This document shows, one piece after another, positions 1-64,000 of a stretch of 64,000 nucleotides of DNA. The stretch's first letter is position 1. Each line of letters starts with the position of its first letter. The stretch spans positions 1 to 64,000 of the forward strand of contig CALUJS010000003.1 in NCBI GenBank assembly GCA_944321015.1, in the 5' to 3' direction. A program made the position numbers and the translations under genes. This DNA is from an uncultured Phocaeicola sp. (lineage in GTDB: Bacteria; Bacteroidota; Bacteroidia; Bacteroidales; Bacteroidaceae). Under the pieces are notes generated by a model. It made no database searches, was not told the DNA's origin, and worked only from the letters and a program-made list of their open reading frames with translations.

Positions 1-2376
1 ATCTTGCGGGAAGATGCCGGACAGCTTCTGCTTGATGCGCCCGTTGGAATAGTCGGTGAAGGTCTTTACGATCTTGCCCTCGGGAGAGATGATGACATAA
101 TGGGGTATGCCCACAACTCCGTAATGTGCAAATATACCGGCTCTTTCCCTGAAATCATTTAAGTTGACCCACGTAATCTGATGTTGTGCTGAAGCTTTTT
201 CCCAATAATATTTGGAATCTTGGCTCAAACTGATGACCACCAACGAATCCTTCAGCTCTTCCGATACCTCCTTCAACTCGGGAAATGCCGCAAGACACGG
301 GCCGCACCCGCTGCCCCAGAAGTCCAACAACAGATACTTCCCTTTGTTGTAATCCGACAGACGATGCTGTCCGCCTTGCAGGTCGTAGAGCACGGCTCCA
401 TCATACATCCTATCGCCCTGCTTCACCACTTCAGGCGGGAAAAGCATGACACCTATGTTTTCCCCAACAGCAGTCTGCCTGTACGATTCGGGCAATTGCT
501 TATAAAACGCACGCACGTCTTCAGCAACCGGAAAATCCTTCACGTAGCGCACCGCATAAGCTATGCTCTTCAACAATGATTCCCCGCAAGGTGTCAATGG
601 CGCAATCGTGTCACCCGCCATATAATATTGCTTCATGGCAAGAAACTGCCTAGCCATCGCCTCATCCTCCAACGCGTCTTTACGGCGGTCCAGAAGCATC
701 ATGCTATCCCTTAATGTCGGAATCTCATCCGGAGCTGCTTTATTGAAGCGGGCGCCCACGGCATGCATCTGCATGTTCAGCATCTCGACCTTCACCGCCT
801 CATCCAGTGCCGCCTTGTCATAAACCGCCTGTTCTGCCTGCAAAGGATTGTCCGAACGGATGTCCCAAGCTTTGAGGTACTGTCCGTCTCCTTGAATAAC
901 CACATTATCACCGGGCTGTATCCATAAACCACGCCATGTAACGCCGCCTCCTTCGCCATTTCTTGCAACCTGCAATTCATATTGATGATTCTTCTCGTCA
1001 ATGCCTTCCAGATAAAAGAAACCACCCCTTATCGTATCCGTGGCAACCTTCACCATGGCGCCTCCCTGCTCGGAAAGCAATGTGACCACACTGCCGTCGC
1101 TCATGTCTCCGACGTGACCCTGTATCGCAAAAGGATGACGGACAACCCGGTTCTTGTATTGCGGGAAGATGCCGGACAGCTTCTGCTTGATGCGTCCTTG
1201 GGAATAGCCGGTGAAGGTCTTTACTATCTTTCCCTCGGGGGAAATGATGGCATAAAAAGGAATCGCATTAATGCCGTAATGGGCAAAGACGTCCGTGCGG
1301 CCTTTCAAGTCGTTCAGGTTTTCCCAGGTGATGTGATGCTGTTCGGACGCTGCTTTCCACACCTGCTCGACATCCTCGCTCAGGCTTATCACGACCAGCG
1401 AATCCTTCAACTCTTCCGAGACCTCCTTCAACTCGGGGAATGCTGCAATACACGGGCCGCACCCGCTGCTCCAGAAGTCCAGCAACAGATACTTCCCTTT
1501 GTTGTAATCCGACAGACGATGCTGCCCGCCCTGCAGGTCGTAGAGCACGGCTCCGTCGTACATCGTGTCGCCCTGCTTCACCACTTCAGTGGGAAAAAGG
1601 AGCGCACCAACCTGCTGCATGTCATACGATTGCCTCCTTTCTTCCGGTATCATATTGTAAAAAGCGCGCATTTCATCGGCATCCACGCCGTCTTTTCCAT
1701 AGACAGCATTCGCTGTTGCAAAAAACAATATCTGCTCCGCACAAGGCGATAAAGGCTTTACCTTTCCATCCTTTAAATAACGTTGCTTCAGCAAAGCAAA
1801 CTGTTTTGCTGTGCCCCGGCAACTTAACGAATTCAGCTGTTCGCTAAAATTCTTCAAACTATCTTCCAATGCTTGCCGCTGGCTCTCCGGTACTTGCCGT
1901 ATCTTCCGGTCAAGCTCTCCGCACACGGCCAAGTTCTTATCCATCAAGCGATATTCCTCTATCGCAGCACGAATATATGCAGTCTCTTCCGCCTGCATCG
2001 GATTGGTCGACGTTACCTGCCACTCAAACCCACATTCTCCATTGCCTTTTATGCGTACGGAATCACCGCTTTGCACCCACAGATTAACTATGTTTGCAAC
2101 CAATATTTCATCAAACAAACGCACCGTGAACAGCTGAACGCCTGAAGCCATTCCCTGAAAGCGAAAACGCCCGTCGCACAATGTGTCGCAAGCCACGTTT
2201 TGACTTACGTTGCCTTGTCGCTCCGACAACAATAAGACCGTTCCGTCCGGCACTCCCGTCAATTCGCCTTCCACCACAAAGGGCTGTTGGGCACTGACTT
2301 GGGGCATAGCCAACAGCCCCAATAAACACGCCGCGGTGATTGCGCTGCGACGACAAAATCTCGTTAAAGTTTTCAT
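1..2376 (-). CDS. Tandem-module periplasmic thioredoxin (DUF4369/TlpA-like), 3' end cut by window edge
   Basis: The frame is open from ATG at 2376 to the left edge (792 codons, no stop), so the C-terminus lies outside the window. Residues 1-30 are a signal peptide ending VSAQ, so the protein should be periplasmic. Each module has a DUF4369-like beta region (about 32-125), a helical linker, and a TlpA/AhpC-type thioredoxin domain with a CGPC redox motif. The motifs are at 306-309 (WSSGCGPC) and 691-694 (WGSGCGPC), exactly 385 residues apart. The cis-Pro loop of module 1 (AIPFY) is near 373. Such proteins usually carry one thioredoxin domain of about 370 residues and act as disulfide reductases. 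Here at least two full modules lie in one chain, and the frame continues past the second at the point where the first joins the second. Family assignment is confident; the substrate is unknown. Confidence 0.85.
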   Translation of the reverse strand, partial: MKTLTRFCRRSAITAACLLGLLAMPQVSAQQPFVVEGELTGVPDGTVLLLSERQGNVSQNVACDTLCDGRFRFQGMASGVQLFTVRLFDEILVANIVNLWVQSGDSVRIKGNGECGFEWQVTSTNPMQAEETAYIRAAIEEYRLMDKNLAVCGELDRKIRQVPESQRQALEDSLKNFSEQLNSLSCRGTAKQFALLKQRYLKDGKVKPLSPCAEQILFFATANAVYGKDGVDADEMRAFYNMIPEERRQSYDMQQVGALLFPTEVVKQGDTMYDGAVLYDLQGGQHRLSDYNKGKYLLLDFWSSGCGPCIAAFPELKEVSEELKDSLVVISLSEDVEQVWKAASEQHHITWENLNDLKGRTDVFAHYGINAIPFYAIISPEGKIVKTFTGYSQGRIKQKLSGIFPQYKNRVVRHPFAIQGHVGDMSDGSVVTLLSEQGGAMVKVATDTIRGGFFYLEGIDEKNHQYELQVARNGEGGGVTWRGLWIQPGDNVVIQGDGQYLKAWDIRSDNPLQAEQAVYDKAALDEAVKVEMLNMQMHAVGARFNKAAPDEIPTLRDSMMLLDRRKDALEDEAMARQFLAMKQYYMAGDTIAPLTPCGESLLKSIAYAVRYVKDFPVAEDVRAFYKQLPESYRQTAVGENIGVMLFPPEVVKQGDRMYDGAVLYDLQGGQHRLSDYNKGKYLLLDFWGSGCGPCLAAFPELKEVSEELKDSLVVISLSQDSKYYWEKASAQHQITWVNLNDFRERAGIFAHYGVVGIPHYVIISPEGKIVKTFTDYSNGRIKQKLSGIFPQD
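4..1640. repeat. Internal tandem duplication, 1155-bp period
   Basis: DNA from 4 is repeated from 1159 with few changes (TTGCGGGAAGATGCCGGACA occurs at both places). Similarity is strongest over the thioredoxin domain and weaker over the DUF4369 and linker parts. The period of 1155 bp equals 385 codons, so the frame is kept. The uneven similarity suggests gene conversion or selection on the thioredoxin part. Confidence 0.85.
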
Positions 2377-2476
2377 AGACTTCTCAAACTATTTTTTCTA
2401 GTTAGGCAAAAGTAGTCAATCTCGTTCAAAACACAATGCCCCGCCTCGCACGAATTGTAATCTTTTCTCACACCGC

Positions 2477-2590
2477 ATATCCTCTCCCGGCACGGCAGGC
2501 GGGAAGGCGCGGCAGCGCACATATGCCGCGACACGAGCGAGAATATGGACAGCCGCGAGCGTCCATATTCACGCTCGCGAGCCATGACAT
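2477..2590. repeat. 22-bp phased ATAT array A
   Basis: ATAT cores start at 2477, 2521, 2543 and 2565. The first gap is 44 bp (2 x 22) and the others exactly 22 bp; a degenerate ACAT follows at 2587. The DNA between cores is GC-rich with GCGAGC-type blocks. The array lies in the 462-bp divergent gap between the thioredoxin gene and uxaA. Nothing else in this gap is clear apart from a weak TATATTCG box at 2780-2787 upstream of uxaA. Confidence 0.85.
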
Positions 2591-2838
2591 GTCTCCTCCG
2601 GCACACAGACAACATGCAATCGGTCAGCACATTGCGGACAAAAGTCCGGAAGACGGGGACCGAGGTTACGCTTCATGCTGATGTCGTCATTCTTTACCTA
2701 AGACAGTGCGACGTCTTGCAATGTTCGACTTTTTTAGCGATTTGCCGGCACAAATTGTTTCCTTTCGGAAATAAATGTTTATATTCGTACCCTCATAGGA
2801 GCATACTGCGAAACACATACTTAAAGAAATACATTACA

Positions 2839-4329
2839 ATGGAAACTAAGTACTTAAAAATCAACCCTGCCGACAATGTGGCCGTAGCCATATCGGAACT
2901 CAAGGCCGGCGAAACCATCACCGTGGACGGCGTGACCATCACCGTGGCCGAAAACGTCCCCGCCGGACACAAAATCACGCTGAAAGATTTTGCCGAAGGC
3001 GACCAGGTAATCAAATACGGTTACCCCATCGGACACACGCTGGTGCCCGTAAAACAGGGACATTGGATTAACGAGAAGCAAATCAAGACCAACTTGGCCG
3101 GACTGCTGGAATACACGTACAACCCGGTCAACGTGGAACTTGGCATCGCCCATGAAAACCGCACCTTCAAAGGTTACCGCCGCAAAAACGGCGACGTGGG
3201 CGTGCGAAACGAGATTTGGATTATCCCGACCGTGGGCTGCGTGAACGGCATTGCCAACCAGCTGGCCGAGAAGCTCCGTCAGGAGACCGGATGCAAGGGC
3301 GTGGACGCCATCGTGTCCTATCCGCACAACTACGGCTGCTCGCAGCTGGGCGACGACCACGAGAACACGAAGAAGATATTGCGCGACATGGTGCTCCACC
3401 CCAACGCAGGAGCCGTGCTCGTGGTGGGTCTGGGATGCGAGAACAACCAGCCGGACGTGTTCAAGGAGTTTGTGGGCGAGGTTGACCCCGAACGCATCCA
3501 ATACATGGTGAGCCAGAAAGTGGACGACGAAATAGAGGAAGGCATGCGCATCCTGCGCAAGCTCTACGCCGTGGCCAGCCAGGACGTGCGCGAGGACGTA
3601 CCCCTGTCGGAACTGCGCGTGGGCCTGAAATGCGGCGGCTCCGACGGTTTCTCGGGCATCACGGCCAACCCGTTGCTGGGCATGTTCTCCGACTACCTCA
3701 TCGCCCAGGGCGGCACATCCGTGCTGACCGAAGTGCCCGAAATGTTCGGCGCCGAAACCATCCTGATGAACCGTTGCAAAAACGAAGACCTGTTCAACCA
3801 GACCGTACACCTGATCAACGACTTCAAGTCGTACTTCCTCTCTCACGGCGAGCCTGTGGGCGAAAACCCGTCGCCGGGCAACAAAGCCGGAGGCATCTCC
3901 ACGTTGGAAGAAAAAGCGCTGGGATGCACGCAGAAGTGCGGCAAGAGCTATGTGATGGGTGTCATGCCCTACGGCGAACGCCTGAAGGTGAAGGGACTGA
4001 ACCTGCTTTCGGCTCCGGGTAACGACCTGGTGGCCTCCACGGCGCTGGCTTCGTGCGGTTGCCACATGGTGCTCTTCACCACCGGACGCGGCACGCCTTT
4101 CGGCACTTATGTCCCCACCATGAAGATTTCCACCAACTCCAACCTGGCCAAGAACAAACCGACATGGATTGACTTCAACGCGGGCGTCATCGTGGAAAAC
4201 GAACCGATGGAGGTGACTTGCCGCCGCTTCGTGGACTACGTCATCAAGGTGGCCAGCGGCGAGCTGACCAACAACGAGAAGAAGGGCTATCGCGAGATTG
4301 CCATCTTCAAGAACGGCGTGACATTGTAA
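2839..4329 (+). CDS. uxaA: Altronate dehydratase UxaA
   Basis: Converts D-altronate to 2-keto-3-deoxy-D-gluconate in the cytoplasm, a step of galacturonate catabolism. The 496-residue protein has an N-terminal SAF-like domain (about 10-75) followed by the C-terminal dehydratase domain. Conserved cysteine and glycine motifs of the family are visible (NYGCSQLG, GLGCENN, CGGSDGFSG, GCTQKCGKS, SCGCHM). I chose the ATG at 2839 (METKYLKI) because the frame upstream runs through repeat array A and has no family similarity. The gene stands apart from other uronate genes; nhaC follows with its own probable promoter. It fits with the GH28 locus near 59-61 kb, which would release galacturonate. Confidence 0.93.
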   Translation: METKYLKINPADNVAVAISELKAGETITVDGVTITVAENVPAGHKITLKDFAEGDQVIKYGYPIGHTLVPVKQGHWINEKQIKTNLAGLLEYTYNPVNVELGIAHENRTFKGYRRKNGDVGVRNEIWIIPTVGCVNGIANQLAEKLRQETGCKGVDAIVSYPHNYGCSQLGDDHENTKKILRDMVLHPNAGAVLVVGLGCENNQPDVFKEFVGEVDPERIQYMVSQKVDDEIEEGMRILRKLYAVASQDVREDVPLSELRVGLKCGGSDGFSGITANPLLGMFSDYLIAQGGTSVLTEVPEMFGAETILMNRCKNEDLFNQTVHLINDFKSYFLSHGEPVGENPSPGNKAGGISTLEEKALGCTQKCGKSYVMGVMPYGERLKVKGLNLLSAPGNDLVASTALASCGCHMVLFTTGRGTPFGTYVPTMKISTNSNLAKNKPTWIDFNAGVIVENEPMEVTCRRFVDYVIKVASGELTNNEKKGYREIAIFKNGVTL

Positions 4330-4378
4330 CAAACGGACAATTGATAATGAACAATTGACAATTGTCAATTAAAAGCGT

Positions 4379-4386
4379 TATCTTTG
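4379..4386 (+). promoter_or_regulatory. Bacteroidetes -7 box before nhaC
   Basis: TATCTTTG matches the TAnnTTTG consensus. Transcription should start near 4393, which places the upstream in-frame ATG at 4384 outside the message and supports the start at 4414. No clear -33 TTTG is seen. Confidence 0.55.
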
Positions 4387-4413
4387 CGGCTCATTTTCAA
4401 CAAACGAGCGCAA

Positions 4414-5721
4414 ATGAACAGCAATAACACAAACACTAAGACACAGAGGAAGCCGAGTCTGTGGGCACTAAGCCCGTTGCTCGTCTTCCTCTGTCTGTAT
4501 CTGGTCACCTCCCTGCTGGTGAACGATTTCTACAAGGTGCCCATCACCGTGGCTTTCGTCATCTCGTCAATCTATGCCCTGCTCATCACACGCGGCATGC
4601 CTCTGGGCGAACGGGTGACCCTTTTCTCACGGGGCGCGTCCGACAAGAACATCATGCTGATGATATGGATATTCATCCTGGCAGGCGCCTTCGCACAGTC
4701 GGCCCAGGCCATGGGCGCCGTGGATGCCACGGTGAACCTCACGCTCCACCTCCTGCCCGACCAACTGCTGTTGGCCGGCATCTTCCTGGCTGCCTGCTTC
4801 ATCTCCATCTCCGTGGGCACCTCGGTGGGAACCATCGTGGCACTGGCTCCCGTCGCCATCGGTTTGGCCGAGAAGACCGGCGTGTCCCTCCCCTTCATGG
4901 TGGCCATCGTGGTGGGAGGAGCCTTCTTCGGCGACAACCTCTCGTTCATCTCCGACACCACGATAGCTTCCACCCAGACCATGGGCTGCAAGATGCGCGA
5001 AAAGTTTGAGGTGAACAGTCGCATCGTGATGCCCGCCGCCATTCTGGTGTTTCTGCTCTACATCGTGGAAGGATATCGCGTGCAGGCGCCCGAACAGCTT
5101 CAGGATGTGGAATGGATTAAGGTTGTGCCTTACGTCATCGTGTTGGCCACGGCCGTCATGGGCGTCAACGTGATGGTGGTGCTTCTGCTGGGCATCGCGT
5201 CCGCCGGCGTCATCGGGATAGTCGGCACCGAGATGGACGTATTCGACTGGTTCGGCGCCATGGGACAAGGCATCAGCGGCATGAGCGAACTTATCATCAT
5301 CACCCTGCTGGCAGGCGGCATGCTGGCCGTCATCCGCCACAACGGCGGCATCGAGTACATCATCCGGATACTCACCCGCCACGTGAACGGCAAACGCGGC
5401 GCCGAACTGGCCATTGCCGCTCTGGTGAGCATAGCCAACTGCTGTACGGCCAACAACACCATAGCCATCATCACCGTAGGCCCCATCGCCAAGGGCATTG
5501 CGGAACGTTTCCACCTGGACGCCCGCAAGAGCGCCAGCATCCTCGACACGTTCTCCTGCCTGGTGCAGGGCCTCATCCCCTACGGCGCGCAGATGCTCAT
5601 GGCTGCCGAACTGGCTTCCCTCTCTCCGCTGAGCATCATCCGCTACCTGTACTACCCCTTCTGCATGGGGCTCATGGCCTTGATTTGCATCTTTGTCCGC
5701 TATCCGAGACGATACTCCTGA
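4414..5721 (+). CDS. nhaC: NhaC-family Na+/H+ antiporter
   Basis: Integral inner-membrane protein of 435 residues with about eleven hydrophobic segments. The family exchanges sodium for protons; some members carry other ion or carboxylate pairs. Recognisable NhaC blocks are SVGTSVGTIVALAPVA, GGAFFGDNLSFISDTT and the late segment NCCTANNTIAIITVGP. The start at 4414 (MNSNNTNTK) is preferred over the in-frame ATG at 4384, which lies in the promoter. The short gap after uxaA and a separate promoter suggest its own transcription, with possible readthrough. The exact substrate cannot be fixed; co-location with uxaA may only be chance. Confidence 0.85.
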   Translation: MNSNNTNTKTQRKPSLWALSPLLVFLCLYLVTSLLVNDFYKVPITVAFVISSIYALLITRGMPLGERVTLFSRGASDKNIMLMIWIFILAGAFAQSAQAMGAVDATVNLTLHLLPDQLLLAGIFLAACFISISVGTSVGTIVALAPVAIGLAEKTGVSLPFMVAIVVGGAFFGDNLSFISDTTIASTQTMGCKMREKFEVNSRIVMPAAILVFLLYIVEGYRVQAPEQLQDVEWIKVVPYVIVLATAVMGVNVMVVLLLGIASAGVIGIVGTEMDVFDWFGAMGQGISGMSELIIITLLAGGMLAVIRHNGGIEYIIRILTRHVNGKRGAELAIAALVSIANCCTANNTIAIITVGPIAKGIAERFHLDARKSASILDTFSCLVQGLIPYGAQMLMAAELASLSPLSIIRYLYYPFCMGLMALICIFVRYPRRYS

Positions 5722-5729
5722 ACAAACAC

Positions 5730-5767
5730 GGAAGGCTGCCTCCCATTCATTATCGAGACAGCCTTCC
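5730..5767. terminator. Hairpin between nhaC and fimbrillin gene
   Basis: GGAAGGCTG (5730-5738) pairs perfectly with CAGCCTTCC (5759-5767) around a 20-nt loop. It lies between two convergent genes, so it may serve both. The U-tract is weak on either side. Confidence 0.6.
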
Positions 5768-5795
5768 GACTATAAATATAACGTGCATCAGCATG

Positions 5796-7946
5796 TCAGT
5801 CGTCATGCCCGCTCGTGTCCACCTCTCCTTTGAGGTCATTTCCCGATGCGGAACCAATCCACTTCCGGGGATTCCCGAGATTGTTGTTGCAACCGTAAAC
5901 AAACACTCTTTCCTTAATGCTCTTATAACCCACAAGCCCTCCTCGATACTTAGTTGAACTCGACTCTGTGGTTGCCTCCGTTGCGTGGGTTGATGTATGC
6001 AATTCGCTATCGACCGAGAGATATCCCACAATGCCGCCTGCATATGCGTTAGGCGATGCGCTTGAAACTGATACGTTTCCACGGTTATAATGCCCCTTCA
6101 AAACGCAACGCCCGACACGTCCGGCGATGCCACCGGCATACACTGCCGAATCCGCCACAGAGGAAGAAGAAATATTACCGCTGTTCGTGCAAGATGTTAT
6201 CGTACTCCAATCGTTCACCTGCCCGATGATGCCACCGACATAACCTTTGACTCCGTCAGCCTCAATAGTCACATCGCCATTGTTGCTGCACGAAACGATC
6301 TGTGCCCTCACCTCAGATTTGGTACTTTTGTTGGCACCGCGTTCGCCGCAGATGCCGCCCATGGCAACCGTCGTTCCTTGTGTTTTCAGATTCTGGTAGT
6401 TCGTACATTGACTGATGATGCCGTCTTCCTTCAGCAGTCCGACAATGCCGCCGACAAATGCCGTTGTCGTTTTATTGTCCGTTAGGTAATCCAGTACGCC
6501 GTAATTCCGGCAATCGGAAACCTTACCCTGATTCACACCAACGATGCCGCCCAAAGCCGTCTCCAGCTTGGCCGACACATCGACAACAAGCTTCGTCTTC
6601 ACATAACTGCAACATCCTTCTACCGTCCCTTTATTCGTTCCGACAATGCTTCCCACAACGATGGGCTTCGCTTCGGCCGTCCGGTAGTTCACTGTTCCAC
6701 TGCCGGTTACAGTGAGATTGCCAATCGTCCCCTCATTCACTCCAAACAAAGCCACCATAGGAGTTGGAGCGTCGTCGGTCAACTGAGGATTGTATCCCAC
6801 GATTTTGTTTTGTTGCCCATCGAATGTACCCGCAAAAGGATGCTCACTGCTGCCAATAGGAGCAAACGGGAGATTGTTCAGGTCCAAATCACGCGCCATA
6901 ACGATAGTCTTCCCTTCAAAAGTGTTTCCGGCATTGACCAGTTTGGCCAGTCCGCTCAAGTCACTTGCTGTGGTCAACTCAAACTCTGTATCGGTGTCAT
7001 TGTACCAAGTGCAATCGGAAGAACCATCCCAAGGCAACGCAATGAATTCGTCTTCAATATGGTCCGGTTCACCTCTGTCCACCTCCTCCCACGGCTCTAT
7101 GGTGGCCTTCAGTGCCGGGCTGCTGTTGTTTTTGTTCAAAACAAGGGTATAGGTATATTTATATCCGGGCTGCCACACATCATCCTCATTGGATATACGG
7201 AAATTATGTTCGCCGGATGGTAATATGGCAACAATCTCCTTGTTGCGCGATTCCCCCGGAAAGACTATAAACATGGCATCGTTCCCTTGCATAAATGCAC
7301 TAACATCTTTGTTCGTCTTATTGTCCGGCGTGAGTTGCGCATCAGTCAGCGCAAACGAAGCACGGGTCGGGATATCCTTAACAAAGACGTTGATATCTTT
7401 CAAATCCTCCTCTTCGAGGCCTTCCCCTGCACGGATTTTAAACACCAGCTGAGAGAGTTGATGATTGAAGTGCAGATTTTGCGCATCTTCCGTGGCTTGC
7501 ACATTCTGCAGGTTATTGCTGTACAGAAGGTCTATGGCCGACTGGTCTTGCTGACGAGTGATGTCCATCTCCAACACATAGTTCTCCACAGACCGATAGG
7601 GATGATAAGCTATAAAGTCCACCGCTCCCTTTGAAGGATAAAACATCCGATCGGCTTCCGTAGCCGCCTTAAACATCGCATCCTCACCGTAGACATACTT
7701 CATGTTGATGGCGTTATTGACTATCGACTCATCGGACAGGCTTCCTCCGTGATTGAGCATGAAAACACCAATGCCGTCATTGGTTTCCCACTTGTCATCA
7801 ACAACTCTGGAAATGATTTGAGACGTAAATACCACCTCCACATTCGAGGAGGATGTATTACCATTGCTTTCAAACTGTTCTTGTTGGCATGCATTGAGCA
7901 ATAATACGATTGACAACAATGCAATATTAATAAATTGCTTTTTCAT
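5796..7946 (-). CDS. Fimbrillin-family lipoprotein with GLUG repeats
   Basis: Predicted surface lipoprotein of 716 residues. A signal peptide ends at the lipobox LLLNAC (Cys-20). Residues about 35-290 look like a fimbrillin-type (Mfa-like) domain with SQIISRV, FYPSKGAVDFIAYHPY and FNHQLSQLVFKI. After an acidic linker, the C-terminal 400 residues consist of GLUG-type repeats of the form NxGxVxxC, such as NEGTIGNLTVTG, NQGKVSDCRNYG and SCTNSGNISS. GLUG repeats form beta-helical stalks in adhesins. No chaperone or other fimbrial gene is adjacent, so a stand-alone adhesin or minor fimbrial subunit is likely. The ligand is unknown. Cysteine is frequent in the repeats, unusual for an exported protein of this group. 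Confidence 0.8.
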   Translation of the reverse strand: MKKQFINIALLSIVLLLNACQQEQFESNGNTSSSNVEVVFTSQIISRVVDDKWETNDGIGVFMLNHGGSLSDESIVNNAINMKYVYGEDAMFKAATEADRMFYPSKGAVDFIAYHPYRSVENYVLEMDITRQQDQSAIDLLYSNNLQNVQATEDAQNLHFNHQLSQLVFKIRAGEGLEEEDLKDINVFVKDIPTRASFALTDAQLTPDNKTNKDVSAFMQGNDAMFIVFPGESRNKEIVAILPSGEHNFRISNEDDVWQPGYKYTYTLVLNKNNSSPALKATIEPWEEVDRGEPDHIEDEFIALPWDGSSDCTWYNDTDTEFELTTASDLSGLAKLVNAGNTFEGKTIVMARDLDLNNLPFAPIGSSEHPFAGTFDGQQNKIVGYNPQLTDDAPTPMVALFGVNEGTIGNLTVTGSGTVNYRTAEAKPIVVGSIVGTNKGTVEGCCSYVKTKLVVDVSAKLETALGGIVGVNQGKVSDCRNYGVLDYLTDNKTTTAFVGGIVGLLKEDGIISQCTNYQNLKTQGTTVAMGGICGERGANKSTKSEVRAQIVSCSNNGDVTIEADGVKGYVGGIIGQVNDWSTITSCTNSGNISSSSVADSAVYAGGIAGRVGRCVLKGHYNRGNVSVSSASPNAYAGGIVGYLSVDSELHTSTHATEATTESSSTKYRGGLVGYKSIKERVFVYGCNNNLGNPRKWIGSASGNDLKGEVDTSGHDD

Positions 7947-8052
7947 AGAACTTTGGTTAAGGTGATGATTGCCCTCTCTATTATTGAATATTTACCACTA
8001 CAAGATTAAGTATAACTCTCTCCATAATGACACATATTCATTCATAAATAAA

Positions 8053-8101
8053 ATGCCGTGTGAACCATGGCCAACATAGTCGCACCGTGTTCACACGGCA
8101 T
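8053..8101 (-). terminator. Terminator after TPR gene
   Basis: ATGCCGTGTGAAC (8053-8065) pairs perfectly over 13 bp with GTTCACACGGCAT (8089-8101). On the minus strand it is followed by TTTTATTT. It lies just past the stop of the TPR gene at 8134. Confidence 0.75.
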
Positions 8102-8133
8102 ATTTATGTTAAGAAAGGAGTCCGCCTGTCATA

Positions 8134-9381
8134 TTACTGCATGAGTTTCTCAACTTCTTTGAACTGTTCACCCATGTTCAGCTTGTAATATATGGTATAC
8201 AAACCGTTCAACCACAAGTCTTGTCTGTCGGGAGCAAGCTCACGGGCTTTCTCATAATAAGGAAGAGCGTCCTCATAATACTTCTTGATTTTAGCCTGCT
8301 CCTCCTGATACTTGGGATCGTCGATGTCGGAAACGGCCTGTTCGCCATAGGCAATGGCTTGCTGGCAATAGCACAATCCGAGGTTAGAGTATGCCTCCAC
8401 GTAGTCGGGCTTCAGCTCGATAGCCTGCTTATAGGCTGCTTCGGCATTGGCATAATCCTTCATGTTCTGATAGAGGTATCCCTTCACATACTGATAGAAA
8501 TCGGAGTTACCGTTCTTGGCAATCATGTCGTCGGCGAACTTAATGGCGTCGGCATACTTACCGGAATTAGAATAGTAATCAATCAGATTGCCGAAGAAGA
8601 AGGAATGTTCGGGGAACCGTTGCATGCCTTCCTGCAAAGAAGCAATCCATTGTACCGTGTCGCCCAATGCCTTATAAGCCGTCGACTTGAATTCCAATGC
8701 ATACTGACCGTTTTCCTTGTCGTTGGAAGCCAGGTCAACATACTTCAATGCGTTTTTGTAGTTGGCAGCGGCGGCAGCCTTATCGGTCTCTTCGGCAGCC
8801 TGAGCCATCTTGGTGGCAGCCAAAGCCGTATAGTAAGCTATGGTAGGCATCATGCTGTCGGTTTCAGCAATGTTGGCCTCCTTGAGCATGGGATACTCGG
8901 CCGAATCAATGTACATGCTGAAGTACTTGTAGGCTTCGGCATCATTTCCTTGATTGAAATAGAGCACGCCGCCGTTAATCAGATTCGGGCGATTCTGCTG
9001 CATCGTGGCGGAATTGGCCTTCCGGTATCTGATTTTAACCTTGCCTTTTTCGTTGGGAATCTGCTCCAACTCATCGCACTTGGTGAAGTACTCAAACATC
9101 TTGTACGTGCTGTTGTACATCTTCACCGTGTCGAAAGGTTGCTTCAGATAGGCTTTGGTGTTCTCTTCTTCATTGATTTTTTGCTGGATGTAACCGGCCA
9201 CATTCCATGTGTTGGCTGCATTCTTGGTTTCTTCGTTTTCCAAGGCGGCATTAATCAATTGCTCAGCCTCTGCGAATTTCTTGGCATCGGCTTGTCTCTT
9301 GGCCTCTCTTACAGTCTTGGTTTGACCGAACACTGCGCACGAAGCCATCACTAGTGCTACAGAAAATAATACTTTTTTCAT
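8134..9381 (-). CDS. Periplasmic tetratricopeptide-repeat protein
   Basis: A 415-residue protein with signal peptide (MKKVLFSVALVMASCAVFG, cleavage near GQT). It is made of TPR-like helix pairs: an N-terminal unit near 30-70, and clearer units near 250-350 (YAEAYKQAIELKP-type pattern, seen as NAEAAYKQAIELKPDYVEAY). TPRs hold protein partners; no enzyme motif is visible. It lies 34 bp downstream of gyrA on the same strand and may be co-transcribed with it. The hydrophobic lead contains MASC, but the residues after it do not make a convincing lipobox. Specific function unknown. Confidence 0.8.
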   Translation of the reverse strand: MKKVLFSVALVMASCAVFGQTKTVREAKRQADAKKFAEAEQLINAALENEETKNAANTWNVAGYIQQKINEEENTKAYLKQPFDTVKMYNSTYKMFEYFTKCDELEQIPNEKGKVKIRYRKANSATMQQNRPNLINGGVLYFNQGNDAEAYKYFSMYIDSAEYPMLKEANIAETDSMMPTIAYYTALAATKMAQAAEETDKAAAAANYKNALKYVDLASNDKENGQYALEFKSTAYKALGDTVQWIASLQEGMQRFPEHSFFFGNLIDYYSNSGKYADAIKFADDMIAKNGNSDFYQYVKGYLYQNMKDYANAEAAYKQAIELKPDYVEAYSNLGLCYCQQAIAYGEQAVSDIDDPKYQEEQAKIKKYYEDALPYYEKARELAPDRQDLWLNGLYTIYYKLNMGEQFKEVEKLMQ

Positions 9382-9415
9382 AATTGTTTGATAATTAATA
9401 GTTATTCAGTGGTTT

Positions 9416-11914
9416 TTATTCTATTTGTCGAGATTCGTTCTCATCATCGGCGCTACTGATGTCGGTTTCCTCTGTATTGACCTTGCATACAGAGGCTATC
9501 TGGTCGTTGCGTTTCTCCAGATTGATGAGACGGACGCCCTGAGTGGCCCGGCCCATGATGCGCACGTCGGCCACTTTCAAGCGAATCGTAATGCCGGACT
9601 TGTTGATTATCATGAGGTCGTTCTTGTCGGTCACAGACTTGATGGCAACAAGCTTGCCCGTCTTGTCCGTGATGTTCAGGGTCTTCACACCCTTGCCGCC
9701 GCGGTTCGTCTTGCGGTAATCCTCTATGTCGGAACGTTTGCCATAGCCTTGTTCCGAAACGACCATGACAGACTCGTGCTCGGGGTCTTTGATACATACC
9801 ATGCCAATGACCTCGTCGCTTCCGTCCTCATCGAGCGTGATGCCTCTCACTCCAGTTGCCGTACGTCCCATTTCGCGCACTGCGCTTTCGTGGAAACGGA
9901 TGGCGCGTCCGTTGCGGTTGGCTATGATGATTTCGTTGTCGCCGTTTGTCATGCGCACTTCAATCACGCTGTCGCCCTCGGCCAGATTGATGGCGTTCAC
10001 GCCGTTCTGGCGCGGACGGGAGTATTGCTCCAAGCGGGTCTTTTTGATGGTGCCCTGCTTGGTGCAGAAGAGCAGGTAGTGATTGTTGATGTAGTCGGCA
10101 TCGTTGAGCGTCTTGACGCGGATGAACACCGTCACCATGTCATCGGGCTCGATGTTGAGCAGGTTCTGTATGGCCCGGCCTTTGGAATTTTTCGTGCCTT
10201 CGGGGATTTCATAGACCTTGAGCCAGTAGCAACGCCCTTTCTTGGTGAAGAAGAGCATCGTGTTGTGCATGGTGGCGGGATAGATGTTTTCCACGAAGTC
10301 GGTGTCGCGCGTGTCGCTTCCCTTGGCGCCCACGCCTCCACGGTTTTGTGCATGGAAGTCGGCCAGCGGGGTGCGCTTGATGTAGCCCAGGTGGGAGATG
10401 GTGATGACCATCTCGTCGTCGGCATAGAAGTCTTCGGGATTGAACTCCTCCGAAGAATAGACAATCTCCGAACGGCGGGCATCGCCATATTTTTCTTTCA
10501 CCTCCACCAACTCGTCCTTGATGACCTTCTTACACATTTCATCATCGGACAGGATGCTTTCCAGGTAAGCTATCTGACGCTCAATTTCCTCATACTCGGC
10601 ATGGAGCTGGTCCTGCATCAGGCCGGTGAGCTGGCGCAGACGCATTTCCACGATGGCGCGGGCCTGAATCTCGCTCAGGGCGAAACGGGCCATCAGGTCG
10701 TTTATCGCGTCGTTGGGGGTCTTGGCCGCACGGATGATGCGGATTACCTCGTCGATGTTGTCGGATGCGATAATCAGACCTTCCAGGATGTGGGCACGCT
10801 CTTTCGCCTTGCGGAGGTCGAACTTCGTGCGGCGGATGACCACCTCGTGGCGATGTTCGACGAAATACTTGATGCAGTCCTTCAGGCTCAACGTCTTCGG
10901 ACGGCCGTGCACCAGCGCGATGCAGTTTACGCTGAACGACGACTGGAGGGCCGTCATCTTGAACAGCTTGTTCAACACGACGCTGGCATTGGCATCGCGC
11001 TTCACGTCGATGACGATGCGCATGCCTTCACGGTCGGTCTCGTCGTTCACGTTGGATATGCCGTCGATTTTCTTCTCGTTGACCAGTTCGGCAATGCTCT
11101 TGATGAGCTCGGCCTTGTTGACATTGTAGGGGATTTCGTTGACGACAATCTTGTCGTGCGTGTCGCCGGTCTCAATCTCGGCCTTGGCACGCATGACGAT
11201 GCGTCCGCGTCCCGTTTCGTAAGCCTCGCGCACACCGTTGATGCCGTAGATGTATCCTCCCGTCGGGAAGTCGGGAGCTTTGACATATTGCATCAGCCCG
11301 TCGGTGTCGATGTCGTTATTGTCGATATATGCCACACAGGCATCGATGACTTCCGACAGATTGTGGGGCGGAATGTTGGTGGCCATGCCCACGGCGATGC
11401 CCGACGCTCCGTTGATGAGCAACTGCGGGATGCGGGTCGGCATGACGGTAGGCTCCCGCAGCGAGCCGTCGAAGTTGTCCTGGAAGTCGACCGTCTCCTT
11501 GTAAAGATCCTGCATCATTTCCTCGCCCAGCTTCTTAAGGCGGGCTTCGGTGTAACGCATGGCAGCCGGACTGTCGCCGTCAATCGAGCCGAAGTTACCC
11601 TGCCCGTCGACCAGCGGATAACGCATGGCCCAATCCTGCGCCATGCGCACCAAGGCGCCATACACCGAAGAATCGCCGTGCGGGTGATATTTACCCAAAA
11701 CATCGCCCACGGTTCTGGCCGATTTCTTGTATGGTTTGTCCGACGTATTGCCCAGTTCCATCATGCCGTACAGGATACGACGATGCACGGGTTTGAAACC
11801 ATCTCTCACATCCGGAAGAGCTCTCGCCACAATGACTGACATGGAGTAGTCAATGTACGAGGTCCTCATTTCCTCCTCGATATTAACCTTTATAATTCTG
11901 TCTTGTTCAAGCAT
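9416..11914 (-). CDS. gyrA: DNA gyrase subunit A
   Basis: Type II topoisomerase subunit that breaks and rejoins DNA to introduce negative supercoils with GyrB. The 832-residue length and domain order are typical: N-terminal winged-helix/breakage domain with catalytic Tyr-121 (RYTEAR), coiled-coil neck, then six-bladed C-terminal wrapping domain (blades with [19 protein letters not shown]). The tail is acidic ([14 protein letters not shown]). The quinolone-determining stretch reads [10 protein letters not shown], with Ser-82 present and Gly-86 at the place of E. coli Asp-87. The ATG at 11914 gives the usual [16 protein letters not shown] start. It is divergent from clpC across a 567-bp gap with repeat array B. 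Confidence 0.97.
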
Positions 11915-12263
11915 TTAAATGAATATTAATTATACATCTCGTAAAAGTCATGCTAAAATACGACAATTTTGCGAAACAGCGAACATTTTTGTCCCAAAAA
12001 CAACAAGCGTTTTTAACCCCAATCGGCCATTAGACTTTAGGAAGATTGCCTGCTTGTGTCTTGCAGATTGCTTTCCGCGTCGCCGAAGGCGTAGCGGGCT
12101 ACGTCGAGGCGGCACGGAAGGCAAAATGCCGACAGAAGCGGGCAAGATGCCTAAAGAGCTTCACCCCCGGAACAATAATGTACCTGATGCGGTCTGATGA
12201 CCGATTGGGGTTCAACCGACAGGACCGAGCCCGGGAGCGGAACGGAAACCGCCTTGAGCGGGA
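11915..12263. other. Non-coding part of gyrA-clpC gap
   Basis: No convincing gene. Short reading frames here are out of character with coding DNA. The only clear structure is the imperfect palindrome at 12070-12122, listed separately. A weak TATTTTAG box on the minus strand near 11955 may belong to the gyrA promoter. Confidence 0.5.
12070..12122. repeat. Long imperfect palindrome
   Basis: The left arm GCTTTCCGCGTCGCCG and the right arm CGGCACGGAAGGC fold back, with the inner arms GGCGTAG and CTACGTC, around a small GGG loop. The stem is about 24 pairs with a few mismatches. It resembles REP-type palindromes. It is not next to a gene end, so terminator function is unlikely. Confidence 0.5.
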
Positions 12264-12351
12264 ATATGGACGCCCGTGAGCGAAGATATGGCGGCTCGTG
12301 AGCGGACATATGGGCGCTCGCGTCCGTGCATATGGCGGCTCAACGGCCCCG
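12264..12351. repeat. 22-bp phased ATAT array B
   Basis: ATATGG cores start at 12264, 12286, 12308 and 12330, all exactly 22 bp apart. Interiors are variable and GC-rich (CGCCCGTGAGCG, CGGCTCGTGAGCG, GCGCTCGCGTCCG). The array lies between the divergent gyrA and clpC, about 130 bp upstream of the clpC start. Confidence 0.9.
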
Positions 12352-12444
12352 ACTGTCACCCGGGACAGACGCCGCGGGACGCTTTTTTGGTACACTATTT
12401 GTACATAGGATGAAGAAGATACAACAAACTAAAGAGAAATCCGC

Positions 12445-12452
12445 TATATTTG
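12445..12452 (+). promoter_or_regulatory. -7 box before clpC
   Basis: TATATTTG matches TAnnTTTG, 30 bp before the clpC ATG. No TTTG at the expected -33 spacing is seen. The heat-shock-type ATPase may use additional signals not visible here. Confidence 0.5.
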
Positions 12453-12481
12453 CAACATGATAATCTGAGAGGTAAAAAGAC

Positions 12482-15046
12482 ATGAACAATCAATTTTCAC
12501 AAAAAGTGTCAGATATATTAGTGTACAGTAAACAGGAAGCCATCCGCCTCCACAGCGACCATGTGGGACCGGAGCACTTATTGCTGGGCCTGTTCAAGGA
12601 AGGTTCGGGCAAAGCGATTGACATATTGCAAAATAAACTTTACGTAGACATAGAAAACATACGAAACGAGATAGAAAACCGCATACAGCGTGAAGACACC
12701 GGCATTCCCTCGCGCAAGTCCGAGGCGTTCAACGAAGTGATGCTCGACGAGACCAGTGCGCGCATCCTCCGCTTGGGCATTCTGGAAGCCCGGCTGATGA
12801 AAAAGGAAGTCGTGGGCGACGAACATCTGCTGCTTGCCATACTGAAACAGCATGACAATCTGGCGGCACAGATTCTCGAAAAAAACGACGTGACCTACGC
12901 GCTCGTATTCGAGGAACTGTCGCTGAAACAAGCCGACACAAGTGCCGGTCTCAGCGGCTACGACGAAGACGAGGAGGACATGCCCCGACAGGCTTCCTCG
13001 CCCAACAATGGCAACAACGCAGGCCCGGGAGCGCAAACGCAGACCCGCCGCGCGGCCAACGACACGCCCACCATCGACATGTTCGGATTCGACCTGACCA
13101 AAGCGGCCGAACAGGGTAAACTCGACCCCGTGGTAGGACGCGAAAAGGAAATCGAACGCCTGGCCCAAATCCTGTGCCGGCGAAAAAAGAACAACCCCGT
13201 GCTGATAGGCGAACCGGGAGTCGGCAAATCGGCCATCGTGGAAGGGCTGGCGCTGCGCATCGTCGAGAAGAAAGTGTCGCGCATGTTGTTCGACAAACGC
13301 GTCGTCGCGCTCGACATGACCGCCGTGGTGGCCGGCACAAAATATCGCGGACAATTCGAGGAACGCATACGCGGCATCCTCAAGGAGTTGAAGGACAATC
13401 CGAACGTGATTCTGTTTATCGACGAAATACATACCATCGTGGGAGCCGGCTCGGCTCCGGGCTCCATGGATGCGGCCAACATGCTGAAACCGGCTCTGGC
13501 CCGTGGCGAAATACAATGCGTCGGAGCCACGACACTCGACGAATATCGGAAAAGCATCGAGAAAGACGGCGCCCTGGAACGCAGGTTCCAAAAGGTAATC
13601 GTCGAACCCACCACGGCCGACGAAACCCTGCAGATTCTGCAGAACATCAAGGGCAAATACGAAGACCACCACAACGTGACTTACACGCCGGAAGCCCTGA
13701 CGGCCTGCGTCAAACTGACCGACCGCTACATATCCGACCGCAATTTCCCCGACAAGGCCATCGACGCCATGGACGAGGCCGGCTCGCGCGTACATCTTAC
13801 AAACATCACCGTGCCCAAAGACATCGAGGAGCAGGAGAAACAGATCGACCAACTGAAGCAACTGCGCCTCAGTGCCGTGAAGGCCCAGAACTATGAACTG
13901 GCCGCCAACTACCGGGACAAGGAAAAAAACCTGCAGGCCCAACTGGACGAAATGAAACGGGCATGGGAAAACAACCTGAGGGACAACCGCGAGGTGGTGG
14001 ACGAGGCTCAGATAGCCGACGTGGTGTCCATGATGTCGGGCGTGCCTGTGCAACGCATGGCCCAGGCCGAAAGCATACGCCTGAAGGGAATGCGCGAGGA
14101 ACTGACGAGCCGCATCATCGCCCAGGATTCGGCCGTGGACAAGCTGGTGCGCGCCATACAACGCAGCCGCGTGGGACTGAAAGACCCCAACCGCCCCATC
14201 GGCACCTTCCTGTTCCTCGGTCCTACGGGCGTGGGCAAGACCCTGCTGGCCAAAGAACTCGCCCAATATATGTTCGGATCAGTCGATGCGCTGATACGCA
14301 TCGACATGAGCGAGTATATGGAGAAGTTTACCGTATCGCGTCTTGTCGGGGCGCCTCCCGGATACGTGGGCTATGAAGAAGGCGGCCAACTGACCGAAAA
14401 AGTACGCAGACGTCCCTACTCCATCGTGTTGCTTGACGAAATCGAGAAGGCACACGGCGACGTATTTAACCTGCTGCTCCAGGTCATGGACGAAGGACGG
14501 CTGACAGACAGCTACGGACGGACCATCGACTTCAAGAACACGGTGATTATCATGACGTCAAACATCGGCACGCGCCAACTGAAAGAGTTTGGCCACGGCA
14601 TAGGCTTCTCGGCCCAACTGCGCTCCGACAACGACAAGGAATATGCACGCGGCGTGATACAGAAAGCGCTCAACAAATCGTTCGCGCCGGAGTTCCTGAA
14701 CCGCATCGACGAAATCATCACATTCGATTCGCTCGACCGTCCGGCCATCCGCCGCATCGTGAAACTGGAGCTGGCCCGGCTCGTCAAGCGAGTGGAAAAC
14801 ATGGGCTACAGCCTGAATATGTCCGAAGAAGTCGAAGCATTTGTTGCCGACCACGGCTTCGATTTGCAATTCGGCGCCCGTCCGCTGAGACGCGCCATCC
14901 AGACCTATCTGGAAGACGGCCTGTCGGAACTGCTGGTCAACGAGTCACCGGCGCCGGGCAGCACGCTGACGGTCAAAACAGATGCAGCAAACAAAGACAA
15001 ACTGTCATTCGCAAGCATACCGGCAGACGTACCGTCCCAAGTTTGA
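12482..15046 (+). CDS. clpC: ClpC AAA+ unfoldase
   Basis: Hsp100 ATPase that unfolds proteins and passes them to ClpP. The 854 residues show the expected order: double Clp-N repeat (about 1-150), an acidic/Asn-rich linker, D1 ATPase with Walker A GEPGVGKS (about 242-249) and Walker [11 protein letters not shown], a UVR-like coiled middle ([16 protein letters not shown]), and D2 with Walker A GPTGVGKT (about 580-587) and the pore region [13 protein letters not shown]. Length fits ClpC rather than ClpA or ClpB, whose middle domain is longer. Start at 12482 is the first ATG after the promoter box. Followed by a terminator and htpG, making a proteostasis pair. Confidence 0.95.
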
Positions 15047-15069
15047 GACACACAGACAATATGTCAGAA

Positions 15070-15101
15070 TGTCAGGCGCACCAACGCCTGGCATTTTTTT
15101 T
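15070..15101 (+). terminator. Rho-independent terminator of clpC
   Basis: Stem TGTCAGGCG / CGCCTGGCA (one G-T pair) with loop CACCAA, followed by eight T residues. Confidence 0.88.
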
Positions 15102-15146
15102 GTACACTCGAAGCATAGCGTAAAACAATATAAACTTAAACGACCT

Positions 15147-17195
15147 ATGCAAAAAGGAAATATCGGGGTTACGACAGAGAACATCTTCCCCATCATCAAA
15201 AAGTTCCTGTACAGCGATCATGAAATATTCTTGCGCGAACTGATTTCCAACGCCGTCGATGCCACGCAGAAGCTAAAAACACTGGCTTCAAAAGGCGAAA
15301 TGAAAGGCGAAATGGGCGACCTGACCATCCGTGTGTCGCTAGACAAGGACACCATCACCATCTCCGACCGGGGCCTGGGTATGACCGCTGAGGAAATCGA
15401 CAAGTACATCAACCAGATAGCCTTCTCAGGAGCCAATGACTTCCTGGCAAAATACAAGGACGACGCCAACGCCATCATCGGTCACTTCGGACTGGGATTT
15501 TACTCCGCATTCATGGTGGCCAAGAAAGTGGAACTGGTGACCCGTTCCTACCGGGAAGATGCCCAAGCCATGAAATGGACCTGCGACGGCAGTCCGGAAT
15601 TCACTCTGGAGGAAACCGAAAAGGCCGACCGCGGTACGGACATCATCCTCTACATCGACGACGACTGCCGCGAGTTTCTGGAGGAATCGCGCCTCTCCTC
15701 GCTGCTGAGAAAATATTGCCACTTCCTGCCCATCCCCGTGGCCTTCGGAAAGAAAAAGGAATGGAAAGACGGAAAGCAGGTGGAGACCGAGGAAGACAAC
15801 GTGATAAACAACACGACTCCGCTGTGGACCCGCAAACCTTCGGAGCTGAAGGACGAAGACTACAAAGCCTTCTATCGCGAGCTGTACCCCATGTCCGACG
15901 AGCCGCTGTTCTGGATTCATCTGAACGTGGACTATCCGTTTAACCTGACGGGTATCCTGTACTTCCCGCGCATCAAGAGCAACATTGACCTGCAAAAGAA
16001 CAAGATTCAGCTCTACTGCAATCAGGTCTATGTGACCGATTCCGTGGAAGGCATCGTGCCGGACTTTCTGACGTTGCTTCACGGAGTCATCGACTCGCCG
16101 GACATCCCGCTGAACGTGTCGCGCTCTTACCTGCAAAGCGATTCCAACGTCAAGAAAATATCGACCTACATATCGAAAAAGGTATCGGACCGTCTGCAAT
16201 CAATCTTCAACAGCGACCGCAAGGACTTTGAAAGCAAATGGGACGACCTGAAAATCTTCATCCACTACGGCATGTTGACAGAGGAAGACTTCTACGACAA
16301 AGCCAACAAGTTCGCCCTGCTCAAAGACACCGATGCCCATTACTACACCTACGAAGAATATCAGAACCTGACAAAGGGCGAGCAGACCGACAAGGAAGGC
16401 AACCTCATCTATCTGTATGCCAACAATGCGGAAGAACAGTTCAGCTACATCGAAGCCGCCAAAAACAAAGGCTACAACGTGTTGCTGATGGACGGCCAGC
16501 TGGACGTGGCCCTTATCAGCCTGCTGGAGCGCAAGAACGAGAAGACACGCTTCACCCGCGTGGACAGCGACGTGATAGACCGTCTCATCGTCAAAGACGA
16601 AGTGCATGAAACAACGCTCGACGGCAACAAGCGCGAAATGCTTGCCACCATGTTCCGCAGCCAGATGCCACGGATAGACAAGGTGGAATTCAATGTCGAG
16701 ACACAGGCCCTGGGCGAGAATGTGGCTCCCATATTGATTACGCAAAGCGAATACATGCGCCGCATGAAAGAAATGGCACGCATCCAGCCGGGCATGAGTT
16801 TCTACGGCGAAATGCCCGACATGTTCAACGTGGTGGTCAACACCGACAACAAGCTCGTCAAGAACGTGCTGGAAGATTCCGAAGCGACATGTGCCGCCGA
16901 CCTGACTCCGTTGGAGCTCACGCTGTCCGACCTGGAGAAGCGCCACGAAGAGCTTCACAAGGCACAAGAGGGCAAGAAAGACGACGAAATCGCGACAGCC
17001 GACAAAGACGCGCTGGAAGAGGTCGAGAAGAAGATGAGCGAAGAAAGGGCCAAGAAGGATTCCATTCTGTCCGACTATGCCGGCAAGAACAGCATCATAC
17101 ACCAGCTCGTCGACTTGGCCCTGCTGCAAAACAACATGCTGAAAGGCGAAGCCCTGAGCAAGTTCATCAAACGCAGCATCGACCTGATTGGTTAA
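15147..17195 (+). CDS. htpG: HtpG, bacterial Hsp90 chaperone
   Basis: ATP-dependent chaperone, cytoplasmic homodimer. The 682 residues begin MQKGNIGVTTENIFP, followed by the GHKL ATPase fold: ELISNAVDAT (Asn/Asp of the N-box), DRGLGMT and GHFGLGFYSAFMV (lid and G2 box). A middle domain with the SRSYLQSD region and a C-terminal dimer domain follow. It is a little longer than E. coli HtpG (624) because of acidic/Lys-rich inserts near 580-640 (KAQEGKKDDEIATADKDAL). The ATG at 15147 is chosen; the same frame continues upstream into clpC and its terminator without family similarity. The gene follows clpC but is separated by a strong terminator, so it should have its own promoter. Confidence 0.95.
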   Translation: MQKGNIGVTTENIFPIIKKFLYSDHEIFLRELISNAVDATQKLKTLASKGEMKGEMGDLTIRVSLDKDTITISDRGLGMTAEEIDKYINQIAFSGANDFLAKYKDDANAIIGHFGLGFYSAFMVAKKVELVTRSYREDAQAMKWTCDGSPEFTLEETEKADRGTDIILYIDDDCREFLEESRLSSLLRKYCHFLPIPVAFGKKKEWKDGKQVETEEDNVINNTTPLWTRKPSELKDEDYKAFYRELYPMSDEPLFWIHLNVDYPFNLTGILYFPRIKSNIDLQKNKIQLYCNQVYVTDSVEGIVPDFLTLLHGVIDSPDIPLNVSRSYLQSDSNVKKISTYISKKVSDRLQSIFNSDRKDFESKWDDLKIFIHYGMLTEEDFYDKANKFALLKDTDAHYYTYEEYQNLTKGEQTDKEGNLIYLYANNAEEQFSYIEAAKNKGYNVLLMDGQLDVALISLLERKNEKTRFTRVDSDVIDRLIVKDEVHETTLDGNKREMLATMFRSQMPRIDKVEFNVETQALGENVAPILITQSEYMRRMKEMARIQPGMSFYGEMPDMFNVVVNTDNKLVKNVLEDSEATCAADLTPLELTLSDLEKRHEELHKAQEGKKDDEIATADKDALEEVEKKMSEERAKKDSILSDYAGKNSIIHQLVDLALLQNNMLKGEALSKFIKRSIDLIG

Positions 17196-17216
17196 ATTGC
17201 CGCCACTTGTCGCTGA

Positions 17217-17308
17217 ATATGGACGCTCGTATGTGAACATATGGACGCTCGCAAGCGGGCATATGACCGCTCACGGCTGAGCATATGGGCGCACGGACGC
17301 GACCATAA
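17217..17308. repeat. 22-bp phased ATAT array C
   Basis: ATAT cores start at 17217, 17239, 17261 and 17283, exactly 22 bp apart, with a degenerate ATAA at 17305. It lies in a convergent gap right after htpG, so promoter function alone cannot explain the family. Confidence 0.9.
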
Positions 17309-17344
17309 GAAGGATAATAACCGATTGATACACAACACAAACAA

Positions 17345-17380
17345 CAAAAGAGGATGGCTCGCGCGAGCCATCCTCTTTTG
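17345..17380. terminator. Bidirectional terminator htpG/wzc
   Basis: A perfect inverted repeat of 36 bp: CAAAAGAGGATGGCTCGC followed at once by its complement. A-rich and T-rich ends give U-tracts on both strands. It lies between convergent genes. Confidence 0.9.
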
Positions 17381-17411
17381 TTTTAGCCGTCTGTATTGGT
17401 GAAACGGTGGT

Positions 17412-17520
17412 TTACTTCTTCTTCACATCCGTATAGCCATAGCCGTAACCATAGCCATAACCAGACTTTCCGTAGCCGTAACCGTACTTCTGTCCGTAAC
17501 CATAGCCATAGCTGTTCTTG
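17412..17520. repeat. Degenerate 6-bp repeat encoding the Tyr-Gly tail of Wzc
   Basis: CCATAG, CCGTAA and related hexamers repeat in three blocks (3, 3 and 5 Tyr) split by QK and KSG. Each six-base step is one Tyr-Gly pair, so gain or loss of a unit keeps the frame and changes the number of phosphorylatable tyrosines. Confidence 0.75.
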
Positions 17521-19844
17521 CGTTTGGTCATATCGATGCCGTTGATAACCGTGGCCAGATGAGGTATCTTGTTCTCCTTCTGAAGAACGTTGATGTAGCC
17601 GAATCCGCCCTTGGGAGTGACATCCGCACGGCAAACGTAAACCAACATGTCGGCCACACGCGAAATGATGGCACTGTCGGTCACCATGCCGATTGGAGCG
17701 GTATCCATGATGATGTAGTCATAACGTTCCTTGAAACGGGCAATGACGTCATCCAGCGTATTGCGGGCCACCAGCTCCGTGGGGTTAGGCGGTATGGGGC
17801 CGCCGGGAATGATGTCGAGGTTCGGACTGATGTCGGAATGCTGCACCATCTCAAACAGGTCGACATGCTCGGGGTCGCTCAGATAGCTGGTGATGCCCAT
17901 GCCTCGGCGCGAAAGGTTGAACACCTTGTTCAGGCCGGGCTTGCGGATGTCCATACCCATGATGAGCACCTTCTTGCCCATGAAGGCAAGACTCACGGCC
18001 AAGTTTCCGGCCACAAACGACTTGCCTTCGCCCGGCATGGTTGACGAGAACATGATAACACGCTCGTCGGGACGGAGCATGAAGAGGAGGTTGGTGCGCA
18101 AACCGCGGAATGTCTCCTCCATGATGTCGTTCATGTTCTCATGCACCACAATGGCTCCCCGCTCAGGTTTCTTGCACACCGGAATCTCGCCAATGACGGG
18201 CACGGTCGTAATCTTCTCCACGTCTCCGCGATTCTCTATCTTGTACTTCAGCAGGTCAATCAGATAGATAATGCCAAACGGAATGCCCAGCCCCAGCACG
18301 AGCGCGGCCAGATAGAAGATTTTCTTCTTGGGCGACACGGGGTCTTTGTCGGGAAGGGCTTCTTCGATGATGCGTCCGTTGTTGGCCGTTGCAGCCAGAG
18401 TGATGGCGTTCTCCTCACGCTTCTGAAGCAACATCGTGTAAAGCGTAGCCTTGATTTCCTGCTGACGGGAAATGCTCATGAATTCTTTCTCCTGCTCGGG
18501 AGCCTGACTGATGCGTCCTTCAAACTTGCGTGCCTGGCGGTCAAGGTCCTTCTTGGTTATCTCCAGGCCGCGCAACACACTGGCTACGGTCGTCTGCACG
18601 CTGTGGCGCATGGCTTCCAGATTGGCATCGAGCTTCACGACGGCCGGGTTCTCTTCAGAGGAAGTCAGCAACAAGCGTTTGCGCTCGCCCAACTGTGCAT
18701 TATATTGGTCGATGGCCGTGCTCAGGCCTTTGTCCTCCAAACCGACATTGCTGGGAATTACCTCATTCCGGTTGGCCGGATTGTTGATGTAATCGCGCAG
18801 GAAAGTGACGAGACTGATTTGAGTCTCGTTGGCCACACGCTGCTGATTGTATTTGGAGTTCTCCTGCAAAGCCAACTGAGCATCGCTCACCAGGTCGGTA
18901 AGGCCGGAACGCTGCTTGAAGTCGGCCAAGCGGCTTTCCGTGCTGCCCAGCTCGTCATTGATGATGAGCAAGCGTTCTTCTATAAACTCTGCCGTCTTTT
19001 CGGCCACTTCGTTTTTCTCGTCGTTGGCATCCTGATTATACAGCGCCACAAGGCAATTGATGAAATCCATGGCACGCGCACGGTCGGTGTTTTGAACCGA
19101 CAGCTTGGCAATGGTGGTTGTCTTCGAGGTGGGTTCAACGGTCAGGTTGGTGCCATATGACTTGGCCACAGCCACAGGCGAATTGATGTAAGCCTTCAAA
19201 TCCACGTCCTCCTCCACCGGAATGGAGTCATTTACCATGAAAGATATGATACCCACGGGGGTAGTCAGCACTGCCGGGAACTTGTCGAAGTCCTGTCTCA
19301 TGGTCTCCTCGTCCGACTCCTCGTCGAGCGTATAGGTAGCCTTGACGGACAGCTTCTTGTCCGTCGTATAGCTGAGGTCCAGCTCCACGGGAGCATACAG
19401 TTCCTCGGCTTCTCCCGGCGTCATGAACACGCTGATGGGCGACTTCTTGTACAAGGGCATGTCATAACCAAACACACGTTTCTGAGAGACGCTGGTATAA
19501 AGGCCGAGCGTGGTGACGACTTTCTTCAGCAACGTACGCGACTGAAGTATTTCAACCTCGTTGTCAAAGTTGTTACTCATGGAGAACATGCCCAAATCCT
19601 GCATGGCGGCCAGCGGACTGGTCGACGACGCGCCGCCGCTGCGCTGGTCCTGCTCCTGAATGAGCACGGAGGCCGTCACGTTGTAGACCGGAGCCTGATA
19701 GCGCAGCCAAATCCATGTCAAAACAATCATGACCACGACTCCGACCACGAACCAATGCCAATAGACCAGATACTTGAATATTATCTCATACAGATTTATG
19801 CTTTCTTCTTTGCTCTCTTGAAGGGGAGTTTGTTCGTCTGTCAT
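17412..19844 (-). CDS. wzc: Wzc-type polysaccharide co-polymerase and tyrosine kinase
   Basis: Inner-membrane protein that controls capsule/exopolysaccharide chain length and export. In 810 residues: N-terminal Wzz region with first membrane helix (about 30-50), a long periplasmic coiled-coil part (about 60-500), second helix (about 510-530, FYLAALVLGLGIPFGIIYL), and a C-terminal BY-kinase with Walker A STMPGEGKS (about 601-608), Walker A' VLIMGMDIRKPG and Walker B DYIIMDTAP. The C-terminal tail is a run of Tyr-Gly pairs with eleven Tyr, the expected autophosphorylation cluster. It is the last gene of HAD-wza-wzc, 35 bp after wza. No glycosyltransferase or flippase gene is in the window. Confidence 0.93.
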   Translation of the reverse strand: MTDEQTPLQESKEESINLYEIIFKYLVYWHWFVVGVVVMIVLTWIWLRYQAPVYNVTASVLIQEQDQRSGGASSTSPLAAMQDLGMFSMSNNFDNEVEILQSRTLLKKVVTTLGLYTSVSQKRVFGYDMPLYKKSPISVFMTPGEAEELYAPVELDLSYTTDKKLSVKATYTLDEESDEETMRQDFDKFPAVLTTPVGIISFMVNDSIPVEEDVDLKAYINSPVAVAKSYGTNLTVEPTSKTTTIAKLSVQNTDRARAMDFINCLVALYNQDANDEKNEVAEKTAEFIEERLLIINDELGSTESRLADFKQRSGLTDLVSDAQLALQENSKYNQQRVANETQISLVTFLRDYINNPANRNEVIPSNVGLEDKGLSTAIDQYNAQLGERKRLLLTSSEENPAVVKLDANLEAMRHSVQTTVASVLRGLEITKKDLDRQARKFEGRISQAPEQEKEFMSISRQQEIKATLYTMLLQKREENAITLAATANNGRIIEEALPDKDPVSPKKKIFYLAALVLGLGIPFGIIYLIDLLKYKIENRGDVEKITTVPVIGEIPVCKKPERGAIVVHENMNDIMEETFRGLRTNLLFMLRPDERVIMFSSTMPGEGKSFVAGNLAVSLAFMGKKVLIMGMDIRKPGLNKVFNLSRRGMGITSYLSDPEHVDLFEMVQHSDISPNLDIIPGGPIPPNPTELVARNTLDDVIARFKERYDYIIMDTAPIGMVTDSAIISRVADMLVYVCRADVTPKGGFGYINVLQKENKIPHLATVINGIDMTKRKNSYGYGYGQKYGYGYGKSGYGYGYGYGYTDVKKK

Positions 19845-19879
19845 TGTTACTTGCTTTTAGGTTCTTCTTACTCGTCAAC

Positions 19880-20677
19880 TTATCTGACAATATTGACTAT
19901 CAGGCTGGCAATGGACACCAGGATGGAGGTCGCCGAAATCATCGTCGAAGTCGTCGTGCCGATGTCGGAGTTCTTTGCCTTCGTCTTGTTGGGAGTAACG
20001 TAGATAATGTCGTTCTGCTTCAAATAATAATAAGGAGAAAGGACGATGTCGGCCTTGTTGAGATTGAGCGTGATGATTTCGCGTTTGCCATCGGCATCCT
20101 CGCGGATGAGCTTCACGTTGTCGCGCACGCCGTAGACGGTCATGTCACCGGCCATGGCCAAAGCCTCGAGCACATTGACCTTCTCGTTGCTCACGGTGAA
20201 CGTGCCGGGACGGGTCACTTCGCCAATGACGGAAATCTTGTAGTTCGTCATGCGGACCGTCACGATGGGGGTCTCCTTCAGATAAGGCACCAACCGCTCG
20301 CGGATCATGCTTTCGGCCTCACGCTTGGTCAGGCCGCCGACTTTCAGACGGCCCAGCACGGGGAAGTCAATCTGCCCGTCGTTGTCCACCAGATATTGCT
20401 GGAGCGTGGGCGCGCTCGTCGTGTTGATATTGGTAATCGACGCGTTCAGCGGCGTCTGCGTGGTCAGATTGAAGGGAGCGGACGCCTGGGGATCGGTAGT
20501 GTTCACGGTGATGGATATCAAGTCCTTGGGCATGATGCGGGCATCATAGAGCGGTTCATTCTGAACTGCCTGATTCACAGTTTCGGGGTCTTGCAGATAA
20601 GGCACGTTCTTGTATGAGGTGCAACTTGCCAGCAAAACTGTGACAGAGAATAAGGTTAGTAGTCTTCGTATATTCAT
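19880..20677 (-). CDS. wza: Wza-type polysaccharide export lipoprotein
   Basis: Outer-membrane export protein of 265 residues. Signal peptide with lipobox LLASC (Cys about 18), Poly_export (PES) domain (about 40-160, with DNDGQIDFPVLGRLKVGG), then one SLBB-like domain (about 165-235, ISVIGEVTRPGTF). The C-terminus ends in a hydrophobic segment (ISATSILVSIASLIVNIV). It is shorter than E. coli Wza (379), as is common in Bacteroidetes. It would form the outer channel paired with the Wzc protein encoded next. Spacing to both neighbours is 25-35 bp, so one operon. Confidence 0.92.
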   Translation of the reverse strand: MNIRRLLTLFSVTVLLASCTSYKNVPYLQDPETVNQAVQNEPLYDARIMPKDLISITVNTTDPQASAPFNLTTQTPLNASITNINTTSAPTLQQYLVDNDGQIDFPVLGRLKVGGLTKREAESMIRERLVPYLKETPIVTVRMTNYKISVIGEVTRPGTFTVSNEKVNVLEALAMAGDMTVYGVRDNVKLIREDADGKREIITLNLNKADIVLSPYYYLKQNDIIYVTPNKTKAKNSDIGTTTSTMISATSILVSIASLIVNIVR

Positions 20678-20702
20678 AAGTCAGCTTTTATTTTCACATG
20701 GA

Positions 20703-21128
20703 TTACTTGAAGAGCTTGGACAAGAAGCCCTTCTTCTTGGGCGTTTCGTCGGAAGACTCACGCTCGAGCAGAGTTTCGTAGGTGAGGCGGTTGTGCACCA
20801 TGTCATATATGGTGCCCCAGTCGGGCAATCCTCCGAGATTGCGATCGTCGATGAAGAGGTCGACTTTCAGTTTCCGCGAATAATGATTGTTGCGACCTTC
20901 CTCTTCTTCCGGATAGTCGCGGTTAACCGCATAGAATTCCAGCCCGCGCTCGCGGCAAAAGGCAACAGCCTCATCCAGCAGGCGGCCCTCGCGCACGGTC
21001 CACAATATAATCTTGTGGCGTTCGTCGCGAAGACGCTTCAAGGTTTCTATTGCGAAAGGTATCTCCCGGCCGATGGCGGGGTAACGGTGTTCTACAATAG
21101 TCCCGTCAAAATCTACAGCAATCAGCAT
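20703..21128 (-). CDS. Small HAD-superfamily hydrolase (BT0820-like)
   Basis: A 141-residue protein with HAD motif I DFDGTI at 6-11, a motif II region IILWTVREG, and motif IV DLFIDDRNLGG near 106-116. There is no large cap domain, so substrates may be macromolecular or small phosphosugars. The tail is basic (TPKKKGFLSKLFK). It is first in the operon with wza and wzc, which suggests a role in surface polysaccharide synthesis, perhaps sugar-phosphate removal. The family has been seen in Bacteroides as a stand-alone HAD protein; the true substrate is unknown. Confidence 0.75.
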   Translation of the reverse strand: MLIAVDFDGTIVEHRYPAIGREIPFAIETLKRLRDERHKIILWTVREGRLLDEAVAFCRERGLEFYAVNRDYPEEEEGRNNHYSRKLKVDLFIDDRNLGGLPDWGTIYDMVHNRLTYETLLERESSDETPKKKGFLSKLFK

Positions 21129-21268
21129 ATTTCTTTTCCTATTCTGTTATAAACATGGCTATGACGGCGCAAATATAGGGAAAAAGAGGAGACAAAACAT
21201 CATAAACGGCTAACAAAAAAGAGAATGACCGTCGAAACATGTCCCTCCAAACGCCCCCGCGAGCCGCA

Positions 21269-21356
21269 ATATTCCCGCTCGCGAGCCGCAATATCCACGC
21301 CCGCGAGCGGCCATATGGAGGGACGCGAGCGGAGATATGGAGGCCCGGACGGGGGA
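21269..21356. repeat. 22-bp phased ATAT array D
   Basis: ATAT cores start at 21269, 21291, 21313 and 21335, exactly 22 bp apart. The first two interiors carry CGCTCGCGAG and CGCCCGCGAG blocks. It fills the tandem gap between corA (upstream on the minus strand) and the HAD gene, ending 20 bp from the corA stop. Confidence 0.9.
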
Positions 21357-21375
21357 AAACACAACGCTCGCCGGC

Positions 21376-22416
21376 TTACCACTTCTTGCGCTTCAGGTAA
21401 ACGTAGACCGCCACGCCCGTCGCGAGCATCAGCCCCCAAGCAGCCGGGTAGCCGTAACGCCAATCCAGCTCGGGCATCCAGCGGAAGTTCATCCCCCACA
21501 CTCCGGCCAGGAAGGTCAGGGGGATAAAGATGGTCGACACCACCGTGAGGCGGGTCATGATGTCGTTCATGCGCAGGCTGTTGTTGGACACATAGAGGTC
21601 CATCAGCGCCGACAGCGTCTCGCGGCAGCTGTCAATGGTTTGCGCCACATAGGCCAGATGGTCATTCACGTCGCTGAAGAAAGCGCGCGTCCCCCGCCGG
21701 AACAGGGCGGACGAAGGAGCATGAAACAGGCGCGCATACTGGTCCTTGAGCGGATAGACCGTCTGTTTCATCAACAGATAGCGCTTGCGCAACAGGCGGA
21801 TGCCCACACCCGCATCGCGCTCACGGTCGTCGTCGAAGAGCGAAGTCTCCAGTTCGTCCAAGGCGTCGTCGATGCGGGAGACCACCGAGAGGAAGTTGCC
21901 CACCAGCCCGTTCAGCAACACGCTGAGCAGATAGTCGGCGTGTCGCTCGCGGATGTGGAGCGTGTTGGCGCGGATGGCCTGCGTCACGTCGCGGAAAAAG
22001 TCGCTTTCTTCCTCCAGAAACGTCAGCACGAAGCCGTTTCCCTGCACCAGGCAGAAGTGCGTCTGGCGGATGTCGTCGTCCGGCTCGTCGGGCCAGGCCG
22101 ACAGCTTGCTTATCACCACGTTGTAGGCCTCGCGCTCCTCAATCTTGCTCGGATGGCTCACGTTCAGAATGTCCTGCATCGTCAGAAAGTCGATGCCGAA
22201 GTGTGCGCACACGTCGCGCACGGTGTCGGTGTCGCGCAGGCCGTGCACCTGCAGCCAAAGGGTGCGCCCTCCGCCCAGATGCGGAAGCAGGTCCTCAAAG
22301 CGCTCCGCCGCCGTTTCCTCGCACGCGGCCGCGTCGTAGGCGCACAGATGCAGATGCGTGGGCGTACGGCTCTCGCCGTTGTACACCAAGCGTTCGCTCA
22401 ACAGATTGTTTCCCAT
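21376..22416 (-). CDS. corA: CorA-family divalent metal transporter
   Basis: Inner-membrane Mg2+/Co2+ channel of 346 residues. A large cytoplasmic N-terminal domain with long helices is followed by two C-terminal membrane helices. The signature GMN of the pore loop is seen in GVWGMNF after the first helix (IFIPLTFLAG). The second helix ends with a basic tail YLKRKKW. Length is typical. It is 12 bp downstream of the TRIC-type gene on the same strand, so an operon with it is likely. Confidence 0.92.
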   Translation of the reverse strand: MGNNLLSERLVYNGESRTPTHLHLCAYDAAACEETAAERFEDLLPHLGGGRTLWLQVHGLRDTDTVRDVCAHFGIDFLTMQDILNVSHPSKIEEREAYNVVISKLSAWPDEPDDDIRQTHFCLVQGNGFVLTFLEEESDFFRDVTQAIRANTLHIRERHADYLLSVLLNGLVGNFLSVVSRIDDALDELETSLFDDDRERDAGVGIRLLRKRYLLMKQTVYPLKDQYARLFHAPSSALFRRGTRAFFSDVNDHLAYVAQTIDSCRETLSALMDLYVSNNSLRMNDIMTRLTVVSTIFIPLTFLAGVWGMNFRWMPELDWRYGYPAAWGLMLATGVAVYVYLKRKKW

Positions 22417-22428
22417 AGCCCCGTCGGT

Positions 22429-23082
22429 TTAAAGCGGCATGCCCGTCTGTCCGTCGTCGCCTTTCAGCACCGGCAAAGCCCAATGATATTTCACAGCCAG
22501 AATGCGCGCCAGGAGCACGCTCACGCCGCTTGCTATCTCGGTGAGCACCAGGCCGAACCCCAGCTTCAGGCAAAGCCCGTAGACCAAACCGCCCACCACG
22601 CAGGCAATGGCATATATCTCCTTGCGGAAGATGAGCGGCACCTCGTTGATGAACACGTCGCGTATGACGCCGCCCGCCGCACCGGTAATCGTGCCCATGA
22701 TGATGGCCACCCACAGCGGAAAATCCAGCGCGAGCGTTTTCTCCACACCCACCACCGTAAACAGCGCCAGGCCGATGGCGTCGAAAAGGAAGAACGTGTT
22801 CTGCTGGCGGATGAGGAACTTCCCGAACAGGATGACGCCCACGAGCGCCAGCGCGGAACAGATGAGATAGATGGAATTGGTCATCCAAAACGGCGTGAGG
22901 TTGAGCATCAGGTCGCGGATGGTTCCGCCTCCGATGGCCGTGGCCACGCCCACCACATAGGCGCCGAACCAGTCGAACTGCTTGGCCGAGGCCAGGCGGA
23001 TGCCGCTGATGGCGAAAGCGAACGTTCCGATGAACTCAATCACCTCGACAAACGTAGGCACGTGAAATGCAAATAGGTCCAT
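22429..23082 (-). CDS. TRIC-type cation channel family membrane protein (YicG-like)
   Basis: Membrane protein of 217 residues with seven predicted helices. Two homologous halves each contain the glycine-rich hinge: GGGTIRDL (about 52-59) and GAAGGVIRDV (about 135-144). The family is trimeric intracellular cation channel-like in prokaryotes. Located between a 2-hydroxyacid dehydrogenase and corA on the same strand with short gaps (24 and 12 bp). The pairing with CorA hints at ion balance, by inference only. Confidence 0.85.
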   Translation of the reverse strand: MDLFAFHVPTFVEVIEFIGTFAFAISGIRLASAKQFDWFGAYVVGVATAIGGGTIRDLMLNLTPFWMTNSIYLICSALALVGVILFGKFLIRQQNTFFLFDAIGLALFTVVGVEKTLALDFPLWVAIIMGTITGAAGGVIRDVFINEVPLIFRKEIYAIACVVGGLVYGLCLKLGFGLVLTEIASGVSVLLARILAVKYHWALPVLKGDDGQTGMPL

Positions 23083-23106
23083 AGATGTCGTCAGATTAAG
23101 ATTGCG

Positions 23107-24060
23107 TCATTTCACCACGTTCACGGGGTTTCCCTTGAGATACTGCTCCAGATTGTTCACCGCCAGGCCCATCAGGCGCTCGCGGGCATCGACGGAGGCC
23201 CAGGCCAGATGAGGCGTGATGAAGCAGTTGCGGGCCGCGAGCAGCGGATTGTCCGCCGTGGGAGGCTCGGTGGACAGCACGTCCACTCCGGCCGCGCGAA
23301 GCACTCCGTCGTTGAGCGCGGCGGCCAGGTCGGCCTCATTGACCAGCGGGCCGCGCGCCGTGTTGATGAGTATGGCCGTGGGCTTCATCAGGCGCAGCAG
23401 CGAGGAGTTCACCATGCCCGCATTGTCCGGCCGGAGGGGGCAATGGAGCGTCACGATGTCGCACTCGCGGAACAGCGTGGGCAGGTCGGCCTTCACCGCT
23501 CCGGCCGGGATATGGTCGATGTCGACCGACGTACACACGTAGACCTTCATGCCGAAAGCCCGCGACACGCGCATCACGGCGCGCCCGATGTTGCCCAGCC
23601 CCACGATGCCGATGCGCTTGCCGCTCAGCTCCATGATGGGCGAAAGGCAGTAGTTGAAGTCGCCCCGTGCGGCCCACTCGCCGCTGCGCGCCTGCCGTGT
23701 GTAGTCGGGGATGCGGTAGAGTATGTTCAGGATGTGGGCGAAGACGGTCTGCACCACCGAGTCGGTGCTGTAGGCCGGTATGTTGGTCACGGTGATGCCC
23801 AGGCGGCGCGCGGCCTCGATGTCCACCACGTTGTAGCCCGTGGCCAGCACGCCCACGTAGCGAAGGCCCTCCAGGCGGGCCAACATGTCGGCGTCGAGCG
23901 GCGTCTTGTTGGTCAGGAGCACCTCGGAGCCCCGCGCACGTTCAAATATTTTATCACTGCTCGTGCGGTCGTACACGGTGACGTCGCCGAGCTTTTCCAA
24001 TGCTTCCCATGACAGGTCGCCCGGATTGAGGCAATACCCGTCGAGTACGGTAATCTTCAT
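23107..24060 (-). CDS. D-2-hydroxyacid dehydrogenase
   Basis: NAD-dependent oxidoreductase of 317 residues. The Rossmann motif GLGNIG is at 154-159, with Arg-236 (NTARGP), Glu-265 (STEPP) and His-284 (ITPHLAW) as the catalytic set. It is most like the glycerate/hydroxypyruvate reductase branch, but substrate cannot be told from these residues. The ATG at 24060 gives MKITVLDGY. Directly upstream lies the 262-bp gap filled by the type 2 22-bp array, so the promoter of this gene, if not in that array, must be read through from rarA. Confidence 0.9.
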   Translation of the reverse strand: MKITVLDGYCLNPGDLSWEALEKLGDVTVYDRTSSDKIFERARGSEVLLTNKTPLDADMLARLEGLRYVGVLATGYNVVDIEAARRLGITVTNIPAYSTDSVVQTVFAHILNILYRIPDYTRQARSGEWAARGDFNYCLSPIMELSGKRIGIVGLGNIGRAVMRVSRAFGMKVYVCTSVDIDHIPAGAVKADLPTLFRECDIVTLHCPLRPDNAGMVNSSLLRLMKPTAILINTARGPLVNEADLAAALNDGVLRAAGVDVLSTEPPTADNPLLAARNCFITPHLAWASVDARERLMGLAVNNLEQYLKGNPVNVVK

Positions 24061-24122
24061 ATTATCAGTGTTTTATGTCGTTTCTAGTTGTTTCCTCGCA
24101 TTTCCTTCGGCGGGCGGCCGGA

Positions 24123-24316
24123 AAAACACGGTCGTGTTTCTGAAAAAAGACGGTCGTCTTTCCAAAAAAACATGCCCGTGTTTCCATCAAATCACGGCCG
24201 TCTTTCTGCACAAACACGGCCGTGATTTTCCGAGTAGACGGCCGTCTTTTTTTCGAATCACGGCCGTGATTTTTCAAGGAGGCGGGCGTGATTCCGGAAG
24301 TGTACGGTTGTTTTAC
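24123..24316. repeat. Type 2 22-bp array with ACGGCCGT cores
   Basis: Nine units with a central CGGNCG-like core starting at 24129, 24151, 24173, 24195, 24217, 24239, 24261, 24283 and 24305, each exactly 22 bp apart. Cores are short palindromes in A/T-rich flanks (AAACACGGCCGTGATT, AGACGGTCGTCTTT). Outer bases change in pairs: CAC goes with GTG, and GAC with GTC, in most units. It fills the gap between rarA and the hydroxyacid dehydrogenase start. Confidence 0.93.
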
Positions 24317-24322
24317 CACGGT

Positions 24323-25597
24323 TCACTCCTTGTAGCGTTCGCCCCAGAGGGCGGTCATGCGGTCGTGCAGGCGCGCTTCGGCGGCATTGTCCTGGGCGTG
24401 CCACAGGCGGATGTCCTGCAACTCGTCGGGCAGATACTGCTGGCGGACGAAATGGCCCGGGTAGTCGTGGGCATACTTGTAGCCGTCGTGATAGCCCAGC
24501 TCCTTCATCAGCTTGGTGGGAGCATTGCGCAGGTGCAGGGGCACGGGTTGGTTTCCCGTGCGGCGCACGGCGTCCAGCGCGGCGTCGATGCCCATGTAGG
24601 CGGAGTTGCTCTTCGGGCTGGTGGCCAGATAGACGGTGACTTCGGCCAGGGGGATGCGCCCTTCGGGCCAGCCAATCTTCTGCACGGCGTCGAAAGCGGC
24701 GTTGGCCAGCAGCAGGGCGTTGGGATTGGCCAGGCCGACATCCTCGGCAGCGGAGATGAGCAGACGGCGGGCTATGAACTTGGGGTCCTCGCCTCCCTCA
24801 ATCATGCGCGCCAGCCAATAGAGGGCGGCATCGGGGTCGCTGCCCCGGATGGACTTGATGTAGGCGGAGATGATGTCGTAGTGCATCTCGCCATCCTTGT
24901 CGTAGGCCAGCGGATTCTGCTGCAGGCGCTCCACGACTTTCGCGTCGGTGATGACCACGGGGTCGTCGTCGGCCGCCTCGACCACCAGCTCCAGGATGTT
25001 GAGCAGCTTGCGCGCGTCGCCGCCGGAGTAACGCAACATGGCGTCGGTCTCGCGCAGTTCGATGCGGCGTTTGGACAGTTCCGTGTCTTTTTCCACGGCG
25101 CGGCGGAGTAGCTTCAGGAGGTCTTCGCGCTCCAACGGGTGGAGCACGTAGAGCTGGCAGCGCGAGAGCAGCGGGCGGATGACCTCAAAGGAGGGATTCT
25201 CCGTGGTGGCCCCTATCAGGGTGACGATGCCTTTTTCCACGGCGCCCAGCAGGGAGTCTTGCTGCGACTTGCTGAAACGGTGGATTTCGTCGATGAAGAG
25301 TATGGGGCTTGCCTGCGAGAAGAAGCGTCCGCTGCGTGCCCGCTCAATGACGTCGCGCACGTCTTTCACGCCGCTGGTGACGGCGCTCAGGGTGTAGAAC
25401 GGCGTTTCGAGCCGGTGGGCTATGATTTGCGCCAGCGTGGTCTTGCCCACTCCGGGCGGCCCCCACAGTATGAATGACGGGATGCGTCCGGCCTCTATCA
25501 TCCGGCGCAGGACGGCTCCGGGCCCGACGAGGTGGGTCTGCCCGATATATTCGTCCAGCGTCGTCGGACGCATGCGTTCAGCCAAGGGTTGTGCCAT
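24323..25597 (-). CDS. rarA: RarA/MgsA recombination-factor AAA+ ATPase
   Basis: Clamp-loader-like ATPase acting at stalled replication forks. The 424 residues start MAQPLAERMRPTTLDEYIGQ. Walker A GPPGVGKTT is at 46-54, Walker [11 protein letters not shown] near 98-107, sensor 1 GATTENPSF near 130, and the C-terminal tetramer domain includes YWLARMIEGGEDP. Length is normal. The stop is directly followed by the type 2 repeat array. Confidence 0.95.
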   Translation of the reverse strand: MAQPLAERMRPTTLDEYIGQTHLVGPGAVLRRMIEAGRIPSFILWGPPGVGKTTLAQIIAHRLETPFYTLSAVTSGVKDVRDVIERARSGRFFSQASPILFIDEIHRFSKSQQDSLLGAVEKGIVTLIGATTENPSFEVIRPLLSRCQLYVLHPLEREDLLKLLRRAVEKDTELSKRRIELRETDAMLRYSGGDARKLLNILELVVEAADDDPVVITDAKVVERLQQNPLAYDKDGEMHYDIISAYIKSIRGSDPDAALYWLARMIEGGEDPKFIARRLLISAAEDVGLANPNALLLANAAFDAVQKIGWPEGRIPLAEVTVYLATSPKSNSAYMGIDAALDAVRRTGNQPVPLHLRNAPTKLMKELGYHDGYKYAHDYPGHFVRQQYLPDELQDIRLWHAQDNAAEARLHDRMTALWGERYKE

Positions 25598-25635
25598 AGT
25601 TGTCTTTTTCTATACCTTATTATATATGTGTGTTA

Positions 25636-28197
25636 TCAGAACGTCAGTTTCAGGGCCAGGCGCACGCCATGCTTGCGCACGCCGGGATGGTCGAGGTAGT
25701 TGAGGCGGCGCACGTAGTCCACCTGCAACAGGCGGAAAATGTTGTGCACGCCCACCATCAGCTCCACGTAGGGTTTGCCGCGCTCCATGATGAAGCTGGT
25801 GGTCTGTCCGTCGCGCGCCGGGAAAAGATAAAGGTCGCCGTCGGGACGCAGGTAGGGATTGTTCTTGTCGGTGAGCGTTCCGTAGAAGGCTTTCACGCCC
25901 AGATGCTCGCGCCACTTCAGCCGTCGGATGAGGGGGATGCGGTTGAGCAGCTTCCCGTTCATGTCATAGTCGATGTCGATGGAGGCATAGCGGTCGTTGA
26001 GAAATTCCATGTTGGTGAGCATGTTGAAGCTTCCCTTCTGGAGGAAGTAGGAACTGTTGGCGGGCGGCATGATGAGCAGGGGGAAGGGCACGCGGTTCCA
26101 CTGCGCTCCGGCTTTGAGGGTGACGTCCATCTTGCCCCAGGACGAGAGCCAGAGGCGTTTGTAAACGGACGCTTCGGTGAGGTGGTAGTTGTAGTCGCCG
26201 CCCCAAACGCCCTTCAGGCCGATGGTGTGGCCCAGCGTGAACACCGGCGCGTTGTGGTTGACCACATGGCGGGACTGCTTGGTGTTGATGTAGGTTTCGT
26301 GAGGGGCGTAGCGCAGGGTGAGCGACGCTTCGGCTGTGGTGAGGCGGGGCACGGGCGTGGCCATGCCGTCGGCGCGCAGGAATTGCAGCTTGCCGGCAGC
26401 CTTTTCCACGTTGCGGCGCAGCTCCAGCTTGGTGGAGAACCCGCCGAAGGATTCGTATTCGTAGCGCAGGATGAGCTTGCGGAAGTACATCATCTGGTCC
26501 ACGTCGGTGGTGCGGAGCGAGCCGAACATGTTGTCCTTGTCCATGGTGAGGAACTTGTCGAGGGGCGACATCACGTCCGACTGATACGACACAGCCACCG
26601 AATGGCGGGGAAACTCGAAGGGCATGTAGGCCTTCTTCTCAAAGGAGTATTCCACCTCGCCCATGTATTTGGAGCGGCGGTCTTTGAAACCATAGGCATA
26701 ATAGCCCTTGAAGAAGAGGTGCGGGTTGAGGTTTGCCGTGGTGGTTCCGCCCAGACGCAGGCGAAGTCCGTCCACATAATTGCTGGACACCACGGTGCTG
26801 AGCGGCCCGACGTCGAACTTGCTGGGCCGGTCCTCCGAACCGGTCTCGACGTAGTTCTCGGCAAAGAGGCGCAACACCCAGATGACGTATTTCGCTCCGG
26901 GCGTGTTCTGCAGGTCCTTCACGAAGTTGTCCATGTCGGCCTCCTTGGACGTGAGCGGCAGCGAACGCGCCTCGTGCCAATAGTCGTCGTTCTTCAGGTA
27001 GGCGTCGGGGCGGGTCTCCACCCGGCGCGCATTGCCGAAATCGTCGTCGGGAATGGGCGCGAAGGAGAAGTCGGAGTAGCGCGTCGTGCGCCTCACGATG
27101 GCTCCCTGCAGCTTCTTGAAGGGATATATCTTGGTGGACATGTCGTCGACGGCCAGCCCCCAATAGCCGTTCGGCATGCGCTCGAAGTCCTGGCGGAGCG
27201 AAAGGTCTTCCACGAAATTCACGCCTGTGTGCTTGGGCAGATTCATGACACAGCGGCGGACCACATAGGAGGAGTCGGCCAATACGTACAGGTGTCCGGT
27301 GAAACCGAAGTCCTGCGAGTTCCGGGGCACGAAGGTGAGGTGGAAACATTTCTCCCGTTCCACATAGGTCGTGTCCATGATATAATATTTGTAGAAGTTG
27401 ATGGCGCCGTCGGCAATCGGGCTGACAAACTTCTTGCGAAGCAGGTAGATGCTGTTCTCATAGATGTCCACGTCGGCAAACACGTCCTGAAGCACGCCGT
27501 CCACCACGTCGCCCATGTGGAAAAGGTCATCGATGCCCGACGAGCGCATGCCTTCCACGATGGTCTTTTCCTTGCGCGGCTGCTTGCGGTAGAGCACCTG
27601 CGAGGAGGTTTCCTTCACCGACACGGGGAGCACCAGATTGTTTCCTTCAAGGTTCACCTCCAGCTGGTCGACGAGAAAAGGCATCTTCCTGAGCACGCCT
27701 TTCTGCAGCGATTCGGGCTTCACGTCGTCGAGCGCGATGTTCAGCTTCTCATACTTGTGGTAGCGGTAGTAGTCATTGTCCTCCAGCCGGTTCTTCTGTT
27801 TGGCGGCAATCACCTTGCGCATCATGACGACGGCTGGGTTGTTTTTCTTGCGATAACGCTCACGACGCGGACGCACCACCATTTCGTCCAGCAGGATGTT
27901 GTCGGGCACCAGTTGCACATTGAGCCTGCGCGTCTCGCCGGGAACGATGGAGACGGTCTTGGTCTTGTAGCCTACGGCCGAGAAGGTCAGCGTGCGCCAA
28001 TCATCGCCCACACGGACGTAATAGTCGCCGCTGTTGTCCGTGCGTCCTACACCTTTATTATTATAAGAGATGGAAATGTAGGGCAATTTCTCACGCGTCA
28101 GCGAGTCGGTCACCACGCCGCGTATCTGTGCATCAAGAGAAACGGCCACGACACTCAACAACGCAGCCATCCATAACTTGTGTATCCAATGCTTCAT
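25636..28197 (-). CDS. DUF5686 outer-membrane protein with carboxypeptidase-regulatory-like domain
   Basis: An 853-residue protein with signal peptide (cleavage near SLDAQ), a CarboxypepD_reg-like beta-sandwich (about 24-110; IRGVVTDSLTREKLPY), and a long C-terminal part with alternating hydrophobic strands typical of the DUF5686 barrel family. It ends in VRLALKLTF, a typical outer-membrane C-terminus with a terminal Phe. Function is unknown; the family is common in Bacteroidetes. It precedes rarA by 38 bp on the same strand. Upstream is a long non-coding gap with a candidate small RNA. Confidence 0.82.
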   Translation of the reverse strand: MKHWIHKLWMAALLSVVAVSLDAQIRGVVTDSLTREKLPYISISYNNKGVGRTDNSGDYYVRVGDDWRTLTFSAVGYKTKTVSIVPGETRRLNVQLVPDNILLDEMVVRPRRERYRKKNNPAVVMMRKVIAAKQKNRLEDNDYYRYHKYEKLNIALDDVKPESLQKGVLRKMPFLVDQLEVNLEGNNLVLPVSVKETSSQVLYRKQPRKEKTIVEGMRSSGIDDLFHMGDVVDGVLQDVFADVDIYENSIYLLRKKFVSPIADGAINFYKYYIMDTTYVEREKCFHLTFVPRNSQDFGFTGHLYVLADSSYVVRRCVMNLPKHTGVNFVEDLSLRQDFERMPNGYWGLAVDDMSTKIYPFKKLQGAIVRRTTRYSDFSFAPIPDDDFGNARRVETRPDAYLKNDDYWHEARSLPLTSKEADMDNFVKDLQNTPGAKYVIWVLRLFAENYVETGSEDRPSKFDVGPLSTVVSSNYVDGLRLRLGGTTTANLNPHLFFKGYYAYGFKDRRSKYMGEVEYSFEKKAYMPFEFPRHSVAVSYQSDVMSPLDKFLTMDKDNMFGSLRTTDVDQMMYFRKLILRYEYESFGGFSTKLELRRNVEKAAGKLQFLRADGMATPVPRLTTAEASLTLRYAPHETYINTKQSRHVVNHNAPVFTLGHTIGLKGVWGGDYNYHLTEASVYKRLWLSSWGKMDVTLKAGAQWNRVPFPLLIMPPANSSYFLQKGSFNMLTNMEFLNDRYASIDIDYDMNGKLLNRIPLIRRLKWREHLGVKAFYGTLTDKNNPYLRPDGDLYLFPARDGQTTSFIMERGKPYVELMVGVHNIFRLLQVDYVRRLNYLDHPGVRKHGVRLALKLTF

Positions 28198-28487
28198 CTC
28201 TGTACCTTGTCTCTGTTACGAAGTATGAATCAACAAAATTAATCGTTCCCGGACAAATCCATAAAGGCCAAAGGATATATTAATTTTAAATAACACTATC
28301 GCCTGCAAACTTAACCTTAACTAAAATCAAGCGAAAACACACGAACGGCAAACTTCGTTGTAAGTTGAAAATACAACGGCTCATGTACTCAGTACGATAT
28401 GAACCTCTTAAAAATGTATCAACAAACTTATTTGCCGCAACAAAAGACGTCCCGCCGCGGAGAAATGCGGAACATGACACGGAGGCA
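28198..28487. other. Non-coding gap upstream of DUF5686 gene
   Basis: No convincing gene. A TAATTTTG box on the minus strand near 28240 may be the -7 element for the DUF5686 gene. A 64-codon minus-strand frame at 28286-28480 lacks family similarity or a credible translation context. Confidence 0.4.
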
Positions 28488-28521
28488 GAAAAAAGCAGGC
28501 CCTTTTCACAAAGGGCCTGCT
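28488..28521 (-). terminator. Intrinsic terminator of the candidate small RNA
   Basis: AGCAGGCCCTTT (28494-28505) pairs perfectly with AAAGGGCCTGCT (28510-28521), loop of four. The minus strand continues with six T residues. No protein gene precedes it on that strand. Confidence 0.85.
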
Positions 28522-28578
28522 TCTAAGTTTTCAATAGGTATTAGTTTTTTTAAGGTAAAAAGATTGTTTTCAGGATAA
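28488..28578 (-). ncRNA. Candidate small RNA, about 90 nt
   Basis: A complete transcription unit with no open frame. A promoter lies at 28584-28615, the start should be near 28577, and the unit ends in a perfect 12-bp terminator stem with U6. The body between start and hairpin is A/U-rich and unstructured (ACAATCTTTTTACC, AAAAAAACTAATACC), the usual form of a base-pairing small RNA with a 3' terminator. It lies alone between the DUF5686 gene and glnS. Homology to a named RNA family cannot be judged here. Confidence 0.65.
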
Positions 28579-28583
28579 CGATG

Positions 28584-28615
28584 CAAAGGAACGACCTTTT
28601 TTCAGACTACACAAA
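28584..28615 (-). promoter_or_regulatory. Promoter of the candidate small RNA
   Basis: Minus strand: TTTG (28612-28615), 20 bp, then TTCCTTTG (28584-28591). This fits the Bacteroidetes -33/-7 pattern with one mismatch in the -7 box. Confidence 0.65.
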
Positions 28616-28621
28616 TATATT

Positions 28622-28902
28622 TCCATGTTAAAAAACATATTTCCGCGCAATAAGTGTTGTTTTAACAACTCTACTCCCCAAACGACCGAACGAGTAACCA
28701 AAGAAAAGCAAAAAAACCGCCCGGACAAAATCAGTATCCGAAAAAATATTACTCCGAACGAAAGGGAAAAAGCCGAATAAACCATTTCCGTCCGACATCC
28801 GGAAAAAGTAAAGATGTAACCGCCGGAACGGATAAAGTAACAAAGCGTTCACCGGCGCATCGGAGACCGGAAATGTCGGACAAAGCACCCCCGCAAGCGC
28901 CC
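28622..28902. other. Non-coding A-rich gap before array E
   Basis: About 280 bp of A-rich DNA with scattered CCGGAA-type words. I see no gene or strong hairpin in it. Confidence 0.4.
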
Positions 28903-28990
28903 ATATTCCCGCCCGCGAGCGTCCATATTCCGGCTCATGAGCGCACATATCACGGCTTGCGAGCGTCCATATCACGGCTCAAGCCCGGCA
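28903..28990. repeat. 22-bp phased ATAT array E
   Basis: ATAT cores at 28903, 28925, 28947 and 28969, all 22 bp apart. Here the bases after ATAT are TC or CA instead of GG, yet spacing is unchanged. It sits about 120 bp upstream of the glnS start. Confidence 0.9.
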
Positions 28991-29074
28991 TTTGAGGGCG
29001 CAATCCGACGGCAAAATCAGCAAATCCCGTTCATTTATTCATGCGCAGATGAACAGCATACGAAAAAGAATCAC

Positions 29075-29082
29075 TACTTTTG
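29075..29082 (+). promoter_or_regulatory. -7 box before glnS
   Basis: TACTTTTG matches TAnnTTTG, 28 bp before the glnS ATG. No -33 TTTG at standard spacing. Confidence 0.5.
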
Positions 29083-29110
29083 CTACCGATTTAACAACAA
29101 TGACTTTACT

Positions 29111-30853
29111 ATGAGTGAAAAAACGCCTGAAACTGTGGAAAAGAAGAGCTTGAACTTTATCGAGCAAATGGTTGAAAAAGACTTGCAAGAAGGCAAGAAC
29201 GGAGGAAGAGTACAGACCCGCTTTCCGCCCGAACCCAACGGCTACCTGCACATAGGACACGCCAAAGCCATCTGCCTGGACTTCGGCATAGCAGCCAAAC
29301 ACGGAGGCGTGTGCAACCTGCGCTTTGACGACACGAACCCGACCAAGGAAGACACCGAATACGTGGATGCCATCAAGGAAGACATCCAATGGCTGGGCTT
29401 CAAGTGGGGACATGAATACTATGCGTCCGACTATTTCCAACAGTTGTGGGACTTCGCCATACGACTCATCAAAGAAGGCAAGGCTTACGTGGACGAACAA
29501 CCGGCCGAGGTCATCAGCGAGCAAAAGGGCACTCCCACCCAGCCCGGCGTGGAAAGCCCCTATCGCAACCGCCCCGTGGAGGAAAGTCTGGCCCTGTTTG
29601 AGAAAATGAACAGCGGCGAGCTGGAGGAAGGCTCCGCCGTGTTGCGCGCCAAAATCGACATGGCCAACCCGAACATGCACTTCCGCGACCCCATCATATA
29701 CCGCATCGTGAAGACCCCGCACCACCGCACGGGCGACAAGTGGAAAGCCTACCCGATGTATGACTTCGCCCACGGGCAAAGCGACTTCTTCGAAGGCGTG
29801 ACGCACTCGCTCTGCACGCTCGAATTCGTGTCGCACCGCCCGCTCTACGACCTCTTCGTCGACTGGCTGAAAGAGGGCAAGGACCTGGATGACAACCGCC
29901 CGCGCCAGACCGAGTTCAACAAGCTGAACCTGAACTACACGCTGATGAGCAAGCGCAACCTGCTTACCTCGGTCAAGGAAGGCCTGGTAAACGGGTGGGA
30001 CGACCCCCGCATGCCGACCCTCTGCGGATTCCGCCGCCGCGGCTACTCGCCCGAGTCCATCCGGGGCTTCGTCGACAAGATAGGCTACACCACCTACGAC
30101 GCGCTCAACGACCTGGCGCTGCTCGAAAGCGCCGTGCGCGAAGACCTCAACGCACGTGCCACGCGCGTGTCGGCCGTCATCAACCCCGTGCGGCTCGTCA
30201 TCACGAACTATCCGGAAGGACAAGTGGAGGAAATGGAGGCCGTCGACAATCCCGAAGACCCCAACTCGCCCACGCACACCATCGAGTTCAGCCGCGAACT
30301 GTGGATGGAGCGCGAAGACTTCATGGAGAACGCACCCAAGAAATATTTCCGCATGACGCCGGGACAGGAAGTGCGCCTGAAGAATGCCTACATCGTGAAA
30401 TGCACGGGATGCAAGAAAAACGATGCCGGAGAAATCGAGGAAATCTACTGCGAATACGACCCGCAAACCAAGAGCGGAATGCCCGAAAGCAACCGCAAGG
30501 TGAAAGGCACCCTGCACTGGGTGAGCTGCGCCCACTGCGTGCCCGCCGAAGTGCGCCTCTACGACCGCCTGTGGAAAGTGGAAAACCCGCGCGACGAGAT
30601 GGCCGCCATCCGCGAAGCCAAAAACTGTTCGCCGCTGGAAGCCATGAAGGAAATGATGAATCCCGATTCGCTCACCGTGCTGACCAACTGCTATGTGGAG
30701 AAATATGCCGCCGCAAAGAAGCCGCTGGACTACCTGCAATTCCAGCGCATCGGCTACTTCACGCCGGACAAGGACTCCACGCCCGAACATCTGATATTCA
30801 ACCGCACCGTGTCGCTGAAAGACACGTGGGGCAAGATGAATGCCAACAAGTAA
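29111..30853 (+). CDS. glnS: Glutaminyl-tRNA synthetase
   Basis: Class I synthetase that charges tRNA-Gln. The 580 residues include the HIGH motif (LHIGHAK, 47-50), the GlnRS-type RFPPEPNG lead, and the KMSKS-like LMSKRNL. The C-terminal anticodon-binding barrels contain a cysteine cluster (KCTGCKK and SCAHC). The ATG at 29111 (MSEKTPETV) follows the promoter box; the longer frame upstream runs into array E. Directly encoding GlnRS, the organism can charge tRNA-Gln without the amidotransferase route. Confidence 0.96.
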   Translation: MSEKTPETVEKKSLNFIEQMVEKDLQEGKNGGRVQTRFPPEPNGYLHIGHAKAICLDFGIAAKHGGVCNLRFDDTNPTKEDTEYVDAIKEDIQWLGFKWGHEYYASDYFQQLWDFAIRLIKEGKAYVDEQPAEVISEQKGTPTQPGVESPYRNRPVEESLALFEKMNSGELEEGSAVLRAKIDMANPNMHFRDPIIYRIVKTPHHRTGDKWKAYPMYDFAHGQSDFFEGVTHSLCTLEFVSHRPLYDLFVDWLKEGKDLDDNRPRQTEFNKLNLNYTLMSKRNLLTSVKEGLVNGWDDPRMPTLCGFRRRGYSPESIRGFVDKIGYTTYDALNDLALLESAVREDLNARATRVSAVINPVRLVITNYPEGQVEEMEAVDNPEDPNSPTHTIEFSRELWMEREDFMENAPKKYFRMTPGQEVRLKNAYIVKCTGCKKNDAGEIEEIYCEYDPQTKSGMPESNRKVKGTLHWVSCAHCVPAEVRLYDRLWKVENPRDEMAAIREAKNCSPLEAMKEMMNPDSLTVLTNCYVEKYAAAKKPLDYLQFQRIGYFTPDKDSTPEHLIFNRTVSLKDTWGKMNANK

Positions 30854-30998
30854 CCCCAAGGAAACTTGGCAAAACGAGATACCAACGCAAAGACACGGGA
30901 AGACATGCCGCCACCGGAGTTGCCAATCACGGACTCTCCCGACGGACGACATGCCCTCTTGTGTCTTCTGCATTTAATCCTTGTCAAAACCCTTACAC

Positions 30999-31931
30999 AT
31001 GAATACAAAAGATTCCATCAGAGCATTGGAGCGCCAGCTTGACAAGGCGCCTCATTCTCCTCAGTTGTGGGAAAAGCTGGCCGACCTCTATCTGCAAAAG
31101 GAGCAGGTGGACAAAGCCATCGATGCCTATGAATTTGCCATAGCCATTGATCCGAAAAGGGAAAGCGCGCTCTTCAAGAGAAGTCTCGCCTACATGATTA
31201 CTGACAACAAGACACTGAGAGACAAAGGGAAAGACTTTCTGGAAGCATACTGTCAACGCCACCCGGAAGAACCGGAGCTGAGAAAGATGCTCGACTACAT
31301 CGAGGTGCTCTGCGACAAAGTCAACTTCACGCCGGAGCTTCCTCTTCCGTTTGACGATTCCGTCACGGACCACACCATCGACTGGGACATGCTGCGCGAC
31401 CCGCAAACGCCATATGACGAATACATGGAGACCGTAGACATGCTCTTTGACGGACGCTATTACCAAAAGGCGCGCGAGGTGCTCGACATCCTGTTGCCGC
31501 TCCACCCCGACGAAGGCATCCTCTATCTGGATTACGGCAGTCTGCTCATGCAGGATGACAACATAGCACAAGCCGAGAACTATTTCAAAAAGGCCCTGCT
31601 CAAGGTGTCCAAACAAGACAGAGACTTCTTCTTGGGCGAAATCGGGTTCCAATACTTCGCCGGTCAACTGTATCCCGAGGCCTTGGACTACTATCACCGC
31701 ATAGAAAACATTCAGGAAGTACGCGACCATCTGCCTTACATGGCCGCTTGCTGTCTGGAACTGAACTATCCGCTGCTCTACCACAGCTACCTTGCCCAGA
31801 TTGACCCCGAAAACAACGAAGACGATTACAACGAATGCCATCAGGCATTCTACGGACATCTGCCGAACAACCTGCTGCCTAAGGAAATGAAACCTTTCCT
31901 GAAACAGCTGTTCGATCGATATAACACTTAA
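30999..31931 (+). CDS. Cytoplasmic tetratricopeptide-repeat protein
   Basis: A 310-residue protein without signal peptide. TPR-like pairs are visible near 18-55 (LWEKLADLYLQKEQVDKAID) and 140-215 (YYQKAREVLDILLPLHPDEG, then AQAENYFKKALLKVSK). The ATG at 30999 (MNTKDSIRA) was chosen; an in-frame ATG at 30981 adds only six residues. It lies 15 bp before dedA on the same strand, so the two are likely co-transcribed. Partner unknown. Confidence 0.78.
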   Translation: MNTKDSIRALERQLDKAPHSPQLWEKLADLYLQKEQVDKAIDAYEFAIAIDPKRESALFKRSLAYMITDNKTLRDKGKDFLEAYCQRHPEEPELRKMLDYIEVLCDKVNFTPELPLPFDDSVTDHTIDWDMLRDPQTPYDEYMETVDMLFDGRYYQKAREVLDILLPLHPDEGILYLDYGSLLMQDDNIAQAENYFKKALLKVSKQDRDFFLGEIGFQYFAGQLYPEALDYYHRIENIQEVRDHLPYMAACCLELNYPLLYHSYLAQIDPENNEDDYNECHQAFYGHLPNNLLPKEMKPFLKQLFDRYNT

Positions 31932-31946
31932 AACGACACAAGACTC

Positions 31947-32591
31947 ATGGGTTCTATAGCATTTTACATCCAGTGGTGTCTGGACCACTTGAATTATTGG
32001 ACGATAACCCTGCTGATGGCTATCGAAAGTTCATTCATCCCCTTTCCCTCGGAAGTGGTGGTGACACCGGCAGCCTACAAAGCGGCCGAAGGCGAACTGG
32101 ACGTTGTCCTGGTGGTCGTGTTTGCCACCTTGGGAGCCAACATCGGCGCTTTGTTCAATTACTATCTGGCCTATTTCGTAGGCCGCCCCATCGTGTACCG
32201 CTTCGCCGCCAGCCGCCTGGGACGCCTGTGCCTGCTCGATGTGGACAAAGTAAAGAAAGCCGAAGTGTTCTTCGACAAACACGGAGCTGTTTCCACGTTT
32301 GTTGGCCGCCTGTTGCCTGCCATACGCCAGCTCATCTCCATCCCTGCCGGATTGGCCAAAATGAAGCTCTCCACATTCTTAATATACACCACGCTGGGAG
32401 CAGGCATCTGGAACACCGTGCTTGCCACTGCCGGATTCTATTTCCAGAAAGCCATGCCGCTTGATGTGCTCATGGCCAAAGTGACAGAATACAACGACAT
32501 ATTCAAATATATCGTATTCGGCATCATTGGCCTCATTGTGCTCTACTTCGTCTATTTGGCTATCAGCCATAAGAGTTCAAAGGCTGCGTGA
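31947..32591 (+). CDS. DedA-family membrane protein
   Basis: A 214-residue inner-membrane protein of the DedA/SNARE-associated (PF09335) family. The signature blocks are IPFPSEVVVTPAAY and FVGRLLPAIRQLISIPAGLA, with re-entrant loops and about five helices. Members recycle lipid carriers or support the proton gradient; undecaprenyl-phosphate transport is one established role. The stop is three bases from the stop of the convergent AbgT-like gene. Confidence 0.88.
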   Translation: MGSIAFYIQWCLDHLNYWTITLLMAIESSFIPFPSEVVVTPAAYKAAEGELDVVLVVVFATLGANIGALFNYYLAYFVGRPIVYRFAASRLGRLCLLDVDKVKKAEVFFDKHGAVSTFVGRLLPAIRQLISIPAGLAKMKLSTFLIYTTLGAGIWNTVLATAGFYFQKAMPLDVLMAKVTEYNDIFKYIVFGIIGLIVLYFVYLAISHKSSKAA

Positions 32592-32594
32592 CCC

Positions 32595-33326
32595 CTAAGG
32601 ACGTACCTGCCCATCGGCCACCCGCCAAAGGAAAAGCAAATCAAGCACAAACGGAAGATAATAGAGACAAGCAGACAGGACATCCATCCATATGCCCAGC
32701 CAGGCATCCAAACATGTGTAGGTAAACATGCCCAAGAACTGAGCCGCGCAAAACAGATAGACAAAGAAATCGGCCATAGGCGCAAACAAGGAAGAAAAGC
32801 TCCGCAACAAATCCGGAATGCCGCGAAACGTGCCTGAAGCCAATCCGTAAACGCCACCGGGCAATATCAGCCCCATGGCAAACAAGAGAGGCCATCCCGC
32901 CATGAAAGGCGAACGGGCGAGCGTGCCGGTGATGCCCAATAACATTTCATGGCGGGAGAATGTAAGGAAGCACAAAGCCAACACGTAAAACGCAAAGCAC
33001 AATGATGCCAGCCCCAACGCCTGACGGCGTTTGCGCGACAAAGCCATCGGCCTGCGCCGTCCGGACAAGGACGAACGCACTGCCTGCACCAATCCGGACT
33101 GACGTAATACGCCCAATCCTATAACTAGGATAAAAAGCGTAAACCATGGCGATGCTTCCACATTGGGCAACAGACGCTGCAATGTCCAGCGTATCCCCTC
33201 CGCGCTCAGCATGTTTTGTATAGGCAATTCATACAGACTTCCGATCCATGAACCGACCATCAGGCAAACGCCTGCAATCAAAACGGCCAACGTAGCCCAA
33301 CAACACGTCCAACGCTTATTCTTCAT
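32595..33326 (-). CDS. Small AbgT-like membrane protein
   Basis: A 243-residue membrane protein with six or seven hydrophobic segments. The N-terminal third resembles AbgT-family carriers (NMLSAEGIRWTLQRLLPNV, then FTLFILVIGLGVLRQSGLV), but the protein is half the usual AbgT length (about 510) and lacks the later transport-core blocks. I chose ATG 33326 (MKNKRWTCC); an ATG at 33341 is equally in frame. Either start overlaps the end of the response-regulator gene, which indicates translational coupling. It may be a reduced carrier, a sensor partner of the kinase, or a Bacteroidales membrane family of unknown role. Confidence 0.55.
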   Translation of the reverse strand: MKNKRWTCCWATLAVLIAGVCLMVGSWIGSLYELPIQNMLSAEGIRWTLQRLLPNVEASPWFTLFILVIGLGVLRQSGLVQAVRSSLSGRRRPMALSRKRRQALGLASLCFAFYVLALCFLTFSRHEMLLGITGTLARSPFMAGWPLLFAMGLILPGGVYGLASGTFRGIPDLLRSFSSLFAPMADFFVYLFCAAQFLGMFTYTCLDAWLGIWMDVLSACLYYLPFVLDLLFLWRVADGQVRP

Positions 33327-34041
33327 CGGGCTCCAGTTCATTCAGGTTGAGTATGCCCAGTTCCAGCGCACGCACCACCAAGCGCACGGCGTTTACCCCG
33401 CTTCGTTCATCGGAAGCAAACAAGCGATTAACCAAATCATTCTGTCTTTTCTCCAAAGACTTCACCCCGAATGGAATGCCTTTCAGATTGGTTATCATCT
33501 CTTTCGTATACCCCAAAGCCAAATGACGGAGCAAACGTTCATCATACTCGTCGATATCATAATCAATGACCGATTGCTGTCTTCTTGTCTCATGTAACAC
33601 AGACTGACGGAAACGCGCCACTATCTTTTCCAGAATAGGCTGATTGAATACCCACTGCTTGCCTTCCATCACACTCTGCACTTCGGTCTTGGTAAGCAGC
33701 TCGCCTGTCTTCAGCACGATGCCGCTGGCTCCGGCATCAAGCGCATCCACCCACAATTTCTCATTCAGTATCTCACCCGTAAAAATGAGCACTCGCACCG
33801 CAGGATAACGCTTGCGGATGTTACGGCAAATATCAATGCCAACCGTAGTGGAACCTCCCAATCCCAAATCGAGCAGCACCATATCGGGCAACTCTTGCCC
33901 CATCAACGTCCAGAAGTCCTTCTCTGTCATGGCCGTGCCTATTACCTCCGCTTCCGGAATCTCGTTACGGAATATCTCTTCCGTACCCTTCAACTCCAGC
34001 TTTACGTCTTCTACAATGATAACTTTGTATTTCCTATCCAT
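33316..34041 (-). CDS. Response regulator with LuxR-type C-terminal HTH
   Basis: A 241-residue regulator. The receiver domain (about 5-125) has acidic Glu-11/Asp-12, phosphoacceptor Asp-58 (MVLLDLG), Thr in LIFTGE and Lys in VLKTGE. The C-terminal part (about 165-235) resembles a NarL/LuxR helix-turn-helix: RLLRHLALGYTKEMITNL, then GVKSLEKRQNDLVNRLF. It follows the kinase gene by 21 bp and overlaps the membrane-protein gene, so the three form one operon and the regulator is the likely phosphoryl target. Confidence 0.88.
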   Translation of the reverse strand: MDRKYKVIIVEDVKLELKGTEEIFRNEIPEAEVIGTAMTEKDFWTLMGQELPDMVLLDLGLGGSTTVGIDICRNIRKRYPAVRVLIFTGEILNEKLWVDALDAGASGIVLKTGELLTKTEVQSVMEGKQWVFNQPILEKIVARFRQSVLHETRRQQSVIDYDIDEYDERLLRHLALGYTKEMITNLKGIPFGVKSLEKRQNDLVNRLFASDERSGVNAVRLVVRALELGILNLNELEPDEE

Positions 34042-34062
34042 ATCGCGTTTGATTTCTTAGTT

Positions 34063-37000
34063 TTAAAGTCCTTGAGTTCTATGGGCGCAAGGCACCGTGA
34101 ACCACACGGTGAATCCTCCTCCTTCAGCCGGCTCGGCATTGATGCGGCAACCGCGCTTTCCCGTAAACTCATCGTGTTCACGGATTATTTGCTTGCACAC
34201 CAAATATTCCGTACCCGTCAACTGCCCGTCACGTCCCTTCATCCGTTCCAAATCAGGATAAAACAAGTCGTTCAGTTCCTCCTGTGTGAAGGCACGACGC
34301 CTATCGGTAAAACTAAAGCGGACAAAATCACCGTCACGCTTCACCTGCAAATGCAAATCGCCCGTTTCAGGATGGGCAAAAGCCGCATCCACCAAGTTTT
34401 CCAGCAGGAATGTCAGGAGCACAGCGTCACTCGTCACTTGTACGTTCTCGGCTTCCATCTGCAAAGCTAGCATGAAAGCCGCTTTCTTATTCCTGCGTTT
34501 CACATATTTTTCCGTTGAAGCCGTAAAGGATGACACCGGTACCGTCTGACGACGGAACGTGACATCCTCAAGCTGACGCACCGCACAGGAACTCAACAGA
34601 GTGAACACTCCTTTATAGTAGCCCACCAATTCCTCCATTCCTTTCACCTGTTCCGCTTCTTCTTCCGTCGATACGCCTGCAAGCAACCGGTCGGCTATCT
34701 GTTTGATGCGGTTGGGATAGTAAAGTGTCTCATGCTTGATGGTGGAAAGACAGTTGTCCAGCACCATGTTCTGCACATGCAACACATTCTCCTCCCGGCG
34801 CGCCCTTGCCTTATCATCGCGCATCAGTTCCAAATCGCGGAACGACCGGCCCACCCGAATCGTGTTGTTCACCACCAGAATGCCGACATACCGCGCCAGC
34901 AATTCCAACAACAACGTTTCTTCCGGCCTCAATCTTCGGTCAGCCTGCACGACAAACACGCCCAAGCAACGTTCCGCTCCCGCCTCTTCGGCCAATAGCG
35001 GGAAACACTCCACACAGCCATCGACCGACTGCACCTTCAGGCGCGAAGCAAAACACTCATCCATCCAATGCGTCACGCCGCCATAAGCCGGCAGCAAAGG
35101 GCTGAACACGCTCTCCGGCCGCTGTCCGTCTTCCCGACTGACAGCTATGCCCCACGTGCGCAAAGGCACCAAGTCGCTCATTCCGTCAAAAGCCTCATGC
35201 AGCAGTTCCTTCCATGTCGTCCGCCAGTCGGTTCCGGCTTCCAGTGCACGTGTCGATGCGTGAAGCATCACCTGCTCCACTTGAAGCAGCTGTTCCAGAT
35301 TGAAGCGATAAAGCATGCGGTGGCGGAAATAAAGCAGATAGTAACCTACCAGAAACACGACCAACAGAACTGCACACAAAATGATGCTGACCATCGTATT
35401 GCCGGACGAATGCTCCATCTCCACACAATACTTCTCCAAAGAAGCATCGCGGCTGAGCAGCTTATATAAATAGGTATAGGCTGCATTGTTGTATCGGTAA
35501 GTATCCCAGTCCTTCAACGCCAGAGCTGCCACAGCCGCCTCGTTTCGGATATCCAATATGACGTGATAGTCCGTATCAAACGCTTCGTTCCACCATGTTA
35601 TTTCCGCCGCATCGCCCGTGCCCCGAAGCGTCATGAGGACAGCCGGACGACTATACTTCTCCTCGTAATGGCTGTTCAGACAGCACACGGCCGAATCGGC
35701 ATAGGACAACGCCAAACCGTATTCGCCATACACATTGGCATAATAGACCGAGTCGGCATAGGCTGCAGCCCGTTCCAAATGTGCATCGTAATAGGATATG
35801 GCAGAAGCCGGCTCTTCATTTCCGACCGGCGAATCGCAGGCAGAAAAGCCCGGGCAAAGCAAGCACAACAGAATGACTGCACCCCGGCGCACTCCGCGCG
35901 GCAGACGGAAATAAAAACGACTGCCCCGCCCCGGCTCGCTGTCCACGGCAAAAGTGCACACACGGAACATATCGCTGGTCTTACGGTACTTATCAATAAT
36001 GCCCTTGCAGTTCATCAGCCCGAAGCCGCTCCCTTTGGCACGGCGCAACGCTTCATCTCCTTCCGCCGTTCCGCCCATCCCGATGGTTGCCGAGTCGTAC
36101 ACCTTCTCCTCCACGATGCGCCGCACATCGTCGCGTGACAGTCCCCGTCCGTCATCCTTCACCGAAATCTCCACATAATCATCGGCCTCCACCGCCTTCA
36201 CCTCGATGTGTCCGCCTTCAGGCGTGTATTTGCGGGCATTTTCCATGAGCGTGTTTATCATAAACAGCGTCAATGCCTTGTCGGCCTTCACGACAGCATC
36301 CGTCGGGAGCAGTTCCAGCTTCTGATGCTTGGCCTCGAATGCCTTCCTTCCCTTGGCCAGCAACGCGAACAGTTCCTTCAGCCCGAACGTCTCGATGTTC
36401 AGGCTCAGCGTGCCCTGCCTCATCTTTATCCACAAGGCCAATATCTCATTATACTCGTTGATGCGCGTGGCCAGCTCGTCGATGTAGCGGTATTTTTCCC
36501 GCTTCACGTCGGGACGTGCCAGATAGCCGAGGGTCAGCAGCTTGTGCACCTCGTTGATGATGCGGTCGATGTAGGGGACGATGCCCGTCACGATGGATAC
36601 GCACGCCTTTTTCACGATGTTCCGGCGCTTGTTGTCCACGATGTGCTGTTCGTGGATATACTTCTCCTTTGCCAGTTGCTGCTGCTCGTCTCCCAGCATG
36701 ACAAAGTAACGGGCATTGCGCACGGCGTGTTCCCAGTAAGGACGAATCACCTCCAGCAACGCCTGCTCGTCTTTTGACAAGCGGCGTTCGGGCATCAGCC
36801 TGAAAGCCCCTTCTTCCCCGCCCAACGCAAATCCGCAACCGAACAGCTGCCGCAGGTCGGCCTGCATGGCCTCCAACAAGCAAGAAGGCACATCGGCCTC
36901 GCCGACCTCCTCGCCCGGCACAACGGCCAGCAAGCGGCGGCAAAACTCCAGGGCCTGCTTCAACTTCTCCACATGCTGGGCGTTGTTGCGTTTCCAACGG

Positions 37001-38370
37001 CGATTGAGCACCACGAACACGACGCTCACCATCACCCACACCACGACCACGGCCCACAGCCAGGCATTCAGCAGGGCCGATTCGCGCTCCAGCCGTTCAT
37101 AGCGGCTCTCCAGCTCCTTGTCCTGACGGGTTACGTCCAGAATATCCAGATATATGTTACGGTTATAGTCCGATTGCGCCTTCAGCCCCATGCCCGCATA
37201 AGCGATGCTGAGTTGCTCGCGGATGCGGGCTATCCATTCGGGCACGGTCTGCACCTCGCGGTCGCCCATCCAGCAAAGTTCGAGCGGGATGCTGTCCTGC
37301 GGATGATAGGCCGCCAAGTGATGCACCGGGTCGGCACAGTCGTAATAATGGTAATGATGGTAGGTCACATAGTCGAGCGCACGTTGCAGGGAATCGACCG
37401 CCTCGGCATAACGTCCGCGACGGATGAGGCAAGTCCCTATCGTGCGGTAAGCGCCCGCTATCTGATAGATGTCGCCGTAGGCACGAAAGCGCGCCAAAGC
37501 CTGCTGCGCCAGGCGGGTGGGCAACAACGAGTCGGGCACGCCGTCAGGATTGAGCACGCCGAGCAGCGAAGCCCGCCGACGCTTCATGGCCTCCATGCGC
37601 CGCTCGTCGCTTAACGCCTCGGCAAAGGCTTGCAGGCAGTTGGCCTCGAAATAGACATAGCCTTCTCCGTCGACCATGCAGCGGCCCAGATAGTCGAACT
37701 CTCTCACGGCGACCTCTTCAGCATCGGCACCCGTGCACAAACCGCCCGAGCCCTTCATGTACAGATAGTAAAGCCATTGCCCACGGTCGTAGGGAAGAGC
37801 CGGAGACCGCGCAGCCTCTATCTCCTCCAGCGACTGGGGAAGCTGTTGCAGATAGAAAAAGTATATGCTGGAGACGATGTGAAACTCCGAACGGGCGAAA
37901 AGCAGCCGCATGCGCTCCGCAGGGCGCAGACCGGATTCTTCCTCCCCGATGCGCTCCATGCGACGCAAGGCACTGTTACGATAGTCGTAAAACTCTTTGT
38001 TGGCCGACGTGCGCTGGCAAATCTTCATCATCCCCACGTCGGCCACGAGCAGTTCCATCTCGTTGCGGCATGAGGCATAGACTTTCTCCAGCCATGCCTT
38101 GGAACCTTCAAAATCCATCTGCATGAACGCATGAAAAGCCAGGTTGTTCCACGCCTGCGCCATGGCCGTAGGGTCGCCGTCGGCCTGCGCCAATGCCCGC
38201 ACGGCATAGGCGCGGCAGGAATCCAGGTTGCGGTAGTGATAGCGGTAGGACACCGCATTCAGCGAGTCGGCCAACGTGGCGCGGCCACGCTCCGCCATCT
38301 GCCCGCAGGAAGCGACTCCAGCCAGAAGCATCAGCCACCAAAACACCAACAAGAGACATCGGGATTTCAT
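34063..38370 (-). CDS. Giant two-module sensor histidine kinase (DUF5112/DUF5113-like)
   Basis: 1435 residues with two sensor-kinase-like halves. Half 1 begins with a lipoprotein-like signal (SCGQ, Cys-22), a TPR-like sensor region (about 40-420), a membrane helix (about 435-455), then an ATPase with N-box ENARKY (Asn-711), G1 DDGRGLS (739-745) and G2 KGSGFGL (779-785). Half 2 begins with a second lipobox-like segment (AVILLCLLCPGFSAC, Cys-845), a sensor region, a helix (about 992-1014), a GAF-like part, an H-box IKHETLYYP (His-1213), and an ATPase whose G1 box is degenerate (TDRRRAFT). In half 1 the H-box position holds Thr-595 (SIVTGIVPY). So half 1 keeps the ATP site and half 2 the histidine. 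Domain names come from recall of Bacteroidales proteins; the response regulator follows directly. Confidence 0.8.
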   Translation of the reverse strand: MKSRCLLLVFWWLMLLAGVASCGQMAERGRATLADSLNAVSYRYHYRNLDSCRAYAVRALAQADGDPTAMAQAWNNLAFHAFMQMDFEGSKAWLEKVYASCRNEMELLVADVGMMKICQRTSANKEFYDYRNSALRRMERIGEEESGLRPAERMRLLFARSEFHIVSSIYFFYLQQLPQSLEEIEAARSPALPYDRGQWLYYLYMKGSGGLCTGADAEEVAVREFDYLGRCMVDGEGYVYFEANCLQAFAEALSDERRMEAMKRRRASLLGVLNPDGVPDSLLPTRLAQQALARFRAYGDIYQIAGAYRTIGTCLIRRGRYAEAVDSLQRALDYVTYHHYHYYDCADPVHHLAAYHPQDSIPLELCWMGDREVQTVPEWIARIREQLSIAYAGMGLKAQSDYNRNIYLDILDVTRQDKELESRYERLERESALLNAWLWAVVVVWVMVSVVFVVLNRRWKRNNAQHVEKLKQALEFCRRLLAVVPGEEVGEADVPSCLLEAMQADLRQLFGCGFALGGEEGAFRLMPERRLSKDEQALLEVIRPYWEHAVRNARYFVMLGDEQQQLAKEKYIHEQHIVDNKRRNIVKKACVSIVTGIVPYIDRIINEVHKLLTLGYLARPDVKREKYRYIDELATRINEYNEILALWIKMRQGTLSLNIETFGLKELFALLAKGRKAFEAKHQKLELLPTDAVVKADKALTLFMINTLMENARKYTPEGGHIEVKAVEADDYVEISVKDDGRGLSRDDVRRIVEEKVYDSATIGMGGTAEGDEALRRAKGSGFGLMNCKGIIDKYRKTSDMFRVCTFAVDSEPGRGSRFYFRLPRGVRRGAVILLCLLCPGFSACDSPVGNEEPASAISYYDAHLERAAAYADSVYYANVYGEYGLALSYADSAVCCLNSHYEEKYSRPAVLMTLRGTGDAAEITWWNEAFDTDYHVILDIRNEAAVAALALKDWDTYRYNNAAYTYLYKLLSRDASLEKYCVEMEHSSGNTMVSIILCAVLLVVFLVGYYLLYFRHRMLYRFNLEQLLQVEQVMLHASTRALEAGTDWRTTWKELLHEAFDGMSDLVPLRTWGIAVSREDGQRPESVFSPLLPAYGGVTHWMDECFASRLKVQSVDGCVECFPLLAEEAGAERCLGVFVVQADRRLRPEETLLLELLARYVGILVVNNTIRVGRSFRDLELMRDDKARARREENVLHVQNMVLDNCLSTIKHETLYYPNRIKQIADRLLAGVSTEEEAEQVKGMEELVGYYKGVFTLLSSCAVRQLEDVTFRRQTVPVSSFTASTEKYVKRRNKKAAFMLALQMEAENVQVTSDAVLLTFLLENLVDAAFAHPETGDLHLQVKRDGDFVRFSFTDRRRAFTQEELNDLFYPDLERMKGRDGQLTGTEYLVCKQIIREHDEFTGKRGCRINAEPAEGGGFTVWFTVPCAHRTQGL

Positions 38371-38487
38371 AAGCCATCGCGTTTACAGGCAAAGGTAAAC
38401 GCTTTCGGCGAAGAACGGAAACGGAAAGGGGGACTATTTCAACCCAAATCGGCCTAATGACCTCTAAGTTCAAGCATTTTTGCCGCA

Positions 38488-38597
38488 ATATGACGCGGCG
38501 TGTCCGTCCATATGGACGCTCGAACGCCGACATATGGACGCCCGAACGCCGGCATATGCCTGCGGCCGGCTCGCAATATGGCGGCTTCCGACCCCTC
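38488..38597. repeat. 22-bp phased ATAT array F
   Basis: Five ATAT cores at 38488, 38510, 38532, 38554 and 38576, all exactly 22 bp apart. Interiors vary (ACGCTCGAACGCCG, ACGCCCGAACGCCG, CCTGCGGCCGGCTC). It starts about 118 bp upstream of the kinase gene and ends just past the terminator of the orphan riboswitch transcript. Confidence 0.92.
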
Positions 38598-38605
38598 CAT
38601 ACGGC

Positions 38606-38640
38606 AACAAAATGCCCGGGCGAATCACTTCGGCCGGGCA
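38606..38640 (-). terminator. Terminator of riboswitch transcript
   Basis: TGCCCGG (38613-38619) pairs with CCGGGCA (38634-38640) and is followed on the minus strand by TTTTGTTG. It ends the transcript that begins near 39012. Confidence 0.75.
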
Positions 38641-38674
38641 CTCCTGATAAACTTGGCAGAGTTTATGCAATCTA

Positions 38675-38776
38675 TTATAATCTTAACGTAAATCCGAATC
38701 AAGCGTACTTATTCCCTGATAAGTACACGGATATGCACGTCAGGAGCCGGAGTGTGCCGACAGCCGTGATTTCCAT
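38675..38776 (-). pseudogene. Possible remnant of a riboswitch-controlled TonB-receptor gene
   Basis: From ATG 38776 a 25-codon frame runs with a hydrophobic start (MEITAVGTLRLLTCISVYL) to TGA at 38699. In the same frame, past that stop, the codons read FGFTLRL then TAA at 38675, the kind of C-terminus seen in TonB-dependent receptors. The terminator follows 35 bp on. This fits a btuB-like gene reduced to its two ends by an internal deletion. A second overlapping frame of 27 codons (38709-38792) is also possible. The evidence is short and could be chance. Confidence 0.35.
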
Positions 38777-38829
38777 AAGTCGAGTTGTTCATTCGTCACG
38801 TGCTTCACCTCTTTCCTCGAGGGGTGAAT

Positions 38830-39000
38830 ACCTTTGGTGCAGCATGGCAGGTCTTCTGACTCGTTTCCGTGAGCGGCGCCTTCCCGGTCGTCACCGACCA
38901 GTGGCAAAAGTGGTTGCCCTCACGATTCATATAAACTTACAGCAGCGGGACTGTTCAGGACTCTCACCTGATTCCCTTTTAATCGCTCCCCTGAAAAGGT
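38830..39000 (-). ncRNA. Cobalamin riboswitch
   Basis: All core blocks are present in order on the minus strand: GGGAATCAGGTGAGAGTCC and CAGTCCCGCTGCTGTAAG (38937-38977), the GCCACTGG block (38898-38905), the GGGAAGGCGCCGCTC stem, and the B12 box AGTCAGAAGACCTGCC (38846-38861). Such elements bind adenosyl- or other cobalamins and repress B12 uptake or synthesis genes. No B12 gene follows: the next 190 nt hold only tiny frames and end in a terminator. Confidence 0.93.
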
Positions 39001-39018
39001 TTGCGAACCAATGCACGA

Positions 39019-39049
39019 CAAAAGTAGGCGTTATTTTCAAACCGCCAAA
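39019..39049 (-). promoter_or_regulatory. Consensus promoter of the cobalamin riboswitch
   Basis: Minus strand: TTTG (39046-39049), 19 bp, then TACTTTTG (39019-39026). This is a full match to the Bacteroidetes -33/-7 consensus. Transcription should start near 39012, just before the riboswitch. Confidence 0.8.
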
Positions 39050-39060
39050 ACTTTTCTGCT

Positions 39061-39068
39061 TATATTTG
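39061..39068 (+). promoter_or_regulatory. -7 box before thioesterase gene
   Basis: TATATTTG matches TAnnTTTG, 27 bp before the ATG. It is back to back with the riboswitch promoter. Confidence 0.55.
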
Positions 39069-39095
39069 CGCCGACAAACTTTAAATTTTCGCTTT

Positions 39096-39467
39096 ATGTT
39101 AGAAACCGGATTGACCCACACGAGCCGCACCACCGTGACCGACGCCAACACCGCCGCCACCCTCGGCTCCGGAGATATGGATGTATTGGCCACCCCCGCC
39201 ATGGTGGCACTGATGGAAAACGCCGCCATGCTGTGCGTGGCCGGACAACTGCCCGAAGGCAGCACCACCGTAGGCAGCCGCATGGACACCACGCATGTGA
39301 AACCCTCGCCGCTGGGTGCCACCGTGGAAGCCACTGCCGAACTGACGGAGATAGACGGGCGGAAGCTGACATTCCACGTATCGGCCCGCGAAGGCGACAA
39401 ACTCATCGGCGAAGGCACGCACGTGCGCTACATCGTAGACCGCGCACGCTTCCTGACAAAGTTGTGA
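39096..39467 (+). CDS. Hotdog-fold thioesterase (FlK-like)
   Basis: A 123-residue cytoplasmic protein of the hotdog thioesterase group. It has the active-site region TPAMVALMENAAM (Glu on the hot-dog helix), a following STTVGSRMDTTHVKP block and the strand pattern ATVEATAELTEIDGRKLTFHV. The closest named relative is the fluoroacetyl-CoA thioesterase-like group, which in most bacteria is a general acyl-CoA thioesterase of unknown substrate. The ATG at 39096 follows the promoter box; the longer frame upstream runs antisense through the riboswitch and array F and is not coding. Confidence 0.82.
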   Translation: MLETGLTHTSRTTVTDANTAATLGSGDMDVLATPAMVALMENAAMLCVAGQLPEGSTTVGSRMDTTHVKPSPLGATVEATAELTEIDGRKLTFHVSAREGDKLIGEGTHVRYIVDRARFLTKL

Positions 39468-39473
39468 TGAAGG

Positions 39474-39578
39474 GGACGAGGAGATGAGGAATAAATAAGG
39501 GAACAAGCGGGAGGATTTCTCCTCGCCGGCTTGCCCCCTTGTAGACTCGTCAACTTGTCTCCTCGTTAACTTGTCCCC
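39474..39578. repeat. Purine-rich inverted repeat between thioesterase and BACON genes
   Basis: Left purine-rich arm (GGGGACGAGGAGATGAGG, then AAGGGAACAAGCGGGAGGA) mirrors the right pyrimidine-rich arm (TCCTCGCCGGCTTG, then GTCTCCTCGTTAACTTGTCC). It lies between convergent genes and resembles the element at 54385-54485. Confidence 0.6.
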
Positions 39579-40814
39579 TCACTCAATAATCTGCACCAGA
39601 ATATCGTCCAGGAAGATGCGGTTCTTCTCGCTACCTACGCCAGCCAGGCTGTAGTCCTTTCCGCCCATGAACTTGATTTGCGTCTCGCTCGTCGCGCCAC
39701 GGATGATGAAGCTGCGTTCAGCAATCTCCGGCGCCCAGACATTATAGTCGGCACCATACTCCAGGTTCTTGGAATTCGGATAGTTGTCGATGATATAAGG
39801 TTCGTCGGCTCCTTCCACCCGGCCTGCACCCAGCACGGACACATAAAGCTCGTTGTCGTCCTTCGTTCCGCCTTCCGATACATACGCACAAGCCTTGAAC
39901 GTTACCCGCACATCGGCCGTGCCTTCAATTGCAAGTTTGGGCGATATGAGGTCTCCGGCATATTTCGTCTTACCCAGTTTCACGAAGCCTTGGCGAGCGT
40001 AGAGGCAAGGAGCGCCACTGGCATCTGCCGGAGATGAAGTCCATCCGCGAGCCTGCTCATCGGCTGTCCATTTGTCGTAGCGGGTCTCGCCTTCAGTTTC
40101 ATAAGGTACAGCCGAACCATATGCCAGCCAGCTGAAATCTTCTTGCAGGATGACACTGTTGGAAGCCTGCACCACCTTGACGTCCACGTTGGCCGAAGGT
40201 TCTGCTTCCGACACGCAGTGGATGATACCCGTGCGCTCCACACCCCGGTTCTCAGCCACGGTGAATGACAGCACGCCGTCCTCGTCGATGCCATTGTAGG
40301 TCAACCACGAAGCAGAAGCCTCATCTATCATGCAAGTCCACTCCACGTTTGCCGAAGAAGTCAGGGTGAAAGTGCTTGCGGCTGCGGCAATGCTGACCGT
40401 ACCCGAACCGTCGCCCACATTGATATGAGGCACGGCAGCCTCCTGATCTACCGTGAGCAACACGGGATATTCCTCGCCGTCCACCACCAAGGCCAATTCC
40501 GTGCGGCGTTGTTCGAAAGTGGGGTTTTCCTCCACAATGAGGGTAAAGATGCCGTCGGCCTCGCCTTCATCGGGGAAAGGACGCACCCAGTCGGCTTCAC
40601 CGTCTTTCTTGACTACCTGCCATGGGCGGTTGGAACGCACCGTGATACGATACTCGTCGCCGTCGGCTGTCGGAGTGAAAGTAGTCTGATATTCGTCCTC
40701 CAGTGTCAGGTAGGACGCTACGGTCTCCTCATCTTCGCAAGATGAGCACATGAAGGAGGCACATGCCAGGCAGAGCACAGCCGCCATCTGATGGAAAATG
40801 TCTATTCGTTTCAT
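39579..40814 (-). CDS. BACON-domain surface lipoprotein
   Basis: A 411-residue lipoprotein (lipobox near FMCSSC, Cys about 26). Two BACON-like Ig modules are visible (about 35-125, ending VDQEA; about 130-215, ending VVQAS), each with the pattern NRPWQVV or NVEWTCMI. A C-terminal jelly-roll-like domain (about 220-411) resembles the choice-of-anchor/carbohydrate-binding folds, with ILQEDFSW and a final FLDDILVQ. BACON proteins are accessory binders in SusCD loci. It is last in the SusC-SusD operon, 18 bp after susD. Ligand unknown. Confidence 0.82.
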   Translation of the reverse strand: MKRIDIFHQMAAVLCLACASFMCSSCEDEETVASYLTLEDEYQTTFTPTADGDEYRITVRSNRPWQVVKKDGEADWVRPFPDEGEADGIFTLIVEENPTFEQRRTELALVVDGEEYPVLLTVDQEAAVPHINVGDGSGTVSIAAAASTFTLTSSANVEWTCMIDEASASWLTYNGIDEDGVLSFTVAENRGVERTGIIHCVSEAEPSANVDVKVVQASNSVILQEDFSWLAYGSAVPYETEGETRYDKWTADEQARGWTSSPADASGAPCLYARQGFVKLGKTKYAGDLISPKLAIEGTADVRVTFKACAYVSEGGTKDDNELYVSVLGAGRVEGADEPYIIDNYPNSKNLEYGADYNVWAPEIAERSFIIRGATSETQIKFMGGKDYSLAGVGSEKNRIFLDDILVQIIE

Positions 40815-40832
40815 TGTTTCTTCGTTTGTTTA

Positions 40833-42401
40833 TTAGTTGTTGGCAATAGCCTGTTTGCTCCACCACACAGGCGTCTTCATGTCGTTTTCCCCACCCATGC
40901 GGTCCAGGGCAACCTGCACGTTATCGGCATTGGTAGCCACGCTGTTCACCGGATAGGCGAAGCGTGTGGGCAGGATGTGGTCATTGATGGTACCTTCGCC
41001 GATGGTCAACTCCGGATAGCCCGTGCGGCGGTATTCATGGTAGGCTTCCATGCCCATCCAGAAGAGAGCCAGGTATTTCTGGTCGCCAATGAGTTGCTGC
41101 TTGCTGTCATGTCCGTCCCAGGAAGCCAAGTCGGAGCTGAGGAACTCCTCAATATCCTCCGGCGTGATGTCGGCCGGTTCCTCGCCTTCCGCCAGTTCCA
41201 CAAACGAAGCAAACTCGCCCCACTTCTCACACGAAGCCGTGACGGCAGCTTCATAATATGTGCGGGCGGCACTTTCCCCGCCGTCTATCCACCCCTTGAG
41301 GGCAGCCTCGGCCAAGATAAACTGCAGTTCGTCATAGCACATGAAGAAGGACGGATTGGTGTTACGTCCCAACACGCCGTAGTTCAGATAAGCCGCTCCG
41401 CTGTTGGCTTCGCTCTGCTGCGCGTTCGTACAGCCGCCGATGGTGCCTTTCCAACGGCTGCCGGACTTCTGTGCCATGATGCGCAGACGCGGGTCTTCAT
41501 AAAGCTGCACGCCGTTTTCGGTAATGACGGTCATGTCGATGACCTGGCGCGTAATCTTATACATGGAACGGGTGAAGTCGTTGGCATTCATTCCGTCGTA
41601 GTAGCCCACGTAAGGCTCAATGCCGCTATAGTTCACCCGCGCATTGTCGTCATTGGACTCAAACATGGGATACTTCACCGGGTCGGCCAGCAAGGTGCGC
41701 ATACGGGTCGGGACGTTCATCTCCTGACGGCCTCCCACACGGCAAAGCAAACGCATATAGAGCGTGTTGTTGAATTTGCGCCATGCCTGCATATCACCAC
41801 CGTATAGGCCGTCGAGGGCGGCATCGAGCATGGAGGGATTCGTGGCATAGATGTCGTTGGCACGTTCCAGGTCAGCCATCATCTGCTCGTAGACTTCCTG
41901 CTGGGAGTCATACTTAGGCTTACGGGTACCTCCCTCCTCGCGTCCCTGAAAAGCTTCGGCATAGGGAATGTCGCCAAACATATCCGTCAGGTTGGACATG
42001 AACAGCACTTTCAGCGTCAAGGCCATGGCCATGATAGCCTCTTCGCCCTTCGCCTCGGCCAAGTCATACATATGCATGGTGTTGTTGGCATACCCGGCAT
42101 AGAAGTTCCACAGACCTTTGAAGTCCTGGTCGCCGATGAAGTAACGGTGTTCCTGACGCACGTTGCTGGAAGTACAGGCTGTGTACTGAATCAGTTCACC
42201 GTTCCAATAGCGCGTGTAGCGTTGCCATTCACGCGAACCGTCATAGATAAGGGGTTCCAGCATGCGGCTCGGCTCTATGTCGCCCACCGTCATACGGTTG
42301 GGATTCGTATTGTATTCCTCAAAGTTGTTCGTACATGAGGAGGCAGTCATCAATGCTCCGGCGAGCAGACAGCCTGCCAATATCAGTTGGTTTGTCTTCA
42401 T
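40833..42401 (-). CDS. SusD/RagB-family nutrient-binding lipoprotein
   Basis: Outer-membrane lipoprotein of 522 residues that caps the SusC channel and binds substrate. Signal with lipobox TASSC (Cys-23), then FEEYNTNPNRMT typical of the SusD-like 2 family. TPR-like helices in the first half (AMALTLKVLFMSNLTDMFGD) and the late blocks LIGDQKYLALFWMG and RRTGYPEL match the family. The C-terminus ends WWSKQAIANN. It sits 29 bp after the SusC gene. SusD-like 2 proteins are often found outside classical glycan loci, including peptide and phosphorylated-substrate loci. Confidence 0.93.
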   Translation of the reverse strand: MKTNQLILAGCLLAGALMTASSCTNNFEEYNTNPNRMTVGDIEPSRMLEPLIYDGSREWQRYTRYWNGELIQYTACTSSNVRQEHRYFIGDQDFKGLWNFYAGYANNTMHMYDLAEAKGEEAIMAMALTLKVLFMSNLTDMFGDIPYAEAFQGREEGGTRKPKYDSQQEVYEQMMADLERANDIYATNPSMLDAALDGLYGGDMQAWRKFNNTLYMRLLCRVGGRQEMNVPTRMRTLLADPVKYPMFESNDDNARVNYSGIEPYVGYYDGMNANDFTRSMYKITRQVIDMTVITENGVQLYEDPRLRIMAQKSGSRWKGTIGGCTNAQQSEANSGAAYLNYGVLGRNTNPSFFMCYDELQFILAEAALKGWIDGGESAARTYYEAAVTASCEKWGEFASFVELAEGEEPADITPEDIEEFLSSDLASWDGHDSKQQLIGDQKYLALFWMGMEAYHEYRRTGYPELTIGEGTINDHILPTRFAYPVNSVATNADNVQVALDRMGGENDMKTPVWWSKQAIANN

Positions 42402-42430
42402 AATGTTTTTGTTACTTTCGTTGTTTTGGG

Positions 42431-45400
42431 TTAGAAGGCCAGTTTCAGGTTCACGCCATAAGAGCGGGTCATCGGGAAGGCCACGGTTTCTATACCTTTA
42501 TATATATTGGTGCCGTTCATCATGCCCACTTCGGGGTCGTAGGCTGGGAAACTGGTGATGCAGAACAGGTTTGTGGCCCACACGCCCAGGCTGGCGGAGC
42601 GCACCACTTTCAGTTTCTGCTGCAGCCAGTTGGTGGGCACGTCGTAGTTCAGGCGCATCTCCTTCAGCTTCAGGAAGTCGGTGCTGAAGGTGTTGGCCTC
42701 GGTGTTGTCGCGCACCCAAATGTATTTGTTATAGTAGTCCACGATGTCCTGCGTGATGGTGGTGTTCTTCTGATAGGTAATGGTGCCATCCGGATTCTCA
42801 ATGGCGTTCACGCCCTCATGCACCAGCCCGTCATATCGGCCCGGAAGGGAGTTCTTCAGCTTGCCTTGATAACCCAATGAGAAGTTGGTCACCGAAAAGG
42901 CATTTCCACCCATTTGTGCGGTGAAGGTGGCCGACAGGGTAAAGTCCTTGTAGCGCAACGTCTGGGTCATGCCGCCACGCCAGTCAGGGTTAACCTTGCC
43001 GATACGCCGTGTCGCGCTGTTGTCCAAGATAGGATAACCTGTGGAAGCATCTACCAGATGCATGCCGGAGCAGTCTACCTTATTCCCGTTCTCATCCATG
43101 TAATAGGAACCTTCGGGAGCACGCTGGAAGCCTTTACCATAAATGACATGCATCTCCTCGCCCACGTAAGAGTAGACGAACGTGCGGCTGCCGATGGTGG
43201 TACCCATGCTCGTCTGAAGCGGAGTCTCAGGATCCCAGCCGTCCTGCAAGCTGACAAGCTTGTTCCAGTTACGTGACCAGTTGAAGTTCATTGACCAGGT
43301 AAAGTCCTTGGTGCGGACAGGCACAACGCCGAGCGAAACCTCGATACCCTTGTTCTGAATCTCACCCGCATTAATCTTCATGCTCGTGGCACCCACAATC
43401 TGGTCGAGCGTAGCGCTCACTATCTGGTCAGTGGTGCTCGATGTGTAGAGTGCCAGATCGAACGTCAGGCGGCGTTTGAAGAAGCTACCTTCCAGACCGG
43501 CCTCCCAGCTCTCCACGTTCTCAGGCTTGATGTTCGGGTCGGGGATAGAGCCGGGCAGACGGTATCCGCCGGAGTAGTTCGTAGTGGAATAATATTGGTC
43601 GAGCGAATAAGGATCGGTGTCGTTACCCACATTGGCCCACGAGATCCGCGCCTTCAGGAAATCAATGAACGGAGCACGCTCGCGGAAGTTGAACACTTCA
43701 CTCAACAATACGCTTCCCGACACGGATGGATAGAAGTAAGAACAGTTGTGACGGGGCAACGTGCTCGACCAGTCATTACGGCCCGTGATGTCAAGGAAAT
43801 ACATGTTATCCCAGCTCAACGAAGCGAAACCGTAGAGGCTGTTGATGGCTTTCTCGGAACGGTAAGTGTAGATGTCCGGACGTGAGTCGGCGGGCACGTT
43901 GGCTATGTTGTACACGCCCTCCACGTCGAGCTTTTCCAGCGTGATGCGGTTGTTGAATGCCTTGCGAAACATCTGGTTCCCGCCGAAAGCCACCGAGAAC
44001 CCCAACCGCTCGTCAAACCAACGGTTGTTCGTGTAACGAAGCAGAAAATCAATATTGGACTCATAGTTGCGCAAGCTCTGCTCACGGTAGAAACCATCCT
44101 CGCGCTCCGAATATTTCGGGCGTTGCTGCGTGCGGAACTCATCCACATAATCCACGCCTCCGCGCACCGTCAGCTGCAGGTCGGGCAAGATTTTTGCCGT
44201 CAGGCTGATGTTTCCGAAGAAGCGGTTCTTGTCCAGACCATTCAATCCTTCATAAAGCGTACGATAGGGGTTGAACGACGAAGCCAACGGATAAACCAGG
44301 CAGGAACCACCCGCACCACTGGTGTTCTCATAATTCTCACGTGTGTAGCGACCGGAGAAATACTCGTCGCGCCACAAGTCCATGCTGTTGTTCGTATAGC
44401 CCCAAATGAGCTGATACATCACCGAGCTGGAACCGTAGCCTGCCACGGGGATGTTGTCACTGCCCTTTTTGTAGTAGTTGGCCTTGGCATTGAGGGTGAG
44501 ATATTTGTTCAGTTCTGAAGTGAGCGAAAGGGAGAAACTTTCCTGATTGTAGCCCGTGTTGGGCAGAATCCAGTCATTACGACGGTCGGTAATGGAGAAA
44601 CGCGCGCTGGTGCCCTTGCCATTGCTGCCTTCGATGGTGACGGAGTTGTCAAACGTGAGTCCGGTCTCAAAAAGTCCCGTGTACCAATCGTCCTGATATA
44701 CCCACGGCGTCTTTACCAAAGCGCCGGTTTCCCAATTCTTTCCATTGTATTGGTAACGCAATTTGTTGGGGTCGTATTTCTCGCCGAATGCATAGCGGGA
44801 GATGTGCTGCTTCACGGCAATGCCGTCCGGAGCCTGTTCGGGCGTGAGCGTCCAGAGGCAATAGGGGTCGAGTCCGGCATCCGAACCGGAACCGTACTCG
44901 GTCTGGAAGTCAGGCCAGTAGCCTGCCTTTTCCCATACTACGGACGAGCTGAAGCTGACGCCTATGCCCTTGTCCGTCCGTCCCTTCTTCGTGGTGATGA
45001 CAATGGCGCCGTTGGCTGCGCGCGAACCGTAAAGAGCGGTGGCGGCAGGGCCTTTCAGCACGGAGACGGACTCGATGTCGTCGGGGTTGATGTCGCTTGC
45101 GCCGTTACCGAAATCCACAGGCGCATCGGCATTGCTATAAGACGAACCGCTACCCGATTCCGACGTACCGCTGTAGACGGGAATGCCATCGATGACGAAA
45201 AGGGCTTCGTTTGACCCATAGTTGAGCGACTGGTCGCCACGGAGCGTCACACGCAAGGAGCCTATCGGGCCGGAACCTGCGCCGGACATGGTGAGTCCGG
45301 CCACCTTGCCATCGAGGGCATTGAGCCAGTTGCCGGAAAGGTTGCTCGTCACTTCGTCTTCGTCGAGCTTCGATACGGCGTAACCCAGCGACTTCTGCTC

Positions 45401-45766
45401 GCGGGTAATGCCGAGGGCGGTCACCACGGTTTCCTGAAGCATATGCGAGGCTTCCTGCATAATGATGCGAAAGTCGGCCCGGCTGCCCACTTTAATCTCC
45501 TGAGCGTTGTACCCCATATAGCTGATGGCAAGAGTGGCATCGGCTGCATCGGCCACGGAGAGGTGGAAATGTCCGTCGATGTCGGACACTGTGCCCTGTG
45601 CCGTGCCTTTTACTTTGATGACGGCACCGATGAGGGGCGTCTTGCCATCGGGTTCATAGATGGTTCCGGTCAGGGCTTTTTGTTCCTGGGCGGAAAGTTG
45701 CAAGGCGAGCAGCGCGCCGGTGAAAAGCAGGGCTGCCTTGCGCATGCGGTTGTTTGTGATAGTCAT
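42431..45766 (-). CDS. SusC/RagA-family TonB-linked outer-membrane transporter
   Basis: 1111-residue TonB-dependent transporter. Signal peptide ends QLSAQ; then a CarboxypepD_reg-like domain (about 30-105, GTIYEPDGKTPLIGAVIKVKG), a plug domain with ETVVTALGI and GLTMSGAGSGP, the SusC signature SVSVLKGPAATALYGSRAANG, and a barrel that ends YGVNLKLAF with terminal Phe. No N-terminal signalling extension is present, so control through an anti-sigma factor is unlikely. It is preceded on the same strand by a MetallophosN/C gene at a 92-bp gap. Substrate unknown; the neighbours point to something phosphorylated. Confidence 0.95.
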   Translation of the reverse strand: MTITNNRMRKAALLFTGALLALQLSAQEQKALTGTIYEPDGKTPLIGAVIKVKGTAQGTVSDIDGHFHLSVADAADATLAISYMGYNAQEIKVGSRADFRIIMQEASHMLQETVVTALGITREQKSLGYAVSKLDEDEVTSNLSGNWLNALDGKVAGLTMSGAGSGPIGSLRVTLRGDQSLNYGSNEALFVIDGIPVYSGTSESGSGSSYSNADAPVDFGNGASDINPDDIESVSVLKGPAATALYGSRAANGAIVITTKKGRTDKGIGVSFSSSVVWEKAGYWPDFQTEYGSGSDAGLDPYCLWTLTPEQAPDGIAVKQHISRYAFGEKYDPNKLRYQYNGKNWETGALVKTPWVYQDDWYTGLFETGLTFDNSVTIEGSNGKGTSARFSITDRRNDWILPNTGYNQESFSLSLTSELNKYLTLNAKANYYKKGSDNIPVAGYGSSSVMYQLIWGYTNNSMDLWRDEYFSGRYTRENYENTSGAGGSCLVYPLASSFNPYRTLYEGLNGLDKNRFFGNISLTAKILPDLQLTVRGGVDYVDEFRTQQRPKYSEREDGFYREQSLRNYESNIDFLLRYTNNRWFDERLGFSVAFGGNQMFRKAFNNRITLEKLDVEGVYNIANVPADSRPDIYTYRSEKAINSLYGFASLSWDNMYFLDITGRNDWSSTLPRHNCSYFYPSVSGSVLLSEVFNFRERAPFIDFLKARISWANVGNDTDPYSLDQYYSTTNYSGGYRLPGSIPDPNIKPENVESWEAGLEGSFFKRRLTFDLALYTSSTTDQIVSATLDQIVGATSMKINAGEIQNKGIEVSLGVVPVRTKDFTWSMNFNWSRNWNKLVSLQDGWDPETPLQTSMGTTIGSRTFVYSYVGEEMHVIYGKGFQRAPEGSYYMDENGNKVDCSGMHLVDASTGYPILDNSATRRIGKVNPDWRGGMTQTLRYKDFTLSATFTAQMGGNAFSVTNFSLGYQGKLKNSLPGRYDGLVHEGVNAIENPDGTITYQKNTTITQDIVDYYNKYIWVRDNTEANTFSTDFLKLKEMRLNYDVPTNWLQQKLKVVRSASLGVWATNLFCITSFPAYDPEVGMMNGTNIYKGIETVAFPMTRSYGVNLKLAF

Positions 45767-45858
45767 TGTTATGTAGGTTGTTTATGGATGGGTTAATATT
45801 GGTTGGGACATGGATTGCGTAGCATTGGCGCTGCCATCAGGCGGCAAACGCCCGGCTG

Positions 45859-47814
45859 TCAACGCATGTCGCAACTGAGGGCCTTGGGACGCTCCATGGT
45901 TTCGGTATAGGGGCGGCCGAAGCGGTCGGTCACGGTGATGACGAGCGGCGTATCGGGAGCCGAAGCGGTGACTTCAAACATGTGCGACGTCTGTTCGGTC
46001 ACGAAACTGGACGTAGGCGTGGAGCCTTTGTCGAGCCGCTTGGCCTCGTAGGAGATGATGTGCAGGGGGTCATCGGCACTCACGCGCTTCACTTCGAGGG
46101 GCCGGCCGTTTTCGGTAACTTCCACCGTCCAATCGGCATCCCAGTTCCACACGTTGATGAGCACCTTGTTGTCGCTCCGCTTGGAAGCGTAGGTTCCGGC
46201 ATAGGAAGCCAACTTCTCATCAGTGCTGCCGGGGGCATACTTGGCTGCCGTGATGTGGCATTCGTTGAGGTCGTAGGCGCGGAACTGGCAGTCGCGGTCG
46301 AGGCCCGTTCCTTTATAGTACCACTCGGCATCGCGGCCACGGTAAGTCCACACGGCATAGCCGCCGGGGCTTCCGTCCTTGCAGATGTGGTTGTTGGCAT
46401 AGCCTGTGTTTCCGGTCCACCACCAGGTGGCGCACACGGCGGCGGTGTTGTGCTCCATGATGTTTCCGTCTTCCACGGTGAAGTTGATGTGGGTGTGTCC
46501 GGTGAGCACTTGCACGTTTTCAAAACCGGCAAGGGCGTTCTTCAAGGCAGCGCCGTTTTTGAGCGTCACGCCTTCAAGCACCGTGCCGGTAGCTCCCAGC
46601 AACCAAGGATTGCGGTGAAGGTTGACGTGCATGCAGAGCATGATGGGCGTAGTCTTGTCGGTCACGTAAGAGAGGTCTTTCTCCAGCCAGGCCATCTGCT
46701 CCGGAGTGATGTATCCGTTATAGTTGCGTTCGCCCACAGTGCCTTCGGAAGCTCCGGTATTGAGATACTGCACGTTGTCGAGCACCACATAGTGCACTTC
46801 TCCGAGGTTGAAGGAATAGTAGGTGGGGCAAACGTCGTCTTTGAAGGATTGCTCGGCTTTCCAATCGTAGGCCATGTAGGGGTCGTTGTCGTGATTGCCC
46901 GGCATGTTGAACACGGGGCAGTCCACGCGGTGTATCTGCTCCAAGAACTGCGGGTAGCGGAAGTTGTTGCTGTACCAGTAGAGGTCCCAAGTGAGATCGC
47001 CCAGCGTAAGTCCGTATACGCGTGCTCCGTCGGCAGCCTCAACGGCAATCTGCGCGTTTACGTCCTCCACGAAGTTGTCATACTGCGCCAAGTCGTTGGT
47101 GCGGTTGGCCAGGTGGAAGTCGGCCATAACGAACACTTTATGGTTGGTGTTGTCCACGCGGTGAAGCACGAAGTCCTGTTGCTCGCTGACCGTGGCGGCA
47201 GCGGTGAGATGCTTGAAGAATTGGGGTTCATTGCCGGTCACGCAGTCTACTTCATAATTGGCGGGTACGGAGATGAACACGTAGCCGTTTGCTTTCTCAG
47301 AGGGGAGGTAGTAGATGCCGTCCTCATCGGTGGCGGTCACTTCGTATCCGTCGGAAACCACCACGCCGGCCACACCCAGTCCGTTGCATGACACACGCCC
47401 TTTCACGGTCATGCCATCACGGTCGGGCACGGGCACCTGCACATATTCCATTTGTATGCTGACGGTGCCCAAGGGCAAGGTCTGGTCGCCACGCATGAGA
47501 GTCAGGACATACGTCCCGGCGGAAAACCCGTCGGGGAGCATCACGCTGAAACTGCCATCGGTCACGTCGGTCACCTGCAGTTCATACGTCGCGCCCTGCG
47601 CGCCGCTGCCTTTGAGTTGCAGGAAGTCGGTCACCTGCACGCCGCTGCCGGTGAGCTTGAGGGGATTTCCCTGGGTGACGGTGATGGAAGAAGGAAGGCT
47701 GACGCCTTTGACGGGGATTGACTGAAGAGCCGTGTAGCGGACTTCGTCCTTGCAGCTCGACATCAGGCTCGCGCTGCCCAAAAGAAGGGGCACGCAAAAG
47801 AGAATCCATTTCAT
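45859..47814 (-). CDS. Calcineurin-like phosphoesterase lipoprotein (MetallophosN/C type)
   Basis: A 651-residue lipoprotein (LMSSC, Cys-21). Residues about 30-120 form an extra beta domain. A MetallophosN-like domain follows (about 125-200, GRVSCNGLGVAGVVVSDGYE), then the phosphoesterase core with metal ligands ADFHLANRT, GDLTWDLYW, GNHDNDPYM, MHVNLHRN and GHTHINF, then a MetallophosC region. It hydrolyses a phosphoester in the periplasm or at the cell surface; the substrate is unknown. It is upstream of susC on the same strand and divergent from a shorter paralog at 48221. Confidence 0.88.
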   Translation of the reverse strand: MKWILFCVPLLLGSASLMSSCKDEVRYTALQSIPVKGVSLPSSITVTQGNPLKLTGSGVQVTDFLQLKGSGAQGATYELQVTDVTDGSFSVMLPDGFSAGTYVLTLMRGDQTLPLGTVSIQMEYVQVPVPDRDGMTVKGRVSCNGLGVAGVVVSDGYEVTATDEDGIYYLPSEKANGYVFISVPANYEVDCVTGNEPQFFKHLTAAATVSEQQDFVLHRVDNTNHKVFVMADFHLANRTNDLAQYDNFVEDVNAQIAVEAADGARVYGLTLGDLTWDLYWYSNNFRYPQFLEQIHRVDCPVFNMPGNHDNDPYMAYDWKAEQSFKDDVCPTYYSFNLGEVHYVVLDNVQYLNTGASEGTVGERNYNGYITPEQMAWLEKDLSYVTDKTTPIMLCMHVNLHRNPWLLGATGTVLEGVTLKNGAALKNALAGFENVQVLTGHTHINFTVEDGNIMEHNTAAVCATWWWTGNTGYANNHICKDGSPGGYAVWTYRGRDAEWYYKGTGLDRDCQFRAYDLNECHITAAKYAPGSTDEKLASYAGTYASKRSDNKVLINVWNWDADWTVEVTENGRPLEVKRVSADDPLHIISYEAKRLDKGSTPTSSFVTEQTSHMFEVTASAPDTPLVITVTDRFGRPYTETMERPKALSCDMR

Positions 47815-47864
47815 ACGATTTTCGATAATAATTGTGTTGGTTTGTTTAGGAATCTTTCACGCCG

Positions 47865-47872
47865 CAAAAGTA
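47865..47872 (-). promoter_or_regulatory. -7 box before the phosphoesterase-SusCD operon
   Basis: Minus-strand TACTTTTG, 50 bp upstream of the ATG at 47814. No TTTG at -33. Confidence 0.5.
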
Positions 47873-48027
47873 GAGACTGCGTGTAACAACGGTGTATCGC
47901 GCGCATTACATCGCAAGCACAAAACCATTACAAACACATTTCGCATCTATCCCCCCTATACCTTAATAATATAGAAGGGGAAGACACGCCCACGCGCCAC
48001 GGACGGCACGCCTGCGCCCAAGCGTCC

Positions 48028-48115
48028 ATATGTCCGCCCGCGAGCGAACATATCACGGGACACGAGCGAACATATGCCGCGTCACGTCCATCCATATGCC
48101 CGCTCACGGGCCGTC
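48028..48115. repeat. 22-bp phased ATAT array G
   Basis: ATAT cores at 48028, 48050, 48072 and 48094, all 22 bp apart. It lies in the 406-bp divergent gap between the two phosphoesterase paralogs, between their two promoter boxes. Nothing else notable is in this gap. Confidence 0.9.
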
Positions 48116-48169
48116 GCAGATGTAGCAGACTTGTAGGAACAACGTAACCGCAATGACACGCGTGAAGCC

Positions 48170-48177
48170 TACCTTTG
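48170..48177 (+). promoter_or_regulatory. -7 box before second phosphoesterase gene
   Basis: TACCTTTG, 43 bp before the ATG at 48221, matches the consensus. Confidence 0.5.
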
Positions 48178-48220
48178 CGTCGCAACAAACCAATAAACCA
48201 AACCAAAAACCGAACACGAA

Positions 48221-49633
48221 ATGAAACATATGCTTTTATTCAGCCTGATGATTGCCTCTGCCGCAAGCATCATGGCAAAAGACGTGACAGGACGCGTACA
48301 CAGCAACGGCCAAGGACTGCCCGGCGTGGTGGTGACCGATGGAACCAACTTTACCATCACCGACAAGGATGGAGCCTACGCCATGTCGGCACAAGACGAC
48401 GCCGACTTCATCTACATCGTCACGCCTTCGGGCTATGTGGCTTCCTACGCCGACGGCACGCCGGCCTTCTACAAGCCATTGGGAGCCAAAAGCCTTGACT
48501 TCGACCTGTTTGAATACAGCGTGCCCGGGGGCAGCTATGCGCTCTTCGCCGTGGGCGACACGCAGCCGGGCAGCGAACATGCCTACAAACGGCTGGAAAC
48601 GGAGGCTTTCCCGGAGCTGAAACAATATGGCGAGGAATACAAGCAACGCCACATCCCCGTGGCGGCCATCATGCTGGGCGACATGGTGTGGGACAACCCG
48701 GAGACGTATGGCCGCTACAAGGAAGGGCTCAAGAAGCTGGGATACCCGGTCTATCCGCTCATCGGCAACCATGACCACGACGAGACATGCTCGGACAACT
48801 ACAAGAGCGAAGCCGTCTACCGCGCCAACTTCGGCCCGACATATTACGCTTTTAACCTGGGACAAGATTACTACATCATGCTGGACAACATAGACTATCA
48901 CGGAAACCGACAGTATGACACGCGTCTGGACGACAAGCAGCTGGAGTGGGTGGAACGCTACACGCAATACATCCCCAAAGGTGCCCGCGTGTTTGTGGCC
49001 ATGCACGCCCCGGCCTACGCCTACACCAGCAACGAGAAGCTCCCCGGAGCCGACCGGCTGATGGACATTCTGGCCGACTATGAAGTGCATATCCTGAGCG
49101 GACACACGCACATCCACTCCAACATCGCCCTGCGTCCCAACGTGCGGGAACACATGGTGGCCTCCATCGGCGGTGCCTGGTGGCTGTGGGACAGCCAATA
49201 CTGCATGGACGGCACGCCCATGGGCTATCAGGTGTTTGAGTCATCGCCCCGCAGCGGACTGCGCTGGCACTTCAAGACCACAGGCCGCGACCGCGACTAT
49301 CAGTTCCACGTCTATCCGGTCGGTACCGTGCCCGAGCACTGCGACGAGCTTTGCGTGAAAGTGTGGAACTGGGACGAAGGCTGGAAAGTGGAATGGATGG
49401 AAGACGGCGTGAAGAAAGGCGAGATGAAGCAATTCAGCTCCTTCGACCCGGACTACAAGCAATATCTGGAAGACGAATTTGCCCAAGGCCGCAAGCGCAT
49501 CACCTGGCGTTTCCCCGTGCGCAACGGGTTCAGTTTCTTCTCCGCCAAACCTTCGCCCAAGGCAAAAACGGTGACCGTCATCGTCACCGACCGCTTCGGA
49601 CAGGAATACAGGCAGAACTGCGAACTGTTCTGA
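48221..49633 (+). CDS. Calcineurin-like phosphoesterase, secreted (MetallophosN/C type)
   Basis: A 470-residue periplasmic protein with signal peptide (cleavage near SIMAKD). MetallophosN-like domain (about 21-95, GRVHSNGQGLPGVVVTDG), metal-binding core with GDTQPGS, GDMVWD, GNHDHDE, MHAPAYAY and GHTHIHS, and a MetallophosC domain to the end (VTDRFGQEYRQNCELF). It is a shorter paralog of the product at 45859, lacking the extra N-terminal domain and the lipid anchor. The divergent pair suggests one surface-bound and one soluble enzyme acting on the same substrate class. Confidence 0.88.
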   Translation: MKHMLLFSLMIASAASIMAKDVTGRVHSNGQGLPGVVVTDGTNFTITDKDGAYAMSAQDDADFIYIVTPSGYVASYADGTPAFYKPLGAKSLDFDLFEYSVPGGSYALFAVGDTQPGSEHAYKRLETEAFPELKQYGEEYKQRHIPVAAIMLGDMVWDNPETYGRYKEGLKKLGYPVYPLIGNHDHDETCSDNYKSEAVYRANFGPTYYAFNLGQDYYIMLDNIDYHGNRQYDTRLDDKQLEWVERYTQYIPKGARVFVAMHAPAYAYTSNEKLPGADRLMDILADYEVHILSGHTHIHSNIALRPNVREHMVASIGGAWWLWDSQYCMDGTPMGYQVFESSPRSGLRWHFKTTGRDRDYQFHVYPVGTVPEHCDELCVKVWNWDEGWKVEWMEDGVKKGEMKQFSSFDPDYKQYLEDEFAQGRKRITWRFPVRNGFSFFSAKPSPKAKTVTVIVTDRFGQEYRQNCELF

Positions 49634-49701
49634 TGCGCCTCCTCTCTTGAGGAAAAGCAATACATAACCCGCAGGCAAATGGATGGAGGACGGCACAACC
49701 G

Positions 49702-51375
49702 TTATCGTCCGAACAAAAGACGGCGATCGCGCTCGATAGCATCCTTTGTCCATTCCTCCGGAATGAAACGCCAAAGGTCAAGAGATTTCGGACGGACAAC
49801 ACCTTGCCGACCGATGTACTCCATAAGGTAATAACGCAAATCCTTGGATGTGGTGTCCACAATGCGCGAGGCAAGTTCTTCCTTGGGAATGCCCGCGCCG
49901 ATGGTGAGCAGCTCCCCTCCCCCGTTGCCGCGATAGGAATTGATGGCCACGCGATAGACGGCATCCGGCTCGAACGGACGACCGTCGGCCATGGAGAGGA
50001 TGTGCAACTTCTCGCCCTGCGGACGAGTCACGTCGACCGTATAGCGGATGCCGGCGGCAGAATCGAAGTTGAAAGCAAAGTTTTGGAAGCCCAAGCGTTT
50101 GCCCGCGTTGTCAATGGGCGTGAGAAGCATGATGTGGTCAGCCGGCGACTGCATCCGGTTCGTCCACAAGGCGTAGGAATATTCCAGATACGCCTTCACC
50201 TCACGCCCCGTGAGGCGCATGGTGTAGAGCATGTTTTCGTAACGATAGAGGGTAAACATGTCGCGCATGTGCATGTCGCCCGCACGAATTTCGGCATCAT
50301 AGGACAAAGGGGCACAAAAGGAAATGTCGGCACCGGTCAGCTCCAGCTGCATGGAGTGGATGAAGTCAATGAATGCCGAAGGGCCGAAGTAGGCAGGCTC
50401 GGTGCTCATCGTCTCGGCCACCGTTCCGATGCGTCGCGACACGAAGTCCTCCACAGTGTCGTACACGCCGGCAAAACAGTCCATGAAGGGGCGGCTCACG
50501 CCATAGTTCCCCACACGGGTCAGCTTGGCCGTAATCTTCTTCCTCACCACACGGCTGCCCAGTTTTGACAGATGGATGTCCACATCGCCCACCATCACGC
50601 CGTTGTTGGCGGGATTGACAACCCACACCCGCCGGCCCTCCACGTTGGTCACCGTGCCGCAGTAGCGGCGATGGTCGTGCCCGATGAGCAGCACGTCGAA
50701 GCCCGGCACATTCCGCGCAATGTCCATCGTGGCATCTTCGTTATAGAAATCCACCTGACGCACCGACTCCTTGCCTGCATGAAACACGCCTATCACCAGA
50801 TCAGGACGTTCCTTCTCACGGATGAGCGGAATCCAACGACGGGCACACTCCTCCATGTCCTCAAAGCGCAGGCCGCTCCACAGCGTTTCGGGCAGCCACA
50901 TGGGGATGGCGGGCGTAATCATGCCCAACACGGCGATGCGCACGCCTTCCCGCTCAAACATCACGTAAGGAGTCAAGTAGGGTTCGCCCGTATGCACGTC
51001 GATGATGTTGGCGCCCAATACGGGAAAATGACATTCGCGCACCCAACGGTCGTAGACGGCATGTCCGGCCTCGATGTCGTGGTTGCCCATGTTACCCACA
51101 TCGCAACGCAGGTAATTGAGCATCGCCGCACCGGGATGTTCCGTCTGCGTGTCGACAAAATTATAATAATAGGCCGTGGGTTGTCCCTGAAGAATGTCAC
51201 CGTTGTCGATGTAGATGAGCCGCTGCCCGTACTTCTCACGCATCTTTTCGAGCAAGGCGCAGACACGCGCCAAGCTGCCTTCGGTCGGCTGATCGGTCAC
51301 GAAGTTATAGGGGAAGAAGTTCCCATGGATGTCGCTCGTCTCGATGAGCTTCAGATGGATGTCGCGCGTCTTCAA
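49702..51375 (-). CDS. UshA/CpdB-type metallophosphatase (5'-nucleotidase family)
   Basis: A 557-residue enzyme. N-terminal metallophosphoesterase domain with TSDIHG (Asp-15, His-17), NGDILQGQP, MGNHDIEAG and GHDHRRY; C-terminal 5'-nucleotidase domain from about 320 (TMSTEPAYFGPSAFIDFIH, YRYENMLYTMRLTGREVK, YRVAINSYRGNGGGE). The family hydrolyses nucleotides or 2',3'-cyclic nucleotides. It begins MKTRDIHLKLIETSDIHG with no signal peptide, although relatives are normally exported. It is 12 bp downstream of the clostripain-like gene on the same strand, so the two form an operon. Confidence 0.9.
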   Translation of the reverse strand: MKTRDIHLKLIETSDIHGNFFPYNFVTDQPTEGSLARVCALLEKMREKYGQRLIYIDNGDILQGQPTAYYYNFVDTQTEHPGAAMLNYLRCDVGNMGNHDIEAGHAVYDRWVRECHFPVLGANIIDVHTGEPYLTPYVMFEREGVRIAVLGMITPAIPMWLPETLWSGLRFEDMEECARRWIPLIREKERPDLVIGVFHAGKESVRQVDFYNEDATMDIARNVPGFDVLLIGHDHRRYCGTVTNVEGRRVWVVNPANNGVMVGDVDIHLSKLGSRVVRKKITAKLTRVGNYGVSRPFMDCFAGVYDTVEDFVSRRIGTVAETMSTEPAYFGPSAFIDFIHSMQLELTGADISFCAPLSYDAEIRAGDMHMRDMFTLYRYENMLYTMRLTGREVKAYLEYSYALWTNRMQSPADHIMLLTPIDNAGKRLGFQNFAFNFDSAAGIRYTVDVTRPQGEKLHILSMADGRPFEPDAVYRVAINSYRGNGGGELLTIGAGIPKEELASRIVDTTSKDLRYYLMEYIGRQGVVRPKSLDLWRFIPEEWTKDAIERDRRLLFGR

Positions 51376-51387
51376 GGGAGAAGCTGA

Positions 51388-52593
51388 TTAATCGTGGGTG
51401 GCCTTCCACCAGGCGGTATTCTCTTTCTGGGTCACGGTGGCCTTCGGATGGCCCGTGCTGGGGTCGGAGATGGTGAGACCGCAGGTTGTGTAGATGGGAT
51501 AAGTACCTCTTCCGTCGGTCCCGGCACTACTCAATACTGTAAAATACTCGTCGGTGTGCACTTCGTATATCACCGTGCGCGCCAAGAGTGCTTCGTATTC
51601 AGCCAAGAGTGTCTCATCCTTGCAGAGGTGACGCACGTAGTCGGCAAAGTCGTAGAAGATGGTGGGGCGATAGCCGTCGAGGTCCTGTAACTCGTCCTCA
51701 GCACGGCCCGTATAGGTGTAACGGCTGTTTATCTCGCGCATCAATTCGGCCATGACATCCAGCTGCGAACAATCGGTCACGGACAACGTGCCGCAAGGCG
51801 TGCTGTAAACGGAATAGAAATCATAGAAACCATCACACACGGCTTTATAATCAGATTCCAACAGATATTCCCCTATCAGGTCATAGGGCATCCCCACGGC
51901 CATCATCTCGCAGGTGGAAGCGATGAGATAATCGGTCACATGACGCAAGTCGTAGGCCACTTCCACCGTGGCCATATAGCAATCGTCGAAAAGAATGAAG
52001 TCCATATGCATCCCGGCATTCGCTATGGCTTCGGCCAGCGTGGTGACATTCGTCTGATAATCTTCCACCGTGCCGCCGAAGAAGCGGGTCAACGGGCCGT
52101 CCTCCGCCTCCCAATGGTATTTGAAGTCCGACGCAACGCGCGAGCGACCCGCCTCCACCGGAACCCAGCCCATGCCGTGACAACCGATAGTCATGGCGTA
52201 TGTCGGTGCAGGCGCAAAACGCTTCACATCGTTCAGAATGGAAGTGATGCCCACCGCAGTGGTGATGGCAGGCGCAGTGTAGCTCTTCAACACCGTGCGC
52301 TCGCACTTCCCGTTACGGCAGGTGATTTCGTAGAGTTCGGCCTCATCCGAACTCGTGGAGAAGAACACGAGCACCCGCTCGCCCCTCAATCCGCGACGGC
52401 TGATGGCCGTCTCCATATCCGCCACATTATCACGAAAATATCCCGTCAGATTGTTCGACCACGGAAAGTACATGAACAACGTCTTTTCCGTAGGGACCGG
52501 CCCGTCCTCTTCCTCCGTGCAGGAAGAGAAACACAGCCCGATGCAAAGGATGCAACCCAACATCAGCCATCGCAATAAACTTCTATGTCGCAT
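51388..52593 (-). CDS. Clostripain-related (C11) cysteine peptidase lipoprotein
   Basis: A 401-residue lipoprotein with lipobox CFSSC (Cys about 24). C11 peptidase motifs: His in IGCHGMGW and Cys in ILFDDCYMATVEVAYDL form the catalytic pair, preceded by the MYFPWSNNL strand. Family members cleave after basic residues, but specificity cannot be read here. The ATG at 52593 (MRHRSLLRW) gives a proper signal peptide; the same frame upstream crosses array H and is not coding. Operon with the nucleotidase gene downstream. Confidence 0.88.
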   Translation of the reverse strand: MRHRSLLRWLMLGCILCIGLCFSSCTEEEDGPVPTEKTLFMYFPWSNNLTGYFRDNVADMETAISRRGLRGERVLVFFSTSSDEAELYEITCRNGKCERTVLKSYTAPAITTAVGITSILNDVKRFAPAPTYAMTIGCHGMGWVPVEAGRSRVASDFKYHWEAEDGPLTRFFGGTVEDYQTNVTTLAEAIANAGMHMDFILFDDCYMATVEVAYDLRHVTDYLIASTCEMMAVGMPYDLIGEYLLESDYKAVCDGFYDFYSVYSTPCGTLSVTDCSQLDVMAELMREINSRYTYTGRAEDELQDLDGYRPTIFYDFADYVRHLCKDETLLAEYEALLARTVIYEVHTDEYFTVLSSAGTDGRGTYPIYTTCGLTISDPSTGHPKATVTQKENTAWWKATHD

Positions 52594-52710
52594 AGTCAGA
52601 TTCGTTCTTGATTTTGCGCCCAAAGTTAGCGTAAATATGCCGGATGTACAACCCCCTCCCGAATGATTAGCCTTTGGGACAAAGGGAAGCAAACCGGCAC
52701 AGCCGCGCCC

Positions 52711-52820
52711 ATATGCACGGACGCGAGCCTCCATATGCACAGTCACGAGCGGACATATGCCCGGAGGCAGGCCTCCATATGGACGCTCAAGACCGTCCAT
52801 ATCAGCCTGATGACGACCGG
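52711..52820. repeat. 22-bp phased ATAT array H
   Basis: Five ATAT cores at 52711, 52733, 52755, 52777 and 52799, all exactly 22 bp apart. It lies in the 312-bp tandem gap between the Spy-like gene (upstream on the minus strand) and the clostripain-like gene. A terminator hairpin follows it at 52832. Confidence 0.92.
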
Positions 52821-52831
52821 GGTTAAACAGA

Positions 52832-52873
52832 CAGCCCCGACACCACAGGCACATGCCTGCCATGTCGGGACTG
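52832..52873 (-). terminator. Terminator of the sigma factor operon
   Basis: Nested perfect hairpin: CCCGACA / TGTCGGG outside and CAGGCA / TGCCTG inside, separated by CCA on both sides. The minus strand continues TGTTTAA. It lies just past the Spy-like stop at 52906. Confidence 0.65.
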
Positions 52874-52905
52874 CCATTCCCTACAATCTCTATTTATACC
52901 AATTC

Positions 52906-53406
52906 TTATTTGCCCGGAGCCATCCGCTCGCCTTTATGCATCCGGGGCATGGGAGGAGCTTTGTGACCCTGACGGCGATTCATCTCCCAGCCCAAGCGGC
53001 GCATGTTGGAACGCTCCAGACTGTATATCTTGCGAATCTGCTTCATGGTCAGTATCTTCTTGAACTTCTTGTAATACTTTTCCTTCACGTCTATCACCTT
53101 ACGGCCTTGGGCAAACTCGCTCTCTATCTCCTTGGCAATCTCGTCATCGGTCATCTCTGTGCCCCTTTTTTTCATGCGCGGCAGGCGACAGTCCTTCATC
53201 TCCTTCTGATAGTCCTTATAGACGGGCGTGAACTCGGCCGCCGTCTTATCATCGAGCATCAGTGCATCCAGCACCTGTTTCAGCTGCATCTCGGCAAAAT
53301 CGGGACGCTTGGCGGGACGCGACTTGGCATCCTTTTCATTTTGAGCCGAAAGACTCCCTGTCAGCAACACCACGACTGACAGCAACATAACGATTCTTCT
53401 TTTCAT
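52906..53406 (-). CDS. Spy/CpxP-like periplasmic protein
   Basis: A 166-residue protein with signal peptide (cleavage near GSLSAQ) and a highly charged, helical mature part rich in Lys, Arg, Met and Glu. The helical hairpin DFAEMQLKQVLDALMLDDKTAAEFTPVY and the later KYYKKFKKILTMKQIRKIY are typical of the Spy-like or LTXXQ-type chaperones, but no LTxxQ motif is intact. The C-terminus is rich in Met, Pro and His. It is last in an operon with an ECF sigma factor and a probable anti-sigma factor, so it may be a stress chaperone or sensor. Confidence 0.7.
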   Translation of the reverse strand: MKRRIVMLLSVVVLLTGSLSAQNEKDAKSRPAKRPDFAEMQLKQVLDALMLDDKTAAEFTPVYKDYQKEMKDCRLPRMKKRGTEMTDDEIAKEIESEFAQGRKVIDVKEKYYKKFKKILTMKQIRKIYSLERSNMRRLGWEMNRRQGHKAPPMPRMHKGERMAPGK

Positions 53407-53431
53407 AATCTGATGTATTTAGGATTTATAA

Positions 53432-53779
53432 TCACTCTTCTTCATACAATGTCAGCGTGACATCTGCCGCATAATAATCAAACTGTTCGACCAGTTCCTC
53501 ATCCGACAGCTGACTGATGTAGGCATTCATCTTGTCGGCAAACGACACGGAGAGGGTGTCCGGATTTTCCGTATCTCTTCCCATTCCTCCGAAAAACACG
53601 ACGCCGGCAAACAAGGCTGCCACGGCAGTCGCTCCCAGAGAAAAACCCCATCTGCGCCGGCGACGGGCACGCTCTGCGCGGATTCTTTCCATCATGCGGT
53701 CGGGAAACTGCTTGAAAAAGCCTTCAGGAACCCGATAAGGCATCTGCTTACCGATATCTATCAAATCAAAGTCTTTCAT
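53432..53779 (-). CDS. Probable anti-sigma factor with one membrane helix
   Basis: A 115-residue protein. Cytoplasmic N-terminus (MKDFDLIDIGKQMPYRVP), an Arg-rich stretch (RAERARRRRRWG), one membrane helix (about 47-65, ATAVAALFAGVVFFGGM), and an acidic outer tail. The gene order and topology match anti-sigma factors, but no zinc-binding HxxxCxxC motif is present. I chose ATG 53779, which overlaps the end of the sigma gene by 14 bp; ATG 53818 would overlap by 53 bp. Function is inferred from position. Confidence 0.65.
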   Translation of the reverse strand: MKDFDLIDIGKQMPYRVPEGFFKQFPDRMMERIRAERARRRRRWGFSLGATAVAALFAGVVFFGGMGRDTENPDTLSVSFADKMNAYISQLSDEELVEQFDYYAADVTLTLYEEE

Positions 53780-54308
53780 AATGCTTCTGTATGTATTTCT
53801 TAATATTTTCCTTGGCATAAAAGAAATTGGTCTTCAACGTCTCCACCTGCGTATCCAATATCTCGGAAATATCGGCATAGTCCAACTCGTCATAGTAACG
53901 CAGGTTGAACACCAACCGCTGTTTCTCCGGAAGTTGCCGGATGGCTTTTTGCAGGAGCGCCAGGCGTTCCCTGTTGTCATCATCCGGACTTTCATCCGGA
54001 ACATCGGCCAGACTTTCCCGCCCCATCTCATCCAGCGACAGCAGCGTCTGTCTGTTCTTCTCAATGAAGCGGAGCGTCTCGTTCGTGGCTATCTTGTAAA
54101 GCCATGTCGAAAGTTTGCTTTCTCCCTTGAAGGAATTCCAATGCCGATAGACGCGCAAAAACGTTTCCTGCAACACATCTTCAGCATCGTCATGCCCCGG
54201 AAGCATCCGGCGGATATGCCAATACAATGGCTCTTGATAGCGTTCAATCAAACATCTGAAACCTCTTTCCTTATCCACATGAGCGATTTTCAAAATCTCT
54301 TCATCCAT
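53766..54308 (-). CDS. ECF sigma factor (sigma-70 family)
   Basis: A 180-residue extracytoplasmic-function sigma factor. Region 2 has DAEDVLQETFLRVYRHW and STWLYKIATNETLRFIEK; region 4 has LPEKQRLVFNLRYYDELDYADISEIL followed by the recognition helix QVETLKTNFFYAKENIKKY. Length is normal. It is first in the operon with the anti-sigma-like and Spy-like genes. Likely envelope-stress control, perhaps auto-regulated. It has no SusC partner, so it is not of the nutrient-uptake type. Confidence 0.92.
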   Translation of the reverse strand: MDEEILKIAHVDKERGFRCLIERYQEPLYWHIRRMLPGHDDAEDVLQETFLRVYRHWNSFKGESKLSTWLYKIATNETLRFIEKNRQTLLSLDEMGRESLADVPDESPDDDNRERLALLQKAIRQLPEKQRLVFNLRYYDELDYADISEILDTQVETLKTNFFYAKENIKKYIQKHYERL

Positions 54309-54384
54309 GCTTCATCTGATTGTTTACTCGATAGACCCTATGCTTTCCGCGAAGTTCAAGAGTCCGCGAAGCTTTAACATTAGT

Positions 54385-54485
54385 TGACGAGGAAACAAGG
54401 GACAAGGGAACGAGGGGACAAGTTGACGAGGATTTACCAATATAGCGTTCTCCTTGTCAACTCGTCCCCTCGTCAACTTGTCAAC
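54385..54485 (-). repeat. Purine-rich long inverted repeat after cstA
   Basis: Left arm about 54400-54432 (GGAACGAGGGGACAAGTTG, then ACGAGGA) is nearly complementary to right arm about 54452-54482 (TCCTTGTCAACTCGTCCCCTC). The stem is about 26 pairs with two or three mismatches. On the minus strand it follows the cstA stop and could end that message. It is built from the same GACAAGTTGACGAGG words as the element at 39474. Confidence 0.65.
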
Positions 54486-55907
54486 TCATCTCCTGACCTT
54501 CCGATACCACATGACAAACCAACATGCAGCCGCCAGCACCGACAGAATGCCGATAAAGGCCGTGCTGTTTACCGGAATGCCGAAACCTTCGGGCGCCACA
54601 CAGATGTAGGTCACACACACGGCCGTCATGAACAAAGCCGGAAACAATGTCACACAGAAATAACCTCCACGCCGTTCGCGCACCAGGTAAACAGTAATTG
54701 CCCACAGGGTAAATATGGACAACGCCTGATTGGCCCATGCGAAATATCGCCAAATCATGTCAAACCCGTCGGCATCGCGAAGACTGTAGAGCAACAGCCC
54801 GACTGCCAGCACAAACATGGGCACGCAAATGTACAAACGGCGACGGATGCTCCGCTGCTCCATTCCTAGCATGTCGGCAACGATGAGACGTGCCGAACGG
54901 AACGCCGTGTCACCGCTGGTAATGGGAGCCGCTATCACGCCGATGACGGCAAGCACGCCGCCCACCGTGCCGAGCCAGCCTTTGGTGATGTCGTCCACAA
55001 TGACCGCCGCATTGGTCTCACCCATGCCATTCTCATGAAAGAAATAAGTAGCGGCGGCAGCCCAGATAAGCGCAACGACGCCTTCGGCTATCATTGCCCC
55101 GTAGAACACCGGCCGGCCGTGGCGTTCGCTCGTCATGCACCGCGCCATCAAAGGGCTCTGCGTGGCATGGAATCCGCTTATGGCGCCGCAGGCTATGCTG
55201 ACGAACATAATCGGGAAGATGGGCAACGTGGCCGCATCGGGATGCGTGTTCTGCACGCCGTCCCATATCTCAGGCAACGCAGGATGATGCACATACAGCA
55301 TCACCAGAATGCTCACAGCCATAAAAAGCAACGCGACGGCAAACAAAGGATATATCTTACCGATAATCTTGTCAATGGGCAACATCGTAGCCAGGATGTA
55401 ATACAGAAAGACAACGACAATCCAGAATGTGGTGTCGAGCACCTCGGGCGTGAGCTTGGCCAACAATCCCGCCGGTCCTGCGACAAATACGGCGCCCACC
55501 AATATCATCAGTATCACGGTAAACACCCGCATCACCTGTTTGGTGGTCATGCCCAGATAGCGTCCGATGATTTCGGGCAGGCTTTCCCCGTCATGGCGCA
55601 AGGACAGCATTCCGGCCAGATAGTCATGCACCGCACCGGCAAAAATGCTTCCCAACACAATCCACAGATAGGAAGCCGTGCCGAACTTGGCGCCCATGAT
55701 AGCTCCGAAGATAGGCCCCAGCCCGGCAATGTTGAGAAACTGAATCATGAATATCTTCCACGTGGGCAAAGGGATGTAGTCCACTCCGTCGGCCCGGGTG
55801 ACGGCCGGTGTCTGACGGTCGTCCGGCCCGAATATCCGTTCCATAAAACGCCCGTAAATGAAATAACCTGCTATGAGTGCCAGCAGGCACAATGTAAAAC
55901 TTACCAT
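54486..55907 (-). CDS. cstA: CstA-family carbon starvation protein
   Basis: A membrane protein of 473 residues with about 12 helices. Conserved CstA blocks are YIPLPTWKIFMIQFLNIAGLGPIFGAI, GAVHDYLAGMLSLRHDG and CGAISGFHATQSPLMARCM. Family members take up pyruvate or peptides during carbon limitation. It is shorter than E. coli CstA (701), lacking the C-terminal extension, as is common in Bacteroidetes. A long inverted repeat marks its 3' end. No histidine kinase of the BtsS type is next to it. Confidence 0.9.
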   Translation of the reverse strand: MVSFTLCLLALIAGYFIYGRFMERIFGPDDRQTPAVTRADGVDYIPLPTWKIFMIQFLNIAGLGPIFGAIMGAKFGTASYLWIVLGSIFAGAVHDYLAGMLSLRHDGESLPEIIGRYLGMTTKQVMRVFTVILMILVGAVFVAGPAGLLAKLTPEVLDTTFWIVVVFLYYILATMLPIDKIIGKIYPLFAVALLFMAVSILVMLYVHHPALPEIWDGVQNTHPDAATLPIFPIMFVSIACGAISGFHATQSPLMARCMTSERHGRPVFYGAMIAEGVVALIWAAAATYFFHENGMGETNAAVIVDDITKGWLGTVGGVLAVIGVIAAPITSGDTAFRSARLIVADMLGMEQRSIRRRLYICVPMFVLAVGLLLYSLRDADGFDMIWRYFAWANQALSIFTLWAITVYLVRERRGGYFCVTLFPALFMTAVCVTYICVAPEGFGIPVNSTAFIGILSVLAAACWFVMWYRKVRR

Positions 55908-56104
55908 AATAATGTCTTTCGTTTTGTATTGATGATTAATAATTGGTTTATCTCAAAACAACCACATAAGCCCAAAAGTCTGCCTTTTGTCGTCGGTTCA
56001 CAAATATACGGCCTTTTTAATCGTTCAATATGCACGTCGCGGCTTTTAACATTTTCCCACCAAAAAACCTCTGATAAATGAGATGACAGCACAACCTGCT
56101 TTAA

Positions 56105-56112
56105 TACCTTTG
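56105..56112 (+). promoter_or_regulatory. -7 box before nudC
   Basis: TACCTTTG, about 33 bp before the chosen ATG at 56146. Confidence 0.5.
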
Positions 56113-56145
56113 CACCACGTATCTCAATCACACACAATGCACACT

Positions 56146-56922
56146 ATGGAACACGAAAAAAGACTCTGGTTCGTATTCTTCAACGACCAGCTGCTGGTGG
56201 AAAAGAAAGAAGGAAAACTAACCATACCTTACCGGTCAGAACCTCCTACGCCCGTACCTGCATGGACGCATATTCATGAACTCTCCATGTTCGACGGCGA
56301 GATGTTTAATGCTTATTCGCTTTCCGCCCCCATTCCGGAAGACGAACGTTACGCCATGATTGGCCTGCGCGCCTCGTTCGACGTGCTTCTACACAGCCAA
56401 TATCTCAAAGCCGGAAAAGCACAGGAGCTTATCTATTGGGATAAGAATTCACGCTTCTGTCCGGCATGCGGCATGCCGATGAAATGGCATACCGCCATCA
56501 GCAAATGTTGCACCCACTGCGGCAAGGAGATTTGGCCTACCGTGGCCACTGCCATCATCGTGCTGGTGACGCGGGGCGACGAGGCGCTGATGGTACATGC
56601 CCGCAATTTCCGGGGAGATTATTACGGACTGGTGGCCGGCTTCGTGGAAACCGGAGAGACTCTGGAGGAATGCGTGGAACGCGAAGTGATGGAAGAAACC
56701 GGACTCCGCATCCGAAACATCCGCTACTTTGCCAGCCAGCCATGGCCTTACCCTTGCGGCCTGATGGTGGGCTTCACGGCCGAATATGAAAGCGGCGAAA
56801 TCAAGTTGCAAGAGTCTGAGTTAAGCGCCGGAAACTTTTTCACAAAAGAAAACATGCCCAATATTCCCGGCAAAGTGAGCCTGGCCAGAAGGCTCATCGA
56901 CCACTGGAGAAATGAAGGATGA
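56146..56922 (+). CDS. nudC: NAD(H) pyrophosphatase NudC
   Basis: Nudix hydrolase that cleaves NADH to NMNH and AMP and removes NAD caps from RNA. 258 residues, almost the same as E. coli NudC. Four-cysteine zinc site CPAC...CTHC near 104-122 and a Nudix box GFVETGETLEE...REVMEETG near 165-187. The NudC-type SQPWPYP motif follows the box, which separates it from other Nudix families. I chose ATG 56146 (MEHEKRLWF); an ATG at 56137 adds three residues. The ATG at 56083 would lie before the promoter. Confidence 0.93.
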   Translation: MEHEKRLWFVFFNDQLLVEKKEGKLTIPYRSEPPTPVPAWTHIHELSMFDGEMFNAYSLSAPIPEDERYAMIGLRASFDVLLHSQYLKAGKAQELIYWDKNSRFCPACGMPMKWHTAISKCCTHCGKEIWPTVATAIIVLVTRGDEALMVHARNFRGDYYGLVAGFVETGETLEECVEREVMEETGLRIRNIRYFASQPWPYPCGLMVGFTAEYESGEIKLQESELSAGNFFTKENMPNIPGKVSLARRLIDHWRNEG

Positions 56923-56998
56923 AAAATGAAGAATGATGAACGAGAGCCATGCGGAACCTGATTCTTCATGCTTCATTCATCATTCTTCATTCTCTTTA
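56917..56998. repeat. Inverted repeat between nudC and SSS symporter genes
   Basis: The A-rich arm GAAAAATGAAGAATGATGAA is mirrored by TTCATTCATCATTCTTCATTC, with a 30-nt interior. It lies between convergent genes and could end both messages, but lacks a GC-rich stem. Confidence 0.5.
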
Positions 56999-58441
56999 TT
57001 ATTTCTTGCGGAAACGGTTGCAAATGCTGGCACTCAGGAAGCCTACGCAGAAGATGAGCAACGTACCGAAGACGATGGACAGATAGTCATGCACAAGCGG
57101 AGTGATGACAATCCATATCACAAACAGCACACCGCACACCACGCCCAAGATGGCATCGAAGTTATGCACATACTTGCGCGACATGTAACCCAAAAGGAAC
57201 AAGCCCAGCATGCCGCCGCTGAAGATGGATGAAAGCACCCACCACGCTTCGAGCGCGCTCTTCACGTTAAGGAAAGCGATGGCCACCAGAATGCCCAGCA
57301 CACCGACCAACAAGCTGCCCAGTTTCAGGACCAGCAGCTGTTCCTTGTCGGAAGCATTCTTGCGGAAACGCTTGTAGTAGTCGGTCAGAATAATGGTGGA
57401 CGAACTGGTTACGCTCGTAGCCACGGTGCTCATGCCGGCAGCGAAAATGGAAGCAATGAGCAATCCCGTCACGCCCACCGGAAGTTCATGCACGATGAAA
57501 TATGGAAACACGTAGTCAGCCTTTTGCGCGATATCCGCCGGAAGAAGGTCAGGATAAACCTTGTAATATGCATACAACGCCGTTCCGATGAGGAAAAATA
57601 CGGCCGACACGGGGATATACAGGTAACCGCCGAAAAGCGCGGAGAATTTAGCCTCACGCTCGCTCTTGGCCGTGAGATAACGCTGCACATAGTTCTGGTC
57701 GATACCATAGTTTTGCAGGTTGATGAACAGACCGTATATCAGACACACCCACAACGTAGAGGTGTCAATATTCGTCGTGAGGTCGCCGAGGTAGAACTTA
57801 TTGTCCTGCATGGCAATCTCGAACGTCTGCATAGGCCCTTCTGGCATCTTGAACAAGAGCACAAACAAGCACACCAATGCACCGCCAATGAGGATAAAGC
57901 CTTGCATGGCCTCTGTCCAGATGACGCCTTTCATTCCTCCCATCATGGAGTACACGATGATGGCAATGCTCGTCACCACGATGACCAAAGGAATATTCCA
58001 CCCCATGAGGCTGTTCATCGGCAATGCCAACAGGAAAAGAATGGAGCCCATGCGGGCAATCTGCGTCAGGAGGTAGCACATGGAGGCATACATGCGTGCC
58101 CACGGACCGAAACGCTCCTCCAAAAAGCTATAGGCCGACACACTGCCCAGATTACGGTAAAACGGCACAAAGTATTTGGCCGCAAAATAGGAAGCAACGG
58201 GGATAGAAAGACTAAACACAAACGCGTTCCAGTCTCCTGCAAACGCCATGCCCGGATTGCCCAGATAACTGATGCTACTTACGTAAGTAGCAAAGATGGA
58301 CATACCTACCACCCAACCCGGCAGACTGCGGCCGGCAGAAGTAAACTCGTCGGAAGAGGTCTTCTTCTTGAAGAATGAACATCCCAACAGCATTACGCCG
58401 AGGGTAAATACCAAAAATACAATAAGGTCAACAATATGCAT
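56999..58441 (-). CDS. Sodium:solute symporter (SSS family)
   Basis: A 480-residue inner-membrane symporter with 12-13 helices. SSS blocks: FTSAGRSLPGWVVGMSIFATYVSS, RFGPWARMYASM, and GLLIASIFAAGMSTVATSVTSSSTI, the Na2 site region with Ser/Thr residues. It is 16 bp downstream of a DHDPS-family lyase gene, so it likely imports the substrate (a sugar acid or related compound) that the lyase handles. Divergent to a GH28 operon, which supports a pectin-derived substrate; a sialic acid route is an alternative. Confidence 0.88.
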   Translation of the reverse strand: MHIVDLIVFLVFTLGVMLLGCSFFKKKTSSDEFTSAGRSLPGWVVGMSIFATYVSSISYLGNPGMAFAGDWNAFVFSLSIPVASYFAAKYFVPFYRNLGSVSAYSFLEERFGPWARMYASMCYLLTQIARMGSILFLLALPMNSLMGWNIPLVIVVTSIAIIVYSMMGGMKGVIWTEAMQGFILIGGALVCLFVLLFKMPEGPMQTFEIAMQDNKFYLGDLTTNIDTSTLWVCLIYGLFINLQNYGIDQNYVQRYLTAKSEREAKFSALFGGYLYIPVSAVFFLIGTALYAYYKVYPDLLPADIAQKADYVFPYFIVHELPVGVTGLLIASIFAAGMSTVATSVTSSSTIILTDYYKRFRKNASDKEQLLVLKLGSLLVGVLGILVAIAFLNVKSALEAWWVLSSIFSGGMLGLFLLGYMSRKYVHNFDAILGVVCGVLFVIWIVITPLVHDYLSIVFGTLLIFCVGFLSASICNRFRKK

Positions 58442-58457
58442 ACGGCTTTCCCTGATT

Positions 58458-59378
58458 TTAATAAGACAAAGGCAAAGCCTCTAATGCCTTGCGTACGCGT
58501 TCACGTTCGGGTGCATTGAACTTGTGGAAAGGAGCAGCCACAAAGTCGTCGCAGATGCCCAAAATGGACAAGGCGCACTTCAAGCCTTTCAGATAGCTCG
58601 ACCCGTGCTGACCTATGGTATATATGGTAGAACTAATCTGCATGATGATGGGTTGCAGACGCTTCAATGTCTCCAAATCACCGGCTTTGGCGGCATTGTA
58701 CATATCAACGTAAAGTTTGGGGAACATGTTGGCGCCGCCGTTGATGCCGCCGTGAGCACCCATGAGCACTTGCTCGGCCGTCATCTCCTCGGGACCGACC
58801 AACATGGCAAAGTCGGGACGGTCCTTCATGATGTGCATCACCGACTGGAAATAGACGGCATTGGCAGAGCTGTCCTTAAATCCCACCACGCGCGGATTCT
58901 GTGCTATGCGATGTACGGTGGCAGGCGCAAAGCTCACCTTGACATGCGACGGCATATTATATAGGAATACGGGCAACGGAAGCTGGGGTACCAAATCCTC
59001 ATAGAACTCGGCCAATTCAGGTTGGCCCGGGGCAAAATAGTAAGGAGGTGCGGACACTACGCCGGATGCGCCGCAATCGGCAGCTATCTGCGCCATGCGG
59101 ATGCTCTCCACAATGGAAGTATCGGTAATGCAGACCAACACCGGCAGGCGACCGTTGTTGATGCGGCACGTTTCGCGAATCATCTCATGGCGCAGGTGAT
59201 AGCTCAGACTTTGCTCCTCGCCCGTCGTTCCAAGAATAAAGAGACCGTGTACGCCACCGGCAATCAAATGTTCAATCAGACGCTCCAAACCTTCGATGTC
59301 GAGCGTATCATTGTCTTTCAACGGAGTAACCAGCGGCGGAATAATGCCGCTCATGGGACTTTTCAATAAGCTTTCCAT
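58458..59378 (-). CDS. DHDPS/N-acetylneuraminate lyase family aldolase
   Basis: A 306-residue class I aldolase/dehydratase. GTTGE at 50-54 binds the carboxylate; Tyr-140 (YNMPSH) and Schiff-base Lys-168 (VGFKDSS) are present. It keeps the family barrel but is a poor fit for a housekeeping DapA because it forms a unit with a sodium symporter. A 2-keto-3-deoxy sugar acid or sialic acid lyase is more likely. Promoter probably at CAAATCTA (59422-59429), read as TAGATTTG. Confidence 0.85.
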   Translation of the reverse strand: MESLLKSPMSGIIPPLVTPLKDNDTLDIEGLERLIEHLIAGGVHGLFILGTTGEEQSLSYHLRHEMIRETCRINNGRLPVLVCITDTSIVESIRMAQIAADCGASGVVSAPPYYFAPGQPELAEFYEDLVPQLPLPVFLYNMPSHVKVSFAPATVHRIAQNPRVVGFKDSSANAVYFQSVMHIMKDRPDFAMLVGPEEMTAEQVLMGAHGGINGGANMFPKLYVDMYNAAKAGDLETLKRLQPIIMQISSTIYTIGQHGSSYLKGLKCALSILGICDDFVAAPFHKFNAPERERVRKALEALPLSY

Positions 59379-59421
59379 AATATTTCAATTTAAAATTAAG
59401 GCTAATTCGTATTATCGCGGA

Positions 59422-59429
59422 CAAATCTA
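59422..59429 (-). promoter_or_regulatory. -7 box before the lyase-symporter operon
   Basis: Minus-strand TAGATTTG, 43 bp before the ATG at 59378. Confidence 0.45.
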
Positions 59430-59473
59430 TAAAATATCCGACAAAAAACGTCACGTTACCGCAAATATTTCTC

Positions 59474-59481
59474 TAATTTTG
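59474..59481 (+). promoter_or_regulatory. -7 box before GH28 operon
   Basis: TAATTTTG, 29 bp before the ATG at 59511; back to back with the box at 59422. Confidence 0.5.
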
Positions 59482-59510
59482 GCACGAGTTTTACTTAACA
59501 TGATATTATT

Positions 59511-61091
59511 ATGAATACTAAGCACGCATTATTCTCCATTGGCAAGCTACTTCTTCTGTCGGGAATGCTGACCATGTCTCCCGTTTCCGACACAGCTGCC
59601 CAGAATGTCATCCCCGTCCGCGAGCAAGTGGGAGCGCAAGCCATGCCGGCTGAAATAGCTCCAATCGAAGCTCCGTTTGACATGCCGCAACTTCAACGCC
59701 CGCAATTCGCCGACTTTACTTTGCCCATCACCGACACCGGAGCCAAAGAAGGCAAGATGGCAACCCGTGCCATCCAGAAAGCCATCGACCGCGTGAATAA
59801 AAAAGGCGGTGGCACCGTAATCGTGCCTGCCGGCGTGTGGAACACAGGACGCATCGAACTGAAAAGCAACGTCAACCTGCATCTGGAGGAGGGAGCCGAA
59901 CTGCACTTCAGCGGCGACATCAAAGACTACCAACCGGCCGTGCTCACCCGCAACGAAGGTGTGGAAGTGTATTCCTTGGGAGCACTCATCTATGCCTATG
60001 GCCAGCGAAACATTGCCCTCACCGGGAAAGGCAAACTTGTAGGCCCGGCCCGCGACTGCGAAATCCAGGAACGCCAAATGAAAGGCGACGTGGTGGAAAA
60101 CTACATCGACCCCGATTCGCCGGTTAACGAACGTGTCTACGACGGCAAGCGCGGAGGCTCCGTGTTCCTGCCCATGTTCGTGTCCCCGACCAACTGCCAA
60201 AACGTGCTCATCGAAGGGGTGACACTGGAAAGCACTCCTTTCTGGAATGTCGTTCCGGTGTATTGTGACAGCGTGATTATCCGTGGCATTACGGTACACT
60301 CAGTGGGCATACCGCGAGGCGACGGCATCGACATCGAATCAACCCGCAACGTGCTTATTGAATACAGCACGCTGAGCTGCGGCGACGACTGCTTCACCAT
60401 GAAAGCCGGACGCTGCGAAGACGGTCTGCGCGTGAACCGCCCGTCAGAGAACATCGTGGTGCGCCACTGTCTGGCTGAAAAGGGACACGGCGGCATCACT
60501 TGCGGAAGCGAGACCGCCGGCATGATTCGCAACCTGTATGTACACGACTGCGTGTTCGACGGTACCGGCACCGGCCTGCGCTTCAAAACCCGCCGGAACC
60601 GTGGCGGAGGCGGTGAAAACCTGACATACGAACGCATCCGCATGCGCCTCACAGGCCAACCTTTCGTATGGGATATGCTGGGCAGCAAGACGTTCGTGGG
60701 CGACCTGGCCATCCGGCTACCGGCACGCGACATCACCCCGCTCACACCGACCTATAAAAACATTACCGCACGCGACATCATCGTCGAGTCCGGCTCACAA
60801 TTCATCAAAGCACAAGGCATTCCGGAAACACCCGTAGAAAACGTTTGGATAGAGAACGTCACCGCCCGGACCAATAAACTGATGTTATTGCAAGACGTGG
60901 ACGGAATGGTGCTGAAAAACGTTACTGTGGAATGTCCGGACTCGCTCATCCGCATCGTAGACGGACGCCACATCACGTTCGACCAAGTACACTTCATACT
61001 GCCGGACGGGAAAGTCTGCACCGAACAAGAAGGCGAACTGGCTCGCGAACCGGAATTTATCCGCTGCCTGATACGCGACCTCGAACGATAG
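59511..61091 (+). CDS. GH28 glycoside hydrolase (polygalacturonase family)
   Basis: A 526-residue exported enzyme (signal peptide ends DTAAQ). Right-handed beta-helix with the GH28 catalytic set: GDGIDIES (first Asp), CGDDC (paired Asp), GHGG (His), and RFKTRR (substrate Arg/Lys). The family cleaves alpha-galacturonide links in polygalacturonan or rhamnogalacturonan. Likely periplasmic, as there is no lipobox. First gene of an operon with two URO-D-fold genes. It links to uxaA, which degrades the released galacturonate. Confidence 0.92.
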   Translation: MNTKHALFSIGKLLLLSGMLTMSPVSDTAAQNVIPVREQVGAQAMPAEIAPIEAPFDMPQLQRPQFADFTLPITDTGAKEGKMATRAIQKAIDRVNKKGGGTVIVPAGVWNTGRIELKSNVNLHLEEGAELHFSGDIKDYQPAVLTRNEGVEVYSLGALIYAYGQRNIALTGKGKLVGPARDCEIQERQMKGDVVENYIDPDSPVNERVYDGKRGGSVFLPMFVSPTNCQNVLIEGVTLESTPFWNVVPVYCDSVIIRGITVHSVGIPRGDGIDIESTRNVLIEYSTLSCGDDCFTMKAGRCEDGLRVNRPSENIVVRHCLAEKGHGGITCGSETAGMIRNLYVHDCVFDGTGTGLRFKTRRNRGGGGENLTYERIRMRLTGQPFVWDMLGSKTFVGDLAIRLPARDITPLTPTYKNITARDIIVESGSQFIKAQGIPETPVENVWIENVTARTNKLMLLQDVDGMVLKNVTVECPDSLIRIVDGRHITFDQVHFILPDGKVCTEQEGELAREPEFIRCLIRDLER

Positions 61092-61151
61092 GACCATCAA
61101 AAGGACTTCTACCTTTGCAACATAAAACAACCATAATACACATAATATCAA

Positions 61152-62216
61152 ATGAAACCAATCTGCACAAAACCATTACCCGTAGACATCGTGTTTCACC
61201 CGTCTTGGTGGAACAAGCATACAGGAATCGTCTTCGACGAAGACTTTTTCTATAATCCCCAACGCCGCGTGGAAGACGAACGCCGCATGGAACAGGAACT
61301 TTATGACCGCTTCGGCAAATACGGCTTGGGAGCCGACCACGACAAAGACCTTCCTCAGATAGGCGCCGTGCACTTGGCTGCCGGCTATCTGGTGTCGGAA
61401 ATGCTGGGATGCGGAATAGAATACACCGCCAACTCTGCCCCGCAAGTCATCTGCCCCCACCACGAAGGATTCGAGATTGACGAAGAGGGCGCTTTCCGCA
61501 GCCCTGCCTTCAAACGGTTAGAAAAGCTCATCGGCGAGTTGAAAGCCAAATACGGATACGTATGCGGCGACATAAACTGGGGCGGCGTGCTCAATATAGC
61601 CATAGACCTTAAAGGTGAAAGCGTACTGATGGACATGGTGATGGAACCGGAAAAAACCAAAGCCTACTTTGCCGCCATCGGCCGCGTCATCGAACGCTTC
61701 TTTACCTATATATATAGCGAAACAAAAACGACCTCTATCTCCGTGAACCGATTGGCACGCCTGCTCGACGGACCGCTTTATCTGCACTCGGAGTGCTCGC
61801 ACACCATGATTTCAACGGAAGACTATCACGACTTCCTTCTGCCCATCGACGCAGCGTGGAGCGAGAAATACCGTCCCTACGGCATCCACTACTGCGGACG
61901 CGACCCGCACCGCCATGCCGAGAACTTCGCCCGCGTGCCTCATCTCGACTTCCTTGATTTGGGCTGGGGAGGCGATGTGAAGCTCCTGCGCGAAGCGCTG
62001 CCCGGCACCTTCTTCAACATCCGCCTCGACCCCGTGAGCCTGAACGACTTCAACCGCGAAGAGCTGGAGCAAGCCATCCGCGAACGCGTGGCCGCCTCGA
62101 AAGACCCGTACCTGACCGGAATCTGCTGCATCAACATGGACGACAAGGTGCGCGACGAACAGGTGTGCGCCATCTACGACATTGCCGAGGAATGCAGACA
62201 AACCATGTTCAAATAA
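61152..62216 (+). CDS. Uroporphyrinogen decarboxylase-fold protein (methyltransferase-like), 1
   Basis: A 354-residue cytoplasmic protein of the URO-D superfamily. It lacks the N-terminal substrate-binding Arg block of true HemE. It has a His-x-Cys zinc-type motif HYCGRDPHRHAE near 238 and a late ICCINMDDKV, like the cobamide-dependent methyltransferases (MtaA/CmuA group). It begins 60 bp after the GH28 stop and ends 22 bp before a paralog. Possible roles: methyl transfer from a methylated sugar acid, or a non-methyl lyase on this fold. No corrinoid protein is encoded nearby. Family membership is confident, function is not. Confidence 0.75.
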   Translation: MKPICTKPLPVDIVFHPSWWNKHTGIVFDEDFFYNPQRRVEDERRMEQELYDRFGKYGLGADHDKDLPQIGAVHLAAGYLVSEMLGCGIEYTANSAPQVICPHHEGFEIDEEGAFRSPAFKRLEKLIGELKAKYGYVCGDINWGGVLNIAIDLKGESVLMDMVMEPEKTKAYFAAIGRVIERFFTYIYSETKTTSISVNRLARLLDGPLYLHSECSHTMISTEDYHDFLLPIDAAWSEKYRPYGIHYCGRDPHRHAENFARVPHLDFLDLGWGGDVKLLREALPGTFFNIRLDPVSLNDFNREELEQAIRERVAASKDPYLTGICCINMDDKVRDEQVCAIYDIAEECRQTMFK

Positions 62217-62238
62217 CCCACATTACACGAGACTGACG

Positions 62239-63366
62239 ATGAAAGACGAATTTAACTCCAGCCTGGCCGACTCACAGGCAACGGCCGTCACTCCGCTGAC
62301 GCCGGAACAATTCAACATCGACGCTTATGCCGACTATGCAGCCGAACTCGATGCACGCTGCAAAACCTTCTGGGAAGCCTCGTCGGGCGTATTGGTTTAC
62401 CGCCGCATGCGCGTGCAACAAGTTTTTGCCGGCGATTGCTGCAATATGGAGCACTCGCTCCAATGGCAACTCGGCGCCCTGCAACAAAGCATGAAGTTCA
62501 AAGCCGACATACCCAACTTCCTGGAACCCTGGTACGGCTTGGGCACAGTGGCCTCGGCCTACGGATTCGGCTACGTGTGGGAAAAAGACCTGGCCCCGGC
62601 TGTCGACGGCAAATTCGCATCGACGGCCGAACTATTGGCCGCCCCTTTCCGCCCCGTGGCTGAAACGGAAATAGGACGTCACACGCTCAACATGGTGGAA
62701 TACTTTCTGGAACAGACCAAAGGACGCGTGCCAATGTCGTACTGCGATGTCCAGTCACCCCTGAACACCCTGAGCAACATCATCGATTCAAGCCAGTTCT
62801 ACATGGATTTCTATCTTGACCCGGAGTCCATGAAACAGGCAATGGACAGAACAGCAGACCTGCTCATCGATTTCACCCGTGCCCAGCAACAACTCATCGG
62901 CGACGCACTCGTCAAACCCGGACACGGCTTTGCTTCCAGCCGCACATTCGACGGCCTGGGCATGAGCGACGACACCGTCACCATGCTGTCCCCCGACCTC
63001 TACGTGGACATGGCCGTCCCGGCCATGGTCAAAGCCGGCAATGCATTCGGCGGAACCGTGTTCCACTCCTGCGGCAATTGGAGCGACAAGAAAGCCGACA
63101 TTGTCCGCATCGAAAACATCCGTATGGCCGATGGCGCTTTCTCCAAAGCGACCGACCCGGGAGCCAACCCGACCGACGGCTATGCCGATACTTTCGCCGG
63201 AACGGGCGTGGTGCTCAATGCACGCATCGTGGGCGACCCCGACTTGGTGGAAGCCAAAGTGCGGGAATTATGGAAACCGGGCATGAAGCTCATCGTGGTG
63301 ACCTACTGCGAGACACCCGAAGAGCAAGAAGAAGCCTACAACCGCATTCATGACATCTGCCAATAA
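62239..63366 (+). CDS. Uroporphyrinogen decarboxylase-fold protein (methyltransferase-like), 2
   Basis: A 375-residue paralog of the upstream product. It carries VFHSCGNWSDKK (His-x-Cys site) near 274, SYCDVQSPLNTLSNI near 172 and a late IVVTYCETPEEQEE. It is not close to HemE in these regions. I chose ATG 62239 (MKDEFNSSL); an earlier ATG at 62182 lies inside the previous gene. A strong terminator follows. The pair may form a heterodimer, or act in turn on the same substrate. Confidence 0.72.
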   Translation: MKDEFNSSLADSQATAVTPLTPEQFNIDAYADYAAELDARCKTFWEASSGVLVYRRMRVQQVFAGDCCNMEHSLQWQLGALQQSMKFKADIPNFLEPWYGLGTVASAYGFGYVWEKDLAPAVDGKFASTAELLAAPFRPVAETEIGRHTLNMVEYFLEQTKGRVPMSYCDVQSPLNTLSNIIDSSQFYMDFYLDPESMKQAMDRTADLLIDFTRAQQQLIGDALVKPGHGFASSRTFDGLGMSDDTVTMLSPDLYVDMAVPAMVKAGNAFGGTVFHSCGNWSDKKADIVRIENIRMADGAFSKATDPGANPTDGYADTFAGTGVVLNARIVGDPDLVEAKVRELWKPGMKLIVVTYCETPEEQEEAYNRIHDICQ

Positions 63367-63386
63367 AACGCACACAAAAAAACATT

Positions 63387-63428
63387 CCCTCCAAACACCG
63401 GCCAAACCCGATTGTTTGGAGGGTTTTT
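63387..63428 (+). terminator. Terminator of GH28-URO-D operon
   Basis: CCCTCCAAACA (63387-63397) pairs perfectly with TGTTTGGAGGG (63413-63423), then five T residues. Confidence 0.9.
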
Positions 63429-63459
63429 CTTACCCTGCACCCACCCATACAATACGCAA

Positions 63460-63487
63460 GAAGGTGTGCTTTTTGGGGCACACCTTC
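63460..63487 (-). terminator. Hairpin after aldolase gene
   Basis: GAAGGTGTGC (63460-63469) pairs perfectly with GCACACCTTC (63478-63487). It lies 40 bp past the aldolase stop. No U-tract follows on the minus strand, so its role as terminator is only probable. Confidence 0.5.
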
Positions 63488-63528
63488 TCCTCCTCGATTG
63501 CACGTTGAGAAATCTGTCAAATACGATT

Positions 63529-64000
63529 TTATTCAGCCAACTTGTCGTTTGAACCAAGCACATTCACAATCTTGTGCATGTAAAGGCGTTTCATCTCGTC
63601 GCGAGCCGGGCCGAGATACTTGCGCGGGTCAAACTCTGCCGGTTTCTCCACAAACACCTTGCGGATGGCGGCAGTCATGGCCAGACGGCTGTCGGAGTCA
63701 ATGTTGATTTTGCAGACAGCCGACTTGGCAGCCTTGCGAAGCTCGTCTTCGGGGATGCCGATGGCAGCTTCGAGCTTGCCGCCATACTGATTGATGGTGT
63801 CCACATATTCCTGAGGCACGGAAGAAGAGCCATGGAGCACGATGGGGAAGCCCGGAAGCTCGCGCATCACGCCGTCGAGCACGTCGAATGCCAAAGGAGG
63901 CGGAACCAGACGACCCGTAGCGGGGTCAACATGGCACTGCTCGGGTTTGAACTTGTAAGCGCCGTGAGAAGTACCGATGGAGATGGCCAGGCTGTCGCAT
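63529..64000 (-). CDS. fbaA: Class II fructose-bisphosphate aldolase, C-terminal part
   Basis: The last 157 codons of a class II aldolase; the start lies beyond the right edge. The zinc/substrate blocks AISIGTSHGAYK, IVLHGSSSVPQE and CKINIDSDSRLA match the family. It splits fructose 1,6-bisphosphate in glycolysis. GSSS and NIDSDSR are the phosphate-binding parts. It is convergent to the URO-D gene with two separate hairpins in between. Confidence 0.93.
   Translation of the reverse strand, partial: CDSLAISIGTSHGAYKFKPEQCHVDPATGRLVPPPLAFDVLDGVMRELPGFPIVLHGSSSVPQEYVDTINQYGGKLEAAIGIPEDELRKAAKSAVCKINIDSDSRLAMTAAIRKVFVEKPAEFDPRKYLGPARDEMKRLYMHKIVNVLGSNDKLAE

Follow-up and report, generated by a model that had tools for sequence, protein, structure and literature searches.

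High-copy intergenic repeats of bacterial chromosomes are usually explained as REP/RAYT elements or as MITEs. Iterons of plasmid origins, such as the 22-bp repeats of R6K, are tandem sites about 22 bp apart that place the initiator on one face of the helix, and the tandem operators of cooperative regulators such as HipB and BldC consist of sites, two-fold symmetric or direct, that are two turns apart. Within the Bacteroidales, the BrickBuilt MITE of Porphyromonas gingivalis is intergenic and present in 19 copies built of 23-nt tandem units, with a leader and a tail that carry terminal inverted repeats (PMC4596501).

Here, we analyse an array of nine 22-bp units found in a 64,000-nucleotide stretch of DNA (the window), together with the class of arrays to which it belongs. 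The genome of the window is designated G000, and congeners are designated G003 (its nearest relative), G008, G010 and so on.

Results

The array lies at about positions 24120–24317 of the window, in a gap of 262 bp (265 bp with the stop codon) between two genes on the minus strand. One encodes a D-2-hydroxyacid dehydrogenase (23107–24060) and the other the AAA+ ATPase RarA/MgsA (MgsA_C/AAA; 24323–25597), which is 83% identical to proteins of uncultured Prevotella/Prevotellaceae and whose stop codon is 5 bp from the array. By this rarA similarity the genomes studied here are assigned a place near Prevotella. As the preliminary description had it, nine ACGGCCGT-like cores follow one another at exact 22-bp steps, beginning at 24128+22k (k = 0–8). 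Units 1 and 2 carry the core ACGGTCGT (24128–24135, 24150–24157), unit 3 carries ATGCCCGT (24172–24179), units 4 to 7 carry ACGGCCGT itself (24194–24201, 24216–24223, 24238–24245, 24260–24267), and the degenerate cores of unit 8 and of the end unit 9 are GCGGGCGT (24282–24289) and ACGGTTGT (24304–24311). The consensus unit is approximately WWWSACRRYYGTSWWW plus a 6-bp link. The flanks were likewise described correctly as A/T-rich, the left side being rich in A and the right side in T. Chance is excluded as the origin of this periodicity: when the window was scanned without bias over lags, with a threshold of 28/44 matches, lag 22 gave eight arrays and no other lag more than two, and the reversed control of the two-core pattern was without a match in the G000 genome.

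According to the preliminary description, the lack of a second such array in the genome would suggest one local tandem duplication. This family, termed type B, in fact occurs at two further loci in G000 (C4:21954–22265 and C41:10837–11051) and at two in G003 (C52 and C81). The rarA and dehydrogenase genes are adjacent in all 14 same-genus genomes read (own included), and the gap between them measures 11–134 bp in the 13 others compared with 265 bp here, stop codon included. In G003, where it is 127 bp long, this gap contains three weak units (ACCGGCGT, ACGACTGT and ACGGTAGC) whose 22-bp spacing was counted by hand. The additional loci in the two genomes, together with this remnant, thus show that the window array is not a single local duplication. 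The exact 22-bp register holds in every type B array. By eye, type B arrays have no evident common flank except for C4a with C4b, and at several loci they lie close after stop codons. In viral contigs the type B pattern found 13 matches, mostly 11-bp CAACGGACGTT repeats that are not type B, and phage and plasmid collections gave no match to the arrays. In viral contigs L319, L325, L320 and L327, TACGGACGTA cores were seen three times at 22-bp steps.

Type B is a minor family of a larger, genus-wide class of 22-bp arrays. In a sample made up of stretches of draft assemblies, with genes called by a simple ORF caller of our own, 460 kb of G000 contained 50 arrays at lag 22, the next best lag giving 15. 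The main family of G000, type A, is built on CATATG. Its paired pattern matched 399 and 439 times on the two strands of the genome compared with 3 and 1 for the control, while viral contigs were without a match; by extrapolation from pattern pairs that overlap, the genome holds about 200–300 type A arrays. In the window, type A arrays are located at 2512–2582 (three ATAT units), 12236–12349 (in the gap upstream of a clpC-like gene), 17203–17296, 21235–21367, 28875–28996 (upstream of a glnS-like gene), 38479–38588, 48004–48115 and 52691–52811. A cobalamin riboswitch (RF00174, 107 bits; 38829–39028, minus strand) lies about 240 bp from the array at 38479–38588. Elsewhere in G000, one type A array, with nine ATAT units, is unusual in its length and uniformity (C3:75359–75586, or L141:11359–11586), and a third kind of 22-bp array, with a core near ATAAGGCTTAT, adjoins a type A array (C2:67672–67814, or L139:7672–7814).

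Local replication slippage would make each array an independent, functionless minisatellite. The units are indeed tandem, type A units are slightly more similar within arrays than between them, and in other Bacteroidales heptad-based (7/21-bp) tandem repeats occur after rarA (L059, L084, L085, L089, L102), in four of the five directly from its stop codon. However, one family recurs at many loci, exactly four ATAT units are present in 34 of the 44 sampled type A arrays, and the period of 22 holds across unrelated sequences and through mosaic arrays, other periods being rare. Slippage is thus a quite improbable origin.

Arrays in G000 are intergenic in 47 of 49 cases by our ORF calls, with median distances to start and stop codons of 127 and 48 bp, respectively. 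Successive arrays are 9.75 kb apart on average, or roughly one array in 9.8 kb, and their spacing is more regular than that of random gaps (CV 0.64 versus 0.88, P about 0.01). Divergent gaps hold 17 of the 47 intergenic arrays, and co-directional gaps with an array are longer than those without, even after the length of the array is subtracted.

In the congeners the 22-bp architecture recurs, but in sequences that are unrelated and exclusive to one species. The G003 family (GAAAGGA) gives 114/82 matches to its paired pattern in its own genome and zero or one in others, and the G008 family (AAACAN4TGTTT) gives 292 and at most two, respectively; further 22-bp cores are found in G010, G006, G005, G012, G017, G023 and G050. 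Period 22 stands out in most congeners sampled, although G009 had no array within the 80 kb sampled. Beyond the Prevotella-like genomes, 923 kb around rarA from other Bacteroidales contained few lag-22 arrays, and those seen were in Prevotella-like records. In G010, a 21-bp array (L162:14390–14493) has variable spacers complementary to the spacers two units away, and inverted-repeat ends.

Sister species can differ in the family that occupies an orthologous gap. Where G000 has the type A arrays at 28875–28996 and 38479–38588, the same gaps of G003 contain the G003 family. Among 38 gaps conserved between the two genomes, seven have an array in G000; by a strict lag criterion, three of these seven also have one in G003, compared with none of the 31 others (P = 0.004). 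By a motif-count criterion, chosen after the strict-lag result had been seen, the G003 family is present in five of the seven and in one of the 31 (Fisher P = 2e-4). This comparison is confounded by a preference for divergent gaps, since all five doubly occupied gaps are divergent, in a sample with eight divergent gaps, and joint occupancy may be no more than that preference.

In G008, a single array passes from AAACACAAGTGTTT to AAGTATAATACTT with the 22-bp register kept. Two long mosaics (L236:8376–8693 and L237:8514–8816) combine two or three palindromes in one 22-bp register and are roughly symmetrical, with one possible 1-bp slip. The 61 G008 sites have seven different inner 4-mers beside 55 distinct spacers, and such near-invariant cores next to variable spacers suggest that selection acts on the cores. 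Only one of 27 exact sites lies outside an array. An ordered plan of four units is repeated in many copies and in both orientations, and two copies are similar into their flanks, which shows that whole elements have been copied.

Such copying is also what would be expected of a non-autonomous mobile repeat (REP/MITE-like) without a host function, whose palindromes would be the sites of a transposase-like enzyme and whose insertions outside gaps would have been purged. We consider this explanation possible. The species-exclusive families of high copy number, the short rarA gap of the other 13 genomes and the precedent of a MITE with 23-nt tandem repeats (BrickBuilt; PMC4596501) are in its favour as well. 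However, inspection by eye found neither common terminal inverted repeats nor target duplications, and no mobiliser was found. The Y1/RAYT transposase domain (PF01797) occurs once in G000 and once in G003 and is absent from array-bearing G008 and G010, and a RAYT-type REP is not supported. Moreover, near-invariant cores with fast-changing spacers fit ongoing selection better than dead copies.

The preliminary description had taken two-fold symmetry to be under selection because the outer bases of the palindromes seemed to change in pairs. We examined 44 type B units in a fixed register, from G000 (window, the two C4 blocks and C41) and G003 (C52 and C81); units inside one array are not independent, and several P values in the analysis are nominal. 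The C/G column reads CG, GC, CG, CC, CG, GC, CG, GG and TT in units 1 to 9 of the window, of which six are matched. Over all 44 units, matching occurs in 18 compared with 19.3 expected, and the paired changes are thus not borne out. Instead, the base in this column tends to be the same as, rather than complementary to, the one in the half of the next unit that faces it (CC 19 and GG 8 among 38 links), and the two bases at the centre match below chance (9 units compared with 20.6 expected). The degeneracy of the units, S (C or G) in one column, W (A or T) in the next and R/Y at the centre, resembles a pattern read through DNA shape or the minor groove rather than base pairing. The type B family therefore has a symmetric consensus without compensatory evolution: the symmetry itself is genuine, and it is the argument from paired changes that fails for this family. 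In type A arrays, too, several columns show fewer matches between the halves than chance would give. In G008, 59 of 61 sites have a matched inner pair, which may reflect either selection or the inheritance of two types of site. The five type B arrays have a common polarity from A runs to T runs, a significant gradient among arrays that may be copies of one another. The idea that type B arrays are inverted-symmetric as a whole was set aside, its link-by-link test being weak.

Hairpins of RNA or single-stranded DNA would offer another reason for palindromes, with the array serving as a bidirectional terminator, an mRNA stabiliser or a processed RNA. The window array does fold well relative to dinucleotide shuffles (z -5.3 and -5.9), several type B arrays are near stop codons, and their flanks are A-rich and then T-rich. 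This long-hairpin signal disappears when the reference is column-shuffled arrays: z is +0.85 and -0.25 for the window and averages -0.32 for type B. One type A array has a z of -0.24. Two G008 arrays that scored strongly against column shuffles did so artefactually, because they contain a mixture of two palindromes. The absence of compensatory change in type B and the many arrays in divergent gaps also speak against hairpins. A scan with a terminator consensus found no terminator, and Rfam had no match above the gathering score at the window array. Of the dimer site or hairpin offered in the preliminary description, the dimer site is thus the best reading and the hairpin is disfavoured; we regard it as very improbable.

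Discussion

We tentatively propose (probability roughly 0.4) that the units of the array form a row of sites, each bound by a dimer of a sequence-specific DNA-binding protein, and that the array belongs to a genus-wide class that is copied as whole elements. Each two-fold symmetric site of about 16 bp would be separated from the next by two helical turns (22 bp), such that dimers could stack along one face of the helix. Within each genome, the 22-bp-phased intergenic arrays would have been copied in their entirety from place to place, and the recognised core would have been swapped between sister species. Symmetric sites at integral helical spacing, the feature of tandem operators, are found here as an exact 22-bp register with a symmetric consensus, and it is this geometry that suggests a cooperative dimer. 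Putative elements of this model are the protein, its dimeric state and cooperativity, and a role as an insulator or nucleoid-type site at the boundaries of transcription units. Three observations lead us to prefer protein sites that spread as elements: G008 combines near-invariant cores with variable spacers, the register is kept through mosaics, and arrays are placed at transcription-unit boundaries. The two readings, rows of dimer sites and mobile repeats, are compatible, and both may be true.

Several observations run against rows of dimer sites. A few hundred sites that change sequence between congeners would be hard to accommodate in an ordinary regulon, the A-to-T polarity of type B is not predicted by a simple row of identical sites, and the halves of type A match below chance at several columns. 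No candidate cognate protein was found for the predicted sites. A more speculative extension, which we think unlikely, is that arrays about 10 kb apart mark transcription-unit boundaries, their positions partly kept while their cores are replaced, as part of a fast co-evolving protein–site system. By analogy, such a system in this Prevotella-like genus would be a bacterial parallel of fast-evolving centromeres or PRDM9-type recognition.

If bound by protein, the arrays would constitute a system for organising or insulating the chromosomes of abundant gut bacteria, as well as a natural experiment in which a DNA-binding protein changes together with its numerous sites. If mobile, they would be a new class of repeats. 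On either reading, the regular array DNA could be used as a probe for its binder.

No earlier description of the 22-bp array class was found in openly accessible literature, and this genus-wide class is apparently undescribed. In contrast to the usual repeats, these arrays keep one rhythm of 22 bp, or two helical turns, although each species has its own exclusive sequence. BrickBuilt is similar in being from the Bacteroidales, always intergenic and present as non-identical copies of near-equal unit length at many loci (PMC4596501). However, its unit is 23 nt and its copies number 19, whereas here the unit is exactly 22 bp and copies reach a few hundred; its leader and tail have terminal inverted repeats, of which none were recognised here by eye; and P. 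gingivalis is the one species for which it is reported, in contrast to the separate family present in each species here. REP, BIME and REPIN elements with RAYT share high-copy intergenic palindromes, species-specific families, mosaics and proposed roles in DNA topology (PMC2817692, PMC3116915, PMC3733652). They differ in their GTAG/CGTC tag, which was not seen by eye in the array units, and in lacking the strict 22-bp head-to-tail register of short units found here; the RAYT domain, in turn, is absent from two array-bearing congeners. Plasmid iterons are also tandem sites about 22 bp apart, but the present arrays are chromosomal, number up to a few hundred loci and have no adjacent initiator gene at the loci examined. 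Tandem operators of the HipB and BldC type likewise have two-fold or direct sites two turns apart; unlike them, the arrays described here far exceed the copy number of a usual regulon, almost never occur as solitary sites in G008 and have their core replaced between congeners.
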